The notes under the pieces are model-generated. The model worked only from the letters and a program-made list of their open reading frames with translations. It did no database searches and was not told where the DNA came from. Below are positions 1 through 64,000 of a stretch of 64,000 bases of DNA, in pieces. Source of the DNA: Pseudomonas sp. JM0905a (GTDB lineage Bacteria > Pseudomonadota > Gammaproteobacteria > Pseudomonadales > Pseudomonadaceae); contig NZ_JACXBU010000005.1 of NCBI RefSeq assembly GCF_014700075.1, forward strand, positions 1 through 64,000, in the 5' to 3' direction. The first letter of the stretch is position 1. Every line of letters begins with the position of its first letter. A program made the position numbers and the translations under genes.

Positions 1-66
1 AGTGAAACGACGCATCGCCGATGGTAGTGTGGAGCTTCTCCATGTGAGAGTAGGTCATCGTCAAGC
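1..66 (+). rRNA. rrf: 5S ribosomal RNA, 3' part
   Basis: The first bases match the 3' half of pseudomonad 5S rRNA: GTGAAACGACGCATCGCCGA, then the GGTAGTGTGG and GAGAGTAGGTCATCGTCAAG stretches. The 5' half and the rest of the rRNA operon lie outside the window. The exact 3' end is uncertain by a few bases. A strong terminator follows within 15 bases, as expected at the end of an rrn operon. Confidence 0.93.
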
Positions 67-75
67 TTCTATCCC

Positions 76-109
76 AAACCCCCGATACGCCCAGGCGTGT
101 CGGGGGTTT
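76..109 (+). terminator. rRNA operon terminator
   Basis: A GC-rich stem (AAACCCCCGATACGC paired with GCGTGTCGGGGGTTT, one G-U pair) with a 4-base loop, followed by TGTCTTTG. It sits directly after the 5S rRNA end. Confidence 0.88.
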
Positions 110-233
110 GTCTTTGCGCGTGAGAAAGATTCAGGGGGGGCGTGAAGTTGGTAGCGACCGGAAACTCTTGAATCGCCACCGCTTCCGATCCGCTCGTCTA
201 GAATAGCCGCGATACCCTGAGAGCCCTGCTGCC

Positions 234-896
234 ATGCCTGAACAGGCTGAACAACGTCCGCTATCCGAACTACCGCTGCATGATCTGATTGCTTGCCATG
301 AGTGCGACCTGCTGATGCGTCGCCCGGACATTGGCGAAGAGCAGAAGGCCTGCTGCCCCCGCTGTGGCTATGAGCTGCTGGTACATCGTTCCCAGATGGA
401 GCGCCGCGCCCTGGCCTTGGTTTTGACGGCATTACTGCTGTTCGTGCCAGCCAACTTCCTGCCCATCATGAAGCTCAACCTGCTCGGGCAGACCACCCAC
501 GACACCGTCTGGACAGGGGTTGTAGGGCTCTACAACACCGGCATGGAAGGCGTCGCCTTGCTGGTGTTCCTGTGCAGCATGGTCATCCCCCTGATCAAGC
601 TGCTCTGTCAGCTGGCCGTACTGGTCTGCATCAATACGCGCCGCGCACTTGGCCTCGGCGTGAAGCTCTATCGCCTATACCACCACCTCAAGGAGTGGGG
701 GATGCTCGAGGTCTACCTCATGGGCATCCTCGTTTCCATCGTCAAATTGATCGACCTCGCCGACCTGCATCTGGGCATCGGCCTGGTCTGCTTTATCGGC
801 CTGCTGCTGGCCCAGGTATGGCTGGAAGTGACCATGTCGACGCACCAGGTCTGGGATGCGCTGGATGCCGAAGGAGAAGCCCATGCGCGCCATTGA
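234..896 (+). CDS. PqiA/LetA-like membrane protein, first half
   Basis: A 220-residue inner-membrane protein of the paraquat-inducible protein A family. An N-terminal zinc-ribbon-like pair CxxC (Cys21/24) and CxxC (Cys41/44) is followed by about four hydrophobic segments (roughly 57-77, 103-127, 150-175, 178-198). Full-length E. coli PqiA and LetA (YebS) carry two such modules in one chain. This protein holds only one, and the next gene holds the other. LetA/PqiA proteins partner MCE proteins in lipid transport across the envelope. The gene opens a three-gene operon and overlaps the start of the next gene. The start ATG has only a weak ribosome binding site. Confidence 0.88.
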   Translation: MPEQAEQRPLSELPLHDLIACHECDLLMRRPDIGEEQKACCPRCGYELLVHRSQMERRALALVLTALLLFVPANFLPIMKLNLLGQTTHDTVWTGVVGLYNTGMEGVALLVFLCSMVIPLIKLLCQLAVLVCINTRRALGLGVKLYRLYHHLKEWGMLEVYLMGILVSIVKLIDLADLHLGIGLVCFIGLLLAQVWLEVTMSTHQVWDALDAEGEAHARH

Positions 897-1506
897 TGCC
901 GGCATCATCGTCTGTGACGAGTGCCATCAACTGAACCGCCCCGAATCGGACGACGAACACGGCCACTGCAGCCGTTGCGGCGCCGTCCTGTATCCACGCC
1001 GCCCGGACAGCATCGTGCGCACCTGGGCGTTGCTGATCACCGCCACCATCCTCTACATACCGGCCAACGTGCTGCCGATCATGACGGTGAACTTCTTCGG
1101 CAATGGAGCGCCGTCCACCATCATGGGTGGCGTGCTCGAACTGATTCATGCCGAGATGGTTCCCATCGCGCTGGTGGTGTTCGTGGCCAGCATCCTGGTG
1201 CCCACTTTCAAGCTGGTAGGCATTGCACTGCTGCTTTACTCAGTACAGCGGCGGCTGCCCATGTCGCCGCGTCAGCGAATCCTGATGTACCGCTTCATTG
1301 AATGGATCGGCCGCTGGTCCATGCTGGATATCTTCGTCATCGCCATCCTTGTGGCGCTGGTGAACTTCGGCAACCTGGCGAGCATCGAAGCGAACCTGGG
1401 TGCCGCTGCCTTTGCCAGCGTCGTGGTAATCACCATGATCGCGGCAGTGACCTTCGACCCCAGGCTGATCTGGGATAACACCGATATGGACGACGAGAAT
1501 GCCTGA
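883..1506 (+). CDS. PqiA/LetA-like membrane protein, second half
   Basis: A 207-residue membrane protein, the second single-module PqiA homologue. Zinc-ribbon cysteines are at 11/14 and 29/32, followed by four hydrophobic segments. I chose the ATG at 883 rather than the ATG at 856 because AAGGAG lies 6 bases upstream of 883 and the protein then begins just before the first CxxC. It overlaps the previous gene by 14 bases and the following MCE gene by 8, so the three are surely cotranscribed. Together with the first half it would equal one E. coli LetA. Confidence 0.88.
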   Translation: MRAIDAGIIVCDECHQLNRPESDDEHGHCSRCGAVLYPRRPDSIVRTWALLITATILYIPANVLPIMTVNFFGNGAPSTIMGGVLELIHAEMVPIALVVFVASILVPTFKLVGIALLLYSVQRRLPMSPRQRILMYRFIEWIGRWSMLDIFVIAILVALVNFGNLASIEANLGAAAFASVVVITMIAAVTFDPRLIWDNTDMDDENA

Positions 1507-3790
1507 GCTGCCAACGCCCAAAACCCGCAAAACCACGAGCTGGTCCGCCATCTGGGTACTACCGCTGTTGGCCCTGATCATTGGCCTCTGGCTGGCCTGG
1601 AAGGCCATGAGCGAAGCAGGCATCGAGATCCAGATCCGCTTCGAGAATGGTGACGGCATCCAGGTCGGCAAGACCCAGCTGATGTACAAGGGCATCCAGG
1701 TCGGCAAGGTGGTCGACCTGCATGTCAGCCAGGACATCAAGGGCGTGATCGCCACCGTCGAAGTGATGAAGGAGGCCGAGCCCTACCTCAGCAAGGAAAC
1801 CCGCTTCTGGCTGGTTCGCCCGCGCGTTTCGCTGGCAGGGGTGACCGGCCTGGAAACCCTGGTATCCGGTATCTACATCGCCATCGACCCGGTCAAGGGA
1901 GAGCCGACGCGCAAATACACCGCGTTGGCCGAGCCACCGCCACTCTCCGACTCCCTGCCGGGTCTTCACCTCACCCTGAAGGCCGAGCGCCTGGGTTCCC
2001 TGGAGCAGGGCAGCCCGGTCTATTACCGGCAGATCCAGGTCGGCCAGGTGAAGAGCTACCAGTTGGCTGAAGACCAGCGCACCGTCGAAATCAAGGTGCA
2101 CATCGACCAGCCCTATGCGCATCTGGTGCGCAAGCACACGCGTTTCTGGAATGCCAGCGGCCTCAATGTCACCGCCGGCCTGTCCGGGGTGAAGATCCGC
2201 ACCGAATCCCTGTTCAGCATCATGGCTGGCGGCATTGCCTTCGCCACCCCGGAGCATCGCCAGGACAGTCCGCCCACCGACCCCAGCATCCCGTTCCGCC
2301 TGTATGACGGTTTCGAAGCCGCCGAGGCCGGCCTGCGCGTGTTGCTGCGCATGGACGATGTCAGCGGCCTCAGCCCGGGCAGCACCCCGGTGATGTACAA
2401 CGGCGTGCAGGTCGGCACCCTGAAGAAGCTGGACATGGACAAGGACTTCACCGGCGCCACCGCTGAACTGACCATGGAGCCGCGTACCGAAGATTACCTG
2501 GTGGAAGGCACCGAGTTCTGGACCGTGAAGCCGTCCATTTCGTTGGCGGGCATCACCGGCATCGAGGCACTGGTGAAGGGCAACTACATCGCCGTGCGCT
2601 TCGCCAAGGAAGGAACGCCCACCCGCGAGTTCAAGGTACGGCCCAAGGCGCCGCCGCTGAACACCGATGCGCCCGGCCTGCACCTGGTGCTGACCAGCGA
2701 CCGCCTCGGCTCCCTGGAAGTGGGCAGCCCCATTCTGTTCCGCCAGCTGCGCGTGGGTAGCGTGCAGAGCTACCAGCTCTCCCGCGATCAGCAGCGCGTG
2801 GTGATCGGCATCCACATCGAGCCCGAGTTCACCAAGCTGGTGAATGAATCCACCCGCTTCTGGAACTCCAGCGGCATCACCCTCAAGGGCGGCCTGTCGG
2901 GCGTCGAGGTCAAGAGCGAGTCGCTGCAGACCTTGCTGGCGGGCGGCATCACCTTCACCACGCCGGATCCGAAGGCCAAGCCGGTGACCCGTCCGCGCCG
3001 CTTCACGCTGTATGACGACGAGGCCCAGGCCATCGTGAAAGGCACCCTGATCGAAATCGCCGTGCCCCAGGCTGACGGCGTCAAGGAAGGAACGCCGATC
3101 CGCTTCAAGGGCATCGACATCGGCGAAGTGGAGACGGTGACCCTGAACAACGACCTCTCCGGCGTGACGCTCAAGGCGCGTCTGACCCAGGCCGCCGATC
3201 GCATCGCCCGTGCCGGCACCCAGTTCTGGGTGGTGCGTCCGGAACTTGGCCTGCTGCGTACTGCCAACCTGGAGACCCTGGTCAGTGGTCAGTACCTGGA
3301 AGTGCTGCCGGCGCCCAAGCCGGGTGCCTCGCAGTCCCGTTTCACTGCGTTGCCGGAAGCGCCGGATGCACTCGCGCGTCAGGAAGGCCTGCGCATTACC
3401 CTCAGTGCGCCGCGCCGTGGGTCCATCAAGCCGGGCGTCATTGTCAGCTACCGCGAAGTGCCGGTGGGCAAGGTGCTCTCCTACGAGCTGGGCAAGACCG
3501 CGGACCGCGTCTTCATCCATGTGCTCATCGAACCGCGCTTCGCGCCCCTGGTGCACAGCGGCAGCCGCTTCTGGCACACCAGTGGGGTCGGAGTGGACGC
3601 CAGCCTGTTCAACGGGGTGAAGGTCCGCACCGGGTCCCTGGAATCCATGGTGGAAGGCGGGATTTCCTTCGCCACGCCGAACGAAGCGCAGATGGGCAAT
3701 GTCGCGCTCAATGGCCAGACCTTCGCGTTGCATGACGACGCCGAGGACGAATGGCTGACCTGGGCACCGAAGATTCCCCTGGCGAAATGA
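1499..3790 (+). CDS. LetB/PqiB-like MCE protein with six MCE domains
   Basis: A 763-residue protein with one N-terminal transmembrane anchor (about 15-36) and six repeats of the MCE core motif, of the form GxxVxYxGxxVGxV. They start near residues 50, 167, 290, 405, 527 and 642. From family knowledge, MCE proteins form hexameric rings stacked into a tunnel for lipid movement between the inner and outer membranes. PqiB has three MCE domains and LetB seven, so this six-domain protein is closer to LetB. It ends in an extended tail rich in charged residues. It is cotranscribed with the two PqiA-like halves; no PqiC lipoprotein gene follows. Confidence 0.9.
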   Translation: MPELPTPKTRKTTSWSAIWVLPLLALIIGLWLAWKAMSEAGIEIQIRFENGDGIQVGKTQLMYKGIQVGKVVDLHVSQDIKGVIATVEVMKEAEPYLSKETRFWLVRPRVSLAGVTGLETLVSGIYIAIDPVKGEPTRKYTALAEPPPLSDSLPGLHLTLKAERLGSLEQGSPVYYRQIQVGQVKSYQLAEDQRTVEIKVHIDQPYAHLVRKHTRFWNASGLNVTAGLSGVKIRTESLFSIMAGGIAFATPEHRQDSPPTDPSIPFRLYDGFEAAEAGLRVLLRMDDVSGLSPGSTPVMYNGVQVGTLKKLDMDKDFTGATAELTMEPRTEDYLVEGTEFWTVKPSISLAGITGIEALVKGNYIAVRFAKEGTPTREFKVRPKAPPLNTDAPGLHLVLTSDRLGSLEVGSPILFRQLRVGSVQSYQLSRDQQRVVIGIHIEPEFTKLVNESTRFWNSSGITLKGGLSGVEVKSESLQTLLAGGITFTTPDPKAKPVTRPRRFTLYDDEAQAIVKGTLIEIAVPQADGVKEGTPIRFKGIDIGEVETVTLNNDLSGVTLKARLTQAADRIARAGTQFWVVRPELGLLRTANLETLVSGQYLEVLPAPKPGASQSRFTALPEAPDALARQEGLRITLSAPRRGSIKPGVIVSYREVPVGKVLSYELGKTADRVFIHVLIEPRFAPLVHSGSRFWHTSGVGVDASLFNGVKVRTGSLESMVEGGISFATPNEAQMGNVALNGQTFALHDDAEDEWLTWAPKIPLAK

Positions 3791-3800
3791 CCACCCCGTA

Positions 3801-3834
3801 AAAGAAAGGGCCGCATATGCGGCCCTTTCTTTTT
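3801..3834. terminator. Bidirectional terminator between letB-like gene and mksB
   Basis: A perfect stem with an AAAGAAAGGGCCGCAT arm and its complement, an A-run on the left and a T-run on the right. It lies between two convergent genes and can serve both. Confidence 0.9.
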
Positions 3835-3847
3835 TCCGGCGACGGTA

Positions 3848-6682
3848 TCAGGCGGGTTCGGCCGCCGCGTCCGTCGCGTCCTGGGTGGCCTTGGCCACAT
3901 CGCGACGCTTGATGAACTTCCAGTCCGCCTCGTCGATGTAGATGCCATTCGGGCCGCTGCCACCTTCCAGGTCGATGGCGACGTTGGCCGACACTTGCGG
4001 CTTCACCGACGCGAGGATCGGCGTGAAGCCCAGTTGCTGGCTGGTCTCGATCAGCGCCTGCTGGTTGCGTTCGTCGATGTCCGCGGCCTCGTCCAGGTAA
4101 TAGGGGAGGCGGATGCGGCCGGCCTGCTCGCGGTCCATCAGGTGCAGCAGCAGGTACATGTTGGTCAGGGCCTTGATGGTCATGGTGGTGCCGTTGGAAG
4201 CGGCGCCATCGATGTCCGTGTGGATGACCGGCTGGCCGTGCACCTTGGTGATCTCGAAGGCCAGTTCGAACAGGTCCTTCAGGCCCAGTTGGTTGCCGTT
4301 GGCCGCCACCAGGCGGGCAAGGTATTCCTTGGCCTCTTCGTTCTTCGCATCCTGGTCGCTGGAGTTGGTCAGGTCGAACACCGAAAGGGTCTCACCTTCT
4401 TCGTACTGACCGGCGCTGTGGATGATCTGGTCGATGTGGCGCAGGGCTTCCTTGTTCGGTGCGAGGACGATGCGGAAGCTCGCGAGGTTGGATACCTGGC
4501 GCTTGTTGATCTCGCGGTTGAACAGGGCCAGCTGGTGTTCCAGGTTGTCGTAGTCGCTGCGGATGTTGCGCAGGGTGCGAGCGATGTCGGTGACCGCCGC
4601 GCGACGTGCCTTGGCCAGGGTCAGTGCCTCGTCCTGGCGGTGCGCGTAGGCGTTGATCAAGAGTTGCAGGCGGCGCTCGGCATCGTCTTCGCTATCGAAC
4701 TTGGCCACGCCTTTCAGGCGTACCTGGGCGTACAGCGCCTCGATCTGGCCATCGATGCGCTGCAGCGCCTGCCAGGTGTCCTGGTAGTCGTTGAGCAGCG
4801 GCAGCAGGTTGTCCAGGCTGTCGTCCACGGGGTCCATGAAGGGGGTGCCGAACGGCAGGTCGGCGGGCAGCAGCTGGCGACGGCGCAGGGCGTCTTCCAG
4901 GGTGCGTTCCTTGGCTTCCAGGTCGGCGAGCTGGCGGCCCACCAGTTGCAGCTTGGCGGAGAGTTGCTGGACGCGTTCGGTGAAGGCGTCGGCGGAACGC
5001 TTGAGCTCGTCCTGGGTGGCTTCCAGTTGCGCCAGCTCTTCCAGCTTGGCCGGCTCTTCGGCGGACAGGGTCTGGGTCTTGCGGAAGTCTTCCAGGGCCT
5101 TCTGCGCGTCCAGTACGTCCTGGTACAGCTTCTCGGCCTGGGCCTTGCTCGCGGCGCGGTCGGCGGCCACGGACTGCTGGGTCCTGAGCTGCTTCAGCTC
5201 ACGCTCCAGGCGGTCCTTCTGGTCGCGAAGGGCGGCGCGGTCGGCAAGGGCCTGCAGGGCCGGCGGCTCGATGTGGGACAGGTCGATGGACAGGCCGGGC
5301 ACTTCGAACTGGCTGCCTTTGAACTGGTCGAGCACGGTTTCCAGGGTCTTCACCCAGGCTTCGCCGTCGTCCAGCTGAATGCCTTTCTCGCCCAGGGGCA
5401 GGCTGAACAGCTGGCCGTTGAACAGGCGCATCAGGCGGTCCACGTCGGCCTGGGAGAACTCCTCGCGCAGGCGCGAGTAGCTGTTGTTGTCGGCGTGCTC
5501 GAGCTGCTGCTTGACCGCCTTCAGGCGTTTTTCCAGGTCACGCAGGCGCTCGTCCAGGTCTTCCGCCGAGAACTGACGGGACTGCGCCAGGGCGCCGGCC
5601 AGTTCGTCGTGGGCGTCCTTGGCGGCGAGCAGCTGCTGCTCCAGCACCTTGGCGTCGTCCACCAGGGCGAAGCGGTTCTTCAGCACCGCCAGTTCGCCCA
5701 GCCAGCGCTGGTTTTCGGTGATGGCACGCTCCAGGCGCATCATTTCCTGGGTGCCGCCACGCTGCTCGTTCTGCAGGCCGTCCTGCTCGCCACGGTAGTG
5801 CTCGGCCTGGATCACCAGCTCCTCGCGACGGGCGCCGGAGTAGTCCTGCCAGGTGCCCAGCAGGGAATCCAGTAGCGGCGAGATGCGGTGCAGCTTGCCG
5901 CGCAGGATCTCGCGCTGGGCCACGCCGTTGGCCAGGGCCTCCACAAGCGGGCCGGCGGCCACCAGTGCCTGGTAGTCCTGCTCCATGCGGCGTACGTCAC
6001 GGAAGGCCTCTTCGCAAGCCGCGATGTAGTCCACGCTGCCGGAGCGCAGGCTGTGCTCGAAGGCATCGAGGAACAGCTGCTTGAGCTTGGCCGCGGTGAT
6101 CTCGCGCATGTGCAGCAGGTTGATGAACAGCGAGCGGAAGGTCTTCAGGCTCTGTTCACTGGTGGAGCGCAGCGGGATCAGCGTCAGGTCCAGAGGAATG
6201 GAGGTGTGACCACCCACCAGCAGGCGGCGCAGTTCATCGGGCTTGAGCTCGTAGGCCTTGATGCCTTCACGCTCCAGGTTGTTGAACAGCTCGCGCTGGC
6301 GCAGGCAGGTGCCGTCACGCTGGTAGTGGTCCAGGTCCAGCTCGCCACGGTAGGCGAAGAACTGATGGCCGAAGCCGCCGCCCGGGCCGCGGCCGGCGAC
6401 GCCGATCACGTGGGGGCCGTGGGGCAGGGACACTTCGACGAGGATGTAGCTGGTGTCGGTGGCGAAGTAGAACTTGCGCGACTGCTCCAGGCTGTACTTG
6501 CCGAAGCTCATGTCCGACATGCGCGCCAGGATCGGGAACTGCAGCGCGTTGATCGACGCCGACTTACCGAGGTTGTTGGCGCCGTAGATCGACAGCGGGG
6601 TTTCCAGCGGGAACAGGCCGAGGCTGTAACCGGCGGTGTTCAGCAGGGCGAAGCGGCGGATGCCGTAGCGTTCCTGGCTCAT
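3848..6682 (-). CDS. mksB: MksB, SMC-like ATPase of the MksBEF condensin
   Basis: A 944-residue SMC-like protein. The Walker A loop GANNLGKS is at 34-41, long coiled-coil heptads fill about 280-720, and a C-terminal head has LPYYLDEAADID near 861-870 (Walker B region). MksB is the motor of the MukB-like MksBEF condensin, which helps compact and segregate the chromosome. It is last in the mksF-mksE-mksB operon and overlaps mksE by 4 bases. The downstream neighbour is convergent, so no mksG (TOPRIM nuclease) follows. This suggests the chromosome-maintenance form rather than the anti-plasmid MksBEFG/Wadjet form. Confidence 0.93.
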   Translation of the reverse strand: MSQERYGIRRFALLNTAGYSLGLFPLETPLSIYGANNLGKSASINALQFPILARMSDMSFGKYSLEQSRKFYFATDTSYILVEVSLPHGPHVIGVAGRGPGGGFGHQFFAYRGELDLDHYQRDGTCLRQRELFNNLEREGIKAYELKPDELRRLLVGGHTSIPLDLTLIPLRSTSEQSLKTFRSLFINLLHMREITAAKLKQLFLDAFEHSLRSGSVDYIAACEEAFRDVRRMEQDYQALVAAGPLVEALANGVAQREILRGKLHRISPLLDSLLGTWQDYSGARREELVIQAEHYRGEQDGLQNEQRGGTQEMMRLERAITENQRWLGELAVLKNRFALVDDAKVLEQQLLAAKDAHDELAGALAQSRQFSAEDLDERLRDLEKRLKAVKQQLEHADNNSYSRLREEFSQADVDRLMRLFNGQLFSLPLGEKGIQLDDGEAWVKTLETVLDQFKGSQFEVPGLSIDLSHIEPPALQALADRAALRDQKDRLERELKQLRTQQSVAADRAASKAQAEKLYQDVLDAQKALEDFRKTQTLSAEEPAKLEELAQLEATQDELKRSADAFTERVQQLSAKLQLVGRQLADLEAKERTLEDALRRRQLLPADLPFGTPFMDPVDDSLDNLLPLLNDYQDTWQALQRIDGQIEALYAQVRLKGVAKFDSEDDAERRLQLLINAYAHRQDEALTLAKARRAAVTDIARTLRNIRSDYDNLEHQLALFNREINKRQVSNLASFRIVLAPNKEALRHIDQIIHSAGQYEEGETLSVFDLTNSSDQDAKNEEAKEYLARLVAANGNQLGLKDLFELAFEITKVHGQPVIHTDIDGAASNGTTMTIKALTNMYLLLHLMDREQAGRIRLPYYLDEAADIDERNQQALIETSQQLGFTPILASVKPQVSANVAIDLEGGSGPNGIYIDEADWKFIKRRDVAKATQDATDAAAEPA

Positions 6683-7380
6683 GCGTCTTCCTCCTGGACG
6701 GCGCGTTCTTCGGCCATGGCGCGAGCCAGGGCGTCTTCTTCCGATTCATCGACGGACTCAGACGTCTCGACGGGGATGATGGTGTCGCCGCTGTCGTCAT
6801 CCATCAGCACCGGAGCGTGCAGCTCCAGGTCGGTGCTGTGCAGGCTGGCGGCCAGGTCGCGGTCGTGCTGCACCGCCAGGCAGACGTCGAGGAAACGGTG
6901 CATCGGCGGCAGGAAGCGGTACACGCCGTTACTGTCTTCGGCGAATCCAAGCTGGGTGAGGCGGCGGATGACCTTCTCTTCCAGCTCTTCGTGGGTGGTC
7001 ACTTCAGCCTGCATGAACAGGTCGCGGTACTTCTCCAGTAGCGCCGGCAGCTCATCGCGGCCGATGGTGCCGCCGTCGAGCACCGAGAGCGGGTCGCGGC
7101 CCTGGTCGGCCAGGTGCTCCACCAGGATGAAGGTGAACAGCGCCAGGCGCTGGGCGGTCTTGTTCACCTGGGCGCCCATCTGCTCGGGCACGAAGTAGTA
7201 GAAGCCACGCGGATCGCACACCAGCTCGAAACCGAGGCCCTTGAACAGGGCGCGGTACTGGTCCTGCATGGTGGACAGCTGGGCGTAGCACTCCGGCTCG
7301 CTGCGGGAGAGGTGATAGCCCTTGAACAGCTCGCGGAAGATGGGTGCGAGCTGGGTCATTTCTTTCAGGTCGATATTCAT
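6679..7380 (-). CDS. mksE: MksE, condensin accessory subunit
   Basis: A 233-residue protein between mksF and mksB. It matches MksE in length, context and overall composition: winged-helix-type, with an acidic C-terminal tail (ESVDESEEDALARAMAEERA). MksE is the KITE-type subunit that binds the MksF kleisin. Its start overlaps the mksF stop by one base and its stop overlaps the mksB start by four, so translation of the three subunits is probably coupled. Confidence 0.9.
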   Translation of the reverse strand: MNIDLKEMTQLAPIFRELFKGYHLSRSEPECYAQLSTMQDQYRALFKGLGFELVCDPRGFYYFVPEQMGAQVNKTAQRLALFTFILVEHLADQGRDPLSVLDGGTIGRDELPALLEKYRDLFMQAEVTTHEELEEKVIRRLTQLGFAEDSNGVYRFLPPMHRFLDVCLAVQHDRDLAASLHSTDLELHAPVLMDDDSGDTIIPVETSESVDESEEDALARAMAEERAVQEEDA

Positions 7381-8639
7381 CAGGAAGTCTTCTCGGCCGC
7401 GGCGGTGGGGCTCTTGATCAGGGCATAGGAGCTCAGGCTGACCTGGTGCTCGGCGGTCAGGTAGTCACGGCGCTCCAGACGATCGCGCGAGAAGCGCGCA
7501 TCGCGGGACAGACGCGAGAACCAGTAGAGGAGTTCGTCGGTGGCGCCTTCGGGCTCCTGTTCCAGCAGCCAGACCATCAGGTCCGGCAGCGGCAGGGCCT
7601 GCTCGCAACGGTCGAGCATTTCCCGCGCGGTCTTTGGCGAACGCGGCGCGGTGGCCTTGCGCGGGCCGCCGGATTTCGGGAAGTGCGCCGGCTTGGGCTG
7701 GAAGCGCGCCAGGGCGTAGACGTATGCCTCCACCTGGGAGCCGCTGCCCAGGAAGGTGGTCTGCGGCCGGGTGAACAGCGGCATCGCTGCCTGGGGCACG
7801 GCGTCCAGGCCCTTCTTGCGAATCACTGACAGCGCCAGGGCGGCGCCACGGGTCACGGCGTTGTGCCGGCGGGCCTCTTCACGCAGCGGCAGCAACAGCT
7901 CGCGGGCCTTGCGCAGGGTCAGCTGGGCGCTGGTCTGCATTTCCAGGATGCGCGCGTGGGTGCGAAGCAGCAGGTCGTCGTCCACCAGTTGGCCCAGGCG
8001 CTGCTGTTCGCCCAACAGGCGCAGCAGCACCTGCTCGACGCGGCGCACGCCCTGTTCGAAGGCGCCGTCGGCGGCCACCAGTTGGATCATCGGCTCGACG
8101 TACTCGTCCCAGGTGGCCAGCACTTCGGCGTAGCGCTGGCGCAGGGGAATCTGCCGGTCGCTGGTCTTGGCGCGATCGGCCACGGCCACCAGCGCCTGCT
8201 CGTCGTTGTCGAGCTTCTTCAGTACGTCGCGAACGCGCATGTCGAGCAGGCGCAGCTGGCGCGCCAGGTCGTTGCCGTCGCGGATCTCGAAGGCTTCCTG
8301 GATGTAGCCGGCAAGGCGTTCCAGGTGGCGCAGGTAGGCTTCGATCTCCAGGCACAGACCGAGGCGGTGTTCGCGCCGCAGGTAGGCGAGGAAGTCGTGA
8401 ATCTGCGCGTTCAGCTCGAAGCGGTTCGGGCTTTTGGCCACGGGAACCAGGATGTCCAGGCGCACCCAGAGGTCGAGCAGGGCGGTGATATCGGTGGGCG
8501 TGCCCTCCGGCAATTGGCCGGCGAGCTGCACGCGCAGTTCCACCAGGCTCAGGGTGCCGGTATCGAAGCGCTCGCAGAGCGGCTCGAGCAACGTCCAGTG
8601 TTCGGCTAGGGCGCGCAGTACGCGCTTGGGATCGATCAT
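7380..8639 (-). CDS. mksF: MksF, kleisin subunit of MksBEF condensin
   Basis: A 419-residue protein, first gene of the mksFEB operon. The reading frame stays open up to 8894, but the natural start is the ATG at 8639 (MIDPKRVLRALAEHW), where the recognisable MksF sequence begins; the 85 residues upstream look like non-coding translation. MksF bridges the MksB heads and recruits MksE. The protein is helical and rich in Leu and Arg, with no enzyme motif. About 235 bases separate it from the divergent gene at 8876, leaving room for both promoters. Confidence 0.9.
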   Translation of the reverse strand: MIDPKRVLRALAEHWTLLEPLCERFDTGTLSLVELRVQLAGQLPEGTPTDITALLDLWVRLDILVPVAKSPNRFELNAQIHDFLAYLRREHRLGLCLEIEAYLRHLERLAGYIQEAFEIRDGNDLARQLRLLDMRVRDVLKKLDNDEQALVAVADRAKTSDRQIPLRQRYAEVLATWDEYVEPMIQLVAADGAFEQGVRRVEQVLLRLLGEQQRLGQLVDDDLLLRTHARILEMQTSAQLTLRKARELLLPLREEARRHNAVTRGAALALSVIRKKGLDAVPQAAMPLFTRPQTTFLGSGSQVEAYVYALARFQPKPAHFPKSGGPRKATAPRSPKTAREMLDRCEQALPLPDLMVWLLEQEPEGATDELLYWFSRLSRDARFSRDRLERRDYLTAEHQVSLSSYALIKSPTAAAEKTS

Positions 8640-8875
8640 CGATTGGCCGGGGTTCGCTGAAAAAAGAGGCGATTGTACTTCAGGTTGTCGGTGGCGATTG
8701 AGCTTCAACCGATCAGAGGAGCGACACCCGTCGCGGACTGACAATTTTGGGCAGTTTTCGACTGGCATCGTGCCATCAACTGCGCCGAACTTGCCTTTAA
8801 CCCCTGTCCAAGTGATTGAATTCGCTGGCATGTTTTCTGCGTTAGGACGGTGACCGTTGTACGACCGCAGGAACC

Positions 8876-9484
8876 ATGAGCCCCGAAATCGCACTGCTCG
8901 CCGACGCCCGCTGGGCCGAACTGGAACGCCAGACCGACCTGGACTGGGACCTCGACGCCATCACCAACCGGCAAGAGGCCATCGACTTCCTGCTGCACTT
9001 CGAGAACCGCCTGTGCGTGTATTCCGGCTACGTAGAAAAGCTCTACAGCCGCTACAGCTTCGTGGTGCCTGAGGAAGAGCACGGCAGCATCACCATCCTC
9101 CCCGACGAGATGGCCTGGCACGACACCTTCCACGACATCCCGACCGACGCGGTGTTGCCCACCGGCATCCATATCCTTCCCGGTGAAGTGCTGGGTGCAT
9201 CCGGCCTTTACCTGAAGATTCCCGGCGAGCATCGCCTCAGCCCCTCCCATGAGCTGCCCTTCCAGGACGGCCTGAAAATGCTGATCCAGCGTTACCAGAA
9301 CCTTGGCCAGCAATTCCTGCCGGTGCTGGCCAAGGGCGACCTGCGCGAGTACGAGGCGCGCATGCCGTCGCTGCACCTGCATCGCATCGATACGAGCCGC
9401 ATGAGACGCAACTCCCGGCTGGAGATTTCGAACATCAAGGGCGCCATCGCCGACCACCTGATCGGCTTGTTCCGCCAGGGCTGA
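8876..9484 (+). CDS. Conserved hypothetical protein
   Basis: A 202-residue soluble protein with no signal peptide, no transmembrane segment and no motif I can name. It is acidic in the first half and contains several aromatic-rich stretches (YSGYVEKLYSRYSF, DEMAWHDTFHDIP). It is divergent from mksF, and from memory P. aeruginosa carries an unannotated gene at the equivalent place. The start ATG has a short AGGAA just upstream. A 7-base inverted repeat (GTTACCC at 9492, GGGTAAC at 9511) follows the stop. Function unknown. Confidence 0.8.
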   Translation: MSPEIALLADARWAELERQTDLDWDLDAITNRQEAIDFLLHFENRLCVYSGYVEKLYSRYSFVVPEEEHGSITILPDEMAWHDTFHDIPTDAVLPTGIHILPGEVLGASGLYLKIPGEHRLSPSHELPFQDGLKMLIQRYQNLGQQFLPVLAKGDLREYEARMPSLHLHRIDTSRMRRNSRLEISNIKGAIADHLIGLFRQG

Positions 9485-9658
9485 CCTCGGCGTTACCCCG
9501 TTGTTGCGATGGGTAACAGCTTCCCGTCGCCGACTTCCTGACAGTCGCCCTCAACTCGACTATGGGTCGGGACGCTTCCCTTTCGCGCTCCCTATAGTGG
9601 CTAGAAAGGGGACGAGTCTTCGTCGCTTGCCCATACAAGAACAATCAGGGAAGTCGCC

Positions 9659-10705
9659 ATGCGTTCGAAATCGTTGCTTGCCTGGAAGCTCAAGGCCGTG
9701 TTCGTGGCCGGGCTGTTGTCCGCGTCCATTGCCCAGGCGCGCATGGAAGAGCTGCCCGACAGCGAACTGTCCAACATCACCGGGCAGGCCTTCATCAACC
9801 TGACCACCGACGCCAATGCCGGAATCAACTACACCCGCGTCAACTTCGGGGTGAAGGTCGATACCCAGCTGAACATGAAGAAACTCCAGCTCGGCCAATA
9901 CGACGACGCCGTTACCCGGGCGGGGGAGGTTGCCGGCTCGTCCGACATCCTGATCAACAACTTCGCCCTCGGTACCGTGAACGCCGATGGTTCGATCAAC
10001 CCCTTCCGCATCGCCGATCCCTTCGTCGAGCTGGCCTACTCCGGTAACAAGGTGGTGGGCGTGCGCATCGGCTTCGGCGAGGCCAAGGGCGTGCTGTCCG
10101 GGGATATCCAGAGCCTGACCGGGAACATCCCGGTGCATATCACCGGCACCGCCAAGCCGATCTACGACAAGGCGTCTTTCGGCGACAAGATACTGCTGGG
10201 ATTGGCGGGCATCACGAACTCCACCAAGCTGCAAGGGGACGCCACCCTGGTGAACGCCAGCGGCAACCCCGATCCGGTGCGCGGCGGCCTGGCCGGCATG
10301 CCCAATGGCTCAGGGCTGAGTTGCGTCAGCGGTTGCAACCTCGGCGGACTCTCCGACGCCCTGCTGGGCCTGTTCAAGTCCAGCGGCTGTGCCATCCTCT
10401 CCCTGTCCACCTGCTTCCCGCTCGCCGACTTCAAGTCGCTGCCGGTGGGCAACATTTCCAACATGAACACCATGGACGGCGCGGCGAAAGGCTTCTTCAT
10501 CTCCTTTCAGACCCAGGACCTCGCCTGGAAGGACATGGATCAGAACGCCTTCATGACCGCCCTCAAGGGCGCCTTCATGAACATGCCCAAGTACCGGGAC
10601 GCCAACGGCAACCTGGTGTCGCCGATCAACATCGACTTCGAGCAGGCGTTCAACGGCATTCCGCGCCAGGACACCTGCCTGGGCTCGGCCACCGCGGGGT
10701 GCTGA
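9659..10705 (+). CDS. Exported protein 1 of a DUF6160-like tandem cluster
   Basis: A 348-residue protein with a signal peptide (about 1-27, cleavage after Ala-Gln-Ala). It is followed at once by MEELPDSELSNITGQAFIN, the motif shared by all four genes of the cluster. The rest is Gly/Asn/Asp-rich and beta-strand-like, with patches of alternating hydrophobic residues, a Cys-containing stretch (SCVSGC, SGCAILSLSTC) and a C-terminal end in two further Cys. The motif resembles what I know as DUF6160 proteins of Pseudomonas, Acinetobacter and Marinobacter, which have no settled function. It starts an operon of four; an AGGGAAG ribosome site precedes the ATG. Confidence 0.8.
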   Translation: MRSKSLLAWKLKAVFVAGLLSASIAQARMEELPDSELSNITGQAFINLTTDANAGINYTRVNFGVKVDTQLNMKKLQLGQYDDAVTRAGEVAGSSDILINNFALGTVNADGSINPFRIADPFVELAYSGNKVVGVRIGFGEAKGVLSGDIQSLTGNIPVHITGTAKPIYDKASFGDKILLGLAGITNSTKLQGDATLVNASGNPDPVRGGLAGMPNGSGLSCVSGCNLGGLSDALLGLFKSSGCAILSLSTCFPLADFKSLPVGNISNMNTMDGAAKGFFISFQTQDLAWKDMDQNAFMTALKGAFMNMPKYRDANGNLVSPINIDFEQAFNGIPRQDTCLGSATAGC

Positions 10706-10707
10706 GG

Positions 10708-11736
10708 ATGACCCGAGCCGCGGTGATCCTGCTGTCACTGGCCGCCGCCACCGCACAGGCCGAACTCAAGGCGCTGGACGACGATGAGTTGTCCAGCGTG
10801 GATGGGGCGGGCATTGGCTTCGTGCTGGACCAGGTGCTGCTGGATGCCAACAACGCCACCATCACGATCAACGACATCACCAACGCCGCCAAGCAGAACG
10901 TCCCGATCGCGGTGAAGGAGTTCTACCTCGGTGCCACTGGCAGCAACAAAGGCGCGAACCTGAGCCCCGTGACCATCGGCCGGCTCGATCATCCCTTCGC
11001 TCTCAACCTGGCCAAGGGCGAAGACATGCGCACCCTGCGGGACGACGGACAGTGGGTGCAGACCACGCCGAGCAACATCACCGTCCTTGAGTTCATGTTC
11101 CCCGAGCGCCTCACGGGTGCCGCCGGCCAGGCCTGCATCACGGGCCTCGCGACAGCCGGCAACAACTGCTCCAGCCGCGCCAGCGAAAAGGTGGACCTGG
11201 GGATTCGCTTCGACTTCCAGGTCGCCGCCGGGCGCACCGACATCCTCAACCTGGACTTCGCCGAGCTGGCGATGGACGGCTCCTACCTGCGCCTGTGGGG
11301 CGACAGTGGCCGCAGCCAGATGGTGGGCGAAGCGCGCATCAACATCTTCACCAAGAGCCTGCAGATCATGAGCTGCGCGGCCGGCACCACGGGCTGCACC
11401 ACTGCCACCGAGCAGCGTGACCGCACCATCTTCCTCAACAACGCCTACGCCAACATCTCCCTCGGCTACGGCAAGACCCAGCCATTGCTGTTCGACGTGA
11501 GCAGCAACGGCCAGTTCGTGCTGGAACTGCCCAACCCCACCGCGTCCGGTACCACCCAGGCGCAGAAGGATGCGCTGGCCGCCGACTTCTACGCCAATGC
11601 ACCGCGCACCAACATCGTTATCAACAGCCTCCAGGCCGGCAGTGGCAGCGCCGCCAGCGGCGGCTACAACTTCGGCTACAACGCCATCCAGGGCCTCAGC
11701 ATCAATTATCTGAAGGTAACCAGCCATGATCTCTAG
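10708..11736 (+). CDS. Exported protein 2 of the DUF6160-like cluster
   Basis: A 342-residue protein with a short signal peptide (MTRAAVILLSLAAATAQA), then ELKALDDDELSSVDGAGIG, the shared post-signal motif. The body is predicted beta-rich and Asn/Gly/Thr-rich with four Cys in two pairs (ACITGLATAGNNC, SCAAGTTGC). The frame is open further upstream, but the ATG at 10708 lies two bases after the stop of gene 1, has GAGG just before it and begins with the signal peptide. Its end overlaps the start of gene 3 by 11 bases. Function unknown; probably a surface or periplasmic protein. Confidence 0.8.
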   Translation: MTRAAVILLSLAAATAQAELKALDDDELSSVDGAGIGFVLDQVLLDANNATITINDITNAAKQNVPIAVKEFYLGATGSNKGANLSPVTIGRLDHPFALNLAKGEDMRTLRDDGQWVQTTPSNITVLEFMFPERLTGAAGQACITGLATAGNNCSSRASEKVDLGIRFDFQVAAGRTDILNLDFAELAMDGSYLRLWGDSGRSQMVGEARINIFTKSLQIMSCAAGTTGCTTATEQRDRTIFLNNAYANISLGYGKTQPLLFDVSSNGQFVLELPNPTASGTTQAQKDALAADFYANAPRTNIVINSLQAGSGSAASGGYNFGYNAIQGLSINYLKVTSHDL

Positions 11737-12334
11737 GGCGCTCTACCTGGCTGTGCTGCTGGCGCTGCCGATGCTGGCGCAAGCCGAATTGAAGGCGCTG
11801 GAGGACGCCGACCTGAGCCAGATGAGCGGGCAGGGCGGGGTGTACCTTTCCGGTGAATTCAGCATCAACAAGAACGGCGGCGTGCTCTGGAACACGCCGG
11901 CGTCCAATGACCCGACCACCTGGAAAGCCAATGAACGCAGTTGCGCCATCGCCGGCGCCGGCAGTCCGGAAAGCTGCGGCTTGCGCATCGCCATTCGCTC
12001 CGAGGCCAACGGCGGTTGGTACGTGCTGGACAACCTCAATGGGATCTTCAGTTTCGAAGGCCTGACCCTGAATACCCGCCTCATCAACAGTGGCTTCGGC
12101 GGCGATGGCGCAGCCTTCAATCAGGACGTGCTGGCGCTCGGCCTACCCAACGAGGTGCGTTTCAAGAACGGCAGCTTCGCCTTCGGTGTGGCCAACCAGG
12201 GTGGTTGGCAGAACAAGTCCGGCACCGTCGCCAATGGCGGCAATGCCAGTTACCAGCAGACCAATATCTTCTCGGCGAAGATCGACGGCAGCATCCGCAT
12301 GCAAGGCAGCGTGCTGGTCTTCCCGAAGAACTGA
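11726..12334 (+). CDS. Exported protein 3 of the DUF6160-like cluster
   Basis: A 202-residue protein with a signal peptide (about 1-18, ending in MLAQA), then ELKALEDADLSQMSGQGGVY, the shared motif. The mature part has one Cys pair (SCAIAGAGSPESC) and many short beta-strand-like stretches, ending in GSIRMQGSVLVFP. It is the shortest member of the cluster and looks like a single repeat unit of gene 4. Start overlaps gene 2; AAGGTAA lies upstream of the ATG. Confidence 0.78.
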   Translation: MISRALYLAVLLALPMLAQAELKALEDADLSQMSGQGGVYLSGEFSINKNGGVLWNTPASNDPTTWKANERSCAIAGAGSPESCGLRIAIRSEANGGWYVLDNLNGIFSFEGLTLNTRLINSGFGGDGAAFNQDVLALGLPNEVRFKNGSFAFGVANQGGWQNKSGTVANGGNASYQQTNIFSAKIDGSIRMQGSVLVFPKN

Positions 12335-12344
12335 GGAACCGACC

Positions 12345-14669
12345 ATGCGCCCAGCCCCCTTGCTGTTCGGCATGCTCCTCGCCTCCCAGGTGCAGGCAAT
12401 GGAGGCCCTGGACGACTCGTCCATGGCGGCGGTCAGCGGCCAGGGCGGCATCAACCTGGAAACCTCCAGCCAGGGCTGGTCGGCCAGCAATATCAGCTAC
12501 ACCCAGGACGGCCGCAGCCTGAACCTTCGCGATGTGAGCAATCGCGCCGCCAGCGGCTCCACCAGCACCTCCCAGACGACCCTCGACGTGCAGGACGGCC
12601 AGCTGCAGGTCCAGCACAGCTCCAGCCCCCAGGTGCTGGCGGTGAACAACATCGAGATGGATGGCAGCAGCAAGAGCTTCGGTGCTTTCCGAGCCTTCTA
12701 CACCCTGGGCGCCACCCTGAAGCTCAAGGGCGGCGGGGCCAGCGGCGTCAGCGGGATTGCGGTGGACGACAGCCGGCTGTCCCTCAGCGACGTGACCTTC
12801 TACTACCGCGACAATGGCTACGATCTCGTCGTCAAAGGGCTCTCCTTCGACACCTACCTGGACAACGCCTACCTCGACATCGTCAGCGGTGGCAGCGGCA
12901 AGGAGGTCAAGCTCAACCTCGGCGACGCGCGTTTCATCGGCACCATCGGTGGCATCAGCCTGGACCTCGCCCACGGCGACCCAACCGCTTCGCCCGTGAC
13001 GCCCTCCGCGCCGGACCTGCGCGACCCCAACGCCAGCCGCAGTTTCGGCAAATTGAGCATGGACCTGCGCCTGGGCGGCAGCCTCAGCGTCGCCAGCGGG
13101 GGCGCCAGCGGCGAAGGCATCCGCATTCGGCCGGACCTGAATATCGGCAGCAGCCTGTTCCAGTACCAGGATGAAGGCATCCTGCGTGCCGAGAACTTCT
13201 CCGGCACCCTGCGCAGCCTTGGCGGCCTGACCCTCGACCTGGCCCAGGACGCGGGTGGCAGTTATGCACAGGTGGCCTTCCAGGACCTCAAGCTCAACGC
13301 CACGCTGGGCGGCCTGATCATCGGCAACCCGACCAACCAGAAGCTCGGCAGCCTGGCCATCGACCTCAACTTCGCCGACGACGGCGCCAAGCAGAACTGG
13401 CTCAAACTGCGTCCGGGTGGCGACCCCAACTCCGGTGCCAAGGGCCTGACCGCCGATGTCAGCTGGAACATGGCCAACAGCTCGGTTTCCCTCACTGATA
13501 ACGGCAACAGCATGTGGTTCAGCGGCCTGCGCACCAACGGCACCGGCCAGATCACCCTGGACCTGACCAAGAGCTGCGCCGGCGGGGCCAGCACCGGTTG
13601 TTACGCCGGCACCCAGAGCGACATGAGCAAGGGTAGCTACAACGGCCATTTCGACGGCCTGCGCCTGGGGCTTTCCAACATCAAGGGTGGCTACAGCTTC
13701 GACGGCCTGCGCGTGGGGTCGGCCGACGCGCCGCTGCAGGGCGGCACCGAGTTGCTGGTGCTGATGGAAATCTTCCCGGCCTACGACTTCACCCTGAACG
13801 GCCAGATCACCCTGTTGCCGGGTGGCAGCAGTGGCGACGGCGTGCGCTATAACGCCGATTTCGTCTTCAGCGATGCCCGCGCCGCCATCACAGTAGACGA
13901 AACCGGCAAGGGCCTGTGGCTGGCCGGCACGACCTACGACATGCACTTCCGCGATGGCTCGGTGGACGTGAGCAACAACGGCGTGGAGCTGCGCAAGGGC
14001 TCCTACTGGTCGAAGCTGGAAGTCAGCGACCTGCGCTGGGGCGACCGCGCCACCGGTACCAGCCTCGGCCGGCTGGTGCTCAAGCGCTACGAGCTGGGTT
14101 CCACGCTGGCGCTCAGCTCCGGCGGTGCCGGCGCCCTCTGCGTGGGCGGCAGCGGCACCAACGCTGGTGCCTGTTCGGCTAGCGGCGGCCGCTGGGAAGA
14201 CCGGGGCAATGAAGGCGTGTCGGTCAAATTGAAGAACGTCTTCGTCCGCGACACCGCCATCGAAAGCACCACCAACGGCGTGGCCACGGACGAGAAGCGC
14301 AACCAGGTCGTCTGGGAAACCAACCGCGTCAATGGCGCCGCCGGCAGCGGCAGCCAGATGGTTGTGGATAACTTCTATACCTCCGACGGCAATCCCAGCG
14401 ACCCCAACGCCAACACCTATGGCTTCAACGCCGACCTCAACCTGGACGTGGCGCCCACCAAGGTCTGCGCCAAGAACGGCGGCAGTTGCACTCCGGTCAG
14501 CCCCGACCCGCTGGGTTTTGCGGTCAACGGCCGCATCCACTTCAAGGAAATCAACGTCGACCGCCTGCAACATGTCCACCCCACCGGCGGCGCGGTTACC
14601 TCCATGTACGGCATCAAGGTGCAGAACGCCGATATCAGCGCCAACCTGACGGCTACGCCGATCAATTGA
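12345..14669 (+). CDS. Exported protein 4 of the DUF6160-like cluster (large)
   Basis: A 774-residue protein with a signal peptide ([18 protein letters not shown]), then [19 protein letters not shown], the shared motif. The mature part consists of repeated 50-70 residue units such as [42 protein letters not shown] and [19 protein letters not shown]. These suggest a long beta-solenoid or beta-barrel-like fold. Few Cys are present, in the loops ([21 protein letters not shown]). The start at 12345 is 10 bases after the gene 3 stop with GAGGA upstream. The opposite strand is also open but is a high-GC artefact. Function unknown; size and repeats suggest a surface or outer-membrane-associated protein. 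Confidence 0.8.
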
Positions 14670-14693
14670 GCCTTCGGGGCGCCGCCGCCTTTC

Positions 14694-14789
14694 TGTGGGG
14701 GCGAATTCATTCGCCAAGGGCGGCGCAGCTGCCCCTCGGCGATGTTGGGCAGACCTTCGGCCTGCTTGGCGAATAAATTCGCCCCTACA
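14694..14789. repeat. REP-type inverted pair
   Basis: TGTGGGGGCGAATTCATTCG at 14694 and, in inverse orientation, CGAATAAATTCGCCCCTACA ending at 14789, about 53 bases apart. These are typical of pseudomonad REP sequences that occur as inverted pairs between genes and are mobilised by RAYT transposases. No RAYT gene is in the window. The pair lies between the exported-protein cluster and leuA. The remaining bases before leuA hold nothing else I recognise. Confidence 0.8.
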
Positions 14790-14946
14790 GTGTTTCTCTG
14801 GCCCCTATCTACCACCCGCCCGCCGACCTTTCCGCCCACCGCTTTTCACGCCACAATTCCCTGATCTGGGGCCGTCGCCACAAGCAGTCCGGCACCATCA
14901 GCCAGAGCCCCGGCCGCACGCACGGTGGGGCCGTGAGGAGCGAGCC

Positions 14947-16497
14947 ATGAGCAGCCAAGATCGCGTCATCATCTTCGATACCACCCTGCGGGACGGCGAG
15001 CAGAGCCCCGGCGCTTCCATGACCAAGGAAGAAAAGCTGCGCATCGCCAAGGCCCTGGAACGGCTGCGGGTGGACGTGATCGAGGCCGGCTTCGCCATTG
15101 CCAGCCCCGGTGACTTCGAGGCGGTCAAGGCGATCGCCGACAGCATCAAGGACAGCACCGTGTGCAGCCTGTCCCGCGCGGTGGACGCCGACATTGACCG
15201 CGCCGCCGAGGCGCTGGCCGGGGCCAACGCCGGGCGCATCCACACCTTCATCGCCACCAGTCCCATCCACATGCAGTACAAGCTGCGCATGGAGCCGGAC
15301 CAGGTGGTGGAGCAGGCCGTCCGCGCCGTGAAGCGTGCGCGCAACCTCTGTGCTGACGTGGAGTTCTCCTGTGAAGACGCCGGCCGCTCTGAGATCGACT
15401 TCCTCTGCCGCATCATCGAAGCCGCCATCGACGCCGGCGCTCGCACCATCAACATCCCCGACACCGTGGGCTATGCCATTCCGCACCAGTACGCGGACAC
15501 TATGCGCCAGCTGCTGCAGCGCATCCCCAATGCCGACAAGGCAGTGTTTTCGGTGCACTGCCACAACGACCTAGGGCTGGCGGTGGCCAACTCCCTGGCA
15601 GCGGTAGCCGTGGGCGCGCGGCAGGTGGAATGCACCATCAACGGCCTGGGCGAGCGTGCCGGCAACGCTGCGCTGGAAGAGATCGTCATGGCCATCAAGA
15701 CTCGCCAGGACGTGCTCGGCGTCTACACCAACATCGACACCCCGCACATCCTCAGCACGTCGCGCATGGTCTCCGGCATCACCGGTTTTCCGGTGCAGCC
15801 GAACAAGGCCATCGTCGGTGCCAACGCCTTCGCCCATGAGTCCGGCATTCACCAGGACGGCGTGCTCAAGCACCGCGAGACCTACGAGATCATGTCCGCC
15901 CAGTCCGTCGGCTGGCACACCAACAAGATGGTGCTGGGCAAGCACTCCGGGCGTAACGCCTTCCGCACCCGTCTGGAAGAGCTGGGCATTGCGCTGGGCA
16001 GTGAGGCCGACCTGAATGCCGCCTTCGCCCGCTTCAAGGAGCTGGCGGACAAGAAGCACGAAATCTTCGACGAAGACCTGCAAGCGCTGGTCTCCGACAC
16101 CCTGGGCGAGGAAGCCCCGGAACACTTCAAGCTGGTCTACCTGGAAGTCGCGTCCAAGACCGGCGAAGTGCCCCACGCCAAGCTCGTGCTGTCCATCGAC
16201 GGCGTGGAGCAGGGCTCCAGTGCCGAGGGCTCCGGCCCGGTGGACGCCACCTTCAAGGCCATCGAAAGCCTGGCCACCTCCGAGTCGAGCCTGCAGCTCT
16301 ACTCGGTCAATGCCATCACCCAGGGCACCGATTCCCAGGGTGAAGTTACCGTCCGCCTGGAAAAAGCCGGACGAATCGTCAACGGAAACGGTGCGGATAC
16401 CGATATAGTTGTCGCCTCCGCAAAGGCCTACCTCAACGCGCTGAACCTGATGCAGGCAGGCGTGCGCAAGGCTCATCCACAGGTTGCTGACGTTTGA
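14947..16497 (+). CDS. leuA: 2-isopropylmalate synthase
   Basis: A 516-residue enzyme condensing acetyl-CoA with 2-oxoisovalerate, the first committed step of leucine synthesis. The active-site motif [15 protein letters not shown] is near residue 13, the metal-binding HCHND is near 204-208, and the C-terminal region is an allosteric leucine-binding (LeuA dimer) domain. Length matches the E. coli-type enzyme (about 520), shorter than the 556-residue form that I recall as the main P. aeruginosa LeuA. I chose the ATG at 14947, with GAGGAG 6 bases upstream. No leader peptide rich in Leu codons was seen. A TTG start of the next gene overlaps its stop. Confidence 0.92.
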
Positions 16498-17297
16498 TCA
16501 CAGAACACCGTCGTCGCGCGTATCTCGATGCCATGCAGGTAGCCACCTGGCTACCTCGCACGGCATTGCCCTTTGCCGCGCCCTCCAACCCCGAATTGCT
16601 GGCACTGGCCCCGGAAGTCCCCCGTGAGGATGCCCACGCGCCAGTCGCCGACGTAACCCCCGAAGCGCCAACTGCCGAGGCCCGCCCGGCGGCGACCTCG
16701 GTGCGCGCCAGGATCGAGATTCCGCGCCCTGGCAGCACCCCGCGCCCGGCCGTGCAGTCCGAACCCGAAGCAGTCACCGAGCCCGAAGCCGCCCCAGCGA
16801 AGGTCGAAGCGCTGCCCCCGCCGCGTTTCTCCCTTCAGCTGCTGCGTGCCGGCAACTGCCTGCTGCTGGTGGAACTGCCCACCGGCGAACCCTTCCAGAG
16901 CCGCGACCCGGCCTACCTGCTGCTGAAGGATCTGTTGCGCGCCGCCGGCCTGCCGGACAGCCCGCAGATCCTCGGCGAGCCGGTGCGCTGGCCGTTGCTC
17001 AGCCGCGGCAACATGGACCAGGGGCCCGACGCCGCTCGCGACTTCGTCCAGGGCTTCGTCGGCATGCGCATGGAAGAGCAGGGCGACTGCGCCTGCCTCT
17101 GGCTCGTGGGCCTGCCGGCGGTACGCTTCGCCGGTGAAACCGATGCCACCGCCTTCAATCGCGAGCTTCAGGTCGAAGGCCTTGGCGCCGCCTGGGCCCT
17201 GCCGGGCCTTGAACTGCTGATGGACGAGCCCGAGCGCAAGGGCGAACTCTGGCAAGCCATGCGCCGTGTGATGCGCCGCTGGAAGCACACTGAATGA
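16494..17297 (+). CDS. holD: DNA polymerase III psi subunit, HolD-like
   Basis: A 267-residue protein in the position of holD, overlapping rimI as in E. coli. From memory, the cryptic psi subunit of the Pseudomonas replicase is the gene directly before rimI, longer and very divergent from E. coli psi. The first 25 residues ([17 protein letters not shown]) form the conserved short helix expected to contact the clamp loader. Residues about 35-110 are a Pro/Ala/Glu-rich linker, and a globular C-terminal domain follows. The start is TTG at 16494 overlapping the leuA stop; an alternative is ATG at 16533, which would drop the conserved YLDA. Confidence 0.75.
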
Positions 17298-17746
17298 CCG
17301 ATGCCGTTTCCTTCCGCCCGATGACCGAGGCGGACCTCGATGCCGTCCTGAAAATCGAATATGCCGCCTTCAGCCACCCCTGGACGCGCGGCATCTTCAC
17401 CGACAGCCTCAAGTCCTACGATTGCTGGCTGATGTTCGAAGGCAGCCAGCAGGTCGGCCATGGTGTGATCAATGTCATCGTTGGTGAAGCCCACCTGCTG
17501 AACATCACCGTCAAGCCGGAAAGCCAGGGCCGCGGCCTGGGCCTGCTCCTGCTGGAACGCCTGATGGACCGCGCGCGCGAGCTGCAGGCCGGCGAATGCT
17601 TCCTGGAAGTGCGCGCCAGCAACCAGTCCGCCTACCGCCTTTACGAGCGCTACGGCTTCAATGAAATCGGCCGTCGACGCGACTATTACCCCGCCGTGGG
17701 TGGCCGCGAAGACGCCCTGGTGATGGCCTGCACGCTGATCGACTGA
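17294..17746 (+). CDS. rimI: Ribosomal protein S18 alanine N-acetyltransferase
   Basis: A 150-residue GNAT-family acetyltransferase. The acetyl-CoA-binding loop QGRGLGLLLLERLM is at about 77-90, and the C-terminal catalytic region includes NQSAYRLYERYGF, typical of RimI. It acetylates the N-terminus of ribosomal protein S18. Its ATG overlaps the holD stop by 4 bases (ATGA), the same arrangement as holD-rimI of E. coli. Confidence 0.92.
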   Translation: MTDAVSFRPMTEADLDAVLKIEYAAFSHPWTRGIFTDSLKSYDCWLMFEGSQQVGHGVINVIVGEAHLLNITVKPESQGRGLGLLLLERLMDRARELQAGECFLEVRASNQSAYRLYERYGFNEIGRRRDYYPAVGGREDALVMACTLID

Positions 17747-17817
17747 ACCCCGCGCGGGCCATTGCCAAAGCTCCCTGCGCTCCGTAAGGTGCCGCCAGCC
17801 ACGAGAGGAGAAGACGC

Positions 17818-18462
17818 ATGAGCGACCTGCAACAGCTGATCGACAACAATGCCCGCTGGGCCGAGAAGATCAAACAGCAAGACCCGGACTTCTTCGCCAA
17901 GCTGGCCAAGCAGCAGGTGCCGGAATACCTCTGGATCGGTTGCTCCGACGCCCGCGTGCCGGCCAACGAAATCGTCGGCATGCTGCCTGGCGACCTGTTC
18001 GTCCACCGCAACGTGGCCAACGTGGTGCTGCACACCGACCTCAACTGCCTGTCGGTCATCCAGTACGCGGTGGACGTGCTCAAGGTGCGCCACATCCTTG
18101 TCACCGGCCACTACGGCTGCGGCGGCGTCCGTGCTGCCATGCGCGACACCCAGTACGGCCTGATCGACGGCTGGCTGCGGACCATCCGCGACCTCTACTA
18201 CGACCAGCGCGAGCACCTGGCCACCTTTGCCACCGAGGAAGAGCGCGTCGATCGCCTGTGCGAGCTCAACGTGATCCAGCAGGTGGCCAACGTCAGCCAC
18301 ACCACCATTGTCCAGAACGCCTGGCACCGTGGGCAGGAGCTCTCCGTCCACGGCTGTATCTACGGCATCAAGGACGGCATCTGGAAGAACCTTAACGTCA
18401 CCGTCAGCGGCATGGAACAACTGCCGCCGCAGTACCGTCTGCGCCCTCTCGGACAGAGCTGA
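17818..18462 (+). CDS. Beta-class carbonic anhydrase
   Basis: A 214-residue zinc enzyme interconverting CO2 and bicarbonate. The zinc ligands are visible: Cys42 and Asp44 in CSDARVP, and His98 and Cys101 in HYGCGG. Length fits E. coli Can (220). The ATG has GAGAGGAG 7 bases upstream. Cytoplasmic; supplies bicarbonate for carboxylases. It is 3 bases upstream of the EamA transporter gene, so the two are probably cotranscribed. Confidence 0.93.
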   Translation: MSDLQQLIDNNARWAEKIKQQDPDFFAKLAKQQVPEYLWIGCSDARVPANEIVGMLPGDLFVHRNVANVVLHTDLNCLSVIQYAVDVLKVRHILVTGHYGCGGVRAAMRDTQYGLIDGWLRTIRDLYYDQREHLATFATEEERVDRLCELNVIQQVANVSHTTIVQNAWHRGQELSVHGCIYGIKDGIWKNLNVTVSGMEQLPPQYRLRPLGQS

Positions 18463-18465
18463 ACC

Positions 18466-19377
18466 ATGTCAAAACCCGACAGCCGGGCCGTTACCCTGGC
18501 CTGGCTTGGCCTGCTTGTGGCCAGCGTTTTCTGGGCCGGAAACGCCCTTGTAGCCCGTGCCTTCCACGATGCCATTCCACCGTTCACCCTGGCGTTCTGG
18601 CGCTGGAGCCTGGCGCTGGCCATCCTCCTGCCCTTCGTCGCCCGGCCCATGTGGGAGCATCGCAGCGCGCTGCGTTACGCCGGCTGGCGCCTGCTGGTAG
18701 TGGCCGCCCTGGGCATCAGTACCTACAGCGTGCTGCTCTACTTCGCGGCGCGCACTACCGTGGCCATCAACCTCACCCTGCTCAACACCTGCCTGCCGCT
18801 GGCCACTTTCATAGGAGCTGGTGTGCTGCTCAATGAATGGCCGCCCCGGCGCGCCTGGCTTGGCATGGCGGTAGCGACTTGCGGCCTGCTGGTGCTGATC
18901 GCCCAGGGGCAGTTGGCGCAACTGGCCGCGCTATCGTTCAACCCGGGCGACCTGATCATGCTGCTGGCCGTAGTCGACTGGGCGCTCTACACCCTGCTGC
19001 TGCGTCGCTGGAATCACTACTTCAAGCTGCCGCCGCTGGTGCTGCTGGGCGCGCTGGTGGGTTGTGGCGTGCCCATGCTGCTGCCGTTCTATCTGCTCGA
19101 ACTGGCCAGTGGGCAGCGCTTCGAACTCTCTGCCGAGAACTTCGCCGCCATCGGTTACACCGGCGTCTGTGCCTCTCTCCTGGCCTACCTGCTGTGGAAC
19201 CAGGGCATCCGCGTGCTGGGGGTGGCCAAGGCCGTGCTCACCAACTACCTGATGCCGGTGTTCACCGCGCTGCTCGGTTACCTGCTGTTGGGCGAGGGAT
19301 TGCAGGCCTACCATTGGTTAGGTGGGGCGATGATCTTCGCCGGCCTGCTGTTGGCGACGCGCCCCTCATTGAGGTGA
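18466..19377 (+). CDS. EamA (DMT superfamily) transporter
   Basis: A 303-residue inner-membrane protein with ten hydrophobic segments in two repeats of five, the EamA/RhaT architecture. N-terminal TLAWLGLLVASVFWAGNAL and the second-repeat signature near NQGIRVLGVAKA are typical. Substrate cannot be told from sequence. It begins 3 bases after the carbonic anhydrase stop and ends 4 bases before the dehydrogenase start, suggesting a three-gene unit. Confidence 0.88.
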   Translation: MSKPDSRAVTLAWLGLLVASVFWAGNALVARAFHDAIPPFTLAFWRWSLALAILLPFVARPMWEHRSALRYAGWRLLVVAALGISTYSVLLYFAARTTVAINLTLLNTCLPLATFIGAGVLLNEWPPRRAWLGMAVATCGLLVLIAQGQLAQLAALSFNPGDLIMLLAVVDWALYTLLLRRWNHYFKLPPLVLLGALVGCGVPMLLPFYLLELASGQRFELSAENFAAIGYTGVCASLLAYLLWNQGIRVLGVAKAVLTNYLMPVFTALLGYLLLGEGLQAYHWLGGAMIFAGLLLATRPSLR

Positions 19378-19381
19378 GCCC

Positions 19382-20380
19382 ATGCACACGCTAGTCGTCA
19401 TCCCCGGAGACGGCATCGGCCGCGAAGTGGTGCCGGTGGCGGTCGAGGCCCTGGAGAAACTCCTGCCCGACCTGAAAACGGTGCAAGCCGAGGCTGGCTG
19501 GGATTGCTTCCAGCGCACCGGCAGCGCCGTACCCGAAGCGACCTTCCAGGCCCTTCGGGACAGCGGAGCAGGTATATTCGGCGCCGTGTCGTCTCCTACC
19601 AGCCAGCGTGTGCCCGGCTATCGCAGCGCCATCTTGCAACTGCGCCAGGTTCTCCAACTCAACGCGAACCTGCGCCCGGTGCGCAGCTGGCCCTGCATCT
19701 CGCACCGGTCCGGGGTGGACCTGATGATCCTGCGCGAGAACAGCGAAGGCCTCTATAGCGGCCGCGAGCACTGGGAATCCGAAGGCGTGGCCATCGCCGA
19801 GCGGGTCATCAGCCGCGATGCCTGTGAAGCCCTGGCCCGCCGCGCGCTGGAAGTGGCCAAGGCACGCAAGGCCCGGCGCATCACCCTGGTCCACAAGGCC
19901 AACGTCCTCCCCGTGACCTGTGGCCTGTTCCGCGACACCTGCCGCGAAGTACTGGAAGGGGATGGCTGGGCCGCCGAAATCGACGAACGCCTGGTGGACC
20001 TCGCTGCCCTGCAACTGGTGGAGCAGCCCGAGGCTTTCGACCTGATCGTCACCACCAACCTCTTCGGCGACATCCTCTCCGACCTCGCCTGCCACTGGAG
20101 CGGCGGCCTCGGCCTGGCCCCGTCCCTCAACTGGGGCAATGGCATCGCTCTCGCCGAACCCGTCCACGGCAGCGCCCCCGACATCGCCGGCAGCGGCCGC
20201 GCCAACCCCATCGCCGCCATCCTCAGCGCGGCCCTGCTGCTGCGCTACCACTGGCAGAAGCCTGCTCTCGCTAAACGCCTGGAAACCGCTGTGGAAAACT
20301 TCTTGCGGGAAGAAGGCAAGGCCGACTTCGGCTTCGAGACGACTCAGGTAGTCGGGAAGGGCATCCTGGGTGCGCTGTAA
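19382..20380 (+). CDS. Isocitrate/isopropylmalate dehydrogenase family protein
   Basis: A 332-residue NAD(P)-dependent beta-decarboxylating dehydrogenase. N-terminal PGDGIGREVVPVA, the LRENSEGLYSG segment and the catalytic TTNLFGDILSDL region are all present. The substrate-binding helix reads LRQVLQLNANLRPVR, closer to homoisocitrate or 3-isopropylmalate dehydrogenases than to TCA-cycle isocitrate dehydrogenase. It is about 30 residues shorter than typical LeuB (about 360), and leuCD genes are absent here. Substrate unresolved; candidates are 3-isopropylmalate, homoisocitrate or a tartrate-like acid. Confidence 0.8.
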   Translation: MHTLVVIPGDGIGREVVPVAVEALEKLLPDLKTVQAEAGWDCFQRTGSAVPEATFQALRDSGAGIFGAVSSPTSQRVPGYRSAILQLRQVLQLNANLRPVRSWPCISHRSGVDLMILRENSEGLYSGREHWESEGVAIAERVISRDACEALARRALEVAKARKARRITLVHKANVLPVTCGLFRDTCREVLEGDGWAAEIDERLVDLAALQLVEQPEAFDLIVTTNLFGDILSDLACHWSGGLGLAPSLNWGNGIALAEPVHGSAPDIAGSGRANPIAAILSAALLLRYHWQKPALAKRLETAVENFLREEGKADFGFETTQVVGKGILGAL

Positions 20381-20405
20381 CCCCTCTCCGCGTCAAGGAG
20401 AGGGG
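20381..20405 (+). terminator. Hairpin after dehydrogenase gene
   Basis: A perfect 9-base stem CCCCTCTCC / GGAGAGGGG with a 7-base loop starting at the base after the stop codon. No good T-run follows, so it may be a stabilising hairpin more than an intrinsic terminator. Confidence 0.5.
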
Positions 20406-20430
20406 ATAATCCCTGCACAGACTTCGGCTG

Positions 20431-20453
20431 AAAACCCCGCCAACGCGGGGTTT
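20431..20453. terminator. Terminator between dehydrogenase and rsmN-like gene
   Basis: Stem AAACCCCGC / GCGGGGTTT, loop CAAC, flanked by A on the left and T on the right. It lies between convergent genes and ends the minus-strand RsmN-like transcript with a TTTT stretch. Confidence 0.75.
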
Positions 20454-20459
20454 CCACAA

Positions 20460-20687
20460 TCATCCGGAATCAATCTCCGGCGGTCCCAGCAGAGCCTTCT
20501 CCACCAGGACCAACATCCGTTTAGGCGCCCGAACCTCGAGCCGCGCCGAGCCATTCGCAATCGGCCCAACCACGATCTCGATCCCCTCCGCCTTCAACAC
20601 CTCCATCAACACTGATTCGCAGACTCCTTCCAGCACCCTCAGCGTAAGCACGTCACCTTCCCTGCGTTCGCCAACATGAATCTGCAT
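20460..20687 (-). CDS. RsmN/RsmF-like CsrA-family protein
   Basis: A 75-residue protein that aligns without gaps, over about 65 residues, to the RsmN (RsmF) sequence of P. aeruginosa as I remember it. RREG at 8-11, TL at 15-16, the helix inserted between beta strands (about 22-34), GI at 35-36, AR at 48-49 and AP at 54-55 all match; about 19 identities. The arginine that is essential for RNA binding in RsmN (Arg62, equivalent to CsrA Arg44) is Val here. I chose the ATG at 20687, with GAGG 8 bases upstream, over the longer frame from 20726. Expected role: post-transcriptional regulation, possibly altered. Confidence 0.7.
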   Translation of the reverse strand: MQIHVGERREGDVLTLRVLEGVCESVLMEVLKAEGIEIVVGPIANGSARLEVRAPKRMLVLVEKALLGPPEIDSG

Positions 20688-20817
20688 GTGGATTGCCTCG
20701 CATGGATGACCGGGGAAGGGGACCACGGAGCGGAAAGGTGTGCTACGGGAGAAGGTGGAGTTCAGCAGTTTCGTACGGAGGGTTCGGACTTTCGATAGAG
20801 CGGTCTACATCTCCCAC

Positions 20818-21075
20818 TCAGGGAATAGCGATCTGCAAACTGCCCATGCTGAGCTTGAGGAAGATAAACCAGCCAATAGTGCTCACGATGCCAAGCACGG
20901 TGTAACCGACGATGATACCCAGAGCGATCTGCTTCCAGAGACCCGCGTAGTTTCTGGTGGGGGCCACGCGGTGAGGCGGAGTCTCTCGTTCTGCTCGAAT
21001 GCTTTCGAAGTCGTCTTTCACTTTCTCATCTGTCCGTATGGGCGAATTGTGAGGCTCAGGAACCGGTGCATGCAT
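20818..21075 (-). CDS. Small single-pass membrane protein, unknown
   Basis: An 85-residue protein with a polar N-terminal half (many Pro, Arg, Glu) and one clear transmembrane stretch near residues 51-75 (LGIIVGYTVLGIVSTIGWFIF). The ribosome site is weak. I recognise no family. It lies between the RsmN-like gene and an integrase remnant, in DNA with lower GC than its surroundings, which fits acquired DNA. Confidence 0.5.
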   Translation of the reverse strand: MHAPVPEPHNSPIRTDEKVKDDFESIRAERETPPHRVAPTRNYAGLWKQIALGIIVGYTVLGIVSTIGWFIFLKLSMGSLQIAIP

Positions 21076-21305
21076 TACTGGTTGATATTACCTGCGCCAC
21101 TGTATGAAGCACGGTCCGACCGGCAAAGGTCGAAGTTTCGATTCCAGTTCAGCCGCAATTCTTCCTGAAGTCAGCCAGCGGGAATAGTGATGATAGGCGA
21201 CTGCCAGCATGCGATTTACTTCATCGTCCTGGGCCGCAGCGGATCCTTGCCCAATCGTCGATGACCATGACGAAGCATTGCGCGAGTTGCCAGTCACTAC
21301 ATGAT

Positions 21306-21473
21306 GGGGGAGTGGACATCCTCAGCCCGCATCGGATCCTCGGGCACTCGTCGATCGCCATGACCATGCGCTACGCGCACCTGTCGCCGGATCACTTGGA
21401 GTCGGCACTGAGGCTGTCGCCTCTCGAGCAGAGTCGCCATTCGGTGGTGGCACTACGCGGAAGCGTGGGTTAG
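21306..21473 (+). pseudogene. Tyrosine recombinase (integrase) C-terminal remnant
   Basis: The frame reads GVDILSPHRILGHSSIAMTM followed by RYAHLSPDHLESAL, which is the C-terminal part of phage-type tyrosine integrases: the HR-LGH motif and the catalytic tyrosine in the MRYAHLSP segment. The N-terminal domain and the upstream catalytic Arg are missing; 21076-21305 holds only non-coding sequence. A relic of a mobile element. Confidence 0.8.
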
Positions 21474-21485
21474 CATTGTTTAACG

Positions 21486-21497
21486 CTTAACGTTAAG
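21486..21497. promoter_or_regulatory. Putative HigA operator
   Basis: A perfect 12-base palindrome CTTAACGTTAAG inside a longer TTAACG repeat, 10 bases upstream of the higB start. HigBA operons are usually autorepressed by HigA binding such a palindrome; assignment by position only. Confidence 0.55.
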
Positions 21498-21506
21498 GAT
21501 TAAAGC

Positions 21507-21785
21507 GTGATTTTGAGCTTTCGATGTCAGGAAACTCGAACTCTGTTTGAAACGGGCGATTCGCGGCGCTGGAGAAACATCCTGAACGTCGCTACTCGAA
21601 AGCTGGTGATGCTCAACGCGGCCACTGAGCTTCGAGACTTGCGGTCCCCACCAGGCAATCGGTTGGAGCAGTTGGCTGGGAACAGGGTTGGGCAGTACAG
21701 CATCAGGATCAACGATCAGTGGCGTATTTGCTTCGAGTGGACCGAGGCAGGCCCCGCAAACGTTGAGATAGTTGATTACCACTGA
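21507..21785 (+). CDS. higB: HigB toxin (RelE superfamily)
   Basis: A 92-residue protein with the HigB/RelE layout: helix with RNILNVATRKLVMLNAA, then RDLRSPPGNRLEQLAGNRVG, then QYSIRINDQWRICFEW and a terminal VEIVDYH. HigB toxins cleave mRNA on the ribosome. The antitoxin gene follows 12 bases downstream, with toxin first, the usual order for higBA. Confidence 0.92.
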   Translation: MILSFRCQETRTLFETGDSRRWRNILNVATRKLVMLNAATELRDLRSPPGNRLEQLAGNRVGQYSIRINDQWRICFEWTEAGPANVEIVDYH

Positions 21786-21797
21786 GGAGGAGGCACC

Positions 21798-22103
21798 ATG
21801 ACAATCAATGGCATGCGGCCCATTCATCCTGGAGAGATTCTGCGGGAAGAGTTCCTGGAGCCGCTGGACATCACACCGGCTGCACTCGCTCGTGCGCTGC
21901 ACGTGTCCGCGCCAACCGTGAACGACATCGTGCGTGAGCGTCGTGGGATCACTGCTGATATGGCTCTGCGACTGGGCCGCTACTTCGATACGTCCGCGCA
22001 GTTCTGGATGAACCTGCAGACTGAGTACGCCTTGGCGACTACTTACGCGGTGGCCGGCGAAGAGATAGAGCATGAAATTGAACCGCTACGTGCGGTTGGA
22101 TAG
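21798..22103 (+). CDS. higA: HigA antitoxin (HTH, XRE family)
   Basis: A 101-residue helix-turn-helix protein. The N-terminal RPIHPGEILREEFLEPLDIT is the HigA hallmark, and the HTH is at about 25-60 (ALARALHVSAPTVNDIVRER). It neutralises HigB and probably represses the operon through the palindrome at 21486. GAGGAGG precedes the ATG. Confidence 0.94.
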   Translation: MTINGMRPIHPGEILREEFLEPLDITPAALARALHVSAPTVNDIVRERRGITADMALRLGRYFDTSAQFWMNLQTEYALATTYAVAGEEIEHEIEPLRAVG

Positions 22104-22201
22104 TGACTCAACGTCTGTTTTGGAAAGTCGCTAGGTGTGCCTGCATCGTAACGTTCAGGCTGGATCAGAGCGGCAGCACAGTGCGAGAAAGGAGGCTCAG
22201 G

Positions 22202-22399
22202 TTGGAAGGAAAGGATGTCGTCGAGTTTTTGTTGGTCGTTGTTCCTGGATTGGCCTTTGCGATGTACGCCTGCAGAACCTATTGGACGGCATCTGGGAGA
22301 AGGGTAGTCAGGGCGTACGTTTGGGCTGAAAACTGCCTGTTTATCATTTCTGGTTTGATGCTGATCCCGTTGGTTTACAGCATCGTGTGGGGAAAGTAG
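22202..22399 (+). CDS. Small two-pass membrane protein, TTG start
   Basis: A 65-residue protein with two hydrophobic segments (about 7-22 and 41-60) joined by a basic loop with two Arg. The frame is open from 22103, but a very strong AAAGGAGG at 22189 lies 7 bases before a TTG codon at 22202, which I take as the start; translation from 22103 would add a poorly conserved 33-residue extension. No family recognised. It follows higBA and may be a cargo gene of the accessory patch. Confidence 0.55.
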   Translation: MEGKDVVEFLLVVVPGLAFAMYACRTYWTASGRRVVRAYVWAENCLFIISGLMLIPLVYSIVWGK

Positions 22400-22473
22400 T
22401 CCCCCCTCCGTTTGGCCGACGATTTGCCTTATCGCGACGGTTGTCAGTGGTGTCGAAAGCTCGCTGCGCTGTA

Positions 22474-22490
22474 TGCTATCAGTGATTGCA
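22474..22490. promoter_or_regulatory. Putative FitA operator
   Basis: TGCTATCA-G-TGATTGCA, an inverted repeat with one mismatch in 8, placed 21 bases before the fitA start. The half site TGCTATCA is the one I remember for gonococcal FitA. Assignment by position and this similarity. Confidence 0.5.
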
Positions 22491-22511
22491 ATGATTTCAC
22501 TGGAGGTGGCC

Positions 22512-22757
22512 ATGGCCAGCATCACAATTCGGAACCTGGACGACGATCTCAAAGCTCGGCTTCGCGTCGTTGCCGCCAGTCATGGCCGGTCGATGGAGGA
22601 AGAGGTGAGGGTGATCCTTGCTGAAGCGCTTTCGAGGCAGGACAAACCAAGCGGAATGGGCTCCCGGATTCATAGCCGCTTTGCGGCAGTGGGTGGCGCT
22701 GATATTGAATTACCCGCCCGCAAGACCAAGGCTCGTGCAGCGGACTTTGATGAATGA
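22512..22757 (+). CDS. fitA: FitA-type antitoxin (ribbon-helix-helix)
   Basis: An 81-residue protein with an N-terminal ribbon-helix-helix (MASITIRNLDDDLKARLRV, then the helix of HGRSMEEEVRVILAEAL), typical of FitA/VapB antitoxins. I chose the ATG at 22512, with GGAGGT 4 bases upstream, over the longer frame. It overlaps the toxin start by 4 bases. It binds FitB through its C-terminal tail and the operator through the RHH. Confidence 0.9.
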   Translation: MASITIRNLDDDLKARLRVVAASHGRSMEEEVRVILAEALSRQDKPSGMGSRIHSRFAAVGGADIELPARKTKARAADFDE

Positions 22758-23173
22758 TCCTGCTCGATACCAATGTGCTGTCCGAACTGATGCGTGCGAA
22801 GCCTGACCCGAATGTCATCGCTTGGGTGGACGCTCAGAGAAGCAGCGACCTGGTCATCTCTTCCATCACCGTTGCAGAGATCCTGTACGGCATCGCGAGG
22901 ATGCCCGATGGTAAGCGTAAGGACTCGCTGTACGTACTCGCTTCTGCCATGTTCGAAGAGGACTTTGCAGGCAGCATCCTGGCCTTCGATGCCGACGCGG
23001 CTGTGCACTACGCAGACCTGGTCGCGGCCAGCGAGGGGAGGGGGAAAATAGCCGACATGGCAGATGGGCAGATCGCCGCGATTGCCCGGCTTCATGGTGC
23101 GAGGATCGCTACTCGAAACGTCCGTCACTTCGAAGCGTTTGGCATTCCGTTGGTTAATCCTTGGAGCGAGTAG
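22754..23173 (+). CDS. fitB: FitB/VapC-type PIN-domain toxin
   Basis: A 139-residue PIN-domain ribonuclease. Acidic residues of the active site are seen as Asp5 (ILLDTNVLSEL), Glu at about 43 (TVAEILYG), Asp at about 103 (IADMADGQIAA) and a further Asp near the C-terminus. Length and the LDTNVLSELMRAKPDP start match FitB. It overlaps fitA by 4 bases (ATGA). Confidence 0.92.
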   Translation: MILLDTNVLSELMRAKPDPNVIAWVDAQRSSDLVISSITVAEILYGIARMPDGKRKDSLYVLASAMFEEDFAGSILAFDADAAVHYADLVAASEGRGKIADMADGQIAAIARLHGARIATRNVRHFEAFGIPLVNPWSE

Positions 23174-23275
23174 GGAACCGCTGAGGATGAGTGGCTTGCT
23201 GCATGCACGCGATCGACCTCACTATCGGCACCAGGCCAACCAGTTCACGCCCACACGGAAGTTTAAAGCCCCCAT

Positions 23276-23566
23276 ATGAAAAAGCTCATCCTCCTACTCG
23301 CTGCCGGTTTCGCTGCATGGCAGTTCTACTTCAAGCACCAGGATCGCCAGACAGTCACTAATTACGATAGTGATTCCGCACCTTCTGGCTTTGCCGCCCA
23401 GCCGTCTGCGCCCGCGCTTGCTCGTACCTATTCGTGTGATGGGCGGACCTACTGCTCGCAGATGAGCTCATGCGAAGAGGCGACTTACTTCCTGCAGCAT
23501 TGCCCTGGAGTGAAGATGGACGGGAACAACGATGGTGTGCCGTGTGAGCAGCAGTGGTGCAACTGA
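23276..23566 (+). CDS. Excalibur-domain calcium-binding-like protein
   Basis: A 96-residue exported protein: an N-terminal hydrophobic stretch (MKKLILLLAAGFAAWQFYF) acts as signal or anchor, a polar linker follows, and the C-terminal excalibur domain has CSQMSSCEEATYFLQHC with the Ca-binding DGNNDGVPCE loop. Six Cys are present in the C-terminal half. Usually associated with nuclease or surface proteins; alone here. The start has only a weak ribosome site. Confidence 0.8.
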   Translation: MKKLILLLAAGFAAWQFYFKHQDRQTVTNYDSDSAPSGFAAQPSAPALARTYSCDGRTYCSQMSSCEEATYFLQHCPGVKMDGNNDGVPCEQQWCN

Positions 23567-23584
23567 GGGGGGATGTAGACAGGG

Positions 23585-23605
23585 TGTAGTCACTTTGTAG
23601 TCACT
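23585..23605. repeat. Direct repeat near tRNA-Met
   Basis: TGTAGTCACT occurs twice, one base apart (23585 and 23596), 49 bases beyond the 3' end of the tRNA-Met gene. Such repeats are seen at junctions of integrated elements. Confidence 0.5.
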
Positions 23606-23617
23606 AACCCAGAAAGC

Positions 23618-23647
23618 ACAAAGGGCTAGCTTTCGCTAACCCTTTGT
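23618..23647. terminator. tRNA-Met terminator
   Basis: Stem ACAAAGGGCTAGC / GCTAACCCTTTGT with one mismatch and loop TTTC, just downstream of the minus-strand tRNA-Met 3' end. Confidence 0.75.
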
Positions 23648-23653
23648 TTTGTA

Positions 23654-23730
23654 TGGTGGCTACACCGGGACTTGAACCTGGGACATCAGCATTATGAATG
23701 CTGCGCTCTAACCGACTGAGCTATGTAGCC
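23654..23730 (-). tRNA. tRNA-Met (CAT), elongator type
   Basis: The minus strand reads GGCTACATAGCTCAGTCGGT, then an anticodon stem GCAGCA / TGCTG with loop TTCATAA (anticodon CAT), a GGTTCAAGTCC T-arm, and a 3' end GTAGCCACCA. The acceptor stem GGCTACA / TGTAGCC pairs fully. The G1-C72 pair argues for elongator rather than initiator tRNA. CCA is encoded. The accessory patch begins just beyond its 3' end. Confidence 0.95.
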
Positions 23731-23741
23731 GAGTGGCGCGC

Positions 23742-23770
23742 ATTTTCCGTATCTCTCAGGGGGCTGTCAA
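23742..23770 (-). promoter_or_regulatory. Promoter of tRNA-Met
   Basis: On the minus strand, TTGACA (-35, 23770-23765), a 17-base spacer and GAAAAT (-10, 23747-23742) precede the tRNA 5' end by about 12 bases. The -35 box is perfect and the -10 box weak. Confidence 0.6.
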
Positions 23771-23909
23771 CCCTTTTTCTTAGATAATTTTGTGATCTTT
23801 CAATTGTTTAGGTGGTGGATGGGTTTTCAGGAGGGCGCGGTGACGTTCGGCGGGGCAGGGGAGAGGCACGCGGAGGGCTTCGCTTCGTGCTTCGCGATCA
23901 CGCAGAAGC

Positions 23910-23937
23910 AAAAAGCCCCGGAGTTCCGGGGCTTTTT
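23910..23937 (-). terminator. Terminator of ychF
   Basis: Stem AAAAGCCCCGG / CCGGGGCTTTT, loop AGTT, with a minus-strand T-run, directly after the ychF stop. Confidence 0.88.
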
Positions 23938-23942
23938 GTGGA

Positions 23943-25043
23943 TCAGACGTTGAAGCGGAAGTGCATCACGTCGCCGTCCTTGACGATGTATTCCTTGCCT
24001 TCCAGGCGCCATTTGCCGGCTTCCTTCGCACCGTTTTCACCCTTGAACTGGATGAAGTCGTCGTAGGCGACCACTTCGGCGCGGATGAAGCCTTTTTCGA
24101 AGTCGGTGTGGATAACGGCGGCTGCCTGCGGGGCGGTGGCGCCGACGCGGACGGTCCAGGCGCGGACTTCCTTCACGCCTGCGGTGAAATAGGTCTGCAG
24201 GTTGAGCAGGTCGTAACCGGCGCGGATCACGCGGTTCAGGCCGGGCTCTTCGAGGCCGAGGGCTTCGAGGAACATGTCCTTCTCTTCGCCGTCATCGAGC
24301 TCGGCGATTTCGGCTTCGATCTTGTTGCACACCGGAACCACGATGGCGCCTTCTTCTTCGGCGATGGCTTTAACCACGTCCAGGTGCGGGTTGTTCTCGA
24401 AACCGTCTTCGGCAACGTTGGCGATGTACATCACCGGCTTGCTGGTGAGCAGGTGGAAGCCGCGAACCAGGCGCTTTTCGTCGTCACCCAGATTTTTCAG
24501 CAGGGAGCGCGCCGGCTTGCCTTCGCTGAAATGGGGGATGAGTTTTTCCAGCAGGGCCTTCTGGGCCAGGGCGTCCTTGTCGCCGCCCTTGGCGTTGCGG
24601 GCGACTTTCTGCAGTTGCTTCTCGCAGCTATCGAGGTCGGCGAAGATCAGTTCGAGGTCGATGATCTCGATGTCGCGCTTGGGGTCGACGCTGTTGGAAA
24701 CGTGGATGACGTTCTCGTCTTCGAAGCAGCGCACCACGTGGGCGATGGCGTCGGTTTCGCGGATGTTGGCGAGGAATTTGTTGCCCAGGCCTTCACCTTT
24801 CGACGCGCCCGCTACCAGGCCGGCGATGTCGACGAACTCCATGGTGGTGGGGATCACGCGCTCGGGCTTGACGATCTCGGCCAGCGCATTGAGGCGCATG
24901 TCGGGCATCGGCACGATGCCGCTGTTCGGCTCGATGGTGCAGAAGGGGAAGTTCTCCGCTGCGATGCCGGACTTGGTCAGGGCGTTGAACAGGGTGGACT
25001 TGCCGACGTTGGGCAGGCCGACGATGCCGCAATTGAATCCCAT
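23943..25043 (-). CDS. ychF: Ribosome-binding ATPase YchF
   Basis: A 366-residue OBG-like ATPase. The P-loop [14 protein letters not shown] is at 8-21, the G3-like [16 protein letters not shown] segment at about 74-89, and a C-terminal TGS domain ends in HFRFNV. YchF binds ribosomes and hydrolyses ATP, acting in stress responses and translation. Length matches E. coli (363). The pth gene ends 26 bases upstream of its start, so pth and ychF are probably cotranscribed, as in many proteobacteria. Confidence 0.97.
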
Positions 25044-25069
25044 GGTATGTGCCTCTGCGCGGAGTGGGT

Positions 25070-25654
25070 TCAGGCCTTGCGACTGTGCAGTTTCTGCATG
25101 GCGCGGGTGAGGTCACCGGCGAGCAGTTCTGGCATCACGTCGAGGGCGAAATCGATGCTGGTGTCGAGCAGTTCCTGTTCGCTACGCGGGGCGCGGCTGA
25201 GTACGAAACCGGATACCAGGCTGCTGTGCCCCGGATGGCCGATGCCAAGCCGCAGGCGATGGAACGAATTCTGGTTGCCGAGCTGGGCGATAATGTCGCG
25301 CAACCCGTTATGGCCGCCGTGGCCGCCGCCGGTCTTGAGCTTGGCGACGCCGGGGGGCATGTCGAGTTCGTCGTGGGCCACGAGGATGGCTTCGGGCGGA
25401 ATGCGGAAGAACCCAGCCAGTGCCGCTACGGACTGACCGCTGCGGTTCATGTAGGTGGTGGGGATCAGCAGACGAACGTCCCGACCTTGGTGGGAGAATT
25501 TTCCGACCAGGCCGAAGTATTTCTTGTCGAGGTTCAGGTTGACCCGTTCGCGGTCGGCCAGGCGCTCAACGAAAAGGGCCCCTGCGTTATGCCGGGTCTG
25601 GTCGTATTCGGGGCCGGGATTACCCAGGCCGACGATCAGTTGAATGGCAGTCAC
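25070..25654 (-). CDS. pth: Peptidyl-tRNA hydrolase
   Basis: A 194-residue enzyme releasing peptides from drop-off peptidyl-tRNA. It has [17 protein letters not shown] (catalytic His at about residue 24), the [10 protein letters not shown] motif and HDELDMPPG, followed by [13 protein letters not shown], all hallmarks of Pth. It lies between rplY and ychF, its standard position. Confidence 0.97.
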
Positions 25655-25692
25655 TACAGGGGCCCTTTATCAGGCTGATACAGAGTAAGAAA

Positions 25693-26295
25693 TTACTCGG
25701 CTTCGCCTTCTTCCTTCACCACGCGGGAAGCATGGATGTTGGCAACTGCCAGGTCGTTGCCGTGGGCCAGGGCCACCAGCTCGACGCCTTTCGGCAGGTT
25801 CAGGTCGGACAGGTGAACGATCTGACCTACTTCGACCTTGGCCAGGTCGACTTCGATGAACTCCGGCAGGTCTTTCGGCAGGCAGGAGACTTCGACTTCA
25901 GCGATGGTGTGGGAAACTTCGCCGCCACCTTGCTTCACGCCAACGGAGGTAGCTTCGTTGATGAAGTGCAGGGGTACGTGGGCGGTCAGTTTCTGGCCGG
26001 CAACCACGCGCTGGAAGTCAGCGTGCAGTACAAAGCCTTTGGCCGGGTGACGCTGCAGGGCCTTGATCAGAACGGTTTCGGTAGCACCGGAAACGTTCAG
26101 GGCGATCACGTGGCTGAAGGCAGCTTCGTTTTCCAGCAGCTTGGCCAGGTCTTTGGCCAGCAGGCTTACGGATACCGGGGCTTTCTCGCCGCCGTATACA
26201 ACAGCGGGAACCAGGTTGGCATTACGACGCAGGCGGCGGCTCGCACCTTTCCCCAGGTCGGAACGCGCTTCGGCATTCAGGGCGAAATCAGTCAT
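25693..26295 (-). CDS. rplY: 50S ribosomal protein L25 (CTC form)
   Basis: A 200-residue long form of L25 with the N-terminal 5S-rRNA-binding domain ([19 protein letters not shown]) and a C-terminal TL5/CTC domain (about 95-190). It binds 5S rRNA in the 50S subunit. I chose the ATG at 26295, preceded by GGAGAA, over the open frame that extends to 26463. It follows prs after a terminator hairpin, and pth comes next. Confidence 0.95.
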
Positions 26296-26358
26296 TACAG
26301 TTCTCCAAAATAACCAAAACGCCCGTAATGCTTGCGACCAGCATCCGGGCGGTTGGGC

Positions 26359-26381
26359 AAAAAGCCCCGCCTGAGCGGGGC
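26359..26381 (-). terminator. Terminator between prs and rplY
   Basis: Stem GCCCCGC / GCGGGGC with loop CTGA and a TTTTT run on the minus strand, between the prs stop and the rplY start. Confidence 0.8.
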
Positions 26382-26401
26382 GCGTTTCGTCAGGGATGTT
26401 C

Positions 26402-27343
26402 TTAACGGAACATCGCGCTGATCGATTCCTCATTACTGATGCGGCGGACCGCTTCAGCCACAACCGGCGCGATATCCAGCTGACGGATACGCGAGCAGGC
26501 CTGTGCCGCGGCGGACAGGGGGATGGTGTTGGTCACCACCAGTTCGTCCAGCACGGAGTTTTCGATGTTCTCGATGGCACGGCCGGACAGCACCGGGTGG
26601 GTGCAGTAGGCGTAGACCTTGGCGGCGCCGTGGTCCTTCAGGGCCTTGGCCGCGTGGCCCAGGGTGCCAGCGGTGTCGACCATGTCGTCGACCAGCACGC
26701 AGGTGCGGCCTTCGACATCGCCGATGATGTGCATGACTTCGGACTGGTTGGCCTTCGGACGACGCTTGTCGATGATGGCAAGGTCAACGCCGAGGGACTT
26801 GGCCACGGCACGGGCGCGAACCACGCCGCCGATGTCCGGGGAAACGATCATCAGGTTTTCGAAGCGCTGGTCTTCGATGTCGTCGACCAGGACCGGGGAA
26901 CCGTAGATGTTGTCCACCGGAATGTCGAAGAAGCCCTGGATCTGGTCGGCGTGCAGGTCGACGGTGAGTACACGGTCGATGCCGACGACGGTCAGCATGT
27001 CAGCCACTACCTTGGCGCTGATGGCCACGCGGGCGGAACGCGGGCGGCGGTCCTGGCGGGCATAGCCGAAGTAGGGGATGACCGCAGTGATGCGGGAGGC
27101 CGAGGAACGGCGGAAGGCGTCAGCCATCACCACCAGTTCCATCAGGTTATCGTTGGTCGGTGCGCAAGTCGGCTGGATCAGGAAGACGTCCTTGCCGCGG
27201 ACGTTTTCGTTGATTTCAGCACTGATTTCGCCGTCGGAGAATTTGCCTACGGAGGCATCACCGAGGGGAATATGCAGTTGACGTACGACGCGACGCGCCA
27301 GATCGGGGTTGGCATTCCCCGTGAAGACCATCATCTTGGACAC
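26402..27343 (-). CDS. prs: Ribose-phosphate pyrophosphokinase
   Basis: A 313-residue PRPP synthase making 5-phosphoribosyl 1-diphosphate from ribose 5-phosphate and ATP. The [11 protein letters not shown] flexible-loop region, the PRPP-binding [13 protein letters not shown] at about 214-226 and the N-terminal [14 protein letters not shown] start are clear. It feeds purine, pyrimidine, histidine, tryptophan and NAD pathways. Two tRNA-Gln genes lie directly upstream; this order is conserved in Pseudomonas. Confidence 0.97.
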
Positions 27344-27429
27344 GCGCAGTACCTGCCGGCTGAGGGTAGACCTGATGAATCAAAAAGCCGTTCAAAGGCC
27401 GTGGGCTTTTGAACAGCTTTTCAAGTGTA

Positions 27430-27504
27430 TGGCAGGGGCGGCTGGATTCGAACCAACGCATGGCAGGATCAAAACCTGCTGCCTTACCGCTTGGCGACGC
27501 CCCT
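27430..27504 (-). tRNA. tRNA-Gln (TTG), copy 1
   Basis: The minus strand gives AGGGGCGTCGCCAAGCGGTA, an anticodon loop TTTTGAT with anticodon TTG, a GGTTCGAATCC T-arm and a 3' end CGCCCCTGCCA with encoded CCA. The acceptor stem AGGGGCG / CGCCCCT pairs completely. Identical to the second copy. Confidence 0.95.
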
Positions 27505-27564
27505 ATGTGTGTAACTCGCTATGCAGGACTTTCGTTTCGTTGTGCGTATAACCCGTTGGGTTAA

Positions 27565-27639
27565 TGGCAGGGGCGGCTGGATTCGAACCAACGCATGGCA
27601 GGATCAAAACCTGCTGCCTTACCGCTTGGCGACGCCCCT
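27565..27639 (-). tRNA. tRNA-Gln (TTG), copy 2
   Basis: Identical over all 75 bases to the copy at 27430, 60 bases away. Probably transcribed as one unit before prs. Confidence 0.95.
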
Positions 27640-27671
27640 GTATCGGACAACCGACAGTCTTGCGTTCCTTC

Positions 27672-28523
27672 TCAAGCCAGACTTTTAAGCTTGCGGTGCA
27701 ACATGGAGATGTTGCGGCCTTGGGCTACGAAGCTCGGCAGAGTGGCCGGAAGTTGGCGGCGAACTTTATCAGCATCGCCTTTGTTTGGGAAGCTCCCAAA
27801 CACACAAGCTCCAGTGCCGGTCAATCTAGCTGAAGTGAATTTATTCAACAAGATCAGCGCGTTACGTACATCCGGGTAACGCTTCTCGACCACCGGCTGG
27901 CAGTCATTACGACCGCCCCCCTCAAGAAGGCTGCGAACTTTAATGGGCGGAGTATCCCGTGTCAACTCGGGATCCGAGAAAACTTCTGCTGTACTGACAA
28001 AGACTTGCGGCGCTGCAACGAGGAACCACGGTTCCGGCAGTTCCACCGGGGTCAGTTGTTCGCCGACCCCTTCCGCAAAGGCCGCTCGACCACGCACGAA
28101 TACCGGCACGTCGGCACCGAGGGTGAGGCCCAGAGCGGCCAGGCGATCTTCGCTCCAGCCCAGGTTCCAAAGGCGGTCCAGGGCGAGGAGAGTGGTTGCC
28201 GCATCAGAGCTGCCGCCGCCGATGCCGCCGCCCATGGGCAGGCGCTTGTCCAGCCAGATGTCGGCGCCCAGCTGGCAACCGGATTCGGCCTGCAGCTTGC
28301 GGGCGGCGCGGACGATCAGGTTGCTGTCATGGGGGACGCCCGGGACTTCGGTGCGCAGATGGATTTCTCCATCCTGGCGGACGGAAAAGCCCAGTTCGTC
28401 GCCGTGGTCGAGGAATTGGAAGAGCGTCTGCAGCTCGTGATAGCCATCGGCGCGACGGCCGAGGATGTGCAGCATCAGGTTGAGCTTGGCCGGAGCCGGC
28501 AGGATGAGTTGCGCGTCCTGCAT
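27672..28523 (-). CDS. ispE: 4-diphosphocytidyl-2-C-methyl-D-erythritol kinase
   Basis: A 283-residue GHMP kinase of the MEP isoprenoid pathway. N-terminal [24 protein letters not shown] and the ATP-binding [15 protein letters not shown] at about 94-108 are diagnostic. It sits one base after lolB, and this lolB-ispE-tRNA-Gln-prs order is conserved in pseudomonads. Confidence 0.96.
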
Positions 28524-28524
28524 G

Positions 28525-29142
28525 TCACTGGCCGAGCTGGCGCGGCTGCCAGTCCTTGATCACCAGGGTGACATCAAGGTCTTCGCCGCTGAGCTTGATG
28601 CGCTCGGGCAGGGCATAGCCGTTCTGTTCCACGTAGCTCAGGTACTGCACCTGCCAGCCATCCTGCTCGAGACGAGCCAGGCGACTGTCACCGTCGAGCG
28701 TCAGGCGGCTGCGGCTGTCCGGGGCGGGGAGGCCGCGCACCCACCAGAGCAGGTGGGAAACCGGCAGGCGCCAGCCGAGTTGTTCTTCCAGCAGGGCTTC
28801 AGGGGTTTCGGCCTGGTAGCGGCCCTGGTTGGCCACTTCGAGTTCGATCTTGCCCGGGCGGCCAGTCAGGCGAGCCGCGCCGCGTCCCAGCGGGCCGGAC
28901 AGGCGAATGTCGTAATAGTCCTGGCGCTGCAGCCAGAACAGGGTGCCGCTGCCGGAGTCCTTGGGCGCGCGGATGCCCACCTTGCCGCTGATCTGCCAGC
29001 CATCGAGGGTGCTGACCCTGGTTTTGTGGGCGTCCCAGGTGGCCTGGTTGCCCTGGCCTTCGAGGGTTTCGTGGGGGGAGAGGGCGGCGCAACCGGTGAG
29101 CAGGACGAGCGCACCGGCGGCCAGGAAGTGACGTAAACGCAT
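28525..29142 (-). CDS. lolB: Outer-membrane lipoprotein LolB
   Basis: A 205-residue lipoprotein with a lipobox LLTGC (Cys18). LolB receives lipoproteins from LolA and inserts them into the outer membrane. The pattern [22 protein letters not shown] and the beta-strand-rich body agree with LolB. It lies between lbcA and ispE with 1-3 base gaps. Confidence 0.93.
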
Positions 29143-29145
29143 GGA

Positions 29146-30876
29146 TCAGATGTTTCCGGAGCCGGTCAGGCGTTGCAGGGTGTCTCGGAGGATGGCGCTG
29201 TCGGGCTGCTTCTGCAGGGCATCGGCCCAGACCTTGCGAGCTTCGACCTGCTTGCCCTGGGCCCAGAGCACTTCGCCCAGGTGTGCGGCCACTTCGTGGT
29301 CGGGGAATTCCTGCAGGGCCTGGCGCAACAGGCGTTCGGCCTCCGGCAGGTTGCCCATGCGGTAATTGACCCAGCCGAGGCTGTCGAGAATCGCCGGGTC
29401 GTCCGGGTTCAGCTTGTGAGCCTGTTCCACCAGTTTTTTGGCTTCGTCGTAGCGCGTGGTGCGGTCGGCCAGTGTGTAGCCAAGTGCGTTCAGCGCCATG
29501 GCATTTTCCGGCTCGCGCTCGATGATGAAGCGCAGGTCCTTCTCCAGCTGGGTCAGGTCGTTGCGCTTCTCCGCCAGCATGGCGCGGGTGTAGAGCAGGT
29601 TGAGATCGTCCGGGAACTGTTGCAGGCCCTGGTGGACGACCTTCCAGGCGCGCTCTGGCTGCTGACGCTCGGCCAGGCTCTCGGCTTCGATCAGGTAGAG
29701 CTGGATGGCGTAGTCGGGCTGGGTTTCACGGGCCTTTGCCAGGCGGGCTTCAGCCTCGTCAGCGCGGCTGCTGTCCAAGAGGATGTCCACTTGGCGCATC
29801 TGCGCCGGCAGGTAGTCGTTGCCGGGGCCGACCAGGGCGTACTCGATAAGGGCGCTTTCCTTGTCGCCGCGCTTTTCGTAGACGTGGCCAAGGTTGAAGT
29901 GGGCGGAGTCGAGATGGCTACCGCGGTCCACCAGTTCTTCCAGGTAGATCTGGGCTTCGTCCCAGGCTTCGCCTTCCATGCAGACCAGCGCCAGGGAGTA
30001 GCGCAGGTCGTCGTCATCGGGGAACTGTTGGACCAGCCCGGAGAACTCGGACTTGGCCTCATCCAGACGGCCTTGCTCCACCAACATGCGGGCGTAGGTC
30101 AGGCGTAGGCGCTTGTCGTCCGGATGCTGCTTGATGGACTTCTGCAGCAATGGCAGGGCCTCGTCGCCGCGCTTGAGCGCCTGCAGCAGGCGGGCGCGGA
30201 GCAATATAGGGGCGATTTCCTTGTCGTCGGCGGGCACCCCTTCGAGCAGCTTGAGGGCTTCTTCGGTGCGGCCATCCTGCTGCAGCAGCACGGCCTTGCC
30301 GAATACCAGCTGGCTGTTGTCGGGGTGCTTGGCCAGCAGGCGGTCGAAACTCTGCAGCAGGCCGGCGCGGGTGTCTGCGTCGGTTTCGGCAGCGGAAAGG
30401 GCAAGGAAGTCGAAATGGGTGTCGCCCTGGCCCTGGAGCACTTTCTCCATGTAGGCCATGGCTTCGTCGTAGCGGCCGGCGCGGGCCAGCTGCACTGCGG
30501 CGGCGCGCTGGGCGTCGAGGTTGTCGGGGGCGTTCTTCGCCCAGATCAGCGCGGTATCCAGGGCTGCCTGGTCGGCGCCCAGGTACTCGGCGATGCGGAA
30601 GGCGCGCTCGGCCACGGCCGGGTCCTGCGTCGCGTTGGCCTGCTGTACATAGTTGCCGAGGGCAATGTCGAAGCGGTTGCGCTGCCCGGCCAGTTCCGCG
30701 GCGAGCAGGGCATAGAGGGTTTCGCGGTTGAACGAGCCATAGACCTCAGGCTTGGCGGGCGTGGAGGCCTGGTTGCCTTCCTCGACCGGCGGAGTGCCGT
30801 CCGGGGACTTGTGGGTCAAGCTCTGACAGCCGCCGAGGAACAGGAGGGCGGTCAGCAACGCGAGGGATTTATTCAT
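29146..30876 (-). CDS. lbcA: TPR lipoprotein, LbcA homologue
   Basis: A 576-residue outer-membrane lipoprotein with lipobox FLGGC (Cys17) and about eleven TPR repeats from residue 50 on (for example LNALGYTLADRTTRYDEAKK). From memory the P. aeruginosa gene at this locus encodes LbcA, the partner that lets the periplasmic protease CtpA degrade peptidoglycan hydrolases. Position between lolB and hemA supports this. It is divergent from hemA; 185 bases between them hold both promoters. Confidence 0.85.
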   Translation of the reverse strand: MNKSLALLTALLFLGGCQSLTHKSPDGTPPVEEGNQASTPAKPEVYGSFNRETLYALLAAELAGQRNRFDIALGNYVQQANATQDPAVAERAFRIAEYLGADQAALDTALIWAKNAPDNLDAQRAAAVQLARAGRYDEAMAYMEKVLQGQGDTHFDFLALSAAETDADTRAGLLQSFDRLLAKHPDNSQLVFGKAVLLQQDGRTEEALKLLEGVPADDKEIAPILLRARLLQALKRGDEALPLLQKSIKQHPDDKRLRLTYARMLVEQGRLDEAKSEFSGLVQQFPDDDDLRYSLALVCMEGEAWDEAQIYLEELVDRGSHLDSAHFNLGHVYEKRGDKESALIEYALVGPGNDYLPAQMRQVDILLDSSRADEAEARLAKARETQPDYAIQLYLIEAESLAERQQPERAWKVVHQGLQQFPDDLNLLYTRAMLAEKRNDLTQLEKDLRFIIEREPENAMALNALGYTLADRTTRYDEAKKLVEQAHKLNPDDPAILDSLGWVNYRMGNLPEAERLLRQALQEFPDHEVAAHLGEVLWAQGKQVEARKVWADALQKQPDSAILRDTLQRLTGSGNI

Positions 30877-31061
30877 AGGAAGGAAGGCGACTAACCAGCG
30901 AGTGGCCCATCATGACACAAGCAGTCAGGCTAGCACATGGGGCGGGGCCCAACCTGCGGCTGGGGAAAACCTGTTCGGGCAGACAATTATCATCGGTGGT
31001 TGTCGTCGTTCGGGTGAAGTAGGACAATTGCGCGCCCTCCCGTTTCTATTAGCGACCCTGC

Positions 31062-32333
31062 ATGGCCTTCATTGCTCTTGGTATCAACCACAAGACCGCT
31101 TCGGTGGACGTCCGCGAACGTGTGGCCTTCACTCCCGAGCAGTTGGTGGAGGCCTTGCAGCAACTGTGTCGCATCACGCCCAGTCGCGAGGCGGCCATCC
31201 TCTCCACCTGCAACCGCAGCGAGTTGTATCTGGAGCAGGATCATCCCAGCGCCGATGAAGTGCTTGCCTGGCTGGCCGGCTATCACAACCTGAGCCTGGA
31301 AGAACTGCGTGCCTGTGCTTACGTGCATCAGGATGATGCTGCCGTCCGTCACATGATGCGCGTCGCGTCCGGGCTGGATTCCATGGTCCTCGGCGAGCCG
31401 CAGATCCTCGGTCAGATGAAGTCCGCCTACGCCGTGGCGCGCGAGGCCGGTACCGTCGGTCCGCTGCTCGGCCGCCTGTTCCAGGCCACCTTCAGCACCG
31501 CCAAGACGGTGCGCACTGACACTGCCATCGGCGAAAACCCGGTTTCCGTGGCCTTCGCTGCTGTCAGTCTGGCCCGGCAGATATTCTCCGACCTGCACCG
31601 CAGCCAGGCACTGCTGATCGGCGCCGGCGAAACCATCACCCTGGTTGCCCGCCACCTGCATGAGCAGGGCGTGAAACGCATCGTGGTCGCCAACCGCACC
31701 CTGGAACGCGCCAGCCTGCTGGCCGAGGAGTTCGGTGCCCACGCCGTGCTGCTGGCCGACATGCCTCAGGAACTGGTCAACAGCGATATCGTCATCAGCT
31801 CCACCGCCAGCCAGTTGCCGATCCTTGGCAAGGGTGCGGTGGAGCGCGCGCTGAAGCAGCGCCGGCACAAGCCGATCTTCATGGTCGACATCGCCGTCCC
31901 GCGTGACATCGAGCCCGAAGTGGGCGAGTTGGACGACGTCTATCTCTATACCGTGGACGACCTGCACGAGGTGGTCGCGGAAAACCTCAAGAGCCGCCAA
32001 GGCGCGGCCCAGGCCGCCGAAGAGCTGGTGGGCGCCGGCGTCGAGGACTTCATGCAGCGCCTGCGCGAGCTGGCGGCAGTCGACGTGCTGCGTGCCTATC
32101 GCCAGCAGGCCGAGCGTCTGCGTGATGAAGAGGTCGCCAAGGCCCAGCGCATGCTGCAGAACGGCACCGCGGCCGACGAAGTGCTGGCCCACTTGGCCCG
32201 TGGCCTGACTAACAAGCTGCTGCACGCCCCCAGCGTGCAGCTGAAGAAACTCTCCGCCGACGGTCGCTTCGACGCGCTTGCCGTGGCTCAGGAACTCTTC
32301 GCCCTCGACGAGGGCTCGGATAAAAGTTCGTAA
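31062..32333 (+). CDS. hemA: Glutamyl-tRNA reductase
   Basis: A 423-residue enzyme making glutamate-1-semialdehyde from Glu-tRNA, the first step of C5-pathway haem synthesis. It has [16 protein letters not shown], the catalytic Cys50 in [11 protein letters not shown], and the [18 protein letters not shown]-binding region. Its stop overlaps the prfA start by one base (TAATG). A possible promoter TTGTCG-N17-GACAAT lies about 20-60 bases upstream. Confidence 0.97.
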
Positions 32334-33415
32334 TGAAAGCTTCCCTGCTGAACAAGCTCGACCTCCTCCAGGACCGCTACGAGGAACTCACCGCCCTGCT
32401 CGGCGATGCCGAAGTCATCAGTGACCAGGCTAAGTTCCGTGCTTACTCGAAGGAGTTTGCCGAGGTCGAGCCGGTGATCCTCGCGTTCCGCGAGTTCTGC
32501 AAGGTCCAGGGTGATCTCGAAGGCGCCCAGGCGCTGCTCAAGGACAGCGACCCCGACCTGCGCGAAATGGCCGAGGAAGAAGTGGCCCAGGCCCGCGAGC
32601 AACTGGTAGATCTGGAAGACCGCCTGCAGCGCATGCTGTTGCCCAAGGACCCCAATGACGGCCGCAACGTGTTCCTGGAAGTCCGCGCCGGCACCGGAGG
32701 CGACGAGGCGGCAATCTTCTCCGGCGACCTGTTCCGCATGTATTCCCGTTATGCCGAGCGCCAGGGCTGGCGTGTCGAGATCCTCTCCGAAAACGAGGGT
32801 GAACACGGCGGCTACAAGGAAGTGATCGCCCGCGTCGAAGGCGACAACGTCTACGCCAAGCTCAAGTTCGAGTCCGGCGCGCACCGCGTGCAGCGGGTGC
32901 CGGAAACCGAATCCCAGGGACGCATCCATACCTCCGCCTGCACCGTCGCCGTGCTGCCGGAGCCGGATGAGCAGGCTGCCATCGAGATCAACCCGGCCGA
33001 CCTGCGCGTCGATACCTACCGCGCTTCCGGTGCCGGTGGCCAGCACGTGAACAAGACTGACTCGGCGGTGCGTATCACCCACATCCCGTCGGGCATCGTG
33101 GTCGAGTGCCAGGAAGAGCGTTCCCAGCACAAGAACCGCGCCAAGGCCCTGGCCTGGCTGGCCGCCAAGCTGAACGACCAGCAGGAAGCCGCCGCCCACA
33201 AGGAAATGTCCGATACCCGCCGCTTGCTGGTGGGCTCCGGCGACCGCTCCGAACGTATCCGTACCTACAACTATCCGCAGGGCCGGGTCACCGACCACCG
33301 AATCAACCTCACCCTCTATGCGCTGGACGACATCATGGCCGGCGGCGTGGAAGCGGTGATCGAGCCGCTGCTCGCCGAATATCAGGCAGACCAGCTGGCG
33401 GCCCTGGGAGACTGA
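32333..33415 (+). CDS. prfA: Peptide chain release factor 1
   Basis: A 360-residue class I release factor recognising UAA and UAG. It has the GGQ motif near residue 235 ([16 protein letters not shown]) and an anticodon-like PET loop region before it. The hemA-prfA-prmC order is standard; PrmC methylates the GGQ glutamine. Confidence 0.97.
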
Positions 33416-33416
33416 C

Positions 33417-34247
33417 GTGACCATCATCGCCAGCCTCCTCGGCGAAGCCCGCCTGCCGGACTCGCCCACCCCGCGCCTGGACGCCGAATTGCTGCTGGCC
33501 GCCGCCCTCGGCAAGCCGCGCAGCTTCCTGCATACCTGGCCGGAGCGCGTGGTTTCCAGCGAAGTAGCCGAGCGCTACGCCAGCTACCTGGAGCGTCGCC
33601 GCGGCGGCGAGCCGGTGGCTTATATCCTCGGTCACCAGGGTTTCTGGAGCCTGGACCTGGAAGTGGCGCCGGACACGCTGATCCCGCGCCCGGACACCGA
33701 ACTGCTGGTGGAAACCGCCCTGGCCCTGCTGCCCGCCAATCCGGCCGAGGTGCTCGACCTGGGCACCGGCACCGGCGCCATCGCCCTGGCCCTGGCCTGT
33801 GAGCGCCTGAGTTGGAAGGTCACCGGCGTCGATCGCGTTGCCGCCGCCGTGGAACTGGCCGAGCGCAACCGTGCGCGACTGAAACTGAACAATGCCCGGT
33901 TCGTGGAAAGCCACTGGTTCTCCGCGCTGGGCGAGCAACGCTTCGCGATGATCGTCAGCAACCCGCCGTACATTCGCGCCCAGGACCCGCACCTGGTCGA
34001 GGGCGATGTGCGCTTCGAGCCCGCCAGCGCGCTGGTGGCCGGCGCCGATGGCCTGGACGACATCCGCCAGATCATCCAGAACGCGCCCCGGCACCTGTCG
34101 CCCGGCGGCTGGCTGTTGCTGGAGCATGGCTATGACCAGGCACAGGATGTGCGTGATCTGCTGTCCCGCCAGGGCTTCCAGCAGGTAGAAAGTCGCCGTG
34201 ACCTGGGCGGTCATGAACGTATCTGCCTTGGGCAATGGCCATGCTGA
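33417..34247 (+). CDS. prmC: Release factor glutamine methyltransferase
   Basis: A 276-residue SAM-dependent methyltransferase acting on the GGQ motif of RF1 and RF2. LDLGTGTGAIALALA is the SAM-binding motif and NPPYIR at about 181-186 is the glutamine-binding motif. The start is GTG, one base after the prfA stop. The end overlaps the moeB start by 7-13 bases. Confidence 0.95.
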   Translation: MTIIASLLGEARLPDSPTPRLDAELLLAAALGKPRSFLHTWPERVVSSEVAERYASYLERRRGGEPVAYILGHQGFWSLDLEVAPDTLIPRPDTELLVETALALLPANPAEVLDLGTGTGAIALALACERLSWKVTGVDRVAAAVELAERNRARLKLNNARFVESHWFSALGEQRFAMIVSNPPYIRAQDPHLVEGDVRFEPASALVAGADGLDDIRQIIQNAPRHLSPGGWLLLEHGYDQAQDVRDLLSRQGFQQVESRRDLGGHERICLGQWPC

Positions 34248-34996
34248 GTGATCAGGAACTCCTTCGCTACAGCCGGCAGATCCTGCTGCCGCAGATCGAC
34301 GTCGACGGCCAGCTGCGCCTGAAGCAGGGCCGCGTCCTGATCGTCGGCCTCGGTGGCCTGGGCTCGCCGGTCTCCCTCTACTTGGCCGCTGCTGGCGTTG
34401 GTGAGTTGCATCTGGCGGACTTCGACACCGTCGACCTGACCAACCTGCAGCGGCAGATCGTCCACGACAGCAACAGCGTTGGGCAAAGCAAGGTCGATTC
34501 GGCCATGGCACGCCTGTCGGCACTGAACCCGGACGTACGCCTGGTGCCGCACTCCCGCGCGCTGGACGAAGACTCCCTGGCTGCCGCTGTGGCAGCGGTC
34601 GACCTGGTGCTGGATTGCACCGACAACTTCGGGACCCGCGAGGCGGTCAACGCGGCCTGCATGGCGGCTGGCAAGCCGCTGGTATCCGGCGCGGCCATCC
34701 GTCTCGAAGGCCAGCTCTCGGTGTTCGACCCGCGCCGTGACGACAGCCCTTGCTACCACTGCCTTTATGGTCATGGCAGCGAAGCCGAGCTGACCTGCAG
34801 CGAAGCCGGCGTAGTCGGCCCGCTGGTGGGGCTGGTAGGCAGTCTGCAGGCCCTGGAAGCCCTGAAGCTGATCGCTGGTTTTGGTGAGCCCATGGTGGGC
34901 CGCCTGCTGCTGGTGGACGCCCAGGGCAGCCGCTTCCGCGAGCTGCGCGTCAAGCGCGACCCGGCCTGCGAAGTCTGCGGGGCGCGGCATGCCTGA
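34235..34996 (+). CDS. moeB: ThiF/MoeB-like adenylyltransferase
   Basis: A 253-residue E1-like enzyme that adenylates the C-terminus of MoaD (or ThiS). ATP-binding [19 protein letters not shown] is at about 36-54, and the zinc-ligand CxxC pairs are seen in [10 protein letters not shown] and [11 protein letters not shown]. The first ATG at 34235 or the ATG two codons later could start it. MurI starts inside its last codons. Confidence 0.88.
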
Positions 34997-35783
34997 AGCC
35001 GCCAAGATCGGGGTCTTCGACTCGGGCGTCGGCGGTCTTTCCGTCCTGCGGGAAATCCGCTCCCTGCTGCCCGGCGAGTCGCTGCTCTACGTCGCGGACA
35101 GCGGTCACGTCCCCTATGGCGAAAAGAGCGCCGACTTCATCCGCGAACGCAGCCATCGCATTGCCGAGTTCCTGCTCGAGCGGGGCGCCAAGGCGCTGGT
35201 GCTGGCCTGCAACACCGCTACCGTCGCTGCCGTCGCTGATCTTCGCGAGTGTTATCCACAGTTGCCCATCGTCGGCATGGAGCCGGCGGTCAAGCCTGCC
35301 GCCGCCGCCACCCGCAGTGGCGTGGTGGGTGTGCTGGCAACCACCGGCACGCTGAAGAGTGCCAAGTTCGCTGCGTTGCTGGATCGCTTTGCCGGGGATG
35401 TACGGGTGATCACCCAGCCCTGCCCGGGCTTGGTGGAGCGCATCGAGGCGGGCGACCTGATGGGGCCGGACACGCGCGCGTTGCTCTCGGGTTATGTCCA
35501 GCCATTGCTGGCCGAGGGCTGCGACACCCTGATTCTCGGCTGCACCCATTACCCCTTCCTGCGTCCGCTGTTGCACCAGATGGTGCCGGACTCGATCAGC
35601 CTGATCGATACGGGCGCTGCGGTGGCCCGCCAGGTGCAGCGTCTGCTGAAGGCTGGCGAGTTGCTGGCGGAGGCGCCGGCAGAACCCTGCCGTTTCTGGT
35701 CCAGCGGCGATCCGGCAGCGATGCAGGAAATCCTGCCGGTGCTGTGGGGGGAATCTGCCCGGGTGGACAAATTCCCAAACTGA
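34989..35783 (+). CDS. murI: Glutamate racemase
   Basis: A 264-residue enzyme supplying D-glutamate for peptidoglycan. It has [17 protein letters not shown] at 7-23 and catalytic cysteines in LACNTATV (Cys74) and LGCTHYPF (about Cys185). The ATG at 34989 is the right start; the upstream open frame is a shadow of moeB. It overlaps moeB by 8 bases. Confidence 0.95.
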
Positions 35784-35885
35784 CAGAAAGCTCTGCTGGA
35801 TATCTTTCCCCGCTTAAAAAGCTATCTATAATCGCGGTCAGGTATTAACGAATTCTGTCAGCACTTCAGAAAAAGGATTGTTTTC

Positions 35886-36401
35886 ATGAAGAAGCTTTTC
35901 GGCTGGGCCGCAGCAGCTGCCATTTCCCTGGGGCAGATTGTTTCCGCGCAGGCTGCGGATGTTTCACTGGACATCGGTCAGACCGGTGAATCCACCATGG
36001 TGTATCGCCTGGGCACCCAGTTCGATTTCTCCAGCAGCTGGTTCCAGAGCGACGTGGGTCGCGTGACCGGTTACTGGGATGCCGCTTACAGCTACTGGGA
36101 CGGTGACGAGACCGCCAGCAACCACAGCATTTCCTTCTCCCCGGTATTCGTCTACGAATTCGCCGGCGAGACCGTGAAGCCCTACATCGAAGCCGGTATC
36201 GGCGTGGCGCTGTTCTCCGACACCGACCTCGAAGACAACGACCTGGCCACCTCCTTCCAGTTCGAAGACCGCCTGGGCCTGGGCCTGCGCTTCGCCAACC
36301 AGGAAGTCGGCGTGCGCGCTCTGCACTACTCCAACGCCGGCATCAAGCAGCCGAACGATGGCGTCGAGTCCTACAGCCTGCACTATCGCCTGTCGTTCTG
36401 A
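35886..36401 (+). CDS. pagL: Lipid A 3-O-deacylase PagL
   Basis: A 171-residue outer-membrane beta-barrel enzyme. A signal peptide ending in SAQAA is followed by an eight-strand barrel pattern and a C-terminal YRLSF. The catalytic triad spacing His-x-Ser ... Glu (+14) is present in LHYSNAGIKQPNDGVE. It removes the 3-hydroxyacyl chain from lipid A. It sits directly after murI with its own upstream region, including TATAAT-like AT-rich sequence. Confidence 0.93.
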   Translation: MKKLFGWAAAAAISLGQIVSAQAADVSLDIGQTGESTMVYRLGTQFDFSSSWFQSDVGRVTGYWDAAYSYWDGDETASNHSISFSPVFVYEFAGETVKPYIEAGIGVALFSDTDLEDNDLATSFQFEDRLGLGLRFANQEVGVRALHYSNAGIKQPNDGVESYSLHYRLSF

Positions 36402-36418
36402 GGCGTTACCGCAGCAAG

Positions 36419-36445
36419 AAAACCGGGCCAGGGGCCCGGTTTTTT
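36419..36445. terminator. Terminator between pagL and phr
   Basis: Stem AAAACCGGGCC / GGCCCGGTTTT, loop AGG, T-run to the right. It lies between convergent genes. Confidence 0.88.
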
Positions 36446-36485
36446 ATTGCCCGCCGATTGAAGCCAATCGATGTGTGCGGGCACG

Positions 36486-37916
36486 TCACACTTCCCGTGC
36501 CGCCAGATTTCTGAAGGCTGCCAATGCCCGCTCGCGGCTGGCGGAGAGGTCCACGAGCGGCGCTGGGTAGCCCTCCACGCCGAACAGGCCGCCGAGCCCG
36601 GCCGGGTTGTGGATATCTCGCTTGTCCAGATGCGCCAGTTCCGGCAGCCAATGGCACAGGAAGTGCCCTTCCGGGTCGAACCTCTGCGACTGGCTGACCG
36701 GATTGAAGATGCGGAAGTAGGGCGCCGCATCGGTGCCCGTGGACGCACTCCACTGCCAGCCGCCGTTATTCGCCGCGAGGTCGCCGTCGATGAGGTGGCG
36801 CATGAACCAGCGCTCGCCCTCGCGCCAGTCGATCAACAGGTTCTTGGTGAGGAACATGGCCACCACCATGCGCAGGCGGTTGTGCATCCAGCCGGTGGCC
36901 AGCAACTGGCGCATGGCAGCGTCGACTATGGGGATGCCCGTGCGCCCCTGCTGCCAGGCTTCCAGTTCCTCCGGTGCGTTGCGCCAGGCCAGGGCTTCGG
37001 TCTCTTGGCGAAAGGGGCGGTGCTGCGATACACGGGGGAAGCCGACCAGGATGTGCTTGTAGAACTCGCGCCAGAGCAATTCGTTGATCCAGCAGACGAC
37101 GCCCGGGTTGCCACTGTCGAACTCTCCCTGGTTGTTGCCAAGCGCCGCGTGCAGGCACTGGCGGGGCGAGAGCACGCCGGCGGCGAGGTAGGGCGAGAGC
37201 TGGCTGGTGCCGGGCTGGGCCGGGAAGTCACGGCGTTCTTCATAGCACCAGAGTTCTTCGAGGGCGAAGGTCTCCAATCGCTCCAGGGCCGCCGCTTCGC
37301 CAGCCGGCCAGAGCTGGCGCAGGCTTTCCGGCGGAACGGGGAAGCCATCCACCGCGGCCGGCAGTGTGTCGTTGGGGATGTCCAGCTCCTCCTGCGCCCT
37401 GGGCGGCGGCAGGCAGCTAGGCAGGGCGGTATGCAGGCGCTGGTAGCAGACCTTGCGGAACTGGCTGTAGACCTGGAAATAGCTCCCGGACTGGGTCAGC
37501 ACGCTGCCGGGGCGGAAGAACAACTGGTCGAGGTGGCTGCGCAGGACGATGCCGTCCGCTGCCAGACGTTCGGCCACTGCTCGATCGCGTCGGGTTTCGT
37601 TGACGCCATATTCCTCGTTGACCTGCACCGCACCGACATCGAGTTCATGGCAGAGCTTGCGCACCACCTCCGCAGCATCGGCCCAGGTATCGGCGTGGCG
37701 AATCAGCAGCGGCACGTTCAGCCGATCCAGCGCCCAGGCCAGCTCCGCCAGGTTGCGCAGCCAGAAGTCCACCTTGGCCGGCGCATCGTCATGGGCTCGC
37801 CACTGGCCGGGGCTGATGAGGTAAAGGGCGATGGTCGGACCGGTGGTCAGGGCAGCGTGCAGGGCAGTGTTGTCCCGAACGCGCAGGTCGGTACGGAACC
37901 ACATGAGTTGGCGCAT
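36486..37916 (-). CDS. phr: Deoxyribodipyrimidine photolyase
   Basis: A 476-residue FAD/antenna-cofactor photolyase that splits UV pyrimidine dimers with light. N-terminal MWFRTDLRVRDNTALHAAL (antenna domain) and the C-terminal FAD-binding block, including the QHRPFRQETEALAWRNAPEE and MHNRLRMVVAMFLTK segments, are typical of class I CPD photolyases. The ATG at 37916 was chosen over the longer open frame to 38054, which has no such start and overlaps the regulator. It is last in an operon with the LitR-like regulator and the DUF523/DUF1722 gene. Confidence 0.95.
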   Translation of the reverse strand: MRQLMWFRTDLRVRDNTALHAALTTGPTIALYLISPGQWRAHDDAPAKVDFWLRNLAELAWALDRLNVPLLIRHADTWADAAEVVRKLCHELDVGAVQVNEEYGVNETRRDRAVAERLAADGIVLRSHLDQLFFRPGSVLTQSGSYFQVYSQFRKVCYQRLHTALPSCLPPPRAQEELDIPNDTLPAAVDGFPVPPESLRQLWPAGEAAALERLETFALEELWCYEERRDFPAQPGTSQLSPYLAAGVLSPRQCLHAALGNNQGEFDSGNPGVVCWINELLWREFYKHILVGFPRVSQHRPFRQETEALAWRNAPEELEAWQQGRTGIPIVDAAMRQLLATGWMHNRLRMVVAMFLTKNLLIDWREGERWFMRHLIDGDLAANNGGWQWSASTGTDAAPYFRIFNPVSQSQRFDPEGHFLCHWLPELAHLDKRDIHNPAGLGGLFGVEGYPAPLVDLSASRERALAAFRNLAAREV

Positions 37917-37927
37917 GGTGTGTTCCT

Positions 37928-38848
37928 TTAGTGGTTGTGCAGCAAGCCCAGGTCGGACAGGGCTTGCAGGACGTCCAATGGGCCTTCGGCCGCGATGGCG
38001 CTGGAGTCGAGTTCGGCCTGGTGGATGGCCGCAGCGGGGCCGCCCAGCAGGCAAGGGCAGGGGTGGCCGGCCAGCAGCCGGGGCAACTGGCCGGGGCCGA
38101 GTGGCTGGCTGGAATAGAGCAGCAGGGCGCGTGGCCGGATGCGCGCCACGGCAAGGGTCAGTTCGCTAGCGGGGATCGGCCAGTCGAAGACTTCAACCGC
38201 GCAATCGGTGCTGCTGACAAGCCATGCGGTGAGCCAGAGGCCAGGCTCCATGGGCAGCTCCGAGAGGTTGATCAACAGGATCGGCGCCCCGCTGTGCTGG
38301 CGGTTGTTGTGGTAGAGGCGTGCGCCGAGCTTGGTGCGTAGCCAGGAGTGCAGGAACACGCGCTCCAACTGGCCGCCGAACTGGCCGCGCCAGCGCTGCT
38401 CCAGGCCTTCCAACAGGGGGTGCAGCAGCTGCTTGTAGACGGTTTGCGGTGGGTAAAGCGCCATGGCGGAGTTGAAACGCTCGTCGAGCTGACGTTCGGC
38501 GAGGTTGCCGATGGCCTCCTGGAGGTGCTGGCGCTGCTCTTCCCAGGGGGACTTATCGAGGGCGGTGGTCGCTGCCTGGTCCTTGAGCAGGGCCTTGACC
38601 TGGCTGACGGCAACGCCACGATCCAGCCAGGCGAGGATCAGGCGGATGCGTGCCACGTCCTCCTCGCTATACAGGCGGTGCCCCTTGCCAGTGCGCAGCG
38701 GCACCACCAGTGCGTAACGACGTTCCCAGGCGCGCAGGGTCACCGGATTGACGCCGGTCTGGCGCGCCACCTCGCGTATCGGCAACAGACCTCGGCCCAT
38801 GGCGGCCTGGTAGTCGTTCTCCCGTGGGGTATCGATCGGCGTGTCCAT
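37928..38848 (-). CDS. MerR-family regulator, class II LitR-like
   Basis: A 306-residue regulator with an N-terminal MerR HTH (LLPIREVARQTGVNPVTLRAWERRYALV at about 21-48 in two parts) and a C-terminal domain in the position of the CarH/LitR cobalamin domain. The W-x9-EH and DxHxxG cobalamin motifs are not visible, so it probably does not bind B12. P. putida class II LitR lacks these too and responds to light through partner proteins (from memory). Its binding sites are plausibly the TGTACA repeats at 39842, 39893 and 41063. It lies 11 bases from phr and 2 from the DUF523 gene. Confidence 0.8.
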   Translation of the reverse strand: MDTPIDTPRENDYQAAMGRGLLPIREVARQTGVNPVTLRAWERRYALVVPLRTGKGHRLYSEEDVARIRLILAWLDRGVAVSQVKALLKDQAATTALDKSPWEEQRQHLQEAIGNLAERQLDERFNSAMALYPPQTVYKQLLHPLLEGLEQRWRGQFGGQLERVFLHSWLRTKLGARLYHNNRQHSGAPILLINLSELPMEPGLWLTAWLVSSTDCAVEVFDWPIPASELTLAVARIRPRALLLYSSQPLGPGQLPRLLAGHPCPCLLGGPAAAIHQAELDSSAIAAEGPLDVLQALSDLGLLHNH

Positions 38849-38850
38849 GG

Positions 38851-39819
38851 CTAGAGGGCGTTGCGCAGGCTGAGCTCTTCCGGATGCGGCTGCAGGTAGG
38901 CCTGCTGGGCGATGTAGCGATCCGGGTGGCCGTTGAAGTGGTGCTTGAGCAGCGTGATTGGCACCACCAGCGGAATCACGCCAGTGCGGTATTGCTCGAT
39001 CAGGCGCTGGAGTTCCGCCTTCTCGGCGCGGTTGAGGTGAGCCTTGAGGTAGCCGCTGAGGTGCTGCAGCACATTGCTGTGTGTGCCGCGGGTGGCGCAC
39101 TTCTTCAGGGCTGCCATGAGCGCCGAGAAGTAGCGCGGGCCGATTTCCTCTGCCGGGTATTCGCCGAGGCTGCCGAGCAGGCGGCCGAGGGCCTTGTACT
39201 GCAGCGGATCGTGGGCCATCAACTGGTACTTGTAACGGGAGTGGAAGGTGATGATCGCCTTGTGGGTCAGACCCTCGCTGCACAGTTGCTGCCACTGGGC
39301 ATGGGCGTAGACACGAGTGAAGAAGTTCTCCCGCAGTACCGGGTCGTGGAGACGGCCGTCTTCTTCGACCGGGAGGTCTGGACGCCGGGCGCAGAACACA
39401 CTGGCGAAGATGCCGCGACCACCACTGTCGATACCGTGGCCGTTCGCCTGATAGACCCTGACCCGTTCCAGTCCGCAGGAAGGCGACTTCTGCATGAAGA
39501 TGTAGCCGCTGATATCGGCTAGCTGCCCGGCCATGGTCTCGCCGAATTCGGCCAATGCGTCCGTGTGGTCATGCTTGCGTTGGGGGCCGCCCATTGCGCG
39601 TGGGGCAGTCGGTTGGCCCACCAGGCGAATGGGCTCGCGAGGCACGCCCAGGCCAATGGCCATTTCCGGGCAGAGGGGCACGAAATCGAAGTGATTCGCA
39701 AGGCTCTGGCTGCACAGTCGCGACTCCTTGTGTCCGCCGTTGTAGCGCACAGGATTGCCGAGAAGGCAGGCGCTGATGCCCAGTTTGGGGCGCTGCGGCA
39801 ACTCGAATGGTATGAACAT
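38851..39819 (-). CDS. DUF523/DUF1722 (YbgA-like) protein
   Basis: A 322-residue protein. DUF523 forms the N-terminal part (LGISACLLGNPVRYNGGHKES, at about 12-32) and DUF1722/YbgA the C-terminal part (KAIITFHSRYKYQLMAHDP onward). E. coli YbgA is encoded with phr, and the same pairing is seen here. It is the first gene of the minus-strand operon, upstream of the regulator and photolyase, and its promoter region carries two putative LitR boxes. Function unknown. Confidence 0.9.
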   Translation of the reverse strand: MFIPFELPQRPKLGISACLLGNPVRYNGGHKESRLCSQSLANHFDFVPLCPEMAIGLGVPREPIRLVGQPTAPRAMGGPQRKHDHTDALAEFGETMAGQLADISGYIFMQKSPSCGLERVRVYQANGHGIDSGGRGIFASVFCARRPDLPVEEDGRLHDPVLRENFFTRVYAHAQWQQLCSEGLTHKAIITFHSRYKYQLMAHDPLQYKALGRLLGSLGEYPAEEIGPRYFSALMAALKKCATRGTHSNVLQHLSGYLKAHLNRAEKAELQRLIEQYRTGVIPLVVPITLLKHHFNGHPDRYIAQQAYLQPHPEELSLRNAL

Positions 39820-39841
39820 GAATGGATGCCTGGACAGAAGT

Positions 39842-39865
39842 TATACAGCGATCAATTCGTGTATA
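39842..39865. promoter_or_regulatory. Putative LitR box 1 (TATACA-N12-TGTATA)
   Basis: An inverted pair with a 12-base gap that fits the T(G/A)TACA-N12-TGTA(C/T)A pattern exactly. It lies downstream of the inferred start site of the DUF523-LitR-phr operon, between promoter and gene. Confidence 0.72.
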
Positions 39866-39876
39866 GGTTTTTGGAA

Positions 39877-39904
39877 ATCATAGAGTTGAACTTGTACAAG
39901 TCAA
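39877..39904 (-). promoter_or_regulatory. Promoter of DUF523-litR-phr operon
   Basis: On the minus strand TTGACT (39904-39899), a 16-base spacer and TATGAT (39882-39877). Box 2 overlaps the -35 element and spacer, so regulator binding would block RNA polymerase. Confidence 0.6.
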
Positions 39905-39916
39905 ATGGCTTGTACA
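39893..39916. promoter_or_regulatory. Putative LitR box 2 (TGTACA-N12-TGTACA)
   Basis: Each half is embedded in a CTTGTACAAG palindrome; the gap is 12 bases. It overlaps the promoter of the operon that encodes the regulator, which suggests autoregulation. Confidence 0.75.
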
Positions 39917-39967
39917 AGTTCTGGACAGAAGGGGGCGCTGAGATTGGCGTGGCGGCGTTAAACGCAA

Positions 39968-39991
39968 ATGGACGGCAAAAGGGCCGTCCAT
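39968..39991 (-). terminator. Hairpin after the FAD oxidoreductase gene
   Basis: Stem ATGGACGGC / GCCGTCCAT with a 6-base loop, 41 bases past the stop of the minus-strand oxidoreductase. The T-run is weak. Confidence 0.55.
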
Positions 39992-40031
39992 CTCGAGAAC
40001 AGGATTTCGTGCCAGGCGGGTCCTGTGACGG

Positions 40032-41018
<987 letters not shown>

Positions 41019-41062
41019 CTACCTCGTTACCTATGTCTTCAGGCTACGCTTTAGACAAGACC

Positions 41063-41086
41063 TGTACAACTTTCAAGCACTGTACA
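41063..41086. promoter_or_regulatory. Putative LitR box 3 (TGTACA-N12-TGTACA)
   Basis: Two perfect TGTACA half sites with 12 bases between them, 48 bases upstream of the FAD oxidoreductase start and in the divergent region before the TIGR01777 gene. A minus-strand TTGTAC-N17-TAGCCT could be the promoter; the box overlaps its -35. Confidence 0.73.
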
Positions 41087-41212
41087 GGTTGATCGGTTCC
41101 AATCGCGGACTTCTGAATGTCTGACGGTGCGTGGCCCGATCCGGGGCACGTGGGATCGTCATAAACCAGACTAGGGCGATATCCGCACTTAGCGCCATGC
41201 GAGGAGGATGCC

Positions 41213-42121
41213 ATGCACATATTGCTGACCGGCGGTACTGGTCTGATCGGTCGGGCACTCTGTCAACGCTGGCTGGCGGATGGGCATCAGCTTACCGTGC
41301 TGAGTCGCCGGCCGCAGAGCGTGGCCAGCCTGTGCGGTCGTACGGTGCGCGGGATCGGACAGTTCTCCGACTATGGCGAAGAACCGCTGGACGCCGTCGT
41401 CAACCTGGCCGGCGAACCCATCGCCGATCGGCCCTGGAGCAACAAGCGCAAGGCACAACTCTGGGGCAGTCGCATCACGCTCACCGAGCAGCTTCTGGAA
41501 TGGCTGGGAAAGCGCGACCAGATGCCGCAGGTGCTGCTCAACGGCTCGGCGGTTGGTTGGTACGGCGATGGGGGCGAGCGGGAGCTGACCGAAGACTCCT
41601 CGCCCATTACCGATGACTTTGCCAGTCAGCTCTGCGTGGCCTGGGAAGAGACCGCGCAACGTGCCGAAGCCCTTGGCATCCGCGTGGTGCTGGTACGCAC
41701 CGGTCTGGTGCTGGCGCACGATGGCGGATTCCTCAAACGCCTGGTGCCGCCTTTCCGGCTGGGGCTGGGCGGCCCGCTCGGCAACGGCCGCCAGTGGATG
41801 CCCTGGGTGCACCTGCATGACCAAATCGCCCTGATGGATTTTCTCTTGCGGCGGACCGATGCGCGCGGTCCTTATAATGCGTGCTCGCCGCAACCGGTCC
41901 GCAACCGCGACTTCGCCCGTAGCCTCGGGCGCGCGCTGGGGCGACCGGCCTTCATGCCGGCGCCGGCCTTCGTCCTGCGCCTGCTGCTGGGCGAGCTGTC
42001 CGGCCTGTTGCTGGGGGGCCAGCGCGCGGTGCCGTCTCGCCTGAGGGCGGCGGGTTTCACCTTTGCATTCACCGATCTGGACATGGCGCTCGGCGACCTG
42101 CTGAAGCCTAAGGATGTTTGA
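41213..42121 (+). CDS. TIGR01777 family epimerase (YfcH-like)
   Basis: A 302-residue extended SDR protein. It has the NAD-binding [16 protein letters not shown] at 3-18, the [14 protein letters not shown] signature and the C-terminal DUF1731 region ending in [16 protein letters not shown]. The exact reaction is unknown. The ATG follows AGGAGGATGCC. Its stop overlaps the hemH start by one base, so hemH is cotranscribed with it. Confidence 0.9.
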
Positions 42122-43149
42122 TGACTGATCACGCGCTGCTGTTGGTCAACCTGGGGTCCCCGGCTTCCACCAAGGTGGAGGATGTACGGAGCTACCTCAA
42201 CCAGTTCCTCATGGACCCTTATGTGGTCGACCTGCCCTGGCCGCTCCGGCGTCTGCTGGTCTCGCTGATCCTGATCAAGCGCCCGGCGCAGTCGGCTCAC
42301 GCCTATTCGTCCATCTGGTGGCCGGAAGGCTCGCCGCTGATCGTGCTCAGCCGTGAGTTGCAGGACGCCATCGCTCCCCATTGGCCCCATGGTCCGGTGG
42401 AGCTGGCGATGCGCTACGGCCAACCCTCTATCGAAGGCGCGTTGCGCAAGTTGGCTGCGCAGGGCGTCAAACGCGTGACCTTGGCGCCGCTTTATCCACA
42501 GTTCGCCGACAGCACCACCACCACGGCTATCGAAGAAGCTCGCCGCGTGATCCGCGAGCAAGGCCTGAAGCTGGAGGTATCGGTGCTGCCCCCTTTCTTC
42601 GCCGAGGCGGATTACCTGGATGCCCTGGTGGCCAGCGCCAAGCCATACCTGGACCAGGGCTTCGACCACCTGCTGCTGAGCTTCCACGGCCTGCCCGAGC
42701 GGCACATCCGCAAGCTGGTGAAGGACATCGATCCGCAGCACGACCTGCGCGCTCCGGACAGCCGGGGCGTCAGCGACGAGGTCCTTGCGGTCTGCTACCG
42801 CAGCCAGTGCCAGCGCACTGCGGAAGCCTTCGCCGAGCGCGCGGGTTTGCAGCCTGGCCAATGGTCGGTGTCCTTCCAGTCGCGCTTGGGCAAGGACAAG
42901 TGGATCGAGCCCTATACCGAAACCCGTCTGGATGAGCTGGCGCAGCAGGGCGTGAAGAAGCTGCTGGTGATGTGCCCGGCCTTCGTGGCCGACTGCATCG
43001 AGACCCTGGAGGAGATCGGCCAGCGTGGCAGCGAACAGTTCCAGGAAGCCGGTGGCCAGGAGCTGGTGCTGGTACCCTGCCTGAACAGCCATCCGCAGTG
43101 GGTGTCGGCCCTGGCCAGGCTGTGCGAGACGGCGGTCCGCCCGCTCTGA
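42121..43149 (+). CDS. hemH: Ferrochelatase
   Basis: A 342-residue enzyme inserting Fe2+ into protoporphyrin IX, the final step of haem synthesis. It has [20 protein letters not shown] at the N-terminus, the conserved [12 protein letters not shown] segment (active-site His) and the C-terminal [19 protein letters not shown] chose the ATG at 42121, with AGGAT six bases upstream, rather than the TTG one codon earlier. Membrane associated in family members. Confidence 0.96.
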
Positions 43150-43333
43150 TGTCCCACGCCGGAGCTCGCTCCGGCGATGGTTATGGCAGAAGCAGATATC
43201 AACCGAAGGGCATGGCGCGCATTCAGCCCGCCTATATGGCGCCTTCCTCGGTATTCAGGCCGTCCATGGCCACCTAAGCTGGAATCTCCCAACCACCGTC
43301 GTGCGCCGCACCGGCGGCGCCGAGGAGAGCCCA

Positions 43334-44701
43334 GTGCAGAACAAGAACAACGGCTATCCCTCGAGTCTGAGTGCCTGGACCACCGTCGCCATCCTGATGG
43401 TGGCGTACGTGCTGTCCTTCATCGACAGGCAGATCCTCAACCTGCTGGTGGAGCCCATCCGCCGCGACCTGGTCATCAGCGATACGCAGATGAGTCTACT
43501 GATGGGCCTCTCCTTCGCGCTTTTCTATACGGTCTGCGGCATCCCGCTCGGGCGCCTGGCCGATACCCGTAGCCGGCGTGGGCTGATCGCCGTGGGGGTA
43601 CTGTTCTGGAGTGCGGCCACCGCCGCCTGTGGCATGGCCAGGCTCTACTGGCAGTTCCTGCTCTGTCGCATCGGTGTCGGCGTTGGCGAGGCGGCGCTGT
43701 CGCCGGCGGCCTATTCGCTGATCGCCGACAGCTTTCCCAAGGAACGCCGCGCCACGGCCATCAGCGTCTATTCCATGGGGGTTTATCTCGGCTCCGGGCT
43801 GGCCTTCCTGCTGGGCGGATTGGTGATCAAATTCGCCTCGGCGCAGGGCGATGTGCACCTGCCGTTGCTGGGGGAGGTACGCCCCTGGCAGCTGATCTTC
43901 CTGGCCCTCGGTGCTGCCGGCGCGCTCTTCACCCTACTGATGCTGGCGGTGCGCGAACCGCAACGACGCGGTGTCGGTGCCGGCGTGGTGGTGCCCCTCG
44001 CGGAGGTCGGCCGTTACCTACGCAGCAACCGGCGCACCGTGATCTGCCACAACTTCGGCTTTGCCGGCCTGGCCTTCGCTGGCTACGGCAGTGCCGCCTG
44101 GATTCCCACCTTCTATATCCGCACCCATGGCTGGGATGCCGGTCAGGTCGGCGTGATCTACGGCAGCCTGGTGGCGGTCTTTGGTTGTCTCGGCATTGTC
44201 TTCGGCGGACGCCTGGCGGACTGGATGGCCAAGCACGGCCGGGCGGATGCCAACATGCGAGTCGGCCTGTTCGCCGCCCTGGGCGCGCTGCCGCTGGTGG
44301 TGCTGTTCCCGCTGCTGGACGATTCGTTCTGGGTCACGGTGCTGATGGCGCCCACGGTGTTCTGCCTGAGCATGCCCTTCGGTGTGGCGCCGGCGGCGAT
44401 CCAGGAAATCATGCCTAACGCCATGCGCGGCCAGGCTTCAGCCATCTACCTGTTCGTCATCACCCTGATCGGCCTGGGCTTCGGCCCCACCGCCGTGGCC
44501 CTGGTGACGGACTATGTGTTCGCCAATGACCAGGCCCTGCGCTATTCGCTGGTGATCGTCACCACCATTGCGGTGGCAAGCTCGGTGCTGCTGCTGGGAC
44601 TGGGCCTCAAGCCCTATCGCGAGAGCCTCGAGCGCCTGCAGCAGTGGGGGGTGGAGTCACAGGATGACAACGTGCTCCGCGAGGCACAGCCTTCCACCTA
44701 G
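43334..44701 (+). CDS. MFS transporter (spinster-like)
   Basis: A 455-residue major facilitator with twelve hydrophobic segments. The loop motif GIPLGRLADTRSRRGLI (about 70-86) after the second segment is the MFS signature. I chose the GTG at 43334, with GAGGAG six bases upstream, over the GTG at 43301. Substrate unknown; spinster-like transporters carry lipids or organic acids. Follows hemH after a 184-base spacer that holds a short CCGGAG / CTCCGG hairpin. Confidence 0.87.
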   Translation: MQNKNNGYPSSLSAWTTVAILMVAYVLSFIDRQILNLLVEPIRRDLVISDTQMSLLMGLSFALFYTVCGIPLGRLADTRSRRGLIAVGVLFWSAATAACGMARLYWQFLLCRIGVGVGEAALSPAAYSLIADSFPKERRATAISVYSMGVYLGSGLAFLLGGLVIKFASAQGDVHLPLLGEVRPWQLIFLALGAAGALFTLLMLAVREPQRRGVGAGVVVPLAEVGRYLRSNRRTVICHNFGFAGLAFAGYGSAAWIPTFYIRTHGWDAGQVGVIYGSLVAVFGCLGIVFGGRLADWMAKHGRADANMRVGLFAALGALPLVVLFPLLDDSFWVTVLMAPTVFCLSMPFGVAPAAIQEIMPNAMRGQASAIYLFVITLIGLGFGPTAVALVTDYVFANDQALRYSLVIVTTIAVASSVLLLGLGLKPYRESLERLQQWGVESQDDNVLREAQPST

Positions 44702-44727
44702 GCGAGGCGTTACCCAACAGGCAAAAG

Positions 44728-44753
44728 AAAAGCCCCGCATATGCGGGGCTTTT
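44728..44753. terminator. Terminator between MFS gene and uraA
   Basis: Stem AAAAGCCCCGCAT / ATGCGGGGCTTTT with no loop spacer, T-run on the right, A-run on the left. It serves both convergent genes. Confidence 0.9.
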
Positions 44754-44766
44754 TTATTGCGGCGGG

Positions 44767-46044
44767 TCAGATATGCGGCGCGTCGTCCGCGCTTTGATGC
44801 TTCCAGGTCTGGTGCCCGGGAAGGATCAGGTTCAGCGCGATGGCGACGATGGCGCAGAGCGCGATGCCCTTCAGGCCGAAGTCGTCCTGGCCGGTACCGG
44901 TGCCCACCAGCATGCCGCCGATGCCGAATACCAGGGTCACGGAAACGATCACCAGGTTGCGGGCTTCGGCCAGGTCCACCTGGTGGCGGATCATGGTGTT
45001 CAGACCGACTGCTGCGATGGAGCCGAACAGCAGGCAGAGGATGCCGCCCATCACCGGCACCGGAATGCTCTGCAGGATCGCGCCAAACTTGCCGATGAAG
45101 GCCAGGCCGATGGCGAAGGCGGCGGCCCAGGTCATGATCTTCGGGTTGTAGTTCTTGGTCAGCATCACCGCGCCGGTCACTTCGGCATAGGTGGTGTTCG
45201 GTGGGCCGCCGAACAGGCCGGCGGCCGAAGTTGCCAGGCCGTCACCCAGCAGGGTGCGGTGCAGGCCGGGCGTCTTCAGGTAGTTGCGGCCTGTCACGCT
45301 GCCCACCGCGATCACGCCGCCGATGTGCTCGATGGCCGGAGCCAGCGCCACCGGGACGATGAACAGGATGGCCTGCAGGTTGAACTCCGGAGCGACGAAG
45401 TTCGGCAGTTCCAGCCAGGGCGCGGCGGCAATCTTCGCGGTGTCCACCACGCCGAACCAGAAGGACAGGGCAAAACCCACGACCACGCCGGAGATGATCG
45501 GCACCAGGCGGAAGATGCCCTTGCCGAACACGGCGACGATCAGGGTGGTCAGCAGCGCCGGCATGGAAATCCACATGGCGGTGGAGTAGGGGATCAGCTC
45601 GGCGCCATCACCGCCCTTGCCCATGGCCATGTTGGCGGCGATGGGGGCCATGGCCAGGCCGATGGAGATCACCACCGGGCCGATCACCACCGGCGGCAGC
45701 AGGCGGTCGATGAAGCCGGTGCCTTTGATCTTCACGGCCAGGCCAAGGAAGGTGTAGACGAAGCCCGCCGCCACCACGCCGCCCATGGTCGCGGCCAGAC
45801 CGAACTGGCCCTTGGCGAGGATGATCGGGGTGATGAAGGCGAAGCTGGAGGCCAGGAACACCGGCACCTGGCGGCCGGTGACCAATTGGAACAGCAGGGT
45901 GCCGAGGCCGGCGGTGAAGAGCGCTACGTTCGGGTCCAGTCCGGTGATCAGTGGCATCAGCACCAGGGCGCCGAAGGCCACGAAGAGCATCTGCGCGCCG
46001 GAGATGACCTGGCGCCAGAGCGGGTCCTTGAATTCGTCGCTCAT
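44767..46044 (-). CDS. uraA: Uracil permease
   Basis: A 425-residue nucleobase:cation symporter of the NCS2 family with about 14 hydrophobic segments. N-terminal ISGAQMLFVAFGALVLMPLITGLDP and the GGPPNTTYAEVTGAV motif (about 279-293) are characteristic of uracil/xanthine permeases. It is 3 bases downstream of upp, so uracil uptake and salvage are made together. Confidence 0.93.
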   Translation of the reverse strand: MSDEFKDPLWRQVISGAQMLFVAFGALVLMPLITGLDPNVALFTAGLGTLLFQLVTGRQVPVFLASSFAFITPIILAKGQFGLAATMGGVVAAGFVYTFLGLAVKIKGTGFIDRLLPPVVIGPVVISIGLAMAPIAANMAMGKGGDGAELIPYSTAMWISMPALLTTLIVAVFGKGIFRLVPIISGVVVGFALSFWFGVVDTAKIAAAPWLELPNFVAPEFNLQAILFIVPVALAPAIEHIGGVIAVGSVTGRNYLKTPGLHRTLLGDGLATSAAGLFGGPPNTTYAEVTGAVMLTKNYNPKIMTWAAAFAIGLAFIGKFGAILQSIPVPVMGGILCLLFGSIAAVGLNTMIRHQVDLAEARNLVIVSVTLVFGIGGMLVGTGTGQDDFGLKGIALCAIVAIALNLILPGHQTWKHQSADDAPHI

Positions 46045-46047
46045 CGA

Positions 46048-46686
46048 TCAGTTTTCCTTTTGCTTGGTGCCGAAGATCTTGTCGCCGGCATCCCCGAGGC
46101 CCGGAATGATGTAGCCGTGCTCGTTGAGCTTCTGGTCGATGGAGGCGGTGAAGATCATCACGTCCGGGTGGGCATCGTTGACCACCTTGATGCCTTCGGG
46201 GGCGGCGACCAGCACCATGGCGCGGATTTCCTTGCAGCCGGCGCGCTTGAGCAGGTCGATGGTGGCGACCATGGAACCGCCGGTGGCGAGCATCGGGTCG
46301 ATGATCAGCGCCAGGCGCTCGTCGATTTCCGGAGCCAGTTTTTCCAGGTAGGTGTGGGCTTCCAGGGTTTCTTCGTTGCGGGCTACGCCCACGGCGCTGA
46401 CCTTGGCGCCCGGAATCAGACTGAGCACGCCGTCGAGCATGCCGATGCCGGCGCGCAGGATGGGCACCACGGTGATCTTCTTGCCGGCGATCTTCTCGAC
46501 CTGCACGGTGCCGGCCCAGCCCTGGATTTCATAGTTTTCCAGGGGCAGGTCGTTGGTCGCTTCGTAAGTCAGCAGGGCGCCGACTTCCTGTGCCAGTTCG
46601 CGGAAGTTCTTGGTGCTGATGTCGGCGCGGCGCATCAGGCCGAGCTTGTGGCGGATCAGCGGATGGCGGATCTCACGGATGGGCAT
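46048..46686 (-). CDS. upp: Uracil phosphoribosyltransferase
   Basis: A 212-residue salvage enzyme forming UMP from uracil and PRPP. It has the PRPP-binding [11 protein letters not shown] at about 129-139 and the uracil-binding C-terminal [17 protein letters not shown]. Length matches E. coli Upp (208). It leads the upp-uraA operon. Confidence 0.97.
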
Positions 46687-46965
46687 GGGAGGGTTCTCCG
46701 GCGGGCTGGCAAAAAAATTGCGTTAGCTTAATCCATTGATTACAGGCTGTGCTGCACTGACTGGTGGGTCCGGGGCGCTGATGTCGCGGTCACGCAAGGA
46801 ACTGTCACACGCGGCAGCAGGCTGCTGCAGTATGGTCGACGCTCGTCCGTCGGGGCTTGCTCAGGGGCAGGCGGATGAGTACCTTTGCCGACTTTTATCT
46901 TGACGACCTGTTCAAGTTTTAACCGGGAACCGCGCATGGTCCCCGCTGAATCCAGAGGAATTGCC

Positions 46966-47523
46966 ATGTCCGCCGATCTCGCACACATCCGCCAGGTAAT
47001 GGCCGAAGCCGATTGCCTGTACACCGACGCCCAGGTCGAGGCCGCCATCTCCCAGGTCGCTGAAGTCATCAATGGCGAACTGGCCGAGCGCAACCCGGTG
47101 GTCTTCTGCGTCATGAACGGCGGCCTGATCTTCGCCGGCAAGCTGCTGCCCAAGCTGGATTTCCCTCTGGAGCTGTCCTACCTGCACGCCACCCGCTACC
47201 GCAATGAAACCAGCGGCGGCGAGCTGTTCTGGAAGGCCAAGCCGGAAATCTCCTTCATCGACCGCGATGTGCTCATCATCGACGACATCCTCGACGAAGG
47301 GCACACCCTGGCCGCCATCATCGACTTCTGCAAACACGCGGGTGCCGCCAACGTGCACACCGCCGTGCTGATCGACAAGACCCACGATCGCAAGGCCCGT
47401 CCGGACCTGAAGGCCAACTACGTGGGCCTGCCCTGCGAAGACCGCTACATCTTCGGCTACGGCATGGACTACAAGGGTTACTGGCGCAACGCCGCCGGCA
47501 TCTTTGCGGTCAAGGGGCTCTAA
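46966..47523 (+). CDS. hpt: Hypoxanthine-guanine phosphoribosyltransferase
   Basis: A 185-residue purine salvage enzyme. The PRPP motif VLIIDDILDEGHTL is near residue 102. I chose the ATG at 46966, with AGAGGA upstream, over the open frame from 46885. It is divergent from upp and followed at 3 bases by the WbuC cupin gene. Confidence 0.94.
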   Translation: MSADLAHIRQVMAEADCLYTDAQVEAAISQVAEVINGELAERNPVVFCVMNGGLIFAGKLLPKLDFPLELSYLHATRYRNETSGGELFWKAKPEISFIDRDVLIIDDILDEGHTLAAIIDFCKHAGAANVHTAVLIDKTHDRKARPDLKANYVGLPCEDRYIFGYGMDYKGYWRNAAGIFAVKGL

Positions 47524-47526
47524 GCC

Positions 47527-48000
47527 ATGAGCTCGCCGCGTTTCCTCGATCAGGCCTTGTTCGCCGAACTGGCCGGGAAGTCCGCGGCGAGCCCGCGCAA
47601 GCGACAGCACCATAACTTCCACGCCATGGAGGAGCCCTGCCATCGCATGGCGGTGGGGTTGCAGCCCGGAACCTACATCCCGCCGCACCGTCATCTGTCC
47701 GCCGATAAGGCGGAAAGCCTGCTGGTGCTCAAGGGACGCCTGGGCCTGCTGATCTTCGACGAAGACGGCAAGGTGATTGACCAGCGTGAACTCGTGGCAG
47801 CTGGTGACTGCGTTGGCGTCGACGTGCCACCGGGGGTGTTCCATGCGCTGGTGGTGCTGGAGCCGGACAGCATCCTGTTCGAATGCAAGGCCGGCCCCTA
47901 TCGCCCCATCAGCGAGGCCGAGCAGCCGGCCTGGGCGCCCCGCGAGGGGGATGAGGGGGCTGCCGCCTACCTGGCCTGGATGACGTCGCTGTTCAACTGA
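47527..48000 (+). CDS. WbuC-family cupin metalloprotein
   Basis: A 157-residue cupin. The cupin metal motif is YIPPHRHLSADKAESLLVLKGR (His-x-His and Glu), and the second motif is PPGVFHALVVLE. WbuC proteins are found in O-antigen clusters and as stand-alone genes in pseudomonads, with unknown chemistry. It is 3 bases after hpt and its 3' end overlaps the convergent SulP gene by 34 bases. Confidence 0.85.
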   Translation: MSSPRFLDQALFAELAGKSAASPRKRQHHNFHAMEEPCHRMAVGLQPGTYIPPHRHLSADKAESLLVLKGRLGLLIFDEDGKVIDQRELVAAGDCVGVDVPPGVFHALVVLEPDSILFECKAGPYRPISEAEQPAWAPREGDEGAAAYLAWMTSLFN

Positions 48001-49721
48001 GGCTCGGTGGGCTCCAACCATCGCAGCGCCCTGGTGCGAGCCTGATCCAGGGTTTTCACGTAGGTCAGCCGGCCGGCTTCACGGTGAACGCCGGCGCGGC
48101 GCAGCTTCAGCCGTACCCGGGGTGACGTACCCACCAGCACCAGGCCGACGCCCTGTCGGCCGTAGTCGTGCAGCAGGTTTTCCAGGGCTGCCAGTGCCGT
48201 CATGTCCAGCATCGGCACGGCACTCATCTCGACGATCACCACCTTCACTTCCGGATTGAAGCGGCGCAGCACGCTCAGGGCCTTTTCCGCCGCTCCGAAG
48301 AACAGCGGCCCACGAATGGCGTAGGCCAGCACCTCTCTGGGTAGCTCGCGCAGGGCTTCATGGAAGTGCTGGGGCAGGGGCGCAACGTCGGTGAGGTCGC
48401 TCATGCGCTTGATGAACAGGCCGGCGGCCAGCAATAGGCCGACCCCCACCGCCAGCACCATGTCGAACAGCACCGTCAGCACCAGGCAGGCGAGCAGGAC
48501 CAGCACATCGTTGCGCGGTGCGATGCTCAGGGTGTGCACCACATGCCGGGCCTCGCTCATGTTCCAGGCCACCATCAGCAACAGCGCCGCCAGGGCCGCC
48601 ATTGGCAGGTAGCTGAACAGCGGGGCGAGCAGCAGCATGGCCAGCAGCACCACCCCGGCGTGAATGATGGCGGCGATGGGCGAAGAGGCGCCGGCGCGTA
48701 CGTTGGCGGCACTGCGGGCAATGGCCGCGGTGGCGGTGATGCCGCCGAACAGCGGAGCGACCAGATTGCCCAGGCCCTGCCCGAACAGTTCGGCGTTGGG
48801 GTCGTGTCGGGTGCCTGTCATGCCGTCGGCCACCACGGCGCAGAGCAGCGATTCGATGGCGCCGAGCATGGCGATGGCGAAGGCCGGTGCCAGCAGCTGG
48901 CGGATCAGTTCGAACGACAGGCCCAGGGGCTGCCCATCTGGCCCCGGAAGCTGCCAGGGCCAGGCGAAGGTGGGCAGGAAGGGTGGGATACCGGGATGGC
49001 TGACGCCGTCGGCCACATAGCTGAAACGCTCGCCCAGGGTCGCCACGGGCAGGCCCAGCACTTCCAGCAGCAGGCCGAGCAGTGCGCCGAGGGCCAGCGC
49101 CACCAGGTGGCCCGGTACCTTGGGTACCAGCCGCGGCCAGATCACCAGCACCGCGAAGCACGCAATGGCCACCAGGGTATCGCCCAGGTGCGTGGTCGGC
49201 AGCGCCTGGGCCAGCAGGTACAGCTGATCCACGTAATTCTGCGGCGTCTTGGCCAGCTGCAGGCCGAGCAGGTCCTTGATCTGCAGCGTGGCGATGACGA
49301 TCCCGATGCCGGCGGTGAAGCCGAGTGTCACTGGATAGGGGATGAACTGGATCAGCCGCCCCAGCCGCGCAAGGCCCATGGCGATGAGGATCAGACCTGC
49401 CATTAGTGTGCAAAGCAGCAGGCCACCGAGGCCGAACTGCTGGGTGATGGGCAGCAGGATCACCACGAAGGCCGCCGTGGGGCCGGAAATATTGAAGCGC
49501 GAACCGCCGGTGAGGGCGATCAGCGGTGCAGCCAGCAGCACCGTGTAGAGGCCATGCTGCGGGGCCACGCCGACGGCGATGGCCAGCGCCATGGCCAGGG
49601 GGATGGCGATGATGCCGACGGTCACCCCGGCGGCCAGGTCGCCACGCAGGTTCGCCAGGCTGTAGCCCTCGCGCAGGGATTGGCGCAGGGCAGCGAAAAG
49701 AGGGGGGAGGTAGGTGGACAT
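47967..49721 (-). CDS. SulP family anion transporter with STAS domain
   Basis: A 584-residue membrane transporter. It has about 11-14 hydrophobic segments from residue 28 and a C-terminal STAS domain (about 445-560, including VVIVEMSAVPMLDMTALAAL). N-terminal DLAAGVTVGIIAIPLAMALAIAVG is the SulP signature. Substrate may be sulfate, bicarbonate or another anion. Tail-to-tail overlap of 34 bases with the WbuC gene. Confidence 0.9.
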   Translation of the reverse strand: MSTYLPPLFAALRQSLREGYSLANLRGDLAAGVTVGIIAIPLAMALAIAVGVAPQHGLYTVLLAAPLIALTGGSRFNISGPTAAFVVILLPITQQFGLGGLLLCTLMAGLILIAMGLARLGRLIQFIPYPVTLGFTAGIGIVIATLQIKDLLGLQLAKTPQNYVDQLYLLAQALPTTHLGDTLVAIACFAVLVIWPRLVPKVPGHLVALALGALLGLLLEVLGLPVATLGERFSYVADGVSHPGIPPFLPTFAWPWQLPGPDGQPLGLSFELIRQLLAPAFAIAMLGAIESLLCAVVADGMTGTRHDPNAELFGQGLGNLVAPLFGGITATAAIARSAANVRAGASSPIAAIIHAGVVLLAMLLLAPLFSYLPMAALAALLLMVAWNMSEARHVVHTLSIAPRNDVLVLLACLVLTVLFDMVLAVGVGLLLAAGLFIKRMSDLTDVAPLPQHFHEALRELPREVLAYAIRGPLFFGAAEKALSVLRRFNPEVKVVIVEMSAVPMLDMTALAALENLLHDYGRQGVGLVLVGTSPRVRLKLRRAGVHREAGRLTYVKTLDQARTRALRWLEPTEPQLNSDVIQAR

Positions 49722-49850
49722 GGCGGCTCCTTCGCGGCAACCCGCCGAGTATAGGGCGTGGCGGCGGTGTGCAGGACTGACCTGAGTCGTATGCCAGTGC
49801 GCCCCGGGGCCGTGCTAGAGTGCTGCGCTCCCTCGCTGTTGGAGCTTTCG

Positions 49851-50339
49851 ATGTCCGCCCCCCTGCGCTTTGGCGCTGCTCTTCTGCTGATCCTCTGCCT
49901 GCCCGCAGGCGCCGCCGAAAACGCCCCCATGCATGCCCAGTTCCTGCCACCGGACGACCTGTCGCTGCGCCAGGAACAGCCCGAGTTGCAACAGCTGATC
50001 CAGATCACCGAGTACGCGGTCGTGCTGGGCAGCCAGCGTCAGTCCAGCCAGCAACCGATTCCCATCACCTCGCCCGCTGTGGTGCGGCTGAAGGGCAAAC
50101 CGCTGAGCAAGGGCGCCGACGTGCGACAGGTGGTGATCCAGTTCGACGGCGAAGGCAAGAGCCTGAAGAAGCCCAGCTACGACCCGCAGACCCGTATCCT
50201 CAGCCTGAACTACCCGATGGCGCAGTACGCGGCGGTACTCGATTTGCTGCGCAACGGGCCGGTCTACTGCCAGTTCCTCAGCTATCCCAATGGCCATGTC
50301 TGGGCCGACCTGCACAGCGGTGCGGTACGCCCGCGTTGA
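49851..50339 (+). CDS. Periplasmic hypothetical protein
   Basis: A 162-residue protein with a signal peptide (LRFGAALLLILCLPAGAA, cleavage at about residue 22). The mature part has a central QQPIPITSPAVVRLKGKP and no motif I know; a single Cys remains in the mature domain (YCQFLS). The ATG at 49851 follows TTGGAG by 7 bases; the upstream open frame from 49758 lacks a ribosome site. Confidence 0.8.
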   Translation: MSAPLRFGAALLLILCLPAGAAENAPMHAQFLPPDDLSLRQEQPELQQLIQITEYAVVLGSQRQSSQQPIPITSPAVVRLKGKPLSKGADVRQVVIQFDGEGKSLKKPSYDPQTRILSLNYPMAQYAAVLDLLRNGPVYCQFLSYPNGHVWADLHSGAVRPR

Positions 50340-50403
50340 GCGTGGGGGCCGGGCGGGGGTAAACTGCCCGCCCCCGAGATACCCGGCCCGAGAGATGTGA
50401 GCG

Positions 50404-50691
50404 ATGCGTAAAGACAAGAAGCAGGTGATTGGCGAAGAAATCTCCGATGACTCGATCAAGCTGTTCCTCACGGTCGAGCCGGCCGACTCCACGCCGCCTT
50501 CGCTGCACAAACTGATCAAGGCCTATCGTGGCCTGCGCATCGACGACTTCGAGCGCTTCGTCGGCTTCTTCGTCGAGGCCGGTTACGACCTCAATGCCAA
50601 GGATGAAAACGGCAACGACTTCATCGCCCTGATCCAGGATCAGCGCATGGCCGAGCCCTATATCGAGGTGATCAAGGCCGCCCGCGGCTGA
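50404..50691 (+). CDS. Small conserved cytoplasmic protein (PA4642-like)
   Basis: A 95-residue acidic, soluble protein (ends FIALIQDQRMAEPYIEVIKA) that I recall as a conserved PA4642-type family in Pseudomonas. No functional motif. It sits between the periplasmic protein gene and a terminator. Confidence 0.8.
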   Translation: MRKDKKQVIGEEISDDSIKLFLTVEPADSTPPSLHKLIKAYRGLRIDDFERFVGFFVEAGYDLNAKDENGNDFIALIQDQRMAEPYIEVIKAARG

Positions 50692-50706
50692 TCCCCTCCG
50701 CTGTTG

Positions 50707-50736
50707 AAAAAGCCCGCTGACCCGCGGGCTTTTTTG
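50707..50736 (+). terminator. Terminator after PA4642-like gene
   Basis: Stem AAAAAGCCCGC / GCGGGCTTTTTT with a 6-base loop. Confidence 0.85.
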
Positions 50737-50744
50737 TGCCGATT

Positions 50745-50800
50745 TGTAGGGTGGGCTTTTGCCCACCATCAAGGCGCACGTGGGCTGAAGCCCGCCCTAC
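50745..50800. repeat. Inverted repeat element, GTAGGGTGGGC type
   Basis: TGTAGGGTGGGCTT at the left and AGCCCGCCCTAC at the right, with internal complementary GTGGGC / GCCCAC. This short repeat type is dispersed in pseudomonad genomes; no transposase gene is near. Confidence 0.65.
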
Positions 50801-50817
50801 TTCAGCGCTGTGCCGAA

Positions 50818-50845
50818 AATAAAAAACCGCCCCGAAGGGCGGTTT
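50818..50845 (-). terminator. Terminator of mqo
   Basis: Stem AAACCGCCC / GGGCGGTTT, loop CGAA, with a T-run on the minus strand, just after the mqo stop. Confidence 0.85.
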
Positions 50846-50866
50846 CTTTCAGCTCAACACTGGGAC

Positions 50867-52384
50867 TCAGGCGATGCTCTGGGTCGCGGTGTTGACGCTG
50901 GTCAGACCCAGGGCCGCGTCGGAACGGGCGCTGATGTCGCGGTACAGGGCCGCGTCGCTTTCCAGGGCCTTTTCGCGGGCCGGGAAGATTTCCTTCAGCT
51001 TAGTTGCCCACTGCTCGGAACGGGCCTGCTCGGCGAAGCAGCGCTCGATCAGGTTGAGCATGATGGAGACGGTCACCGAAGCACCCGGGGATGCACCCAG
51101 CAGGGCGGCGATGCTGCCATCTTCGGAGGACACCAGTTCGGTACCGAACTGCAGGACGCCGCCCTTTTTGTTGTCCTTCTTGATGATCTGCACGCGTTGG
51201 CCGGCCACTTCCAGGCGCCAGTCGGCCGGGTCGAGCTCCGGGTAGAACTTGCGCAGGGCATCCAGGCGCTGTTCCTGGGACTGCATGACTTCCTTGATCA
51301 GGTAGCGAGTCAGGTCCATGTTGTCGCGGGCCACGGAGAGCATCGGCAGGAGGTTGCTCGGGCGGACCGAAAGCGGCAGGTCCATGAAGGAACCGTGCTT
51401 CAGGAACTTGGTGGTGAAACCGGCATAGGGTCCGAACAGCAGGGACTTCTTGCCATCGACCACGCGGGTGTCCAGGTGCGGCACGGACATCGGCGGGGCG
51501 CCGACTTCGGCCTGGCTGTAGACCTTGGCCTGGTGCTGCTTGACCACGTCGGGGTTGTCGCAGCGCAGCCACTGGCCGCTGACCGGGAAGCCGCCGAAGC
51601 CCTTGCCTTCTTCGATGCCGGAAAGCTGCAGCAGCGGCAGTGCGCCGCCGCCAGCGCCGAGGAATACGAAGCGAGCGGACACGTCGCGATTGGCGCCGGT
51701 CTGGGTGTTCTTGATGCTGACTTTCCAGCCGCTGTCGGTGCGGTTCAGGTCGGTGACCTTCTGGAAGTAGCTGACGCGAGTGCCCTGCAGGCTTTCGAGG
51801 TACTGCAGCAGCTGGTTGGTGACCGCGCCGAAGTTGACATCGGTGCCGTTCATGGCGCGGGTCGCGGCGATTTTTTCGGACGCATCGCGTCCTTTCATCA
51901 TCAGCGGCGCCCATTTGGCCATGGTGGCGCGGTCTTCGGTGTATTCCATCTCGCTGAAGGCGTGGTGCTGGCGGAGCAGCTCGAAGCGCTTCCTGAGGAA
52001 CGCGGTGTCTTTGTCGCCGCGCACGAAGGAGAGGTGCGGGACAGGGTTGATGAAGGTCTTGGGCGAGCCGAACGCGCTCTTGCCGCTCATGTAGGCCCAG
52101 AACTGCTTGGACACCTCGAACTGGGCGTTGATGTTGACGGCCTTCTTGATGTCGATGGAGCCATCAGCCGCCTGGGGCGTGTAGTTCAGTTCGCAGAGGC
52201 CCGCATGACCGGTACCTGCGTTGTTCCAGGGGTTGGAGCTTTCGATGGCCCCCGACTCCCGGAGTTCGGCGATCTCCAGCTTGATGCCGGGATCGAGCTC
52301 TTTAAGCAGTACCGCTAGCGTAGCGCTCATGATGCCGGCCCCGACCAGCAACACGTCCACTGCTTCGTAATCGTTTTGCGCCAT
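50867..52384 (-). CDS. mqo: Malate:quinone oxidoreductase
   Basis: A 505-residue membrane-associated FAD enzyme that oxidises malate to oxaloacetate and passes electrons to quinone. FAD-binding [20 protein letters not shown] is at about 11-30, followed by [20 protein letters not shown], which is the Mqo signature. Substitutes for or adds to malate dehydrogenase in the TCA cycle. The 352 bases upstream to 52736 hold no other gene but one unusual palindrome. Confidence 0.95.
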
Positions 52385-52661
52385 TTGCTCGCCACTCTCT
52401 CGTGAAGTAGTGAAAAACCGTCATCTCACGCTCTTTTGGAGTCGTGAACCTCAAAAGATTCGCCTGCTCCCGGACAAGCCGCTTCCGTCTGCACGCGCGT
52501 TGCTACGCGTGCGTCCCTGCAACAAACGTTTGCAATATGGGCGGAAGGATGCGGCAAGCCAACGAGTGGCAGCGCGAAAAGTGGACGGCTCTCTGTGGGG
52601 CTGTGCGGATGCCCAAGCTGGCGCGAGGTGCGGTGTTGCGAGGCCCGATCAGGAGACGACC

Positions 52662-52684
52662 TTATAATCGGGGGGCGATTATAA
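52662..52684. repeat. Perfect palindrome TTATAATCG-G5-CGATTATAA
   Basis: Nine complementary bases on each side of a run of five G. Each arm contains a TATAAT box facing outward, so it could be an operator or two overlapping -10 elements. Lies 278 bases upstream of mqo and before the next small gene. Confidence 0.6.
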
Positions 52685-52736
52685 CGATGAAATGGGGCGA
52701 ATAGGGCGCTTGGTGTGACTTTTCTTCTTCCGCCGG

Positions 52737-52970
52737 TCAGGCTGCCAACGCACGGCGGCGCGAAGATTGTCCGACGACCGGTGCGACGCGAGCGCTGGCG
52801 GGGAGGGGCTGGTCGAGCCAGGTGAGGCTGGCTTCGGTGACTTCGACCCAGTTGCCGCTGGCCGGACGGTCGATCCCCTGGTGCAGGCCTCGGCAGATCC
52901 CGGCCTGATCCACCAGGGCGAAGCTGCGGCGTTGCGGGCGGCGGGCGAACAGGGACCAGAAGAGGATCAT
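52737..52970 (-). CDS. Small hypothetical protein
   Basis: A 77-residue basic protein beginning MILFWSLFARRPQRRSFALVDQAGICRGLHQ. I prefer the ATG at 52970 (GGAG about 9 bases upstream) to the open frame from 53066. No motif; from memory a short gene exists near this place in P. aeruginosa. It is divergent from the YajG gene. Confidence 0.5.
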   Translation of the reverse strand: MILFWSLFARRPQRRSFALVDQAGICRGLHQGIDRPASGNWVEVTEASLTWLDQPLPASARVAPVVGQSSRRRALAA

Positions 52971-53147
52971 CGGGGCTACTCCAACGGGGGCAGCGCCTTT
53001 ATCCCACGCGGGCGTGACAGGGGCATGACAGGAACCGCGCATGCGGATGGCGGTCTGATATTGCATGGGAGCTGGCGCTCTGTCAGTACCTCGGCCGGGT
53101 GGTTATACTGCCGGCCGTTTTGCCTTCATTCCTGGAGAGATAAAAGC

Positions 53148-53732
53148 ATGCTGAAACGCCCGTTGCTTGGCCTGCTGGCCGCCCTCAGCCTGACCCTGGT
53201 CGGCTGTGCCCTCAGCCCGCAACAACTCAGCCCGCAACCCAAACTCACCGGCCCGCTGACTCCGGTTGGCCAGGGCCAGCCGGTGGTGGTGCGCGTCGCC
53301 GACGGTCGTCCGTCTCCGGTGCTCGGCACCCGTGGCGGCATCTATGCCGACACCAGCGCCATCAGCGTCCAGGGCCAGGACATCCTGCCGCGCCTGCAGG
53401 CTGAAGCCGAGGCCGCCGTGCGCCTGCTGGGCTTCACCCCGTCGCCCAACGCCTACAACGCCCCGCAGCTGACCCTGACCCTGGCTGACCTGAAGTACCA
53501 GTCGCCCAAGGAAACCTACGTGACCGAGGCCAATATCAGCGCAAGCTTCCGTGTCGATGTGCAGAACAGCGCCCGTCGCTACAGCGGCAAGTACGGTGCT
53601 TCGCTGAACCAGCGCTTCGGCACCGCGCCGAACCAGCAGACCAACACCAAGCTGGTGAGCGACGTGCTGAGCGATGCCCTGACCCGAGCCTTCAAGGATC
53701 CGACCATCGGTCAGGTCCTGTCCCAGCAGTAA
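53148..53732 (+). CDS. YajG-family lipoprotein
   Basis: A 194-residue lipoprotein with lipobox LVGC (Cys20), then a proline/glutamine-rich linker and a domain with LPRLQAEAEAAVRLLGFTP and VSDVLSDALTRAFKDPTI, as in YajG. Outer or inner membrane placement is not certain. The start at 53148 has GGAGAGA 9 bases upstream; the open frame from 52767 is not used. Confidence 0.85.
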   Translation: MLKRPLLGLLAALSLTLVGCALSPQQLSPQPKLTGPLTPVGQGQPVVVRVADGRPSPVLGTRGGIYADTSAISVQGQDILPRLQAEAEAAVRLLGFTPSPNAYNAPQLTLTLADLKYQSPKETYVTEANISASFRVDVQNSARRYSGKYGASLNQRFGTAPNQQTNTKLVSDVLSDALTRAFKDPTIGQVLSQQ

Positions 53733-53747
53733 GCGGACGCCAAATGA

Positions 53748-53776
53748 GAAAGCCCGGCCATGTGCCGGGCTTTTTC
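53748..53776 (+). terminator. Terminator after YajG gene
   Basis: Stem GAAAGCCCGGC / GCCGGGCTTTTTC, 5-base loop, T-rich tail, 15 bases after the stop. Confidence 0.85.
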
Positions 53777-53936
53777 GTTTCCAGCCGACAGCGGCGGCAT
53801 TCGTCGGAACGTCCATCAGCGAAGCCGCCGGTTCGGTAAACTCTGCGCCATCCCGAGAACCGCCCGGAATCAGGGCGGACTGTTCCTTGTCTTGCAGGTT
53901 GCGTGCACGGCTGCACCCCCTGAAGCGGAGTTTGAG

Positions 53937-54221
53937 ATGTCGCTGCAGGCGCTTTGGGCCATGTTTCTGGCCCACCCCGCCCAGGTCGTGAATGGCCTGG
54001 CCCTGTTCTTTGCATGTGCTGGTGCCTGGGTGCTGCTGGCTACCCGTTGGCGCGAGCAGCGCTCCATCGCCCGTCTGGCCGCCGAAAGCGAGCTGGAAGG
54101 GGTGGACGGCCCCACCGTCCAGGATGAGTCGGCGCAGCGCCTGAATCGCTTCTTCTACGCCTTCGGCTATTTCAGCCTGGCCGTGGCCCTCGGCGTCTCC
54201 TGGGCCAGTACCCAGGTCTGA
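53937..54221 (+). CDS. Small inner-membrane protein, unknown
   Basis: A 94-residue protein with hydrophobic segments at about 18-36 and 72-92 and a charged middle. I take the ATG at 53937; the upstream frame from 53760 has no good start. No family recognised. Confidence 0.7.
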   Translation: MSLQALWAMFLAHPAQVVNGLALFFACAGAWVLLATRWREQRSIARLAAESELEGVDGPTVQDESAQRLNRFFYAFGYFSLAVALGVSWASTQV

Positions 54222-54232
54222 GCCGGCAATAA

Positions 54233-54260
54233 AAAACGGCGACCTCCGGGTCGCCGTTTT
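54233..54260. terminator. Terminator between small membrane gene and acyltransferase
   Basis: Stem AAAACGGCGACC / GGGTCGCCGTTTT, loop TCC, with A-run on the left and T-run on the right; the genes are convergent. Confidence 0.88.
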
Positions 54261-54285
54261 CTGTTGTGCCAAGCCTTGATGCGAA

Positions 54286-55449
54286 TCAGAGCGGCAAACC
54301 GGCCTTGATCCGGTATTGATTGCGCACCGGGGTGGCGTACTGCTGGATCAGGTACGGGCGCTGTACCTCCGGGCAGGCGCCCAGGCGCTTCTGCCACTCG
54401 GCCTGGGCCCGGGCCATTTCATCCTCGCCGAAGACCTCGGCCGCCGTCGGCACGCGCAATTCGGGATCGCGTTCGCTCCACATGGCGTAAGCCAGGTAAT
54501 GCACGGGGAAAAGCCGGTAGCCGCCGAGGATCTGCTTGTCGATTTCCTGGGCCAGTTGCTTGGCGTCTTCGCTGGCGCTGCCGATCTCGCTGCCGAAGGC
54601 GATGTGCACACGGCCCTTGTAGCCGGTGATGCCCAGGGCAATGCTCGCGTCGTCCTCACCCGGCGCCTTGGCATAGCTGCCGGTGCTGGCGCGGACTTGC
54701 AGCTCGCGGGCCTTGGCCTGGTCGCAGGGATCGTACTCGTAGCTGATGGACACCGGGATCAGGTGCAGGTCGCGGATCACGTCCGGGAACGGCTCGTCCT
54801 TGCGGCTCATGTGGAACATCTTGAGGATCGCCGAATCGGTGCGATCGTCACCGTCCTTGGCGCGGCCTTCGGCCTGGGCGATCCAGATCGACTGGCCGTC
54901 CTTGCAGATCGAGTGGTTGATGTAGGCCGACAGCAATTGGAAGGCTGCCAGCTTCTCGCGGCGGCCGGCCAGGTTGCGGTGCACGATGAAACTCTTGTTC
55001 AGGCGCATCAGATCGCTGACGAAGGGCTTCTGCAGCAGGTTGTCGCCGATGGCGATGCGCGGAGTCGGCAGGCCGGCGTGGTACACGGCGTAGTTGACGA
55101 AGGCCGGGTCCATCACGATATCGCGGTGATTGGCCAGGAACAGGTAGGCGGTGCCCGGCTTCAGGCGTTCCACACCCGAGTAGGTCACGCCGTCGGTGGC
55201 GCGCTCGATGGTGTTGTCCACATAGGGCTCGATGCGGTCCTGCAGCGCGGCGACGGAATCGATGCTGGCGAACTCGCGACGCAGCCGATGAGCTATAACA
55301 GGCTTGAGGAGCCAGCCCAGCGGGCCCGCCAGCTTCGGGAAACGATAGCGGGTGAGGGTGCCGAGGAAAGCGTCGTCGGCGAACAGGCGCGAAAGCACCG
55401 TCGAGACCTCGGCATCGTCATAGGGTCGGATGGCTTCAAATTCGCCCAT
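54286..55449 (-). CDS. PlsC-like acyltransferase
   Basis: A 387-residue protein of the 1-acylglycerol-3-phosphate acyltransferase superfamily. The acyltransferase motif appears as NHRDIVMDPAF near residue 107, with one residue more than the canonical HX4D. A second conserved block follows (AEGRAKDGDD). No transmembrane segment is clear. Chain length exceeds PlsC (245), so the acyl acceptor may differ. It is divergent from the CPXCG gene. Confidence 0.82.
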   Translation of the reverse strand: MGEFEAIRPYDDAEVSTVLSRLFADDAFLGTLTRYRFPKLAGPLGWLLKPVIAHRLRREFASIDSVAALQDRIEPYVDNTIERATDGVTYSGVERLKPGTAYLFLANHRDIVMDPAFVNYAVYHAGLPTPRIAIGDNLLQKPFVSDLMRLNKSFIVHRNLAGRREKLAAFQLLSAYINHSICKDGQSIWIAQAEGRAKDGDDRTDSAILKMFHMSRKDEPFPDVIRDLHLIPVSISYEYDPCDQAKARELQVRASTGSYAKAPGEDDASIALGITGYKGRVHIAFGSEIGSASEDAKQLAQEIDKQILGGYRLFPVHYLAYAMWSERDPELRVPTAAEVFGEDEMARAQAEWQKRLGACPEVQRPYLIQQYATPVRNQYRIKAGLPL

Positions 55450-55552
55450 TGGTCACTCTTGTTCTGGAATCGGCTGGGTGTAGGTGGAGGCCCCGCAGCA
55501 CGGAGCCTGAAGTAGACCGGCGATTATACAGGCAAGTCACACGGGAGGCGGG

Positions 55553-55735
55553 ATGCTGGAGACAGAGCACTACCAATGCCCCTATTGCGGCGAGCCGGTC
55601 GAAGCCGTGCTTGACCTTTCCGGTGGCGACCAGCAGTACATCGAGGATTGCCCGGTGTGTTGCCGGCCCATCCTTTTCCTGCTCTGGACCGATGGCCGGG
55701 AGTGGAGTCTGGAGGTTCGTCGGGAGGATGACTGA
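55553..55735 (+). CDS. CPXCG-motif cysteine-rich protein
   Basis: A 60-residue protein. The N-terminal CPYCGEPVE and a second CPVCCRP pair of cysteines suggest a zinc ribbon. The GGAGACAG ribosome site is close. Its stop overlaps the DUF2007 start by 1 base (TGATG). Confidence 0.85.
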   Translation: MLETEHYQCPYCGEPVEAVLDLSGGDQQYIEDCPVCCRPILFLLWTDGREWSLEVRREDD

Positions 55736-55995
55736 TGCGGCGCATCTATGAGCCCAGGGACCTGATCGAAGCGGAATTGCTGATGGGCATGTTGGCCAGC
55801 GAAGGTGTGGAGGCGTACCTGGCGGGCGGCCACCTGCTGGGCGGCATCGGGGAGCTGCCGGTGTTCGGGCTGCTCGGCCTGCTGGTCGAAGACGAGGACG
55901 CCGAACGCGCCAGGGGGCTGATCGCCGCGTACAATGCCGCGCAACCCCTGGCGGGCGAGGAGCCCGACAGCTACCCCGGCACTCTGCTCTGCTGA
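55735..55995 (+). CDS. DUF2007 putative signal-transducing protein
   Basis: An 86-residue protein with the DUF2007 pattern: LIEAELLMGMLASEGVEAYL, then GIGELPVFGLLGLLVEDEDAERAR. These are thought to be regulatory domains. It forms a tight pair with the CPXCG gene and precedes the SRAP gene by 24 bases. Confidence 0.85.
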   Translation: MRRIYEPRDLIEAELLMGMLASEGVEAYLAGGHLLGGIGELPVFGLLGLLVEDEDAERARGLIAAYNAAQPLAGEEPDSYPGTLLC

Positions 55996-56019
55996 TCCCC
56001 GACCCGAACTGGCTGCCCA

Positions 56020-56634
56020 ATGTCTGGACGCTTCGCCCTGTTCCGCTGGACGCCCACGCTGGCGGCCCTTCCCGGATTCCCCGCCGATCACCAGCCGCAC
56101 TGGAACCTGGCGCCAGGCGGCCGGGTGCTGATGCTGCGCGAACTGGACGGCCAGCGCCGCGCCGACATGGCCCGCTGGGGGCTCACCCCGGCCTGGCTTA
56201 CTGACCTGACGAAGACGCCCGCTCACGCCCGTGCCGAAACCCTGGCCGACCAGCCAATGTTCCGCGAAGCCTTCCGCTCGCGGCGCTGCCTGATCCTGGC
56301 CAACGGCTTCTATGAATGGCGCGGCGTGCGCAAACGGCCCTACTGGATCAGCGCTGAGGGCGGGACCCTCTACATGGCCGGGCTCTGGGAGGCCTACCCG
56401 GTGGGGGATATGGAATACCTCAGCCTGGCCATGGTCACCCGGCCGGTCGCCGACATGCGCCGCCCGTTGGTGCTGGACGAAGAGGCGCAGCGCCTCTGGC
56501 TCGCCGCTGACTCGACGCCGATGCAATTGCTCGAACTGCTGACCAATCCCGGCCCGCAATTGCGCGAACGCGCCCTGGCCACCCTGGTGAACGATCCCAA
56601 GCTCGATGGGCCGGAGTGCCTGACGCCGGCCTGA
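56020..56634 (+). CDS. SRAP-domain protein (YedK/HMCES family) with degenerate active site
   Basis: A 204-residue SRAP fold: MSGRFALFRW start, PHWNLAPGG, HARAETLADQPMFREAF and ANGFYEWRG (Glu99) are all clear. In E. coli YedK the active residues are Cys2, Asn75, Glu105 and His160 (from memory). Here the first is Ser2, Asn is His69, the His region reads VADMRRPLVL without His, and only Glu99 is kept. YedK/HMCES uses Cys2 to cross-link to abasic sites in single-stranded DNA, so this protein probably cannot do so. It may bind DNA or be decaying; the frame is intact. CPXCG-DUF2007-SRAP look cotranscribed. Confidence 0.82.
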   Translation: MSGRFALFRWTPTLAALPGFPADHQPHWNLAPGGRVLMLRELDGQRRADMARWGLTPAWLTDLTKTPAHARAETLADQPMFREAFRSRRCLILANGFYEWRGVRKRPYWISAEGGTLYMAGLWEAYPVGDMEYLSLAMVTRPVADMRRPLVLDEEAQRLWLAADSTPMQLLELLTNPGPQLRERALATLVNDPKLDGPECLTPA

Positions 56635-56711
56635 CGTGTCGCGGTTACGTCGGTTGGTGCGGGCGCCGTCCCGCTAGAGCGAAGCGAAACCCAATGATTC
56701 CAGGTTGGACT

Positions 56712-56749
56712 GCGCGTTGGGCTTCGCGGAGCTCAGATGCAACCTACAC
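56712..56749. repeat. Degraded TTGGGCTTCGC-type repeat
   Basis: GCGTTGGGCTTCGCGGAGCT ... TGCAACCTACAC resembles the dispersed pseudomonad repeat that reads TTGGGCTTCGCTGCGCTCAG and continues to an ACCTAC end. An incomplete companion sits at 56677. No gene is involved. Confidence 0.5.
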
Positions 56750-56770
56750 GAGCAGATTGCACGCCACATG

Positions 56771-56797
56771 AAAAAAGCCCCTCGTATGAGGGGCTCT
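56771..56797 (-). terminator. Terminator of the chemoreceptor gene
   Basis: Stem AGCCCCTC / GAGGGGCT with loop GTAT and a TTTTTT run on the minus strand. Confidence 0.87.
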
Positions 56798-56802
56798 TGT
56801 TT

Positions 56803-58938
56803 TTACACCTTGAACTGATTGATCAACCGTCGCTGTTGCTCGGCCAGTTTGGTCAGTTCCGCACTGGCCTGGGAGGCCTCGTCGGCGCCGCCGGCGACCT
56901 CGTTGGCCACCTGGCCGATGTTGATCACGTTGCGGTTGATGTCCTCGGCCACCGCGCTCTGTTCCTCGGCGGCACTGGCGATCTGGGTGTTCATATCATT
57001 GATCACCGATACCGCCTGGGTGATGGACTCCAGCGCGTGCGCGGCCTCGTTGGCGTGTTGCACGCTGGTGTCGGTCTTGTCCTGGCTGTCCTGCATCACC
57101 TTCACCACTTCGCGGGTGCCGTGCTGCAGTTGCTGGATCATGGTCTGGATTTCTTCAGTGGCCTGCTGGGTCTTCTGCGCCAGGTTGCGCACCTCGTCCG
57201 CCACCACCGCGAAGCCGCGACCCTGCTCGCCAGCGCGCGCCGCCTCGATGGCCGCGTTCAGTGCCAGCAGGTTGGTCTGCTCGGCGATGCCGCGAATGGC
57301 CACCAGGATGGCGTTGATGTTCTCGCTGTCTTTAGCCAGGTTCTGCACCACGCCCACGGCGCGGCCGATTTCGGTGGCCAGGGCGCTGATGGCTTCGGCG
57401 GTGCTGTGGACGATGCGCTTGCCGTGGTTGGCCGCCTGGTCGGCGTGGCTGGCCGCTTCCGCCGCGTGGGTGGCGTTGCGCGCCACGTCCTGGGCGGTGG
57501 CTGTCATTTCGTGGACGGCCGTGGCGACCAGCTCGATTTCGGCCAGCTGCTTTTGCACACCCTGGTTGGTGCGGATGGCGATGTCGGCCGTGTGCTCGGA
57601 GGAGTCGCTGACTTTCTGCACCGAGGTTACGACCTGGCTGATCATCGACTGGAGCTTTCCGAGGAAGGTGTTGAAGCCGCCGGCAATGGCCCCCATTTCG
57701 TCGGCGCGATCGTTGTGCAGGCGCTGGGTCAGGTCGCCGTCGCCCTTGGCGATATCGTCGAGCATGCCGACCATCTGGCGCAGTGGACGGGCGATGCCGT
57801 AGCCGACGAACCAGATCACCAGCAGGCCGAGACCGGCGATCAGCAAGCCCACCAGGGTCATGCCAACGATGTCGGCGTCGCGTTGGGCGGCCAGGTCCGT
57901 CTGCAGCTGATTGAGTTCGCCGTACACGGCTGTCTGCGGCAATTGCAGGAACAGTGTCCAGCGCACCCCGGTGTCGGCGATGGTGAAGGGCATCAGCAGC
58001 TGGATCTGATCGCCGTTGGTGCTGAAGACGGGCTTGCCGTCGGACAGGCTCGCCAGTTGCCTGATTGCCTCGCCCGGAATGGCCGCGTCTGCCGGTTCAC
58101 CCAGCTTGCTGGCATCCTGGGTGAAAGCGACCAGGCGGCCATTGGCGGAGATCAGCGCCAGTTCACCTGCGCCATCGTAAAGCTGGTGGTCGGCGTTGCG
58201 CAGCAGGTCCTGGATGAAGTCCAGCGACAAGTCGGCGCCCACCGAACCGCGGAACTGGCCCTCGACCAGGATGGGGGCGTTGAACGAGGACATCATGACC
58301 ATCTTTCCGCCCATCTCGTAGGGCGCCGGGTCGACGATGCAGGGGCGGCGTGTTTCCTTCGGGCACAGGTAGTACTCGCCCTCGCGGATGCCGGTGGCCA
58401 GTTTTTTCTCGCTTTCCAGTGTGTCGCCCATGGGCTCGACGGTCAGGCTGCCGTCGGCCTTGCGGTACCACCAGGGCATGAAGCGTCCGTCCTGGCTGAA
58501 GCCTTCGGCGCTGCGCCCGGCATAGTCGCTGTCATTTCCGGCGAAGGCGTTGGGCTCCCAGGCGGCGAAGGCATCCAGCAGTTTCGGGTTGTCGGTCACG
58601 GTGGCACGAAGCAACTGCGACATTTCTTCGCGCACCAGGCCCAGTTCCGGTTGCCCGTCGGCGCCGGTCTGGCCCATCAGGCGGTTGGTGCTGGCCAGGC
58701 CCTTCACCACGGTCAGCGGATACTCCAGTTCGCGCTGAATCTGGCTGACTTGGGAGTGCGCGAGCGCCACGAGGCGTTCCTTGATGCCCTGTTCGAGCAG
58801 CGCCTGGGTGCGTTGCTGCACCAGTTCCTGAGTGCGGGCGCCGGAAAACAGCGCGTAGAGCACCAGGGCGGCAACCACCGCCAGCACGCTGGCCCCTGCC
58901 AGGGCTGCGATGGAGAACTGAATGGACCTGAATTTCAT
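56803..58938 (-). CDS. Methyl-accepting chemotaxis protein (dCache-HAMP-MCP)
   Basis: A 711-residue transducer. Transmembrane segments are at about 10-30 and 352-374, with a periplasmic ligand domain of about 320 residues between them (dCache-type, with [15 protein letters not shown] near residue 151). A HAMP domain follows (about 376-428), then the signalling domain with the tip motif [20 protein letters not shown] near 560. The ligand is unknown; the domain is of the class that often binds amino acids or amines. A FliA-type promoter appears upstream. By position it may correspond to the chemotaxis transducer I recall as PA4633. Confidence 0.93.
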
Positions 58939-58974
58939 GTGGGCTCCAAAAAACCTATTTCACCGTGAATCTGT

Positions 58975-59001
58975 ATATCGGCCGGACTATTAAATTTCCT
59001 A
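58975..59001 (-). promoter_or_regulatory. Possible FliA (sigma-28) promoter of the chemoreceptor gene
   Basis: GCCGATAT (7 of 8 matches to the -10 consensus) on the minus strand at 58982-58975, preceded 11 bases away by a poor -35 (TAGGAAAT). About 37 bases upstream of the ATG. Chemoreceptors are usually FliA-dependent. Confidence 0.45.
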
Positions 59002-59111
59002 AGTCGCCGGTGCAGTTAAAAGCGTCGCCGGCTTGTCTACATGCGACGCGGTTGCCCGGCTCATGGGCCAGCCGTAGCATTACCCACCTTGCGAAACGAT
59101 GGAGAGCCAAC

Positions 59112-59930
59112 ATGGCCAAGCTGTTTTACCTGTCCGGGCTGACCGCGGCCCTTCTCCTGGCAGGATGCCAGGCCGTCAATACCACCAGTGGCGGAGCGGT
59201 TGGCGTCGAGCGCAAGCAGTACATGTTCAGCATGCTGTCGACCAGCGAGCTCAATCAGATGTACGCCCAGTCCTATCAGCAGACCCTGAGCGAAGCCCAG
59301 CAGAAAGGTGTGCTGGACAAGAACAGCAGCGACGCCCGCCGTGTCGACGCCATCGCCAAGCGTCTGATCGCGCAGACCCCGGCCTTCCGCCCGGACGCGG
59401 CGCAATGGGCCTGGGAAGCCAACGTCATCGACAGCGACGAGCTCAATGCCAACTGCGGTCCGGGCGGCAAGATCATCGTCTACAGCGGCCTGATCGATAA
59501 GCTCAAGCTCACCGACGACGAGCTGGCCGCGGTGATGGGCCACGAAATTGCCCACGCCCTGCGCGAGCACAGTCGCGAAGCCATGTCCAAGGCCTATGGC
59601 GTGCAGATGGCGAACCAGATCGGCTCGGTGCTGGGCGTCGGCCAGGCCGGCCTGGGAATGGCCAACGCGGGTGTGGAATACCTGATGACCCTGCCCAACA
59701 GCCGCTCCAACGAGAACGAGGCCGACCTGATCGGCCTGGAACTGTCCGCACGCGCCGGCTACGACCCGAACGCCGCCATCACCCTCTGGCAGAAGATGGA
59801 GCAGGCTGGTGGTGGCGCCCCGCCGGAGTTCATGAGCACTCACCCGTCGTCCAGTTCGCGCATGTCGTCTTTGAAGGCGGCCATTCCGAAGGTGATGCCG
59901 CTGTACCAGCAAGCCAAGGGCCAACGCTGA
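59112..59930 (+). CDS. M48-family metalloprotease lipoprotein
   Basis: A 272-residue lipoprotein, lipobox LLAGC (Cys19). The zinc motif HEIAHALREH (about 147-156) and the later ENEADLIGL (third ligand Glu) define a peptidase M48 domain, similar to LoiP/BepA. Acts in the periplasm on misfolded outer-membrane proteins or peptidoglycan-linked substrates in relatives. The start ATG at 59112 follows GGAGAGCC; the frame open from 58965 precedes it. Confidence 0.9.
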   Translation: MAKLFYLSGLTAALLLAGCQAVNTTSGGAVGVERKQYMFSMLSTSELNQMYAQSYQQTLSEAQQKGVLDKNSSDARRVDAIAKRLIAQTPAFRPDAAQWAWEANVIDSDELNANCGPGGKIIVYSGLIDKLKLTDDELAAVMGHEIAHALREHSREAMSKAYGVQMANQIGSVLGVGQAGLGMANAGVEYLMTLPNSRSNENEADLIGLELSARAGYDPNAAITLWQKMEQAGGGAPPEFMSTHPSSSSRMSSLKAAIPKVMPLYQQAKGQR

Positions 59931-60043
59931 GGCCTCGGTCGCCGGATGCGCCTGCCTGGCATCCCGGCAACCCGCGTTCTAGACTGCTTGCCGCCACCCC
60001 GGAGACCCCGGGGTGGTGAATCTCCAGCGGATGAGGAGTTGCA

Positions 60044-61027
60044 GTGAAAATCGCCGTCATTGGAGCAACAGGGCTGCTCGGCCATCACACGGCACGGGCA
60101 GTGAAGGCCGCGGGGCACCAGTTGGTGCTGATTCACCGGCCGTCCTCACGGATCGAAAGGCTGTCCTACCTGGAGCCCGAATGCCGGGCCGCCGAACTGC
60201 TCGACCATGCGGGGCTGACCCGCGCTCTCACTGGGCTGGACGGTGTGATCTTCTGCGCTGCCAGCTACCCGAAGCGTCCGCGCCGCTGGCAGGAAGAAGT
60301 CGCCAGCGCCCTCGACGAAACCAACCATTTCTATGCCGCCTGCCTCGCCGCCCACGTGCCGCGCATCCTCTACACCGGCGCGGCCATCGCCCTGCCGCGC
60401 CATCCCGAAGGCCTGCCCGGTCACGAAGGGCTGTTCTATGAAGGGATGCCGCGCTGGAAGAACCCCTACCTGCTGAGCAAGTGGGCCCTGGATGAACAAG
60501 CCCGCGAACAGGCGCGCAGCGGCCTGCCGGTGATCATCGGCATTCCTGGCATGTGCCTGGGGGAATTCGACGTCGGCCCCAGTACCGGACGCATCGTCAC
60601 GGCCATGGCGGAAGGCTGGATGACGCACTACGTACCCGGCCGGCGCAACCTGGTGGACGCCGCCGATGCCGGACGCGGCCTGTTGCTGGCGCTGGAGAAG
60701 GGGCGGGTGGGCGAGCGCTACCTGCTCACCGGGCATAACATCGAGATGGCCGAGCTGACCGAACGCATTGCCAACCTGCTCGGCGTACAGCCGCCGCAAC
60801 CGATGCCGCTGGCGCTGGCCAAGGGCATGGCGGTGCTCGGACGCCTGCGATTCCGGTTGTCGGGTGAGTTGCCCAAACTGAATGACACGGCCATCGCGGT
60901 CATGGCAGGCGGGCAGTTCCTCGATGGCAGCAAGGCGCGCCACGAACTGGGCTTCGTCGCCGAAACGCCGCTGGAGGTCACCCTGGAACGCACCATCGCC
61001 TGGTTCCGCAGCAACGGCTATCTCTAA
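60044..61027 (+). CDS. NAD-dependent epimerase/dehydratase family protein
   Basis: A 327-residue extended SDR. NAD-binding IAVIGATGLLGHHTARAV is at 3-20, the active-site YLLSKWALDEQ (YxxxK) near 142-152. Similar to dihydroflavonol reductase-like or hopanoid HpnA-like proteins. Substrate unknown. The GTG start at 60044 follows GAGGAG; the window also has ATG codons further in. It is 113 bases after the M48 gene. Confidence 0.85.
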   Translation: MKIAVIGATGLLGHHTARAVKAAGHQLVLIHRPSSRIERLSYLEPECRAAELLDHAGLTRALTGLDGVIFCAASYPKRPRRWQEEVASALDETNHFYAACLAAHVPRILYTGAAIALPRHPEGLPGHEGLFYEGMPRWKNPYLLSKWALDEQAREQARSGLPVIIGIPGMCLGEFDVGPSTGRIVTAMAEGWMTHYVPGRRNLVDAADAGRGLLLALEKGRVGERYLLTGHNIEMAELTERIANLLGVQPPQPMPLALAKGMAVLGRLRFRLSGELPKLNDTAIAVMAGGQFLDGSKARHELGFVAETPLEVTLERTIAWFRSNGYL

Positions 61028-61055
61028 TTCCGTGCAAGAAGCCGTCGAACGCCGA

Positions 61056-61499
61056 TCAGGGCAGGGCCTTCTCGGCCAGGTGTTGGGTCGAGAGACCGAG
61101 CTGGGCGCGGAAGCTTTCCATGTCGAACATGGTGCAGATCTCCTGCACCTCACCCAGGCTGTTGAAGGTCCAGAAGGCCATGGCCGAGATGCTCAGCACC
61201 TTGTCGCTGGGCGGATAGCCCAGGGCTGGCTTCTGGATGCTGCCGATCAGGGTGCACCAGGTCACCACCTTGTTGCCCTCGGCGATGCATTCCTCGACCA
61301 CCACCTCCAGGTCCGGCATGGCGTCGCGAATGTTCGCCACCATCTGGCTGTAGCCGTTGCTGGTGAAGGGACGGCTGATGAAGGAGCTCTTGTAGAGGAA
61401 GTCCTTGCTCTGCAGCTGCTCGGCCAGGGCCAGGCGCCCCTTGTTCCACGACAGCTCGATGTGCTGGCGAACCAGCCGCTTCATATCGTCCAGTGACAC
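61056..61499 (-). CDS. SnoaL/NTF2-like protein
   Basis: A 147-residue protein with a cone-shaped alpha+beta fold signature: SWNKGRLALAEQLQSKDFLY, MPDLEVVVEECIAEGNKVVTW, then QEICTMFDMESF, as in polyketide cyclase-like and ester cyclase-like SnoaL proteins. I chose the GTG at 61499 (GGAG six bases upstream); the ATG five codons later is an alternative. Function unknown. Convergent with the epimerase. Confidence 0.75.
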   Translation of the reverse strand: MSLDDMKRLVRQHIELSWNKGRLALAEQLQSKDFLYKSSFISRPFTSNGYSQMVANIRDAMPDLEVVVEECIAEGNKVVTWCTLIGSIQKPALGYPPSDKVLSISAMAFWTFNSLGEVQEICTMFDMESFRAQLGLSTQHLAEKALP

Positions 61500-61665
61500 G
61501 ATGCGCTCCCCCGCGCTTGATCCAGTGCGCCACTTTACCGATTCGGCCGAAGCCGCCATTGGCCGAAACGCCGCCGGTTGGCGGCATGTTCGCGGCCAGG
61601 GGGAGGGAGAGCGCTGCGATGCCCGTCGGCCGGAGGCGGTGACGGGCATCGTTTCACTCGATTAC

Positions 61666-62250
61666 TCAGAGCATTCCGCTGAGCTTCAGGGCTTCGTAGA
61701 CGGCGTAGGCGGCCAGGGCGGCGAAGGCGGCGGCGGCGAGGCGACGGATCAGAGCCAGCGGCAGGCGATCGGCCGCGAAGTTGCCGGCCAGTACCACCGG
61801 TACGTTGGCGATCAGCATGCCGAGGGTGGTGCCCATGACGACCATGACGAAATGCGGGTACTGGGCAGCCAGCATCACCGTGGCGACCTGGGTCTTGTCG
61901 CCCATTTCGGCAAGGAAGAAGGCAATCAGGGTGGTGACGAAGGGGCCGTATTTCTTCAGGCCGGATTCTTCGTCGTCATCCAGCTTGTCCGGGACCAGGG
62001 TCCAGGCGGCGACGGCGGCGAAGGAGGCGGCGAGGATCCAGCTCAGGGTGGCGGCGGAGAAGAAGCTGGCGACCCAGGAACCCACGGCACCGGCGGCGAA
62101 GTGGTTGGCTAGGGTGGCGACGACGATGCCCCAGATGATCGGCCAGGGCTTGCGGAAGCGGGCGGCGAGAAGAAGCGCGAGCAGCTGCGTCTTGTCGCCG
62201 ATTTCGGCGAGCGCAACGATCAGGGTCGGGACGAAGAGGGATTCCAGCAT
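61666..62250 (-). CDS. mneA: GDT1/UPF0016-family manganese exporter
   Basis: A 194-residue membrane protein with six hydrophobic segments and two ExGDKT motifs: AEIGDKTQLLALLL near the N-terminus and AEMGDKTQVATVML in the second half, the hallmark of the UPF0016/GDT1 family. Bacterial members with this leader export Mn2+. I chose the ATG at 62250, with AGGAAA upstream. The preceding 200 bases carry a yybP-ykoY riboswitch, which supports the manganese role. Symbol mneA used by analogy. Confidence 0.85.
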   Translation of the reverse strand: MLESLFVPTLIVALAEIGDKTQLLALLLAARFRKPWPIIWGIVVATLANHFAAGAVGSWVASFFSAATLSWILAASFAAVAAWTLVPDKLDDDEESGLKKYGPFVTTLIAFFLAEMGDKTQVATVMLAAQYPHFVMVVMGTTLGMLIANVPVVLAGNFAADRLPLALIRRLAAAAFAALAAYAVYEALKLSGML

Positions 62251-62280
62251 CAGGTTTCCTACGGGGGCGGGTCGACTAAT

Positions 62281-62455
62281 CACCATGACACACGCAATCT
62301 GCCCGCCCCGGGTCAGGTTGTGTGTGTCATAGGTCTTGTCAAACCGCGGACCTGTCTAGGCAGGTTCTGGGTCGCATGCGCCATGGTCTGTGGACCAAGT
62401 GTGTTGACGCACGCCGGGCGAGCAGGGCGCTCGCGGGAGACTACTCCCCTAGGAC
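62281..62455 (-). promoter_or_regulatory. yybP-ykoY manganese riboswitch
   Basis: On the minus strand the leader begins CTAGGGGAGTAGTCTCCCGC and continues through GTGCGTCAACACACTTGGTC, the 5' conserved parts of the yybP-ykoY element. It ends in a 9-base stem ATGACACAC / GTGTGTCAT around a loop with GACCCGGGGCGGGC. It lies directly before the GDT1 gene start. These segments match my memory of the RF00080 element in pseudomonads. Edges are approximate. Confidence 0.82.
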
Positions 62456-62471
62456 GGGGCGCATTGTGCAC

Positions 62472-62491
62472 AAGCCGGGTTGCCCCGGCAA
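62472..62491 (-). terminator. Hairpin between lysP and riboswitch
   Basis: Stem GCCGGG / CCCGGC with loop TTGC, just past the lysP stop on the minus strand; T-run poor. Confidence 0.45.
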
Positions 62492-62509
62492 GCGCGAATT
62501 GTCGGGCGG

Positions 62510-63985
62510 TCAGTTGTCGCCGCCGCGAACGTCCATCTCCGAATAGCTCACCAGTCGGCTGCCCTTCTTCAAGCGGTAACCCAGCCAGATGGCGAGGAAC
62601 AGCGGCAGGCTGATGTAGGTAGCGGCCAGGCCTGCCCAGTCGATGCGATCGCCGAAGAAGGCCTGGTAGTTCTGCCCGAGGGTGATCAGCAGGCACAGGG
62701 TGAAGGCGAACAGCGGGCCGAAGGGGAACAGCTTGGCGCGATAGGGCAGGTCGGCCAGGCGCCCGCCCTGGGTCAGGTAGCCCTTGCGGAAGCGGTAATG
62801 GGAAATGGCGATGCCCAGCCAGGCGATGAAGCCGCACATGCCCGAGGTATTGAGCAGCCAGGTATAGAGGGTGCTGTCTCCGACTATGGAGGTGAAGAAG
62901 CACAGCGCACCCACCAGGGTGGTGGCGTAGAGCGCATTGCGCGGCACGCCGTTGGCGGACAGGCTGGCGAACAGCTTGGGTGCCTTGCCCTGCAATGCCA
63001 GGTTGTAAAGCATGCGGGTGGATGCATACATGCCCGAGTTGCCGGCCGAGAGGATGGCGGTGAGGATCACGGCGTTCATCACGCTGGCGGCAGCAGCGAA
63101 GCCGGCGCGCTCGAAGAGCAGGGTGAAGGGCGACACGCTGATGTCGCTGGCGTCGTTCTTCAGCAGGGTTGGTTCGGTGTAGGGGATCAGCATGCCGATC
63201 ACGAAAATCGCCAGGATGTAGAACATCAGGATGCGCCAGAACACCTGGCGGATGGCGATGGGGATGTTCTTCTTCGGGTTTTCCGACTCGCCCGCGGCGA
63301 TGCCGATCAGTTCGGTGCCCTGGAACGAGAAGCCGGCGATCATCGCCACCCCGACCATGGCCTGCAGGCCGCCGACGAAGGGGGCGTCACCCAGGGTGAA
63401 GTTGCTGAAGCCCGGGGATTCGATGCCGCCCATGATGCCGAAGATGGTGGCCAGGCCGATGCCGATGAACACCACGACCGTCACCACCTTGATCAGCGCA
63501 AACCAGAACTCGCTCTCGCCGAAGCCCTTCACCGAAACGAAGTTGAGCAGGAACATCAGGCCAAGGAACAGGGCGCTCCAGTAGATGCCGGGTACGTCCG
63601 GCAGCCAGAAACTCATGATCAATTGGGCTGCCACCAGCTCAGCGGCGATGGTCACCGCCCAGTTGTACCAATAGTTCCAGCCAAGGGCGAAGCCGAAGCC
63701 ATCGTCGACGAAGCGACTGCCGTAGGTGCTGAACGAGCCGGAAACCGGTATGTGCGCCGCCATCTCGCCGAGGCTGGTCATGAGGAAGTAGACCATCAGG
63801 CCGATCAGCGCGTAGGCCAGCAGCGCTCCACCGGGACCCGCAGTGGCCACGGTGGCGCCGGACGCGACGAACAGGCCGGTGCCGATGGAGCCGCCGATGG
63901 CGATCATGTTCAGGTGGCGGGGCTTGAGGGAGCGGTGCAGCCCATCCTTGGCGGGAGTGGCGCTGGCAGTGTTCAGATCAGTCAC
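62510..63985 (-). CDS. lysP: Lysine-specific permease LysP
   Basis: A 491-residue amino-acid:proton symporter with about 12 hydrophobic segments. It carries the amino acid permease signature SIGTGLFVASG near residues 34-44 and FQGTELIGIAAGES in the middle. Length and sequence fit LysP (489 in E. coli), though other AAT-family substrates cannot be excluded. Its promoter lies outside the window; only 15 bases precede the ATG. Confidence 0.85.
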   Translation of the reverse strand: MTDLNTASATPAKDGLHRSLKPRHLNMIAIGGSIGTGLFVASGATVATAGPGGALLAYALIGLMVYFLMTSLGEMAAHIPVSGSFSTYGSRFVDDGFGFALGWNYWYNWAVTIAAELVAAQLIMSFWLPDVPGIYWSALFLGLMFLLNFVSVKGFGESEFWFALIKVVTVVVFIGIGLATIFGIMGGIESPGFSNFTLGDAPFVGGLQAMVGVAMIAGFSFQGTELIGIAAGESENPKKNIPIAIRQVFWRILMFYILAIFVIGMLIPYTEPTLLKNDASDISVSPFTLLFERAGFAAAASVMNAVILTAILSAGNSGMYASTRMLYNLALQGKAPKLFASLSANGVPRNALYATTLVGALCFFTSIVGDSTLYTWLLNTSGMCGFIAWLGIAISHYRFRKGYLTQGGRLADLPYRAKLFPFGPLFAFTLCLLITLGQNYQAFFGDRIDWAGLAATYISLPLFLAIWLGYRLKKGSRLVSYSEMDVRGGDN

Positions 63986-64000
63986 AAAAATCTCCAGGTC

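Follow-up and report, generated by a model that had tools for sequence, protein, structure and literature searches.

A putative second leader behind the Sec signal peptide in four tandem exported proteins of Pseudomonas sp. JM0905a

Leader peptidases and related secretion systems

Peptidases of family C39 are best known within bacteriocin exporters, on the cytoplasmic side, and the double-glycine (GG) leaders carry hydrophobic residues at positions -12, -7 and -4 together with a glycine at -2. Such leaders and C39 domains are represented among peptidase-containing ABC transporters by LahT (6mpz) and PCAT1 (4ry2). The Fap system, which secretes amyloid, has a C39 protein of its own in the periplasm, FapD, and secretion requires the active-site cysteine of FapD (PMC5557850). 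The available text of that paper calls the target of FapD 'unclear' and describes the Fap proteins as being without canonical C39 sites; FapE is nevertheless suspected there, because it carries GG/GA motifs and alone was found without its N-terminal peptides, with FapF named as another possibility. A third relative is the Fil system of Acinetobacter and its kin, comprising FilA (NF050077), FilB (NF050078), FilC (NF050079) and FilD (NF050080). Among the matches listed, and to the extent of their available text, no paper was found in which FilA is treated as a substrate of the protease FilB.

Four exported proteins with a shared motif

The window, by which we mean the whole 64,000-nucleotide stretch of DNA that was analysed, contains four genes, here called A to D, that lie on one strand as a tight operon at 9659-14669. 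The intergenic distances are 2 bases (A-B) and 10 bases (C-D), while the end of B shares 11 bases with the start of C. The features are listed below, with signal peptides identified by eye and motif positions numbered -12 to -1 relative to the proposed cut.

9659..10705, forward strand: gene A, encoding 348 aa with a signal peptide, the leader-like motif and a mature part of about 305 aa; DUF6160 at 30.1 bits
9752..9787, forward strand: motif of A, LPDSELSNITGQ, spanning -12 to -1; supported by the motif matrix score and by TIGR01847 at 15.3 bits
10708..11736, forward strand: gene B, encoding 342 aa with a signal peptide, the leader-like motif and a mature part of about 308 aa; DUF6160 at 24.9 bits
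10774..10809, forward strand: motif of B, LDDDELSSVDGA, supported by the motif matrix score
11726..12334, forward strand: gene C, encoding 202 aa with a signal peptide, the leader-like motif and a mature part of about 166 aa; DUF6160 at 36.9 bits
11798..11833, forward strand: motif of C, LEDADLSQMSGQ, supported by the motif matrix score
12345..14669, forward strand: gene D, encoding 774 aa with a signal peptide, the leader-like motif and a mature part modelled as all-beta from about residue 36; DUF6160 at 44.5 bits
12408..12443, forward strand: motif of D, supported by the motif matrix score and the D-family alignment

The first-pass annotation had described four neighbouring proteins, each with a Sec signal peptide and a common motif, and both this observation and the motif strings proved correct. 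Its pattern, hxxLxDxxLxxhxGxxG, is present in A-D except for the final glycine, which is not general (GQAF in A, GAGI in B, and GQGG only in C and D). The motif reads L-x-D-x-x-[LM]-x-x-[VIM]-x-G-[QA] and begins 3-4 residues behind the signal-peptide cleavage site. All four proteins are matched by Pfam DUF6160 (PF19657), with E-values of 5.8e-7 for A, 2.5e-5 for B, 4.6e-9 for C and 1.9e-11 for D; the curated cut-off of 27 bits is passed by A, C and D, and B, which falls below it, nonetheless carries both the signal peptide and the motif.

The presence of this motif in A-D is more than chance. A motif matrix, trained on motifs that included those of A-D (L104 and L115, which have no readable start, and L037 were left out), gave scores of 20.5-28.2 for the four proteins; among 74 other genes from this genome, the highest score was 6.6. 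When the whole genome (5.79 Mb) was searched with a profile of the signal peptide plus motif, six places were recovered at E<=7.2e-12, the next standing at 0.01; all six were themselves rows of the profile. These six are A-D and two proteins encoded elsewhere.

All four window proteins have hydrophobic residues at -12, -7 and -4 and a glycine at -2, as in GG leaders, and the GG-leader model TIGR01847 (NCBIfam) aligns to the leader of A at 15.3 bits, just under its cut-off of 15.7, with no match to the other seven leaders supplied. The residue at -1, which is Gly, Ala or Ser in GG leaders, is Q in A, C and D and alanine in B; across 49 unique motifs it is Q in 45. Unlike the LahT and PCAT1 systems, the leader here lies behind a Sec signal peptide, and the substrates are large. 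The earlier proposal of a GG-leader-like signal on the periplasmic side, serving secretion, sorting or processing, is partly borne out, in the spacing and in the presence of a partner peptidase (FilB, below) in the genome. A reading of A-D as peptide bacteriocins themselves was rejected on their size (202-774 aa), their Sec-type signals and the lack of a transporter in the operon.

Behind the motif, the proteins are mostly unrelated: when 23 motif proteins were compared, similarity between mature parts was found in just 3 of 253 pairs, FilA and the protein designated C43 having mature parts in common. The spacer between cleavage site and motif, by contrast, is exactly 4 residues in 22 of these 23. 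Loss of the motif in orthologues, which the first-pass annotation had named as refuting its proposal, was not seen. Among 78 readable rows of the D family, L(-12), [LM](-7), [VI](-4) and [QR](-1) occur in all and G(-2) in 77, and the motifs of the A-D cassette are kept across 77 readable loci, whose hosts range from Pseudomonas to Marinobacter and Thalassolituus (L156 and L162 left out), although such conservation among DUF6160 loci is partly by construction, because the conserved part of the search profile is the motif itself. The place search retained the best 80 of 119 places. Cassette loci carry four motif genes in 50 cases, three in 23, two in three and five in one.

A structure model of D predicts a long antiparallel beta meander, in which 27 of residues 1-32 lie in stretches with pLDDT below 50 and the first strand starts at residue 36, just behind the proposed cut. 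This is a weak indication, because signal peptides generally model poorly. D had also been called a repeat protein; a comparison of D with itself gave no matches, and that comparison was without power.

A C39 peptidase co-occurring with the motif

One of the two motif proteins outside the window is FilA-like and is followed by filB, the FapF-like pore gene filC, a FadL-family filD and a gene for a MalM-domain protein, the same order as in the Fil system. The partner protease that had been predicted from the window was thus found, together with a pore, elsewhere in the genome. FilB is a C39 'double-glycine' peptidase (Pfam, 72.7 bits; cut-off 22), of the same family and with the same catalytic residues as the LahT and PCAT1 domains, and its closest solved chains are the double-glycine peptidases 6mpz, 7n87 and 4ry2. 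Of 27 FilB sequences, two had been mis-extracted and were dropped; the remaining 25, all readable, without exception have the catalytic residues Q61, C67, H152 and D168. Whereas the C39 domains of LahT and PCAT1 belong to transporters, FilB is a separate protein of exported type with a hydrophobic N-terminus, and by this feature and its likeness to FapD it appears to work in the periplasm.

FilB and FilC reach 287.6 and 333.7 bits with the Fil models, and FilB, FilC and FilD all remain below the curated cut-offs of 475, 630 and 970 bits; FilB matches FapD at 117 bits and FilC matches FapF at 68.7 bits, short of cut-offs of 330 and 700. The window proteins share the N-terminal signal and leader of FilA, while their mature parts differ and their operon is separate. 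With the FilA model, whose cut-off is 220 bits, A scores 14 bits and D 26.6 bits, and B and C give no match; assignment of the window proteins to the FilA pilin family was rejected on these scores.

Across 464 distinct genomes, 27 contain both a strong FilB and DUF6160, two contain DUF6160 only and none contains a strong FilB only. A strong FilB was defined as at least 170 bits, a threshold placed in the gap between 174 and 161 bits after the scores had been seen; the split was made there because the FilB profile at E<=1e-3 also matches FapD-like proteins and the C39 domains of ABC transporters. The two genomes with DUF6160 only comprise one with a sub-cut-off match and one that is incomplete. 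In genome G202 all three DUF6160 matches are below the Pfam cut-off (22.4-25.5 bits), and in the 75% complete genome G002 a motif protein is present with a C39 match of just 26 bits. In genome G058, the best-scoring sub-threshold C39 relative (161 bits) is accompanied, at a distance of 767 bases and on the opposite strand, by a motif protein that was not detected with Pfam. Part of the DUF6160 matches from the 27 genomes were inspected for the motif, and a minority of the weaker C39 matches were fetched. Another genome with FilB contains up to 17 DUF6160 matches. In the class sample, FilC at 198 bits or more occurs in the same six genomes, a co-occurrence as tight as that of FilB, and the reader of the motif could thus be FilC in place of FilB, or the two together.

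Proposed processing and alternative readings

We propose, with a probability of roughly 0.68, that A-D are substrates of a periplasmic processing route of the double-glycine type in which FilB cuts after Sec export. The four proteins would be exported by Sec and cleaved by signal peptidase at an AxA-type site, leaving a predicted pro-peptide of about 16 residues made up of 3-4 spacer residues and the 12-residue amphipathic motif. FilB would bind this pro-peptide much as the C39 domains of bacteriocin exporters bind GG leaders, and would cut behind G-[QA], the exact bond being a guess by analogy. The mature proteins may then pass through or to the outer membrane with the FapF-like FilC. A single FilB would thus serve several dispersed substrates, six of them in this genome. 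The combination of a Sec signal, a second leader and a matching peptidase suggests a little-studied two-step sorting route.

Alternatively, the motif might be a docking tag that is kept on the mature protein and recognized by FilC, or by FilB in a chaperone role such as C39-like domains have in some type I exporters. The co-occurrence of FilC would fit such a role, as would the description, in the available text of two papers, of C39-like domains that lack catalytic activity and act as chaperones (PMC5557850, PMC6173800). We nonetheless regard it as unlikely, given that every readable FilB keeps all four catalytic residues, that the related Fap system needs its active-site cysteine (PMC5557850, available text), and that the motif of D is predicted to lie in a low-confidence pro-region directly before the folded part.

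Less probable again is that DUF6160 represents the ordinary N-terminal part of paralogous surface or pilin-like proteins, with the motif an ancestral remnant or structural element and no protease involved. In its favour are the name 'putative pilus system protein FilA' that NCBIfam gives to the head of the family, the weak matches of A and D to it, the shared mature parts of FilA and the C43 protein, and the designation of FilA of Acinetobacter Tol 5 as 'Fil pilus subunit' (PMC11784438, available text). The 14- and 26.6-bit matches nevertheless lie far below 220, mature parts are mostly unrelated while the distance from signal peptide to motif is almost constant, and co-occurrence with one protease is near-perfect. 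It seems hardly credible that the leaders are true GG leaders and that a peptidase-containing ABC transporter exports the proteins as antimicrobial or signalling peptides: the GG-leader resemblance is set against Sec-type signal peptides, mature parts that range from about 112 to about 741 aa and an operon without a transporter, and the genome's two C39 matches in reading frames as long as an ABC transporter (about 730 aa) are weak, at 17 bits.

Processing by FilB has a possible counterpart in the Fap system. In a six-frame search of 19 loci, 17 showed the pattern [LIVMTF]xxxx[LM]xx[LMIV]RG[GRK] in a FapE-like protein encoded behind fapD. This pattern was written only after examples had been seen; of the two misses, L070 gave one unrelated match and L072 none. 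An alignment in which the motif occurs in 15 of 15 FapE-like proteins with full R-G conservation is partly so by construction, because the proteins were picked partly for a visible motif. In contrast to the window motif, position -1 is G, R or K instead of Q, and the spacer from the signal peptide varies. Because it expects Q at -1, the motif matrix assigns most FapE-like proteins p values of only about 0.05-0.2, with p<=0.0034 for L069, L077, L080 and L083 alone, and in the FapE of L082 its best position was a different one. The listed FapE homologues, all at least 88% identical, were left out of the evidence.

Whether both systems belong to one general Gram-negative relay is, in our estimate, an evenly balanced question. 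In such a relay, a Sec signal peptide would be followed by a GG-type leader, whose removal by a free C39 peptidase in the periplasm would license outer-membrane passage or surface assembly. The relay would unite Fil, with one FilB cutting 2 to 17 dispersed substrates at G-Q, and Fap, with FapD cutting at R-G-[GRK] in FapE-like proteins and in some small proteins encoded upstream. It would also give an exact FapD site. Its logic resembles that of sortases, rhombosortases and exosortases in that a short signal on otherwise unrelated exported proteins accompanies one co-occurring enzyme; it differs in its N-terminal signal and in the use of a C39 enzyme. With a leader-type site read in FapE, the earlier suspicion about the target of FapD would become precise and directly testable. 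If a C39 peptidase does act freely in the periplasm on a family of Sec-exported substrates, the same leader logic would be put to another use, and a new sorting signal would become available for annotating exported proteins that are now called 'hypothetical' or 'DUF6160'.

The tandem cassette and its distribution

Four genes for exported-type proteins lie in a row on the + strand with hardly a gap between them. Going by the protein sequences, their upstream neighbours are mksFEB-like genes and a small unassigned gene, and a leuA-like gene lies on the downstream side.

Genes A to D in the window
9659-10705, + strand: gene A, exported-type protein, DUF6160
10708-11736, + strand: gene B, exported-type protein, DUF6160 slightly below cut-off
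11726-12334, + strand: gene C, exported-type protein, DUF6160
12345-14669, + strand: gene D, exported-type protein, DUF6160

A Sec-type signal peptide was read by eye in each protein, and a 12-residue motif lies 3 residues past the cleavage site in D and 4 past it in A-C. All four match Pfam DUF6160, B alone falling slightly below the cut-off. Two other features of the window were noted by eye: an inverted repeat, GCGAATTCATTCGCCAAGG ... TTGGCGAATAAATTCGCC, at 14690-14790 between D and the leuA-like gene, resembling a dispersed repeat element or terminator, and a PIN-domain (VapC-like) protein at 22754-23173, recognized from its N-terminus and possibly part of a toxin-antitoxin pair.

Scanning one genome per species, we retained 79 loci with D from the best 80 of 119 places, in Pseudomonas, Atopomonas, Marinobacter, Thalassolituus, Bacterioplanes and others. 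The 77 readable ones among these 79 loci carry four motif genes in 50 cases, three in 23, two in 3 and five in 1, with motif tails that are mostly gene-typical (GQAF in A, G[AEQ]G in B, GQGG in C). A related cassette is located about 20 kb or less from filB, the gene of a C39 peptidase, in two genomes (G160 and G109). The predicted structure of D (pLDDT 84) gave no clear fold match among solved structures; 27 of residues 1-32 fall in stretches below pLDDT 50, and the first strand begins at residue 36, shortly past the proposed cut at 33.

A leader-like motif on exported-type proteins

Numbered so that -1 is the last residue before the proposed cut, the DUF6160 motif reads [LM](-12) x D(-10) x x [LM](-7) x x [VI](-4) [TS](-3) G(-2) Q(-1). 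This pattern derives from 55 DUF6160 loci with 49 unique motifs, among which G(-2) occurs in 48 and Q(-1) in 45; because the profile that found these loci contains the motif itself, independent checks matter. A whole-protein search with D yielded 79 homologues, 78 of them readable once aligned. Hydrophobic residues at -12, -7 and -4 are retained in 78/78 rows, D(-10) in 75 and G(-2) in 77, and residue -1 is Q or R without exception; the columns at which the protein varies most include positions -9, -8 and -5. Such alternation is what one would expect of an amphipathic leader that is bound. Leader models from an unrelated library agree weakly with the double-glycine (GG) leader reading already proposed in the first-pass annotation: the GG-leader model TIGR01847 scored 15.3 bits against the leader of A (cut-off 15.7) and a lantibiotic model 13.4 bits against one other (cut-off 32.95), and six of the eight leaders submitted matched no such model.

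In a set of 23 motif proteins, six from this genome and 17 from four distant genomes, mature parts were similar in 3 of 253 pairs at E ≤ 0.01, and the distance from cleavage site to motif, read from the sequences, was exactly 4 residues in 22; the 3-residue spacer occurs in D and two further aligned rows, among others. A profile search of the whole genome with the motif region returned six proteins, after which E jumps from 7e-12 to 0.01. The motif on these exported-type proteins is conserved, resembles a GG leader and keeps a nearly constant distance from the signal peptide; it appears to be a signal carried by proteins mostly unrelated behind it.

An intact C39 peptidase gene co-occurs with the motif

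One of the two motif proteins outside A-D is encoded at 9109-9561 (- strand) of L007, a locus elsewhere in this genome, and the next gene encodes a C39 peptidase of 253 aa that matches NCBIfam FilB at 287.6 bits. FilC (333.7 bits, also FapF-like), FilD (FadL family) and a MalM-domain protein follow; a pair of adjacent MalT-like LuxR regulators (903 and 904 aa) at L007 9791-15213 stands immediately upstream of this fil operon. The FilB profile found no second place in this genome. The Pfam C39 profile gave as second match a lipoprotein-like protein of 315 aa, and two further weak matches in frames of about 730 aa. This lipoprotein-like protein (L013 5323-6270, + strand), missed by the FilB profile, adjoins an exported-looking protein of 155 aa. 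Among solved chains, FilB comes nearest to the double-glycine proteases LahT (6mpz, E 3e-5) and PCAT1 (7n87, 4ry2), and the active-site Gln, Cys, His and Asp are retained in all 25 readable sequences of 27.

Motif proteins co-occur near-perfectly with this intact peptidase gene. With FilB called at ≥170 bits, an order sample of 194 genomes contained DUF6160 in 25, FilB in 23 and both in 23; in a class sample of 274, DUF6160 was present in exactly the six genomes with FilB, and in none of 38 with weaker C39 matches. DUF6160 exceeded the Pfam cut-off in 24/25 order genomes and 5/6 class genomes, and was found in 0/14 control genomes. Four genomes are common to both samples; in the union of 464, 27 have both, two DUF6160 only and none FilB only (Fisher p 1e-41, a test that ignores kinship). 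The 27 are spread over 11 families, at least two of which (f1, f20) also include genomes with neither. Of the exceptions, G057 has a DUF6160 match below the cut-off that is probably due to chance, and G002, a genome 75% complete, has a real motif protein and a C39 match of 26 bits. For the highest-scoring C39 relative below the threshold, that of G058 at 161 bits, a motif protein missed by Pfam, VDDSQLSEVDGQ, is encoded 767 bases away on the opposite strand. FilC reaches at least 198 bits in the same six class-sample genomes and at most 88 elsewhere, so presence alone cannot separate FilB from FilC. Two class-sample genomes, G330 and G442, have 15 and 17 DUF6160 matches and one FilB each; most of these matches fall in short frames (about 100-270 residues). 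Another, G238, has no DUF6160 and encodes a short C39 protein in seven copies, which score about 55-60 bits against FilB.

FapE as a candidate FapD target and the proposed processing

FapD, a relative of FilB already labelled 'maturation endopeptidase' by NCBI, is described in PMC5557850 as a periplasmic C39 whose Cys is required for FapC secretion. That paper calls its target unclear and states that canonical C39 sequences are absent from Fap proteins; it names FapE or FapF as candidates for their GG and GA motifs, and reports FapE alone to be without N-terminal peptides over about the first 70 residues. PMC6173800 likewise treats the substrate as still to be identified, with a hint at FapE; FapE was suspected before this analysis. 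No FapD substrate is named in the passages seen of later Fap papers or in the titles and opening abstract lines of the matches listed, subscription papers being mostly outside that search.

We read the neighbours in 19 loci with FapD-like C39 proteins, all from genomes without DUF6160. A six-frame pattern, [LIVMTF]xxxx[LM]xx[LMIV]RG[GRK], written after examples had been seen, matches the FapE-like gene behind fapD in 17 of the 19, with F or Y next every time; over all 19 loci it matches three more times, in a small upstream gene each of L067 and L085 and at an unrelated place in L070. When 15 of these FapE-like proteins are aligned, R and G alone are conserved throughout, apart from the start, partly because of how the set was chosen. 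Scored with a DUF6160-trained matrix, most FapE-like proteins do not exceed the maximum of 74 control genes (6.6); FapE of L069, L077 and L083 does, at 9.8-10.5. FapE-like proteins with the leader-like R-G-[GRK] motif include those of L121 (5634-6371, - strand), L077, L079, L084, L085, L087 and L090. In other small exported genes beside FapD-like genes, not FapE, leader-like motifs were likewise seen by eye, some with GG or GA (positions with fapD oriented on +: L067 977, L068 789, L079 355, L080 1033, L085 896, L086 1026, L088 3073, L070 724); among these, only the upstream genes of L068 (10.1) and L079 (11.3) and the downstream gene of L088 (14.2) outscore the controls. The R-G-[GRK] site may be regarded as a candidate cut site for FapD; in the 245-aa form of FapE the motif ends at residue 39, so it would explain at best part of the ~70-residue peptide gap.

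DUF6160, FilA-F and FapD are already named families. Three points were not found in print in the portions seen of the matches listed: that Sec-exported substrates bear a GG-type leader, that one FilB goes with many substrates, and that FapE has a leader-type site. That FilB reads and cuts the motif is a reading to which we give odds of about two in three; our confidence in a surface location of the motif proteins is clearly lower. In the proposed mechanism, the motif would be bound in the periplasm and cut behind G-Q, a pro-peptide of about 16 residues would be released, and the protein may then pass the outer membrane or assemble with FilC.
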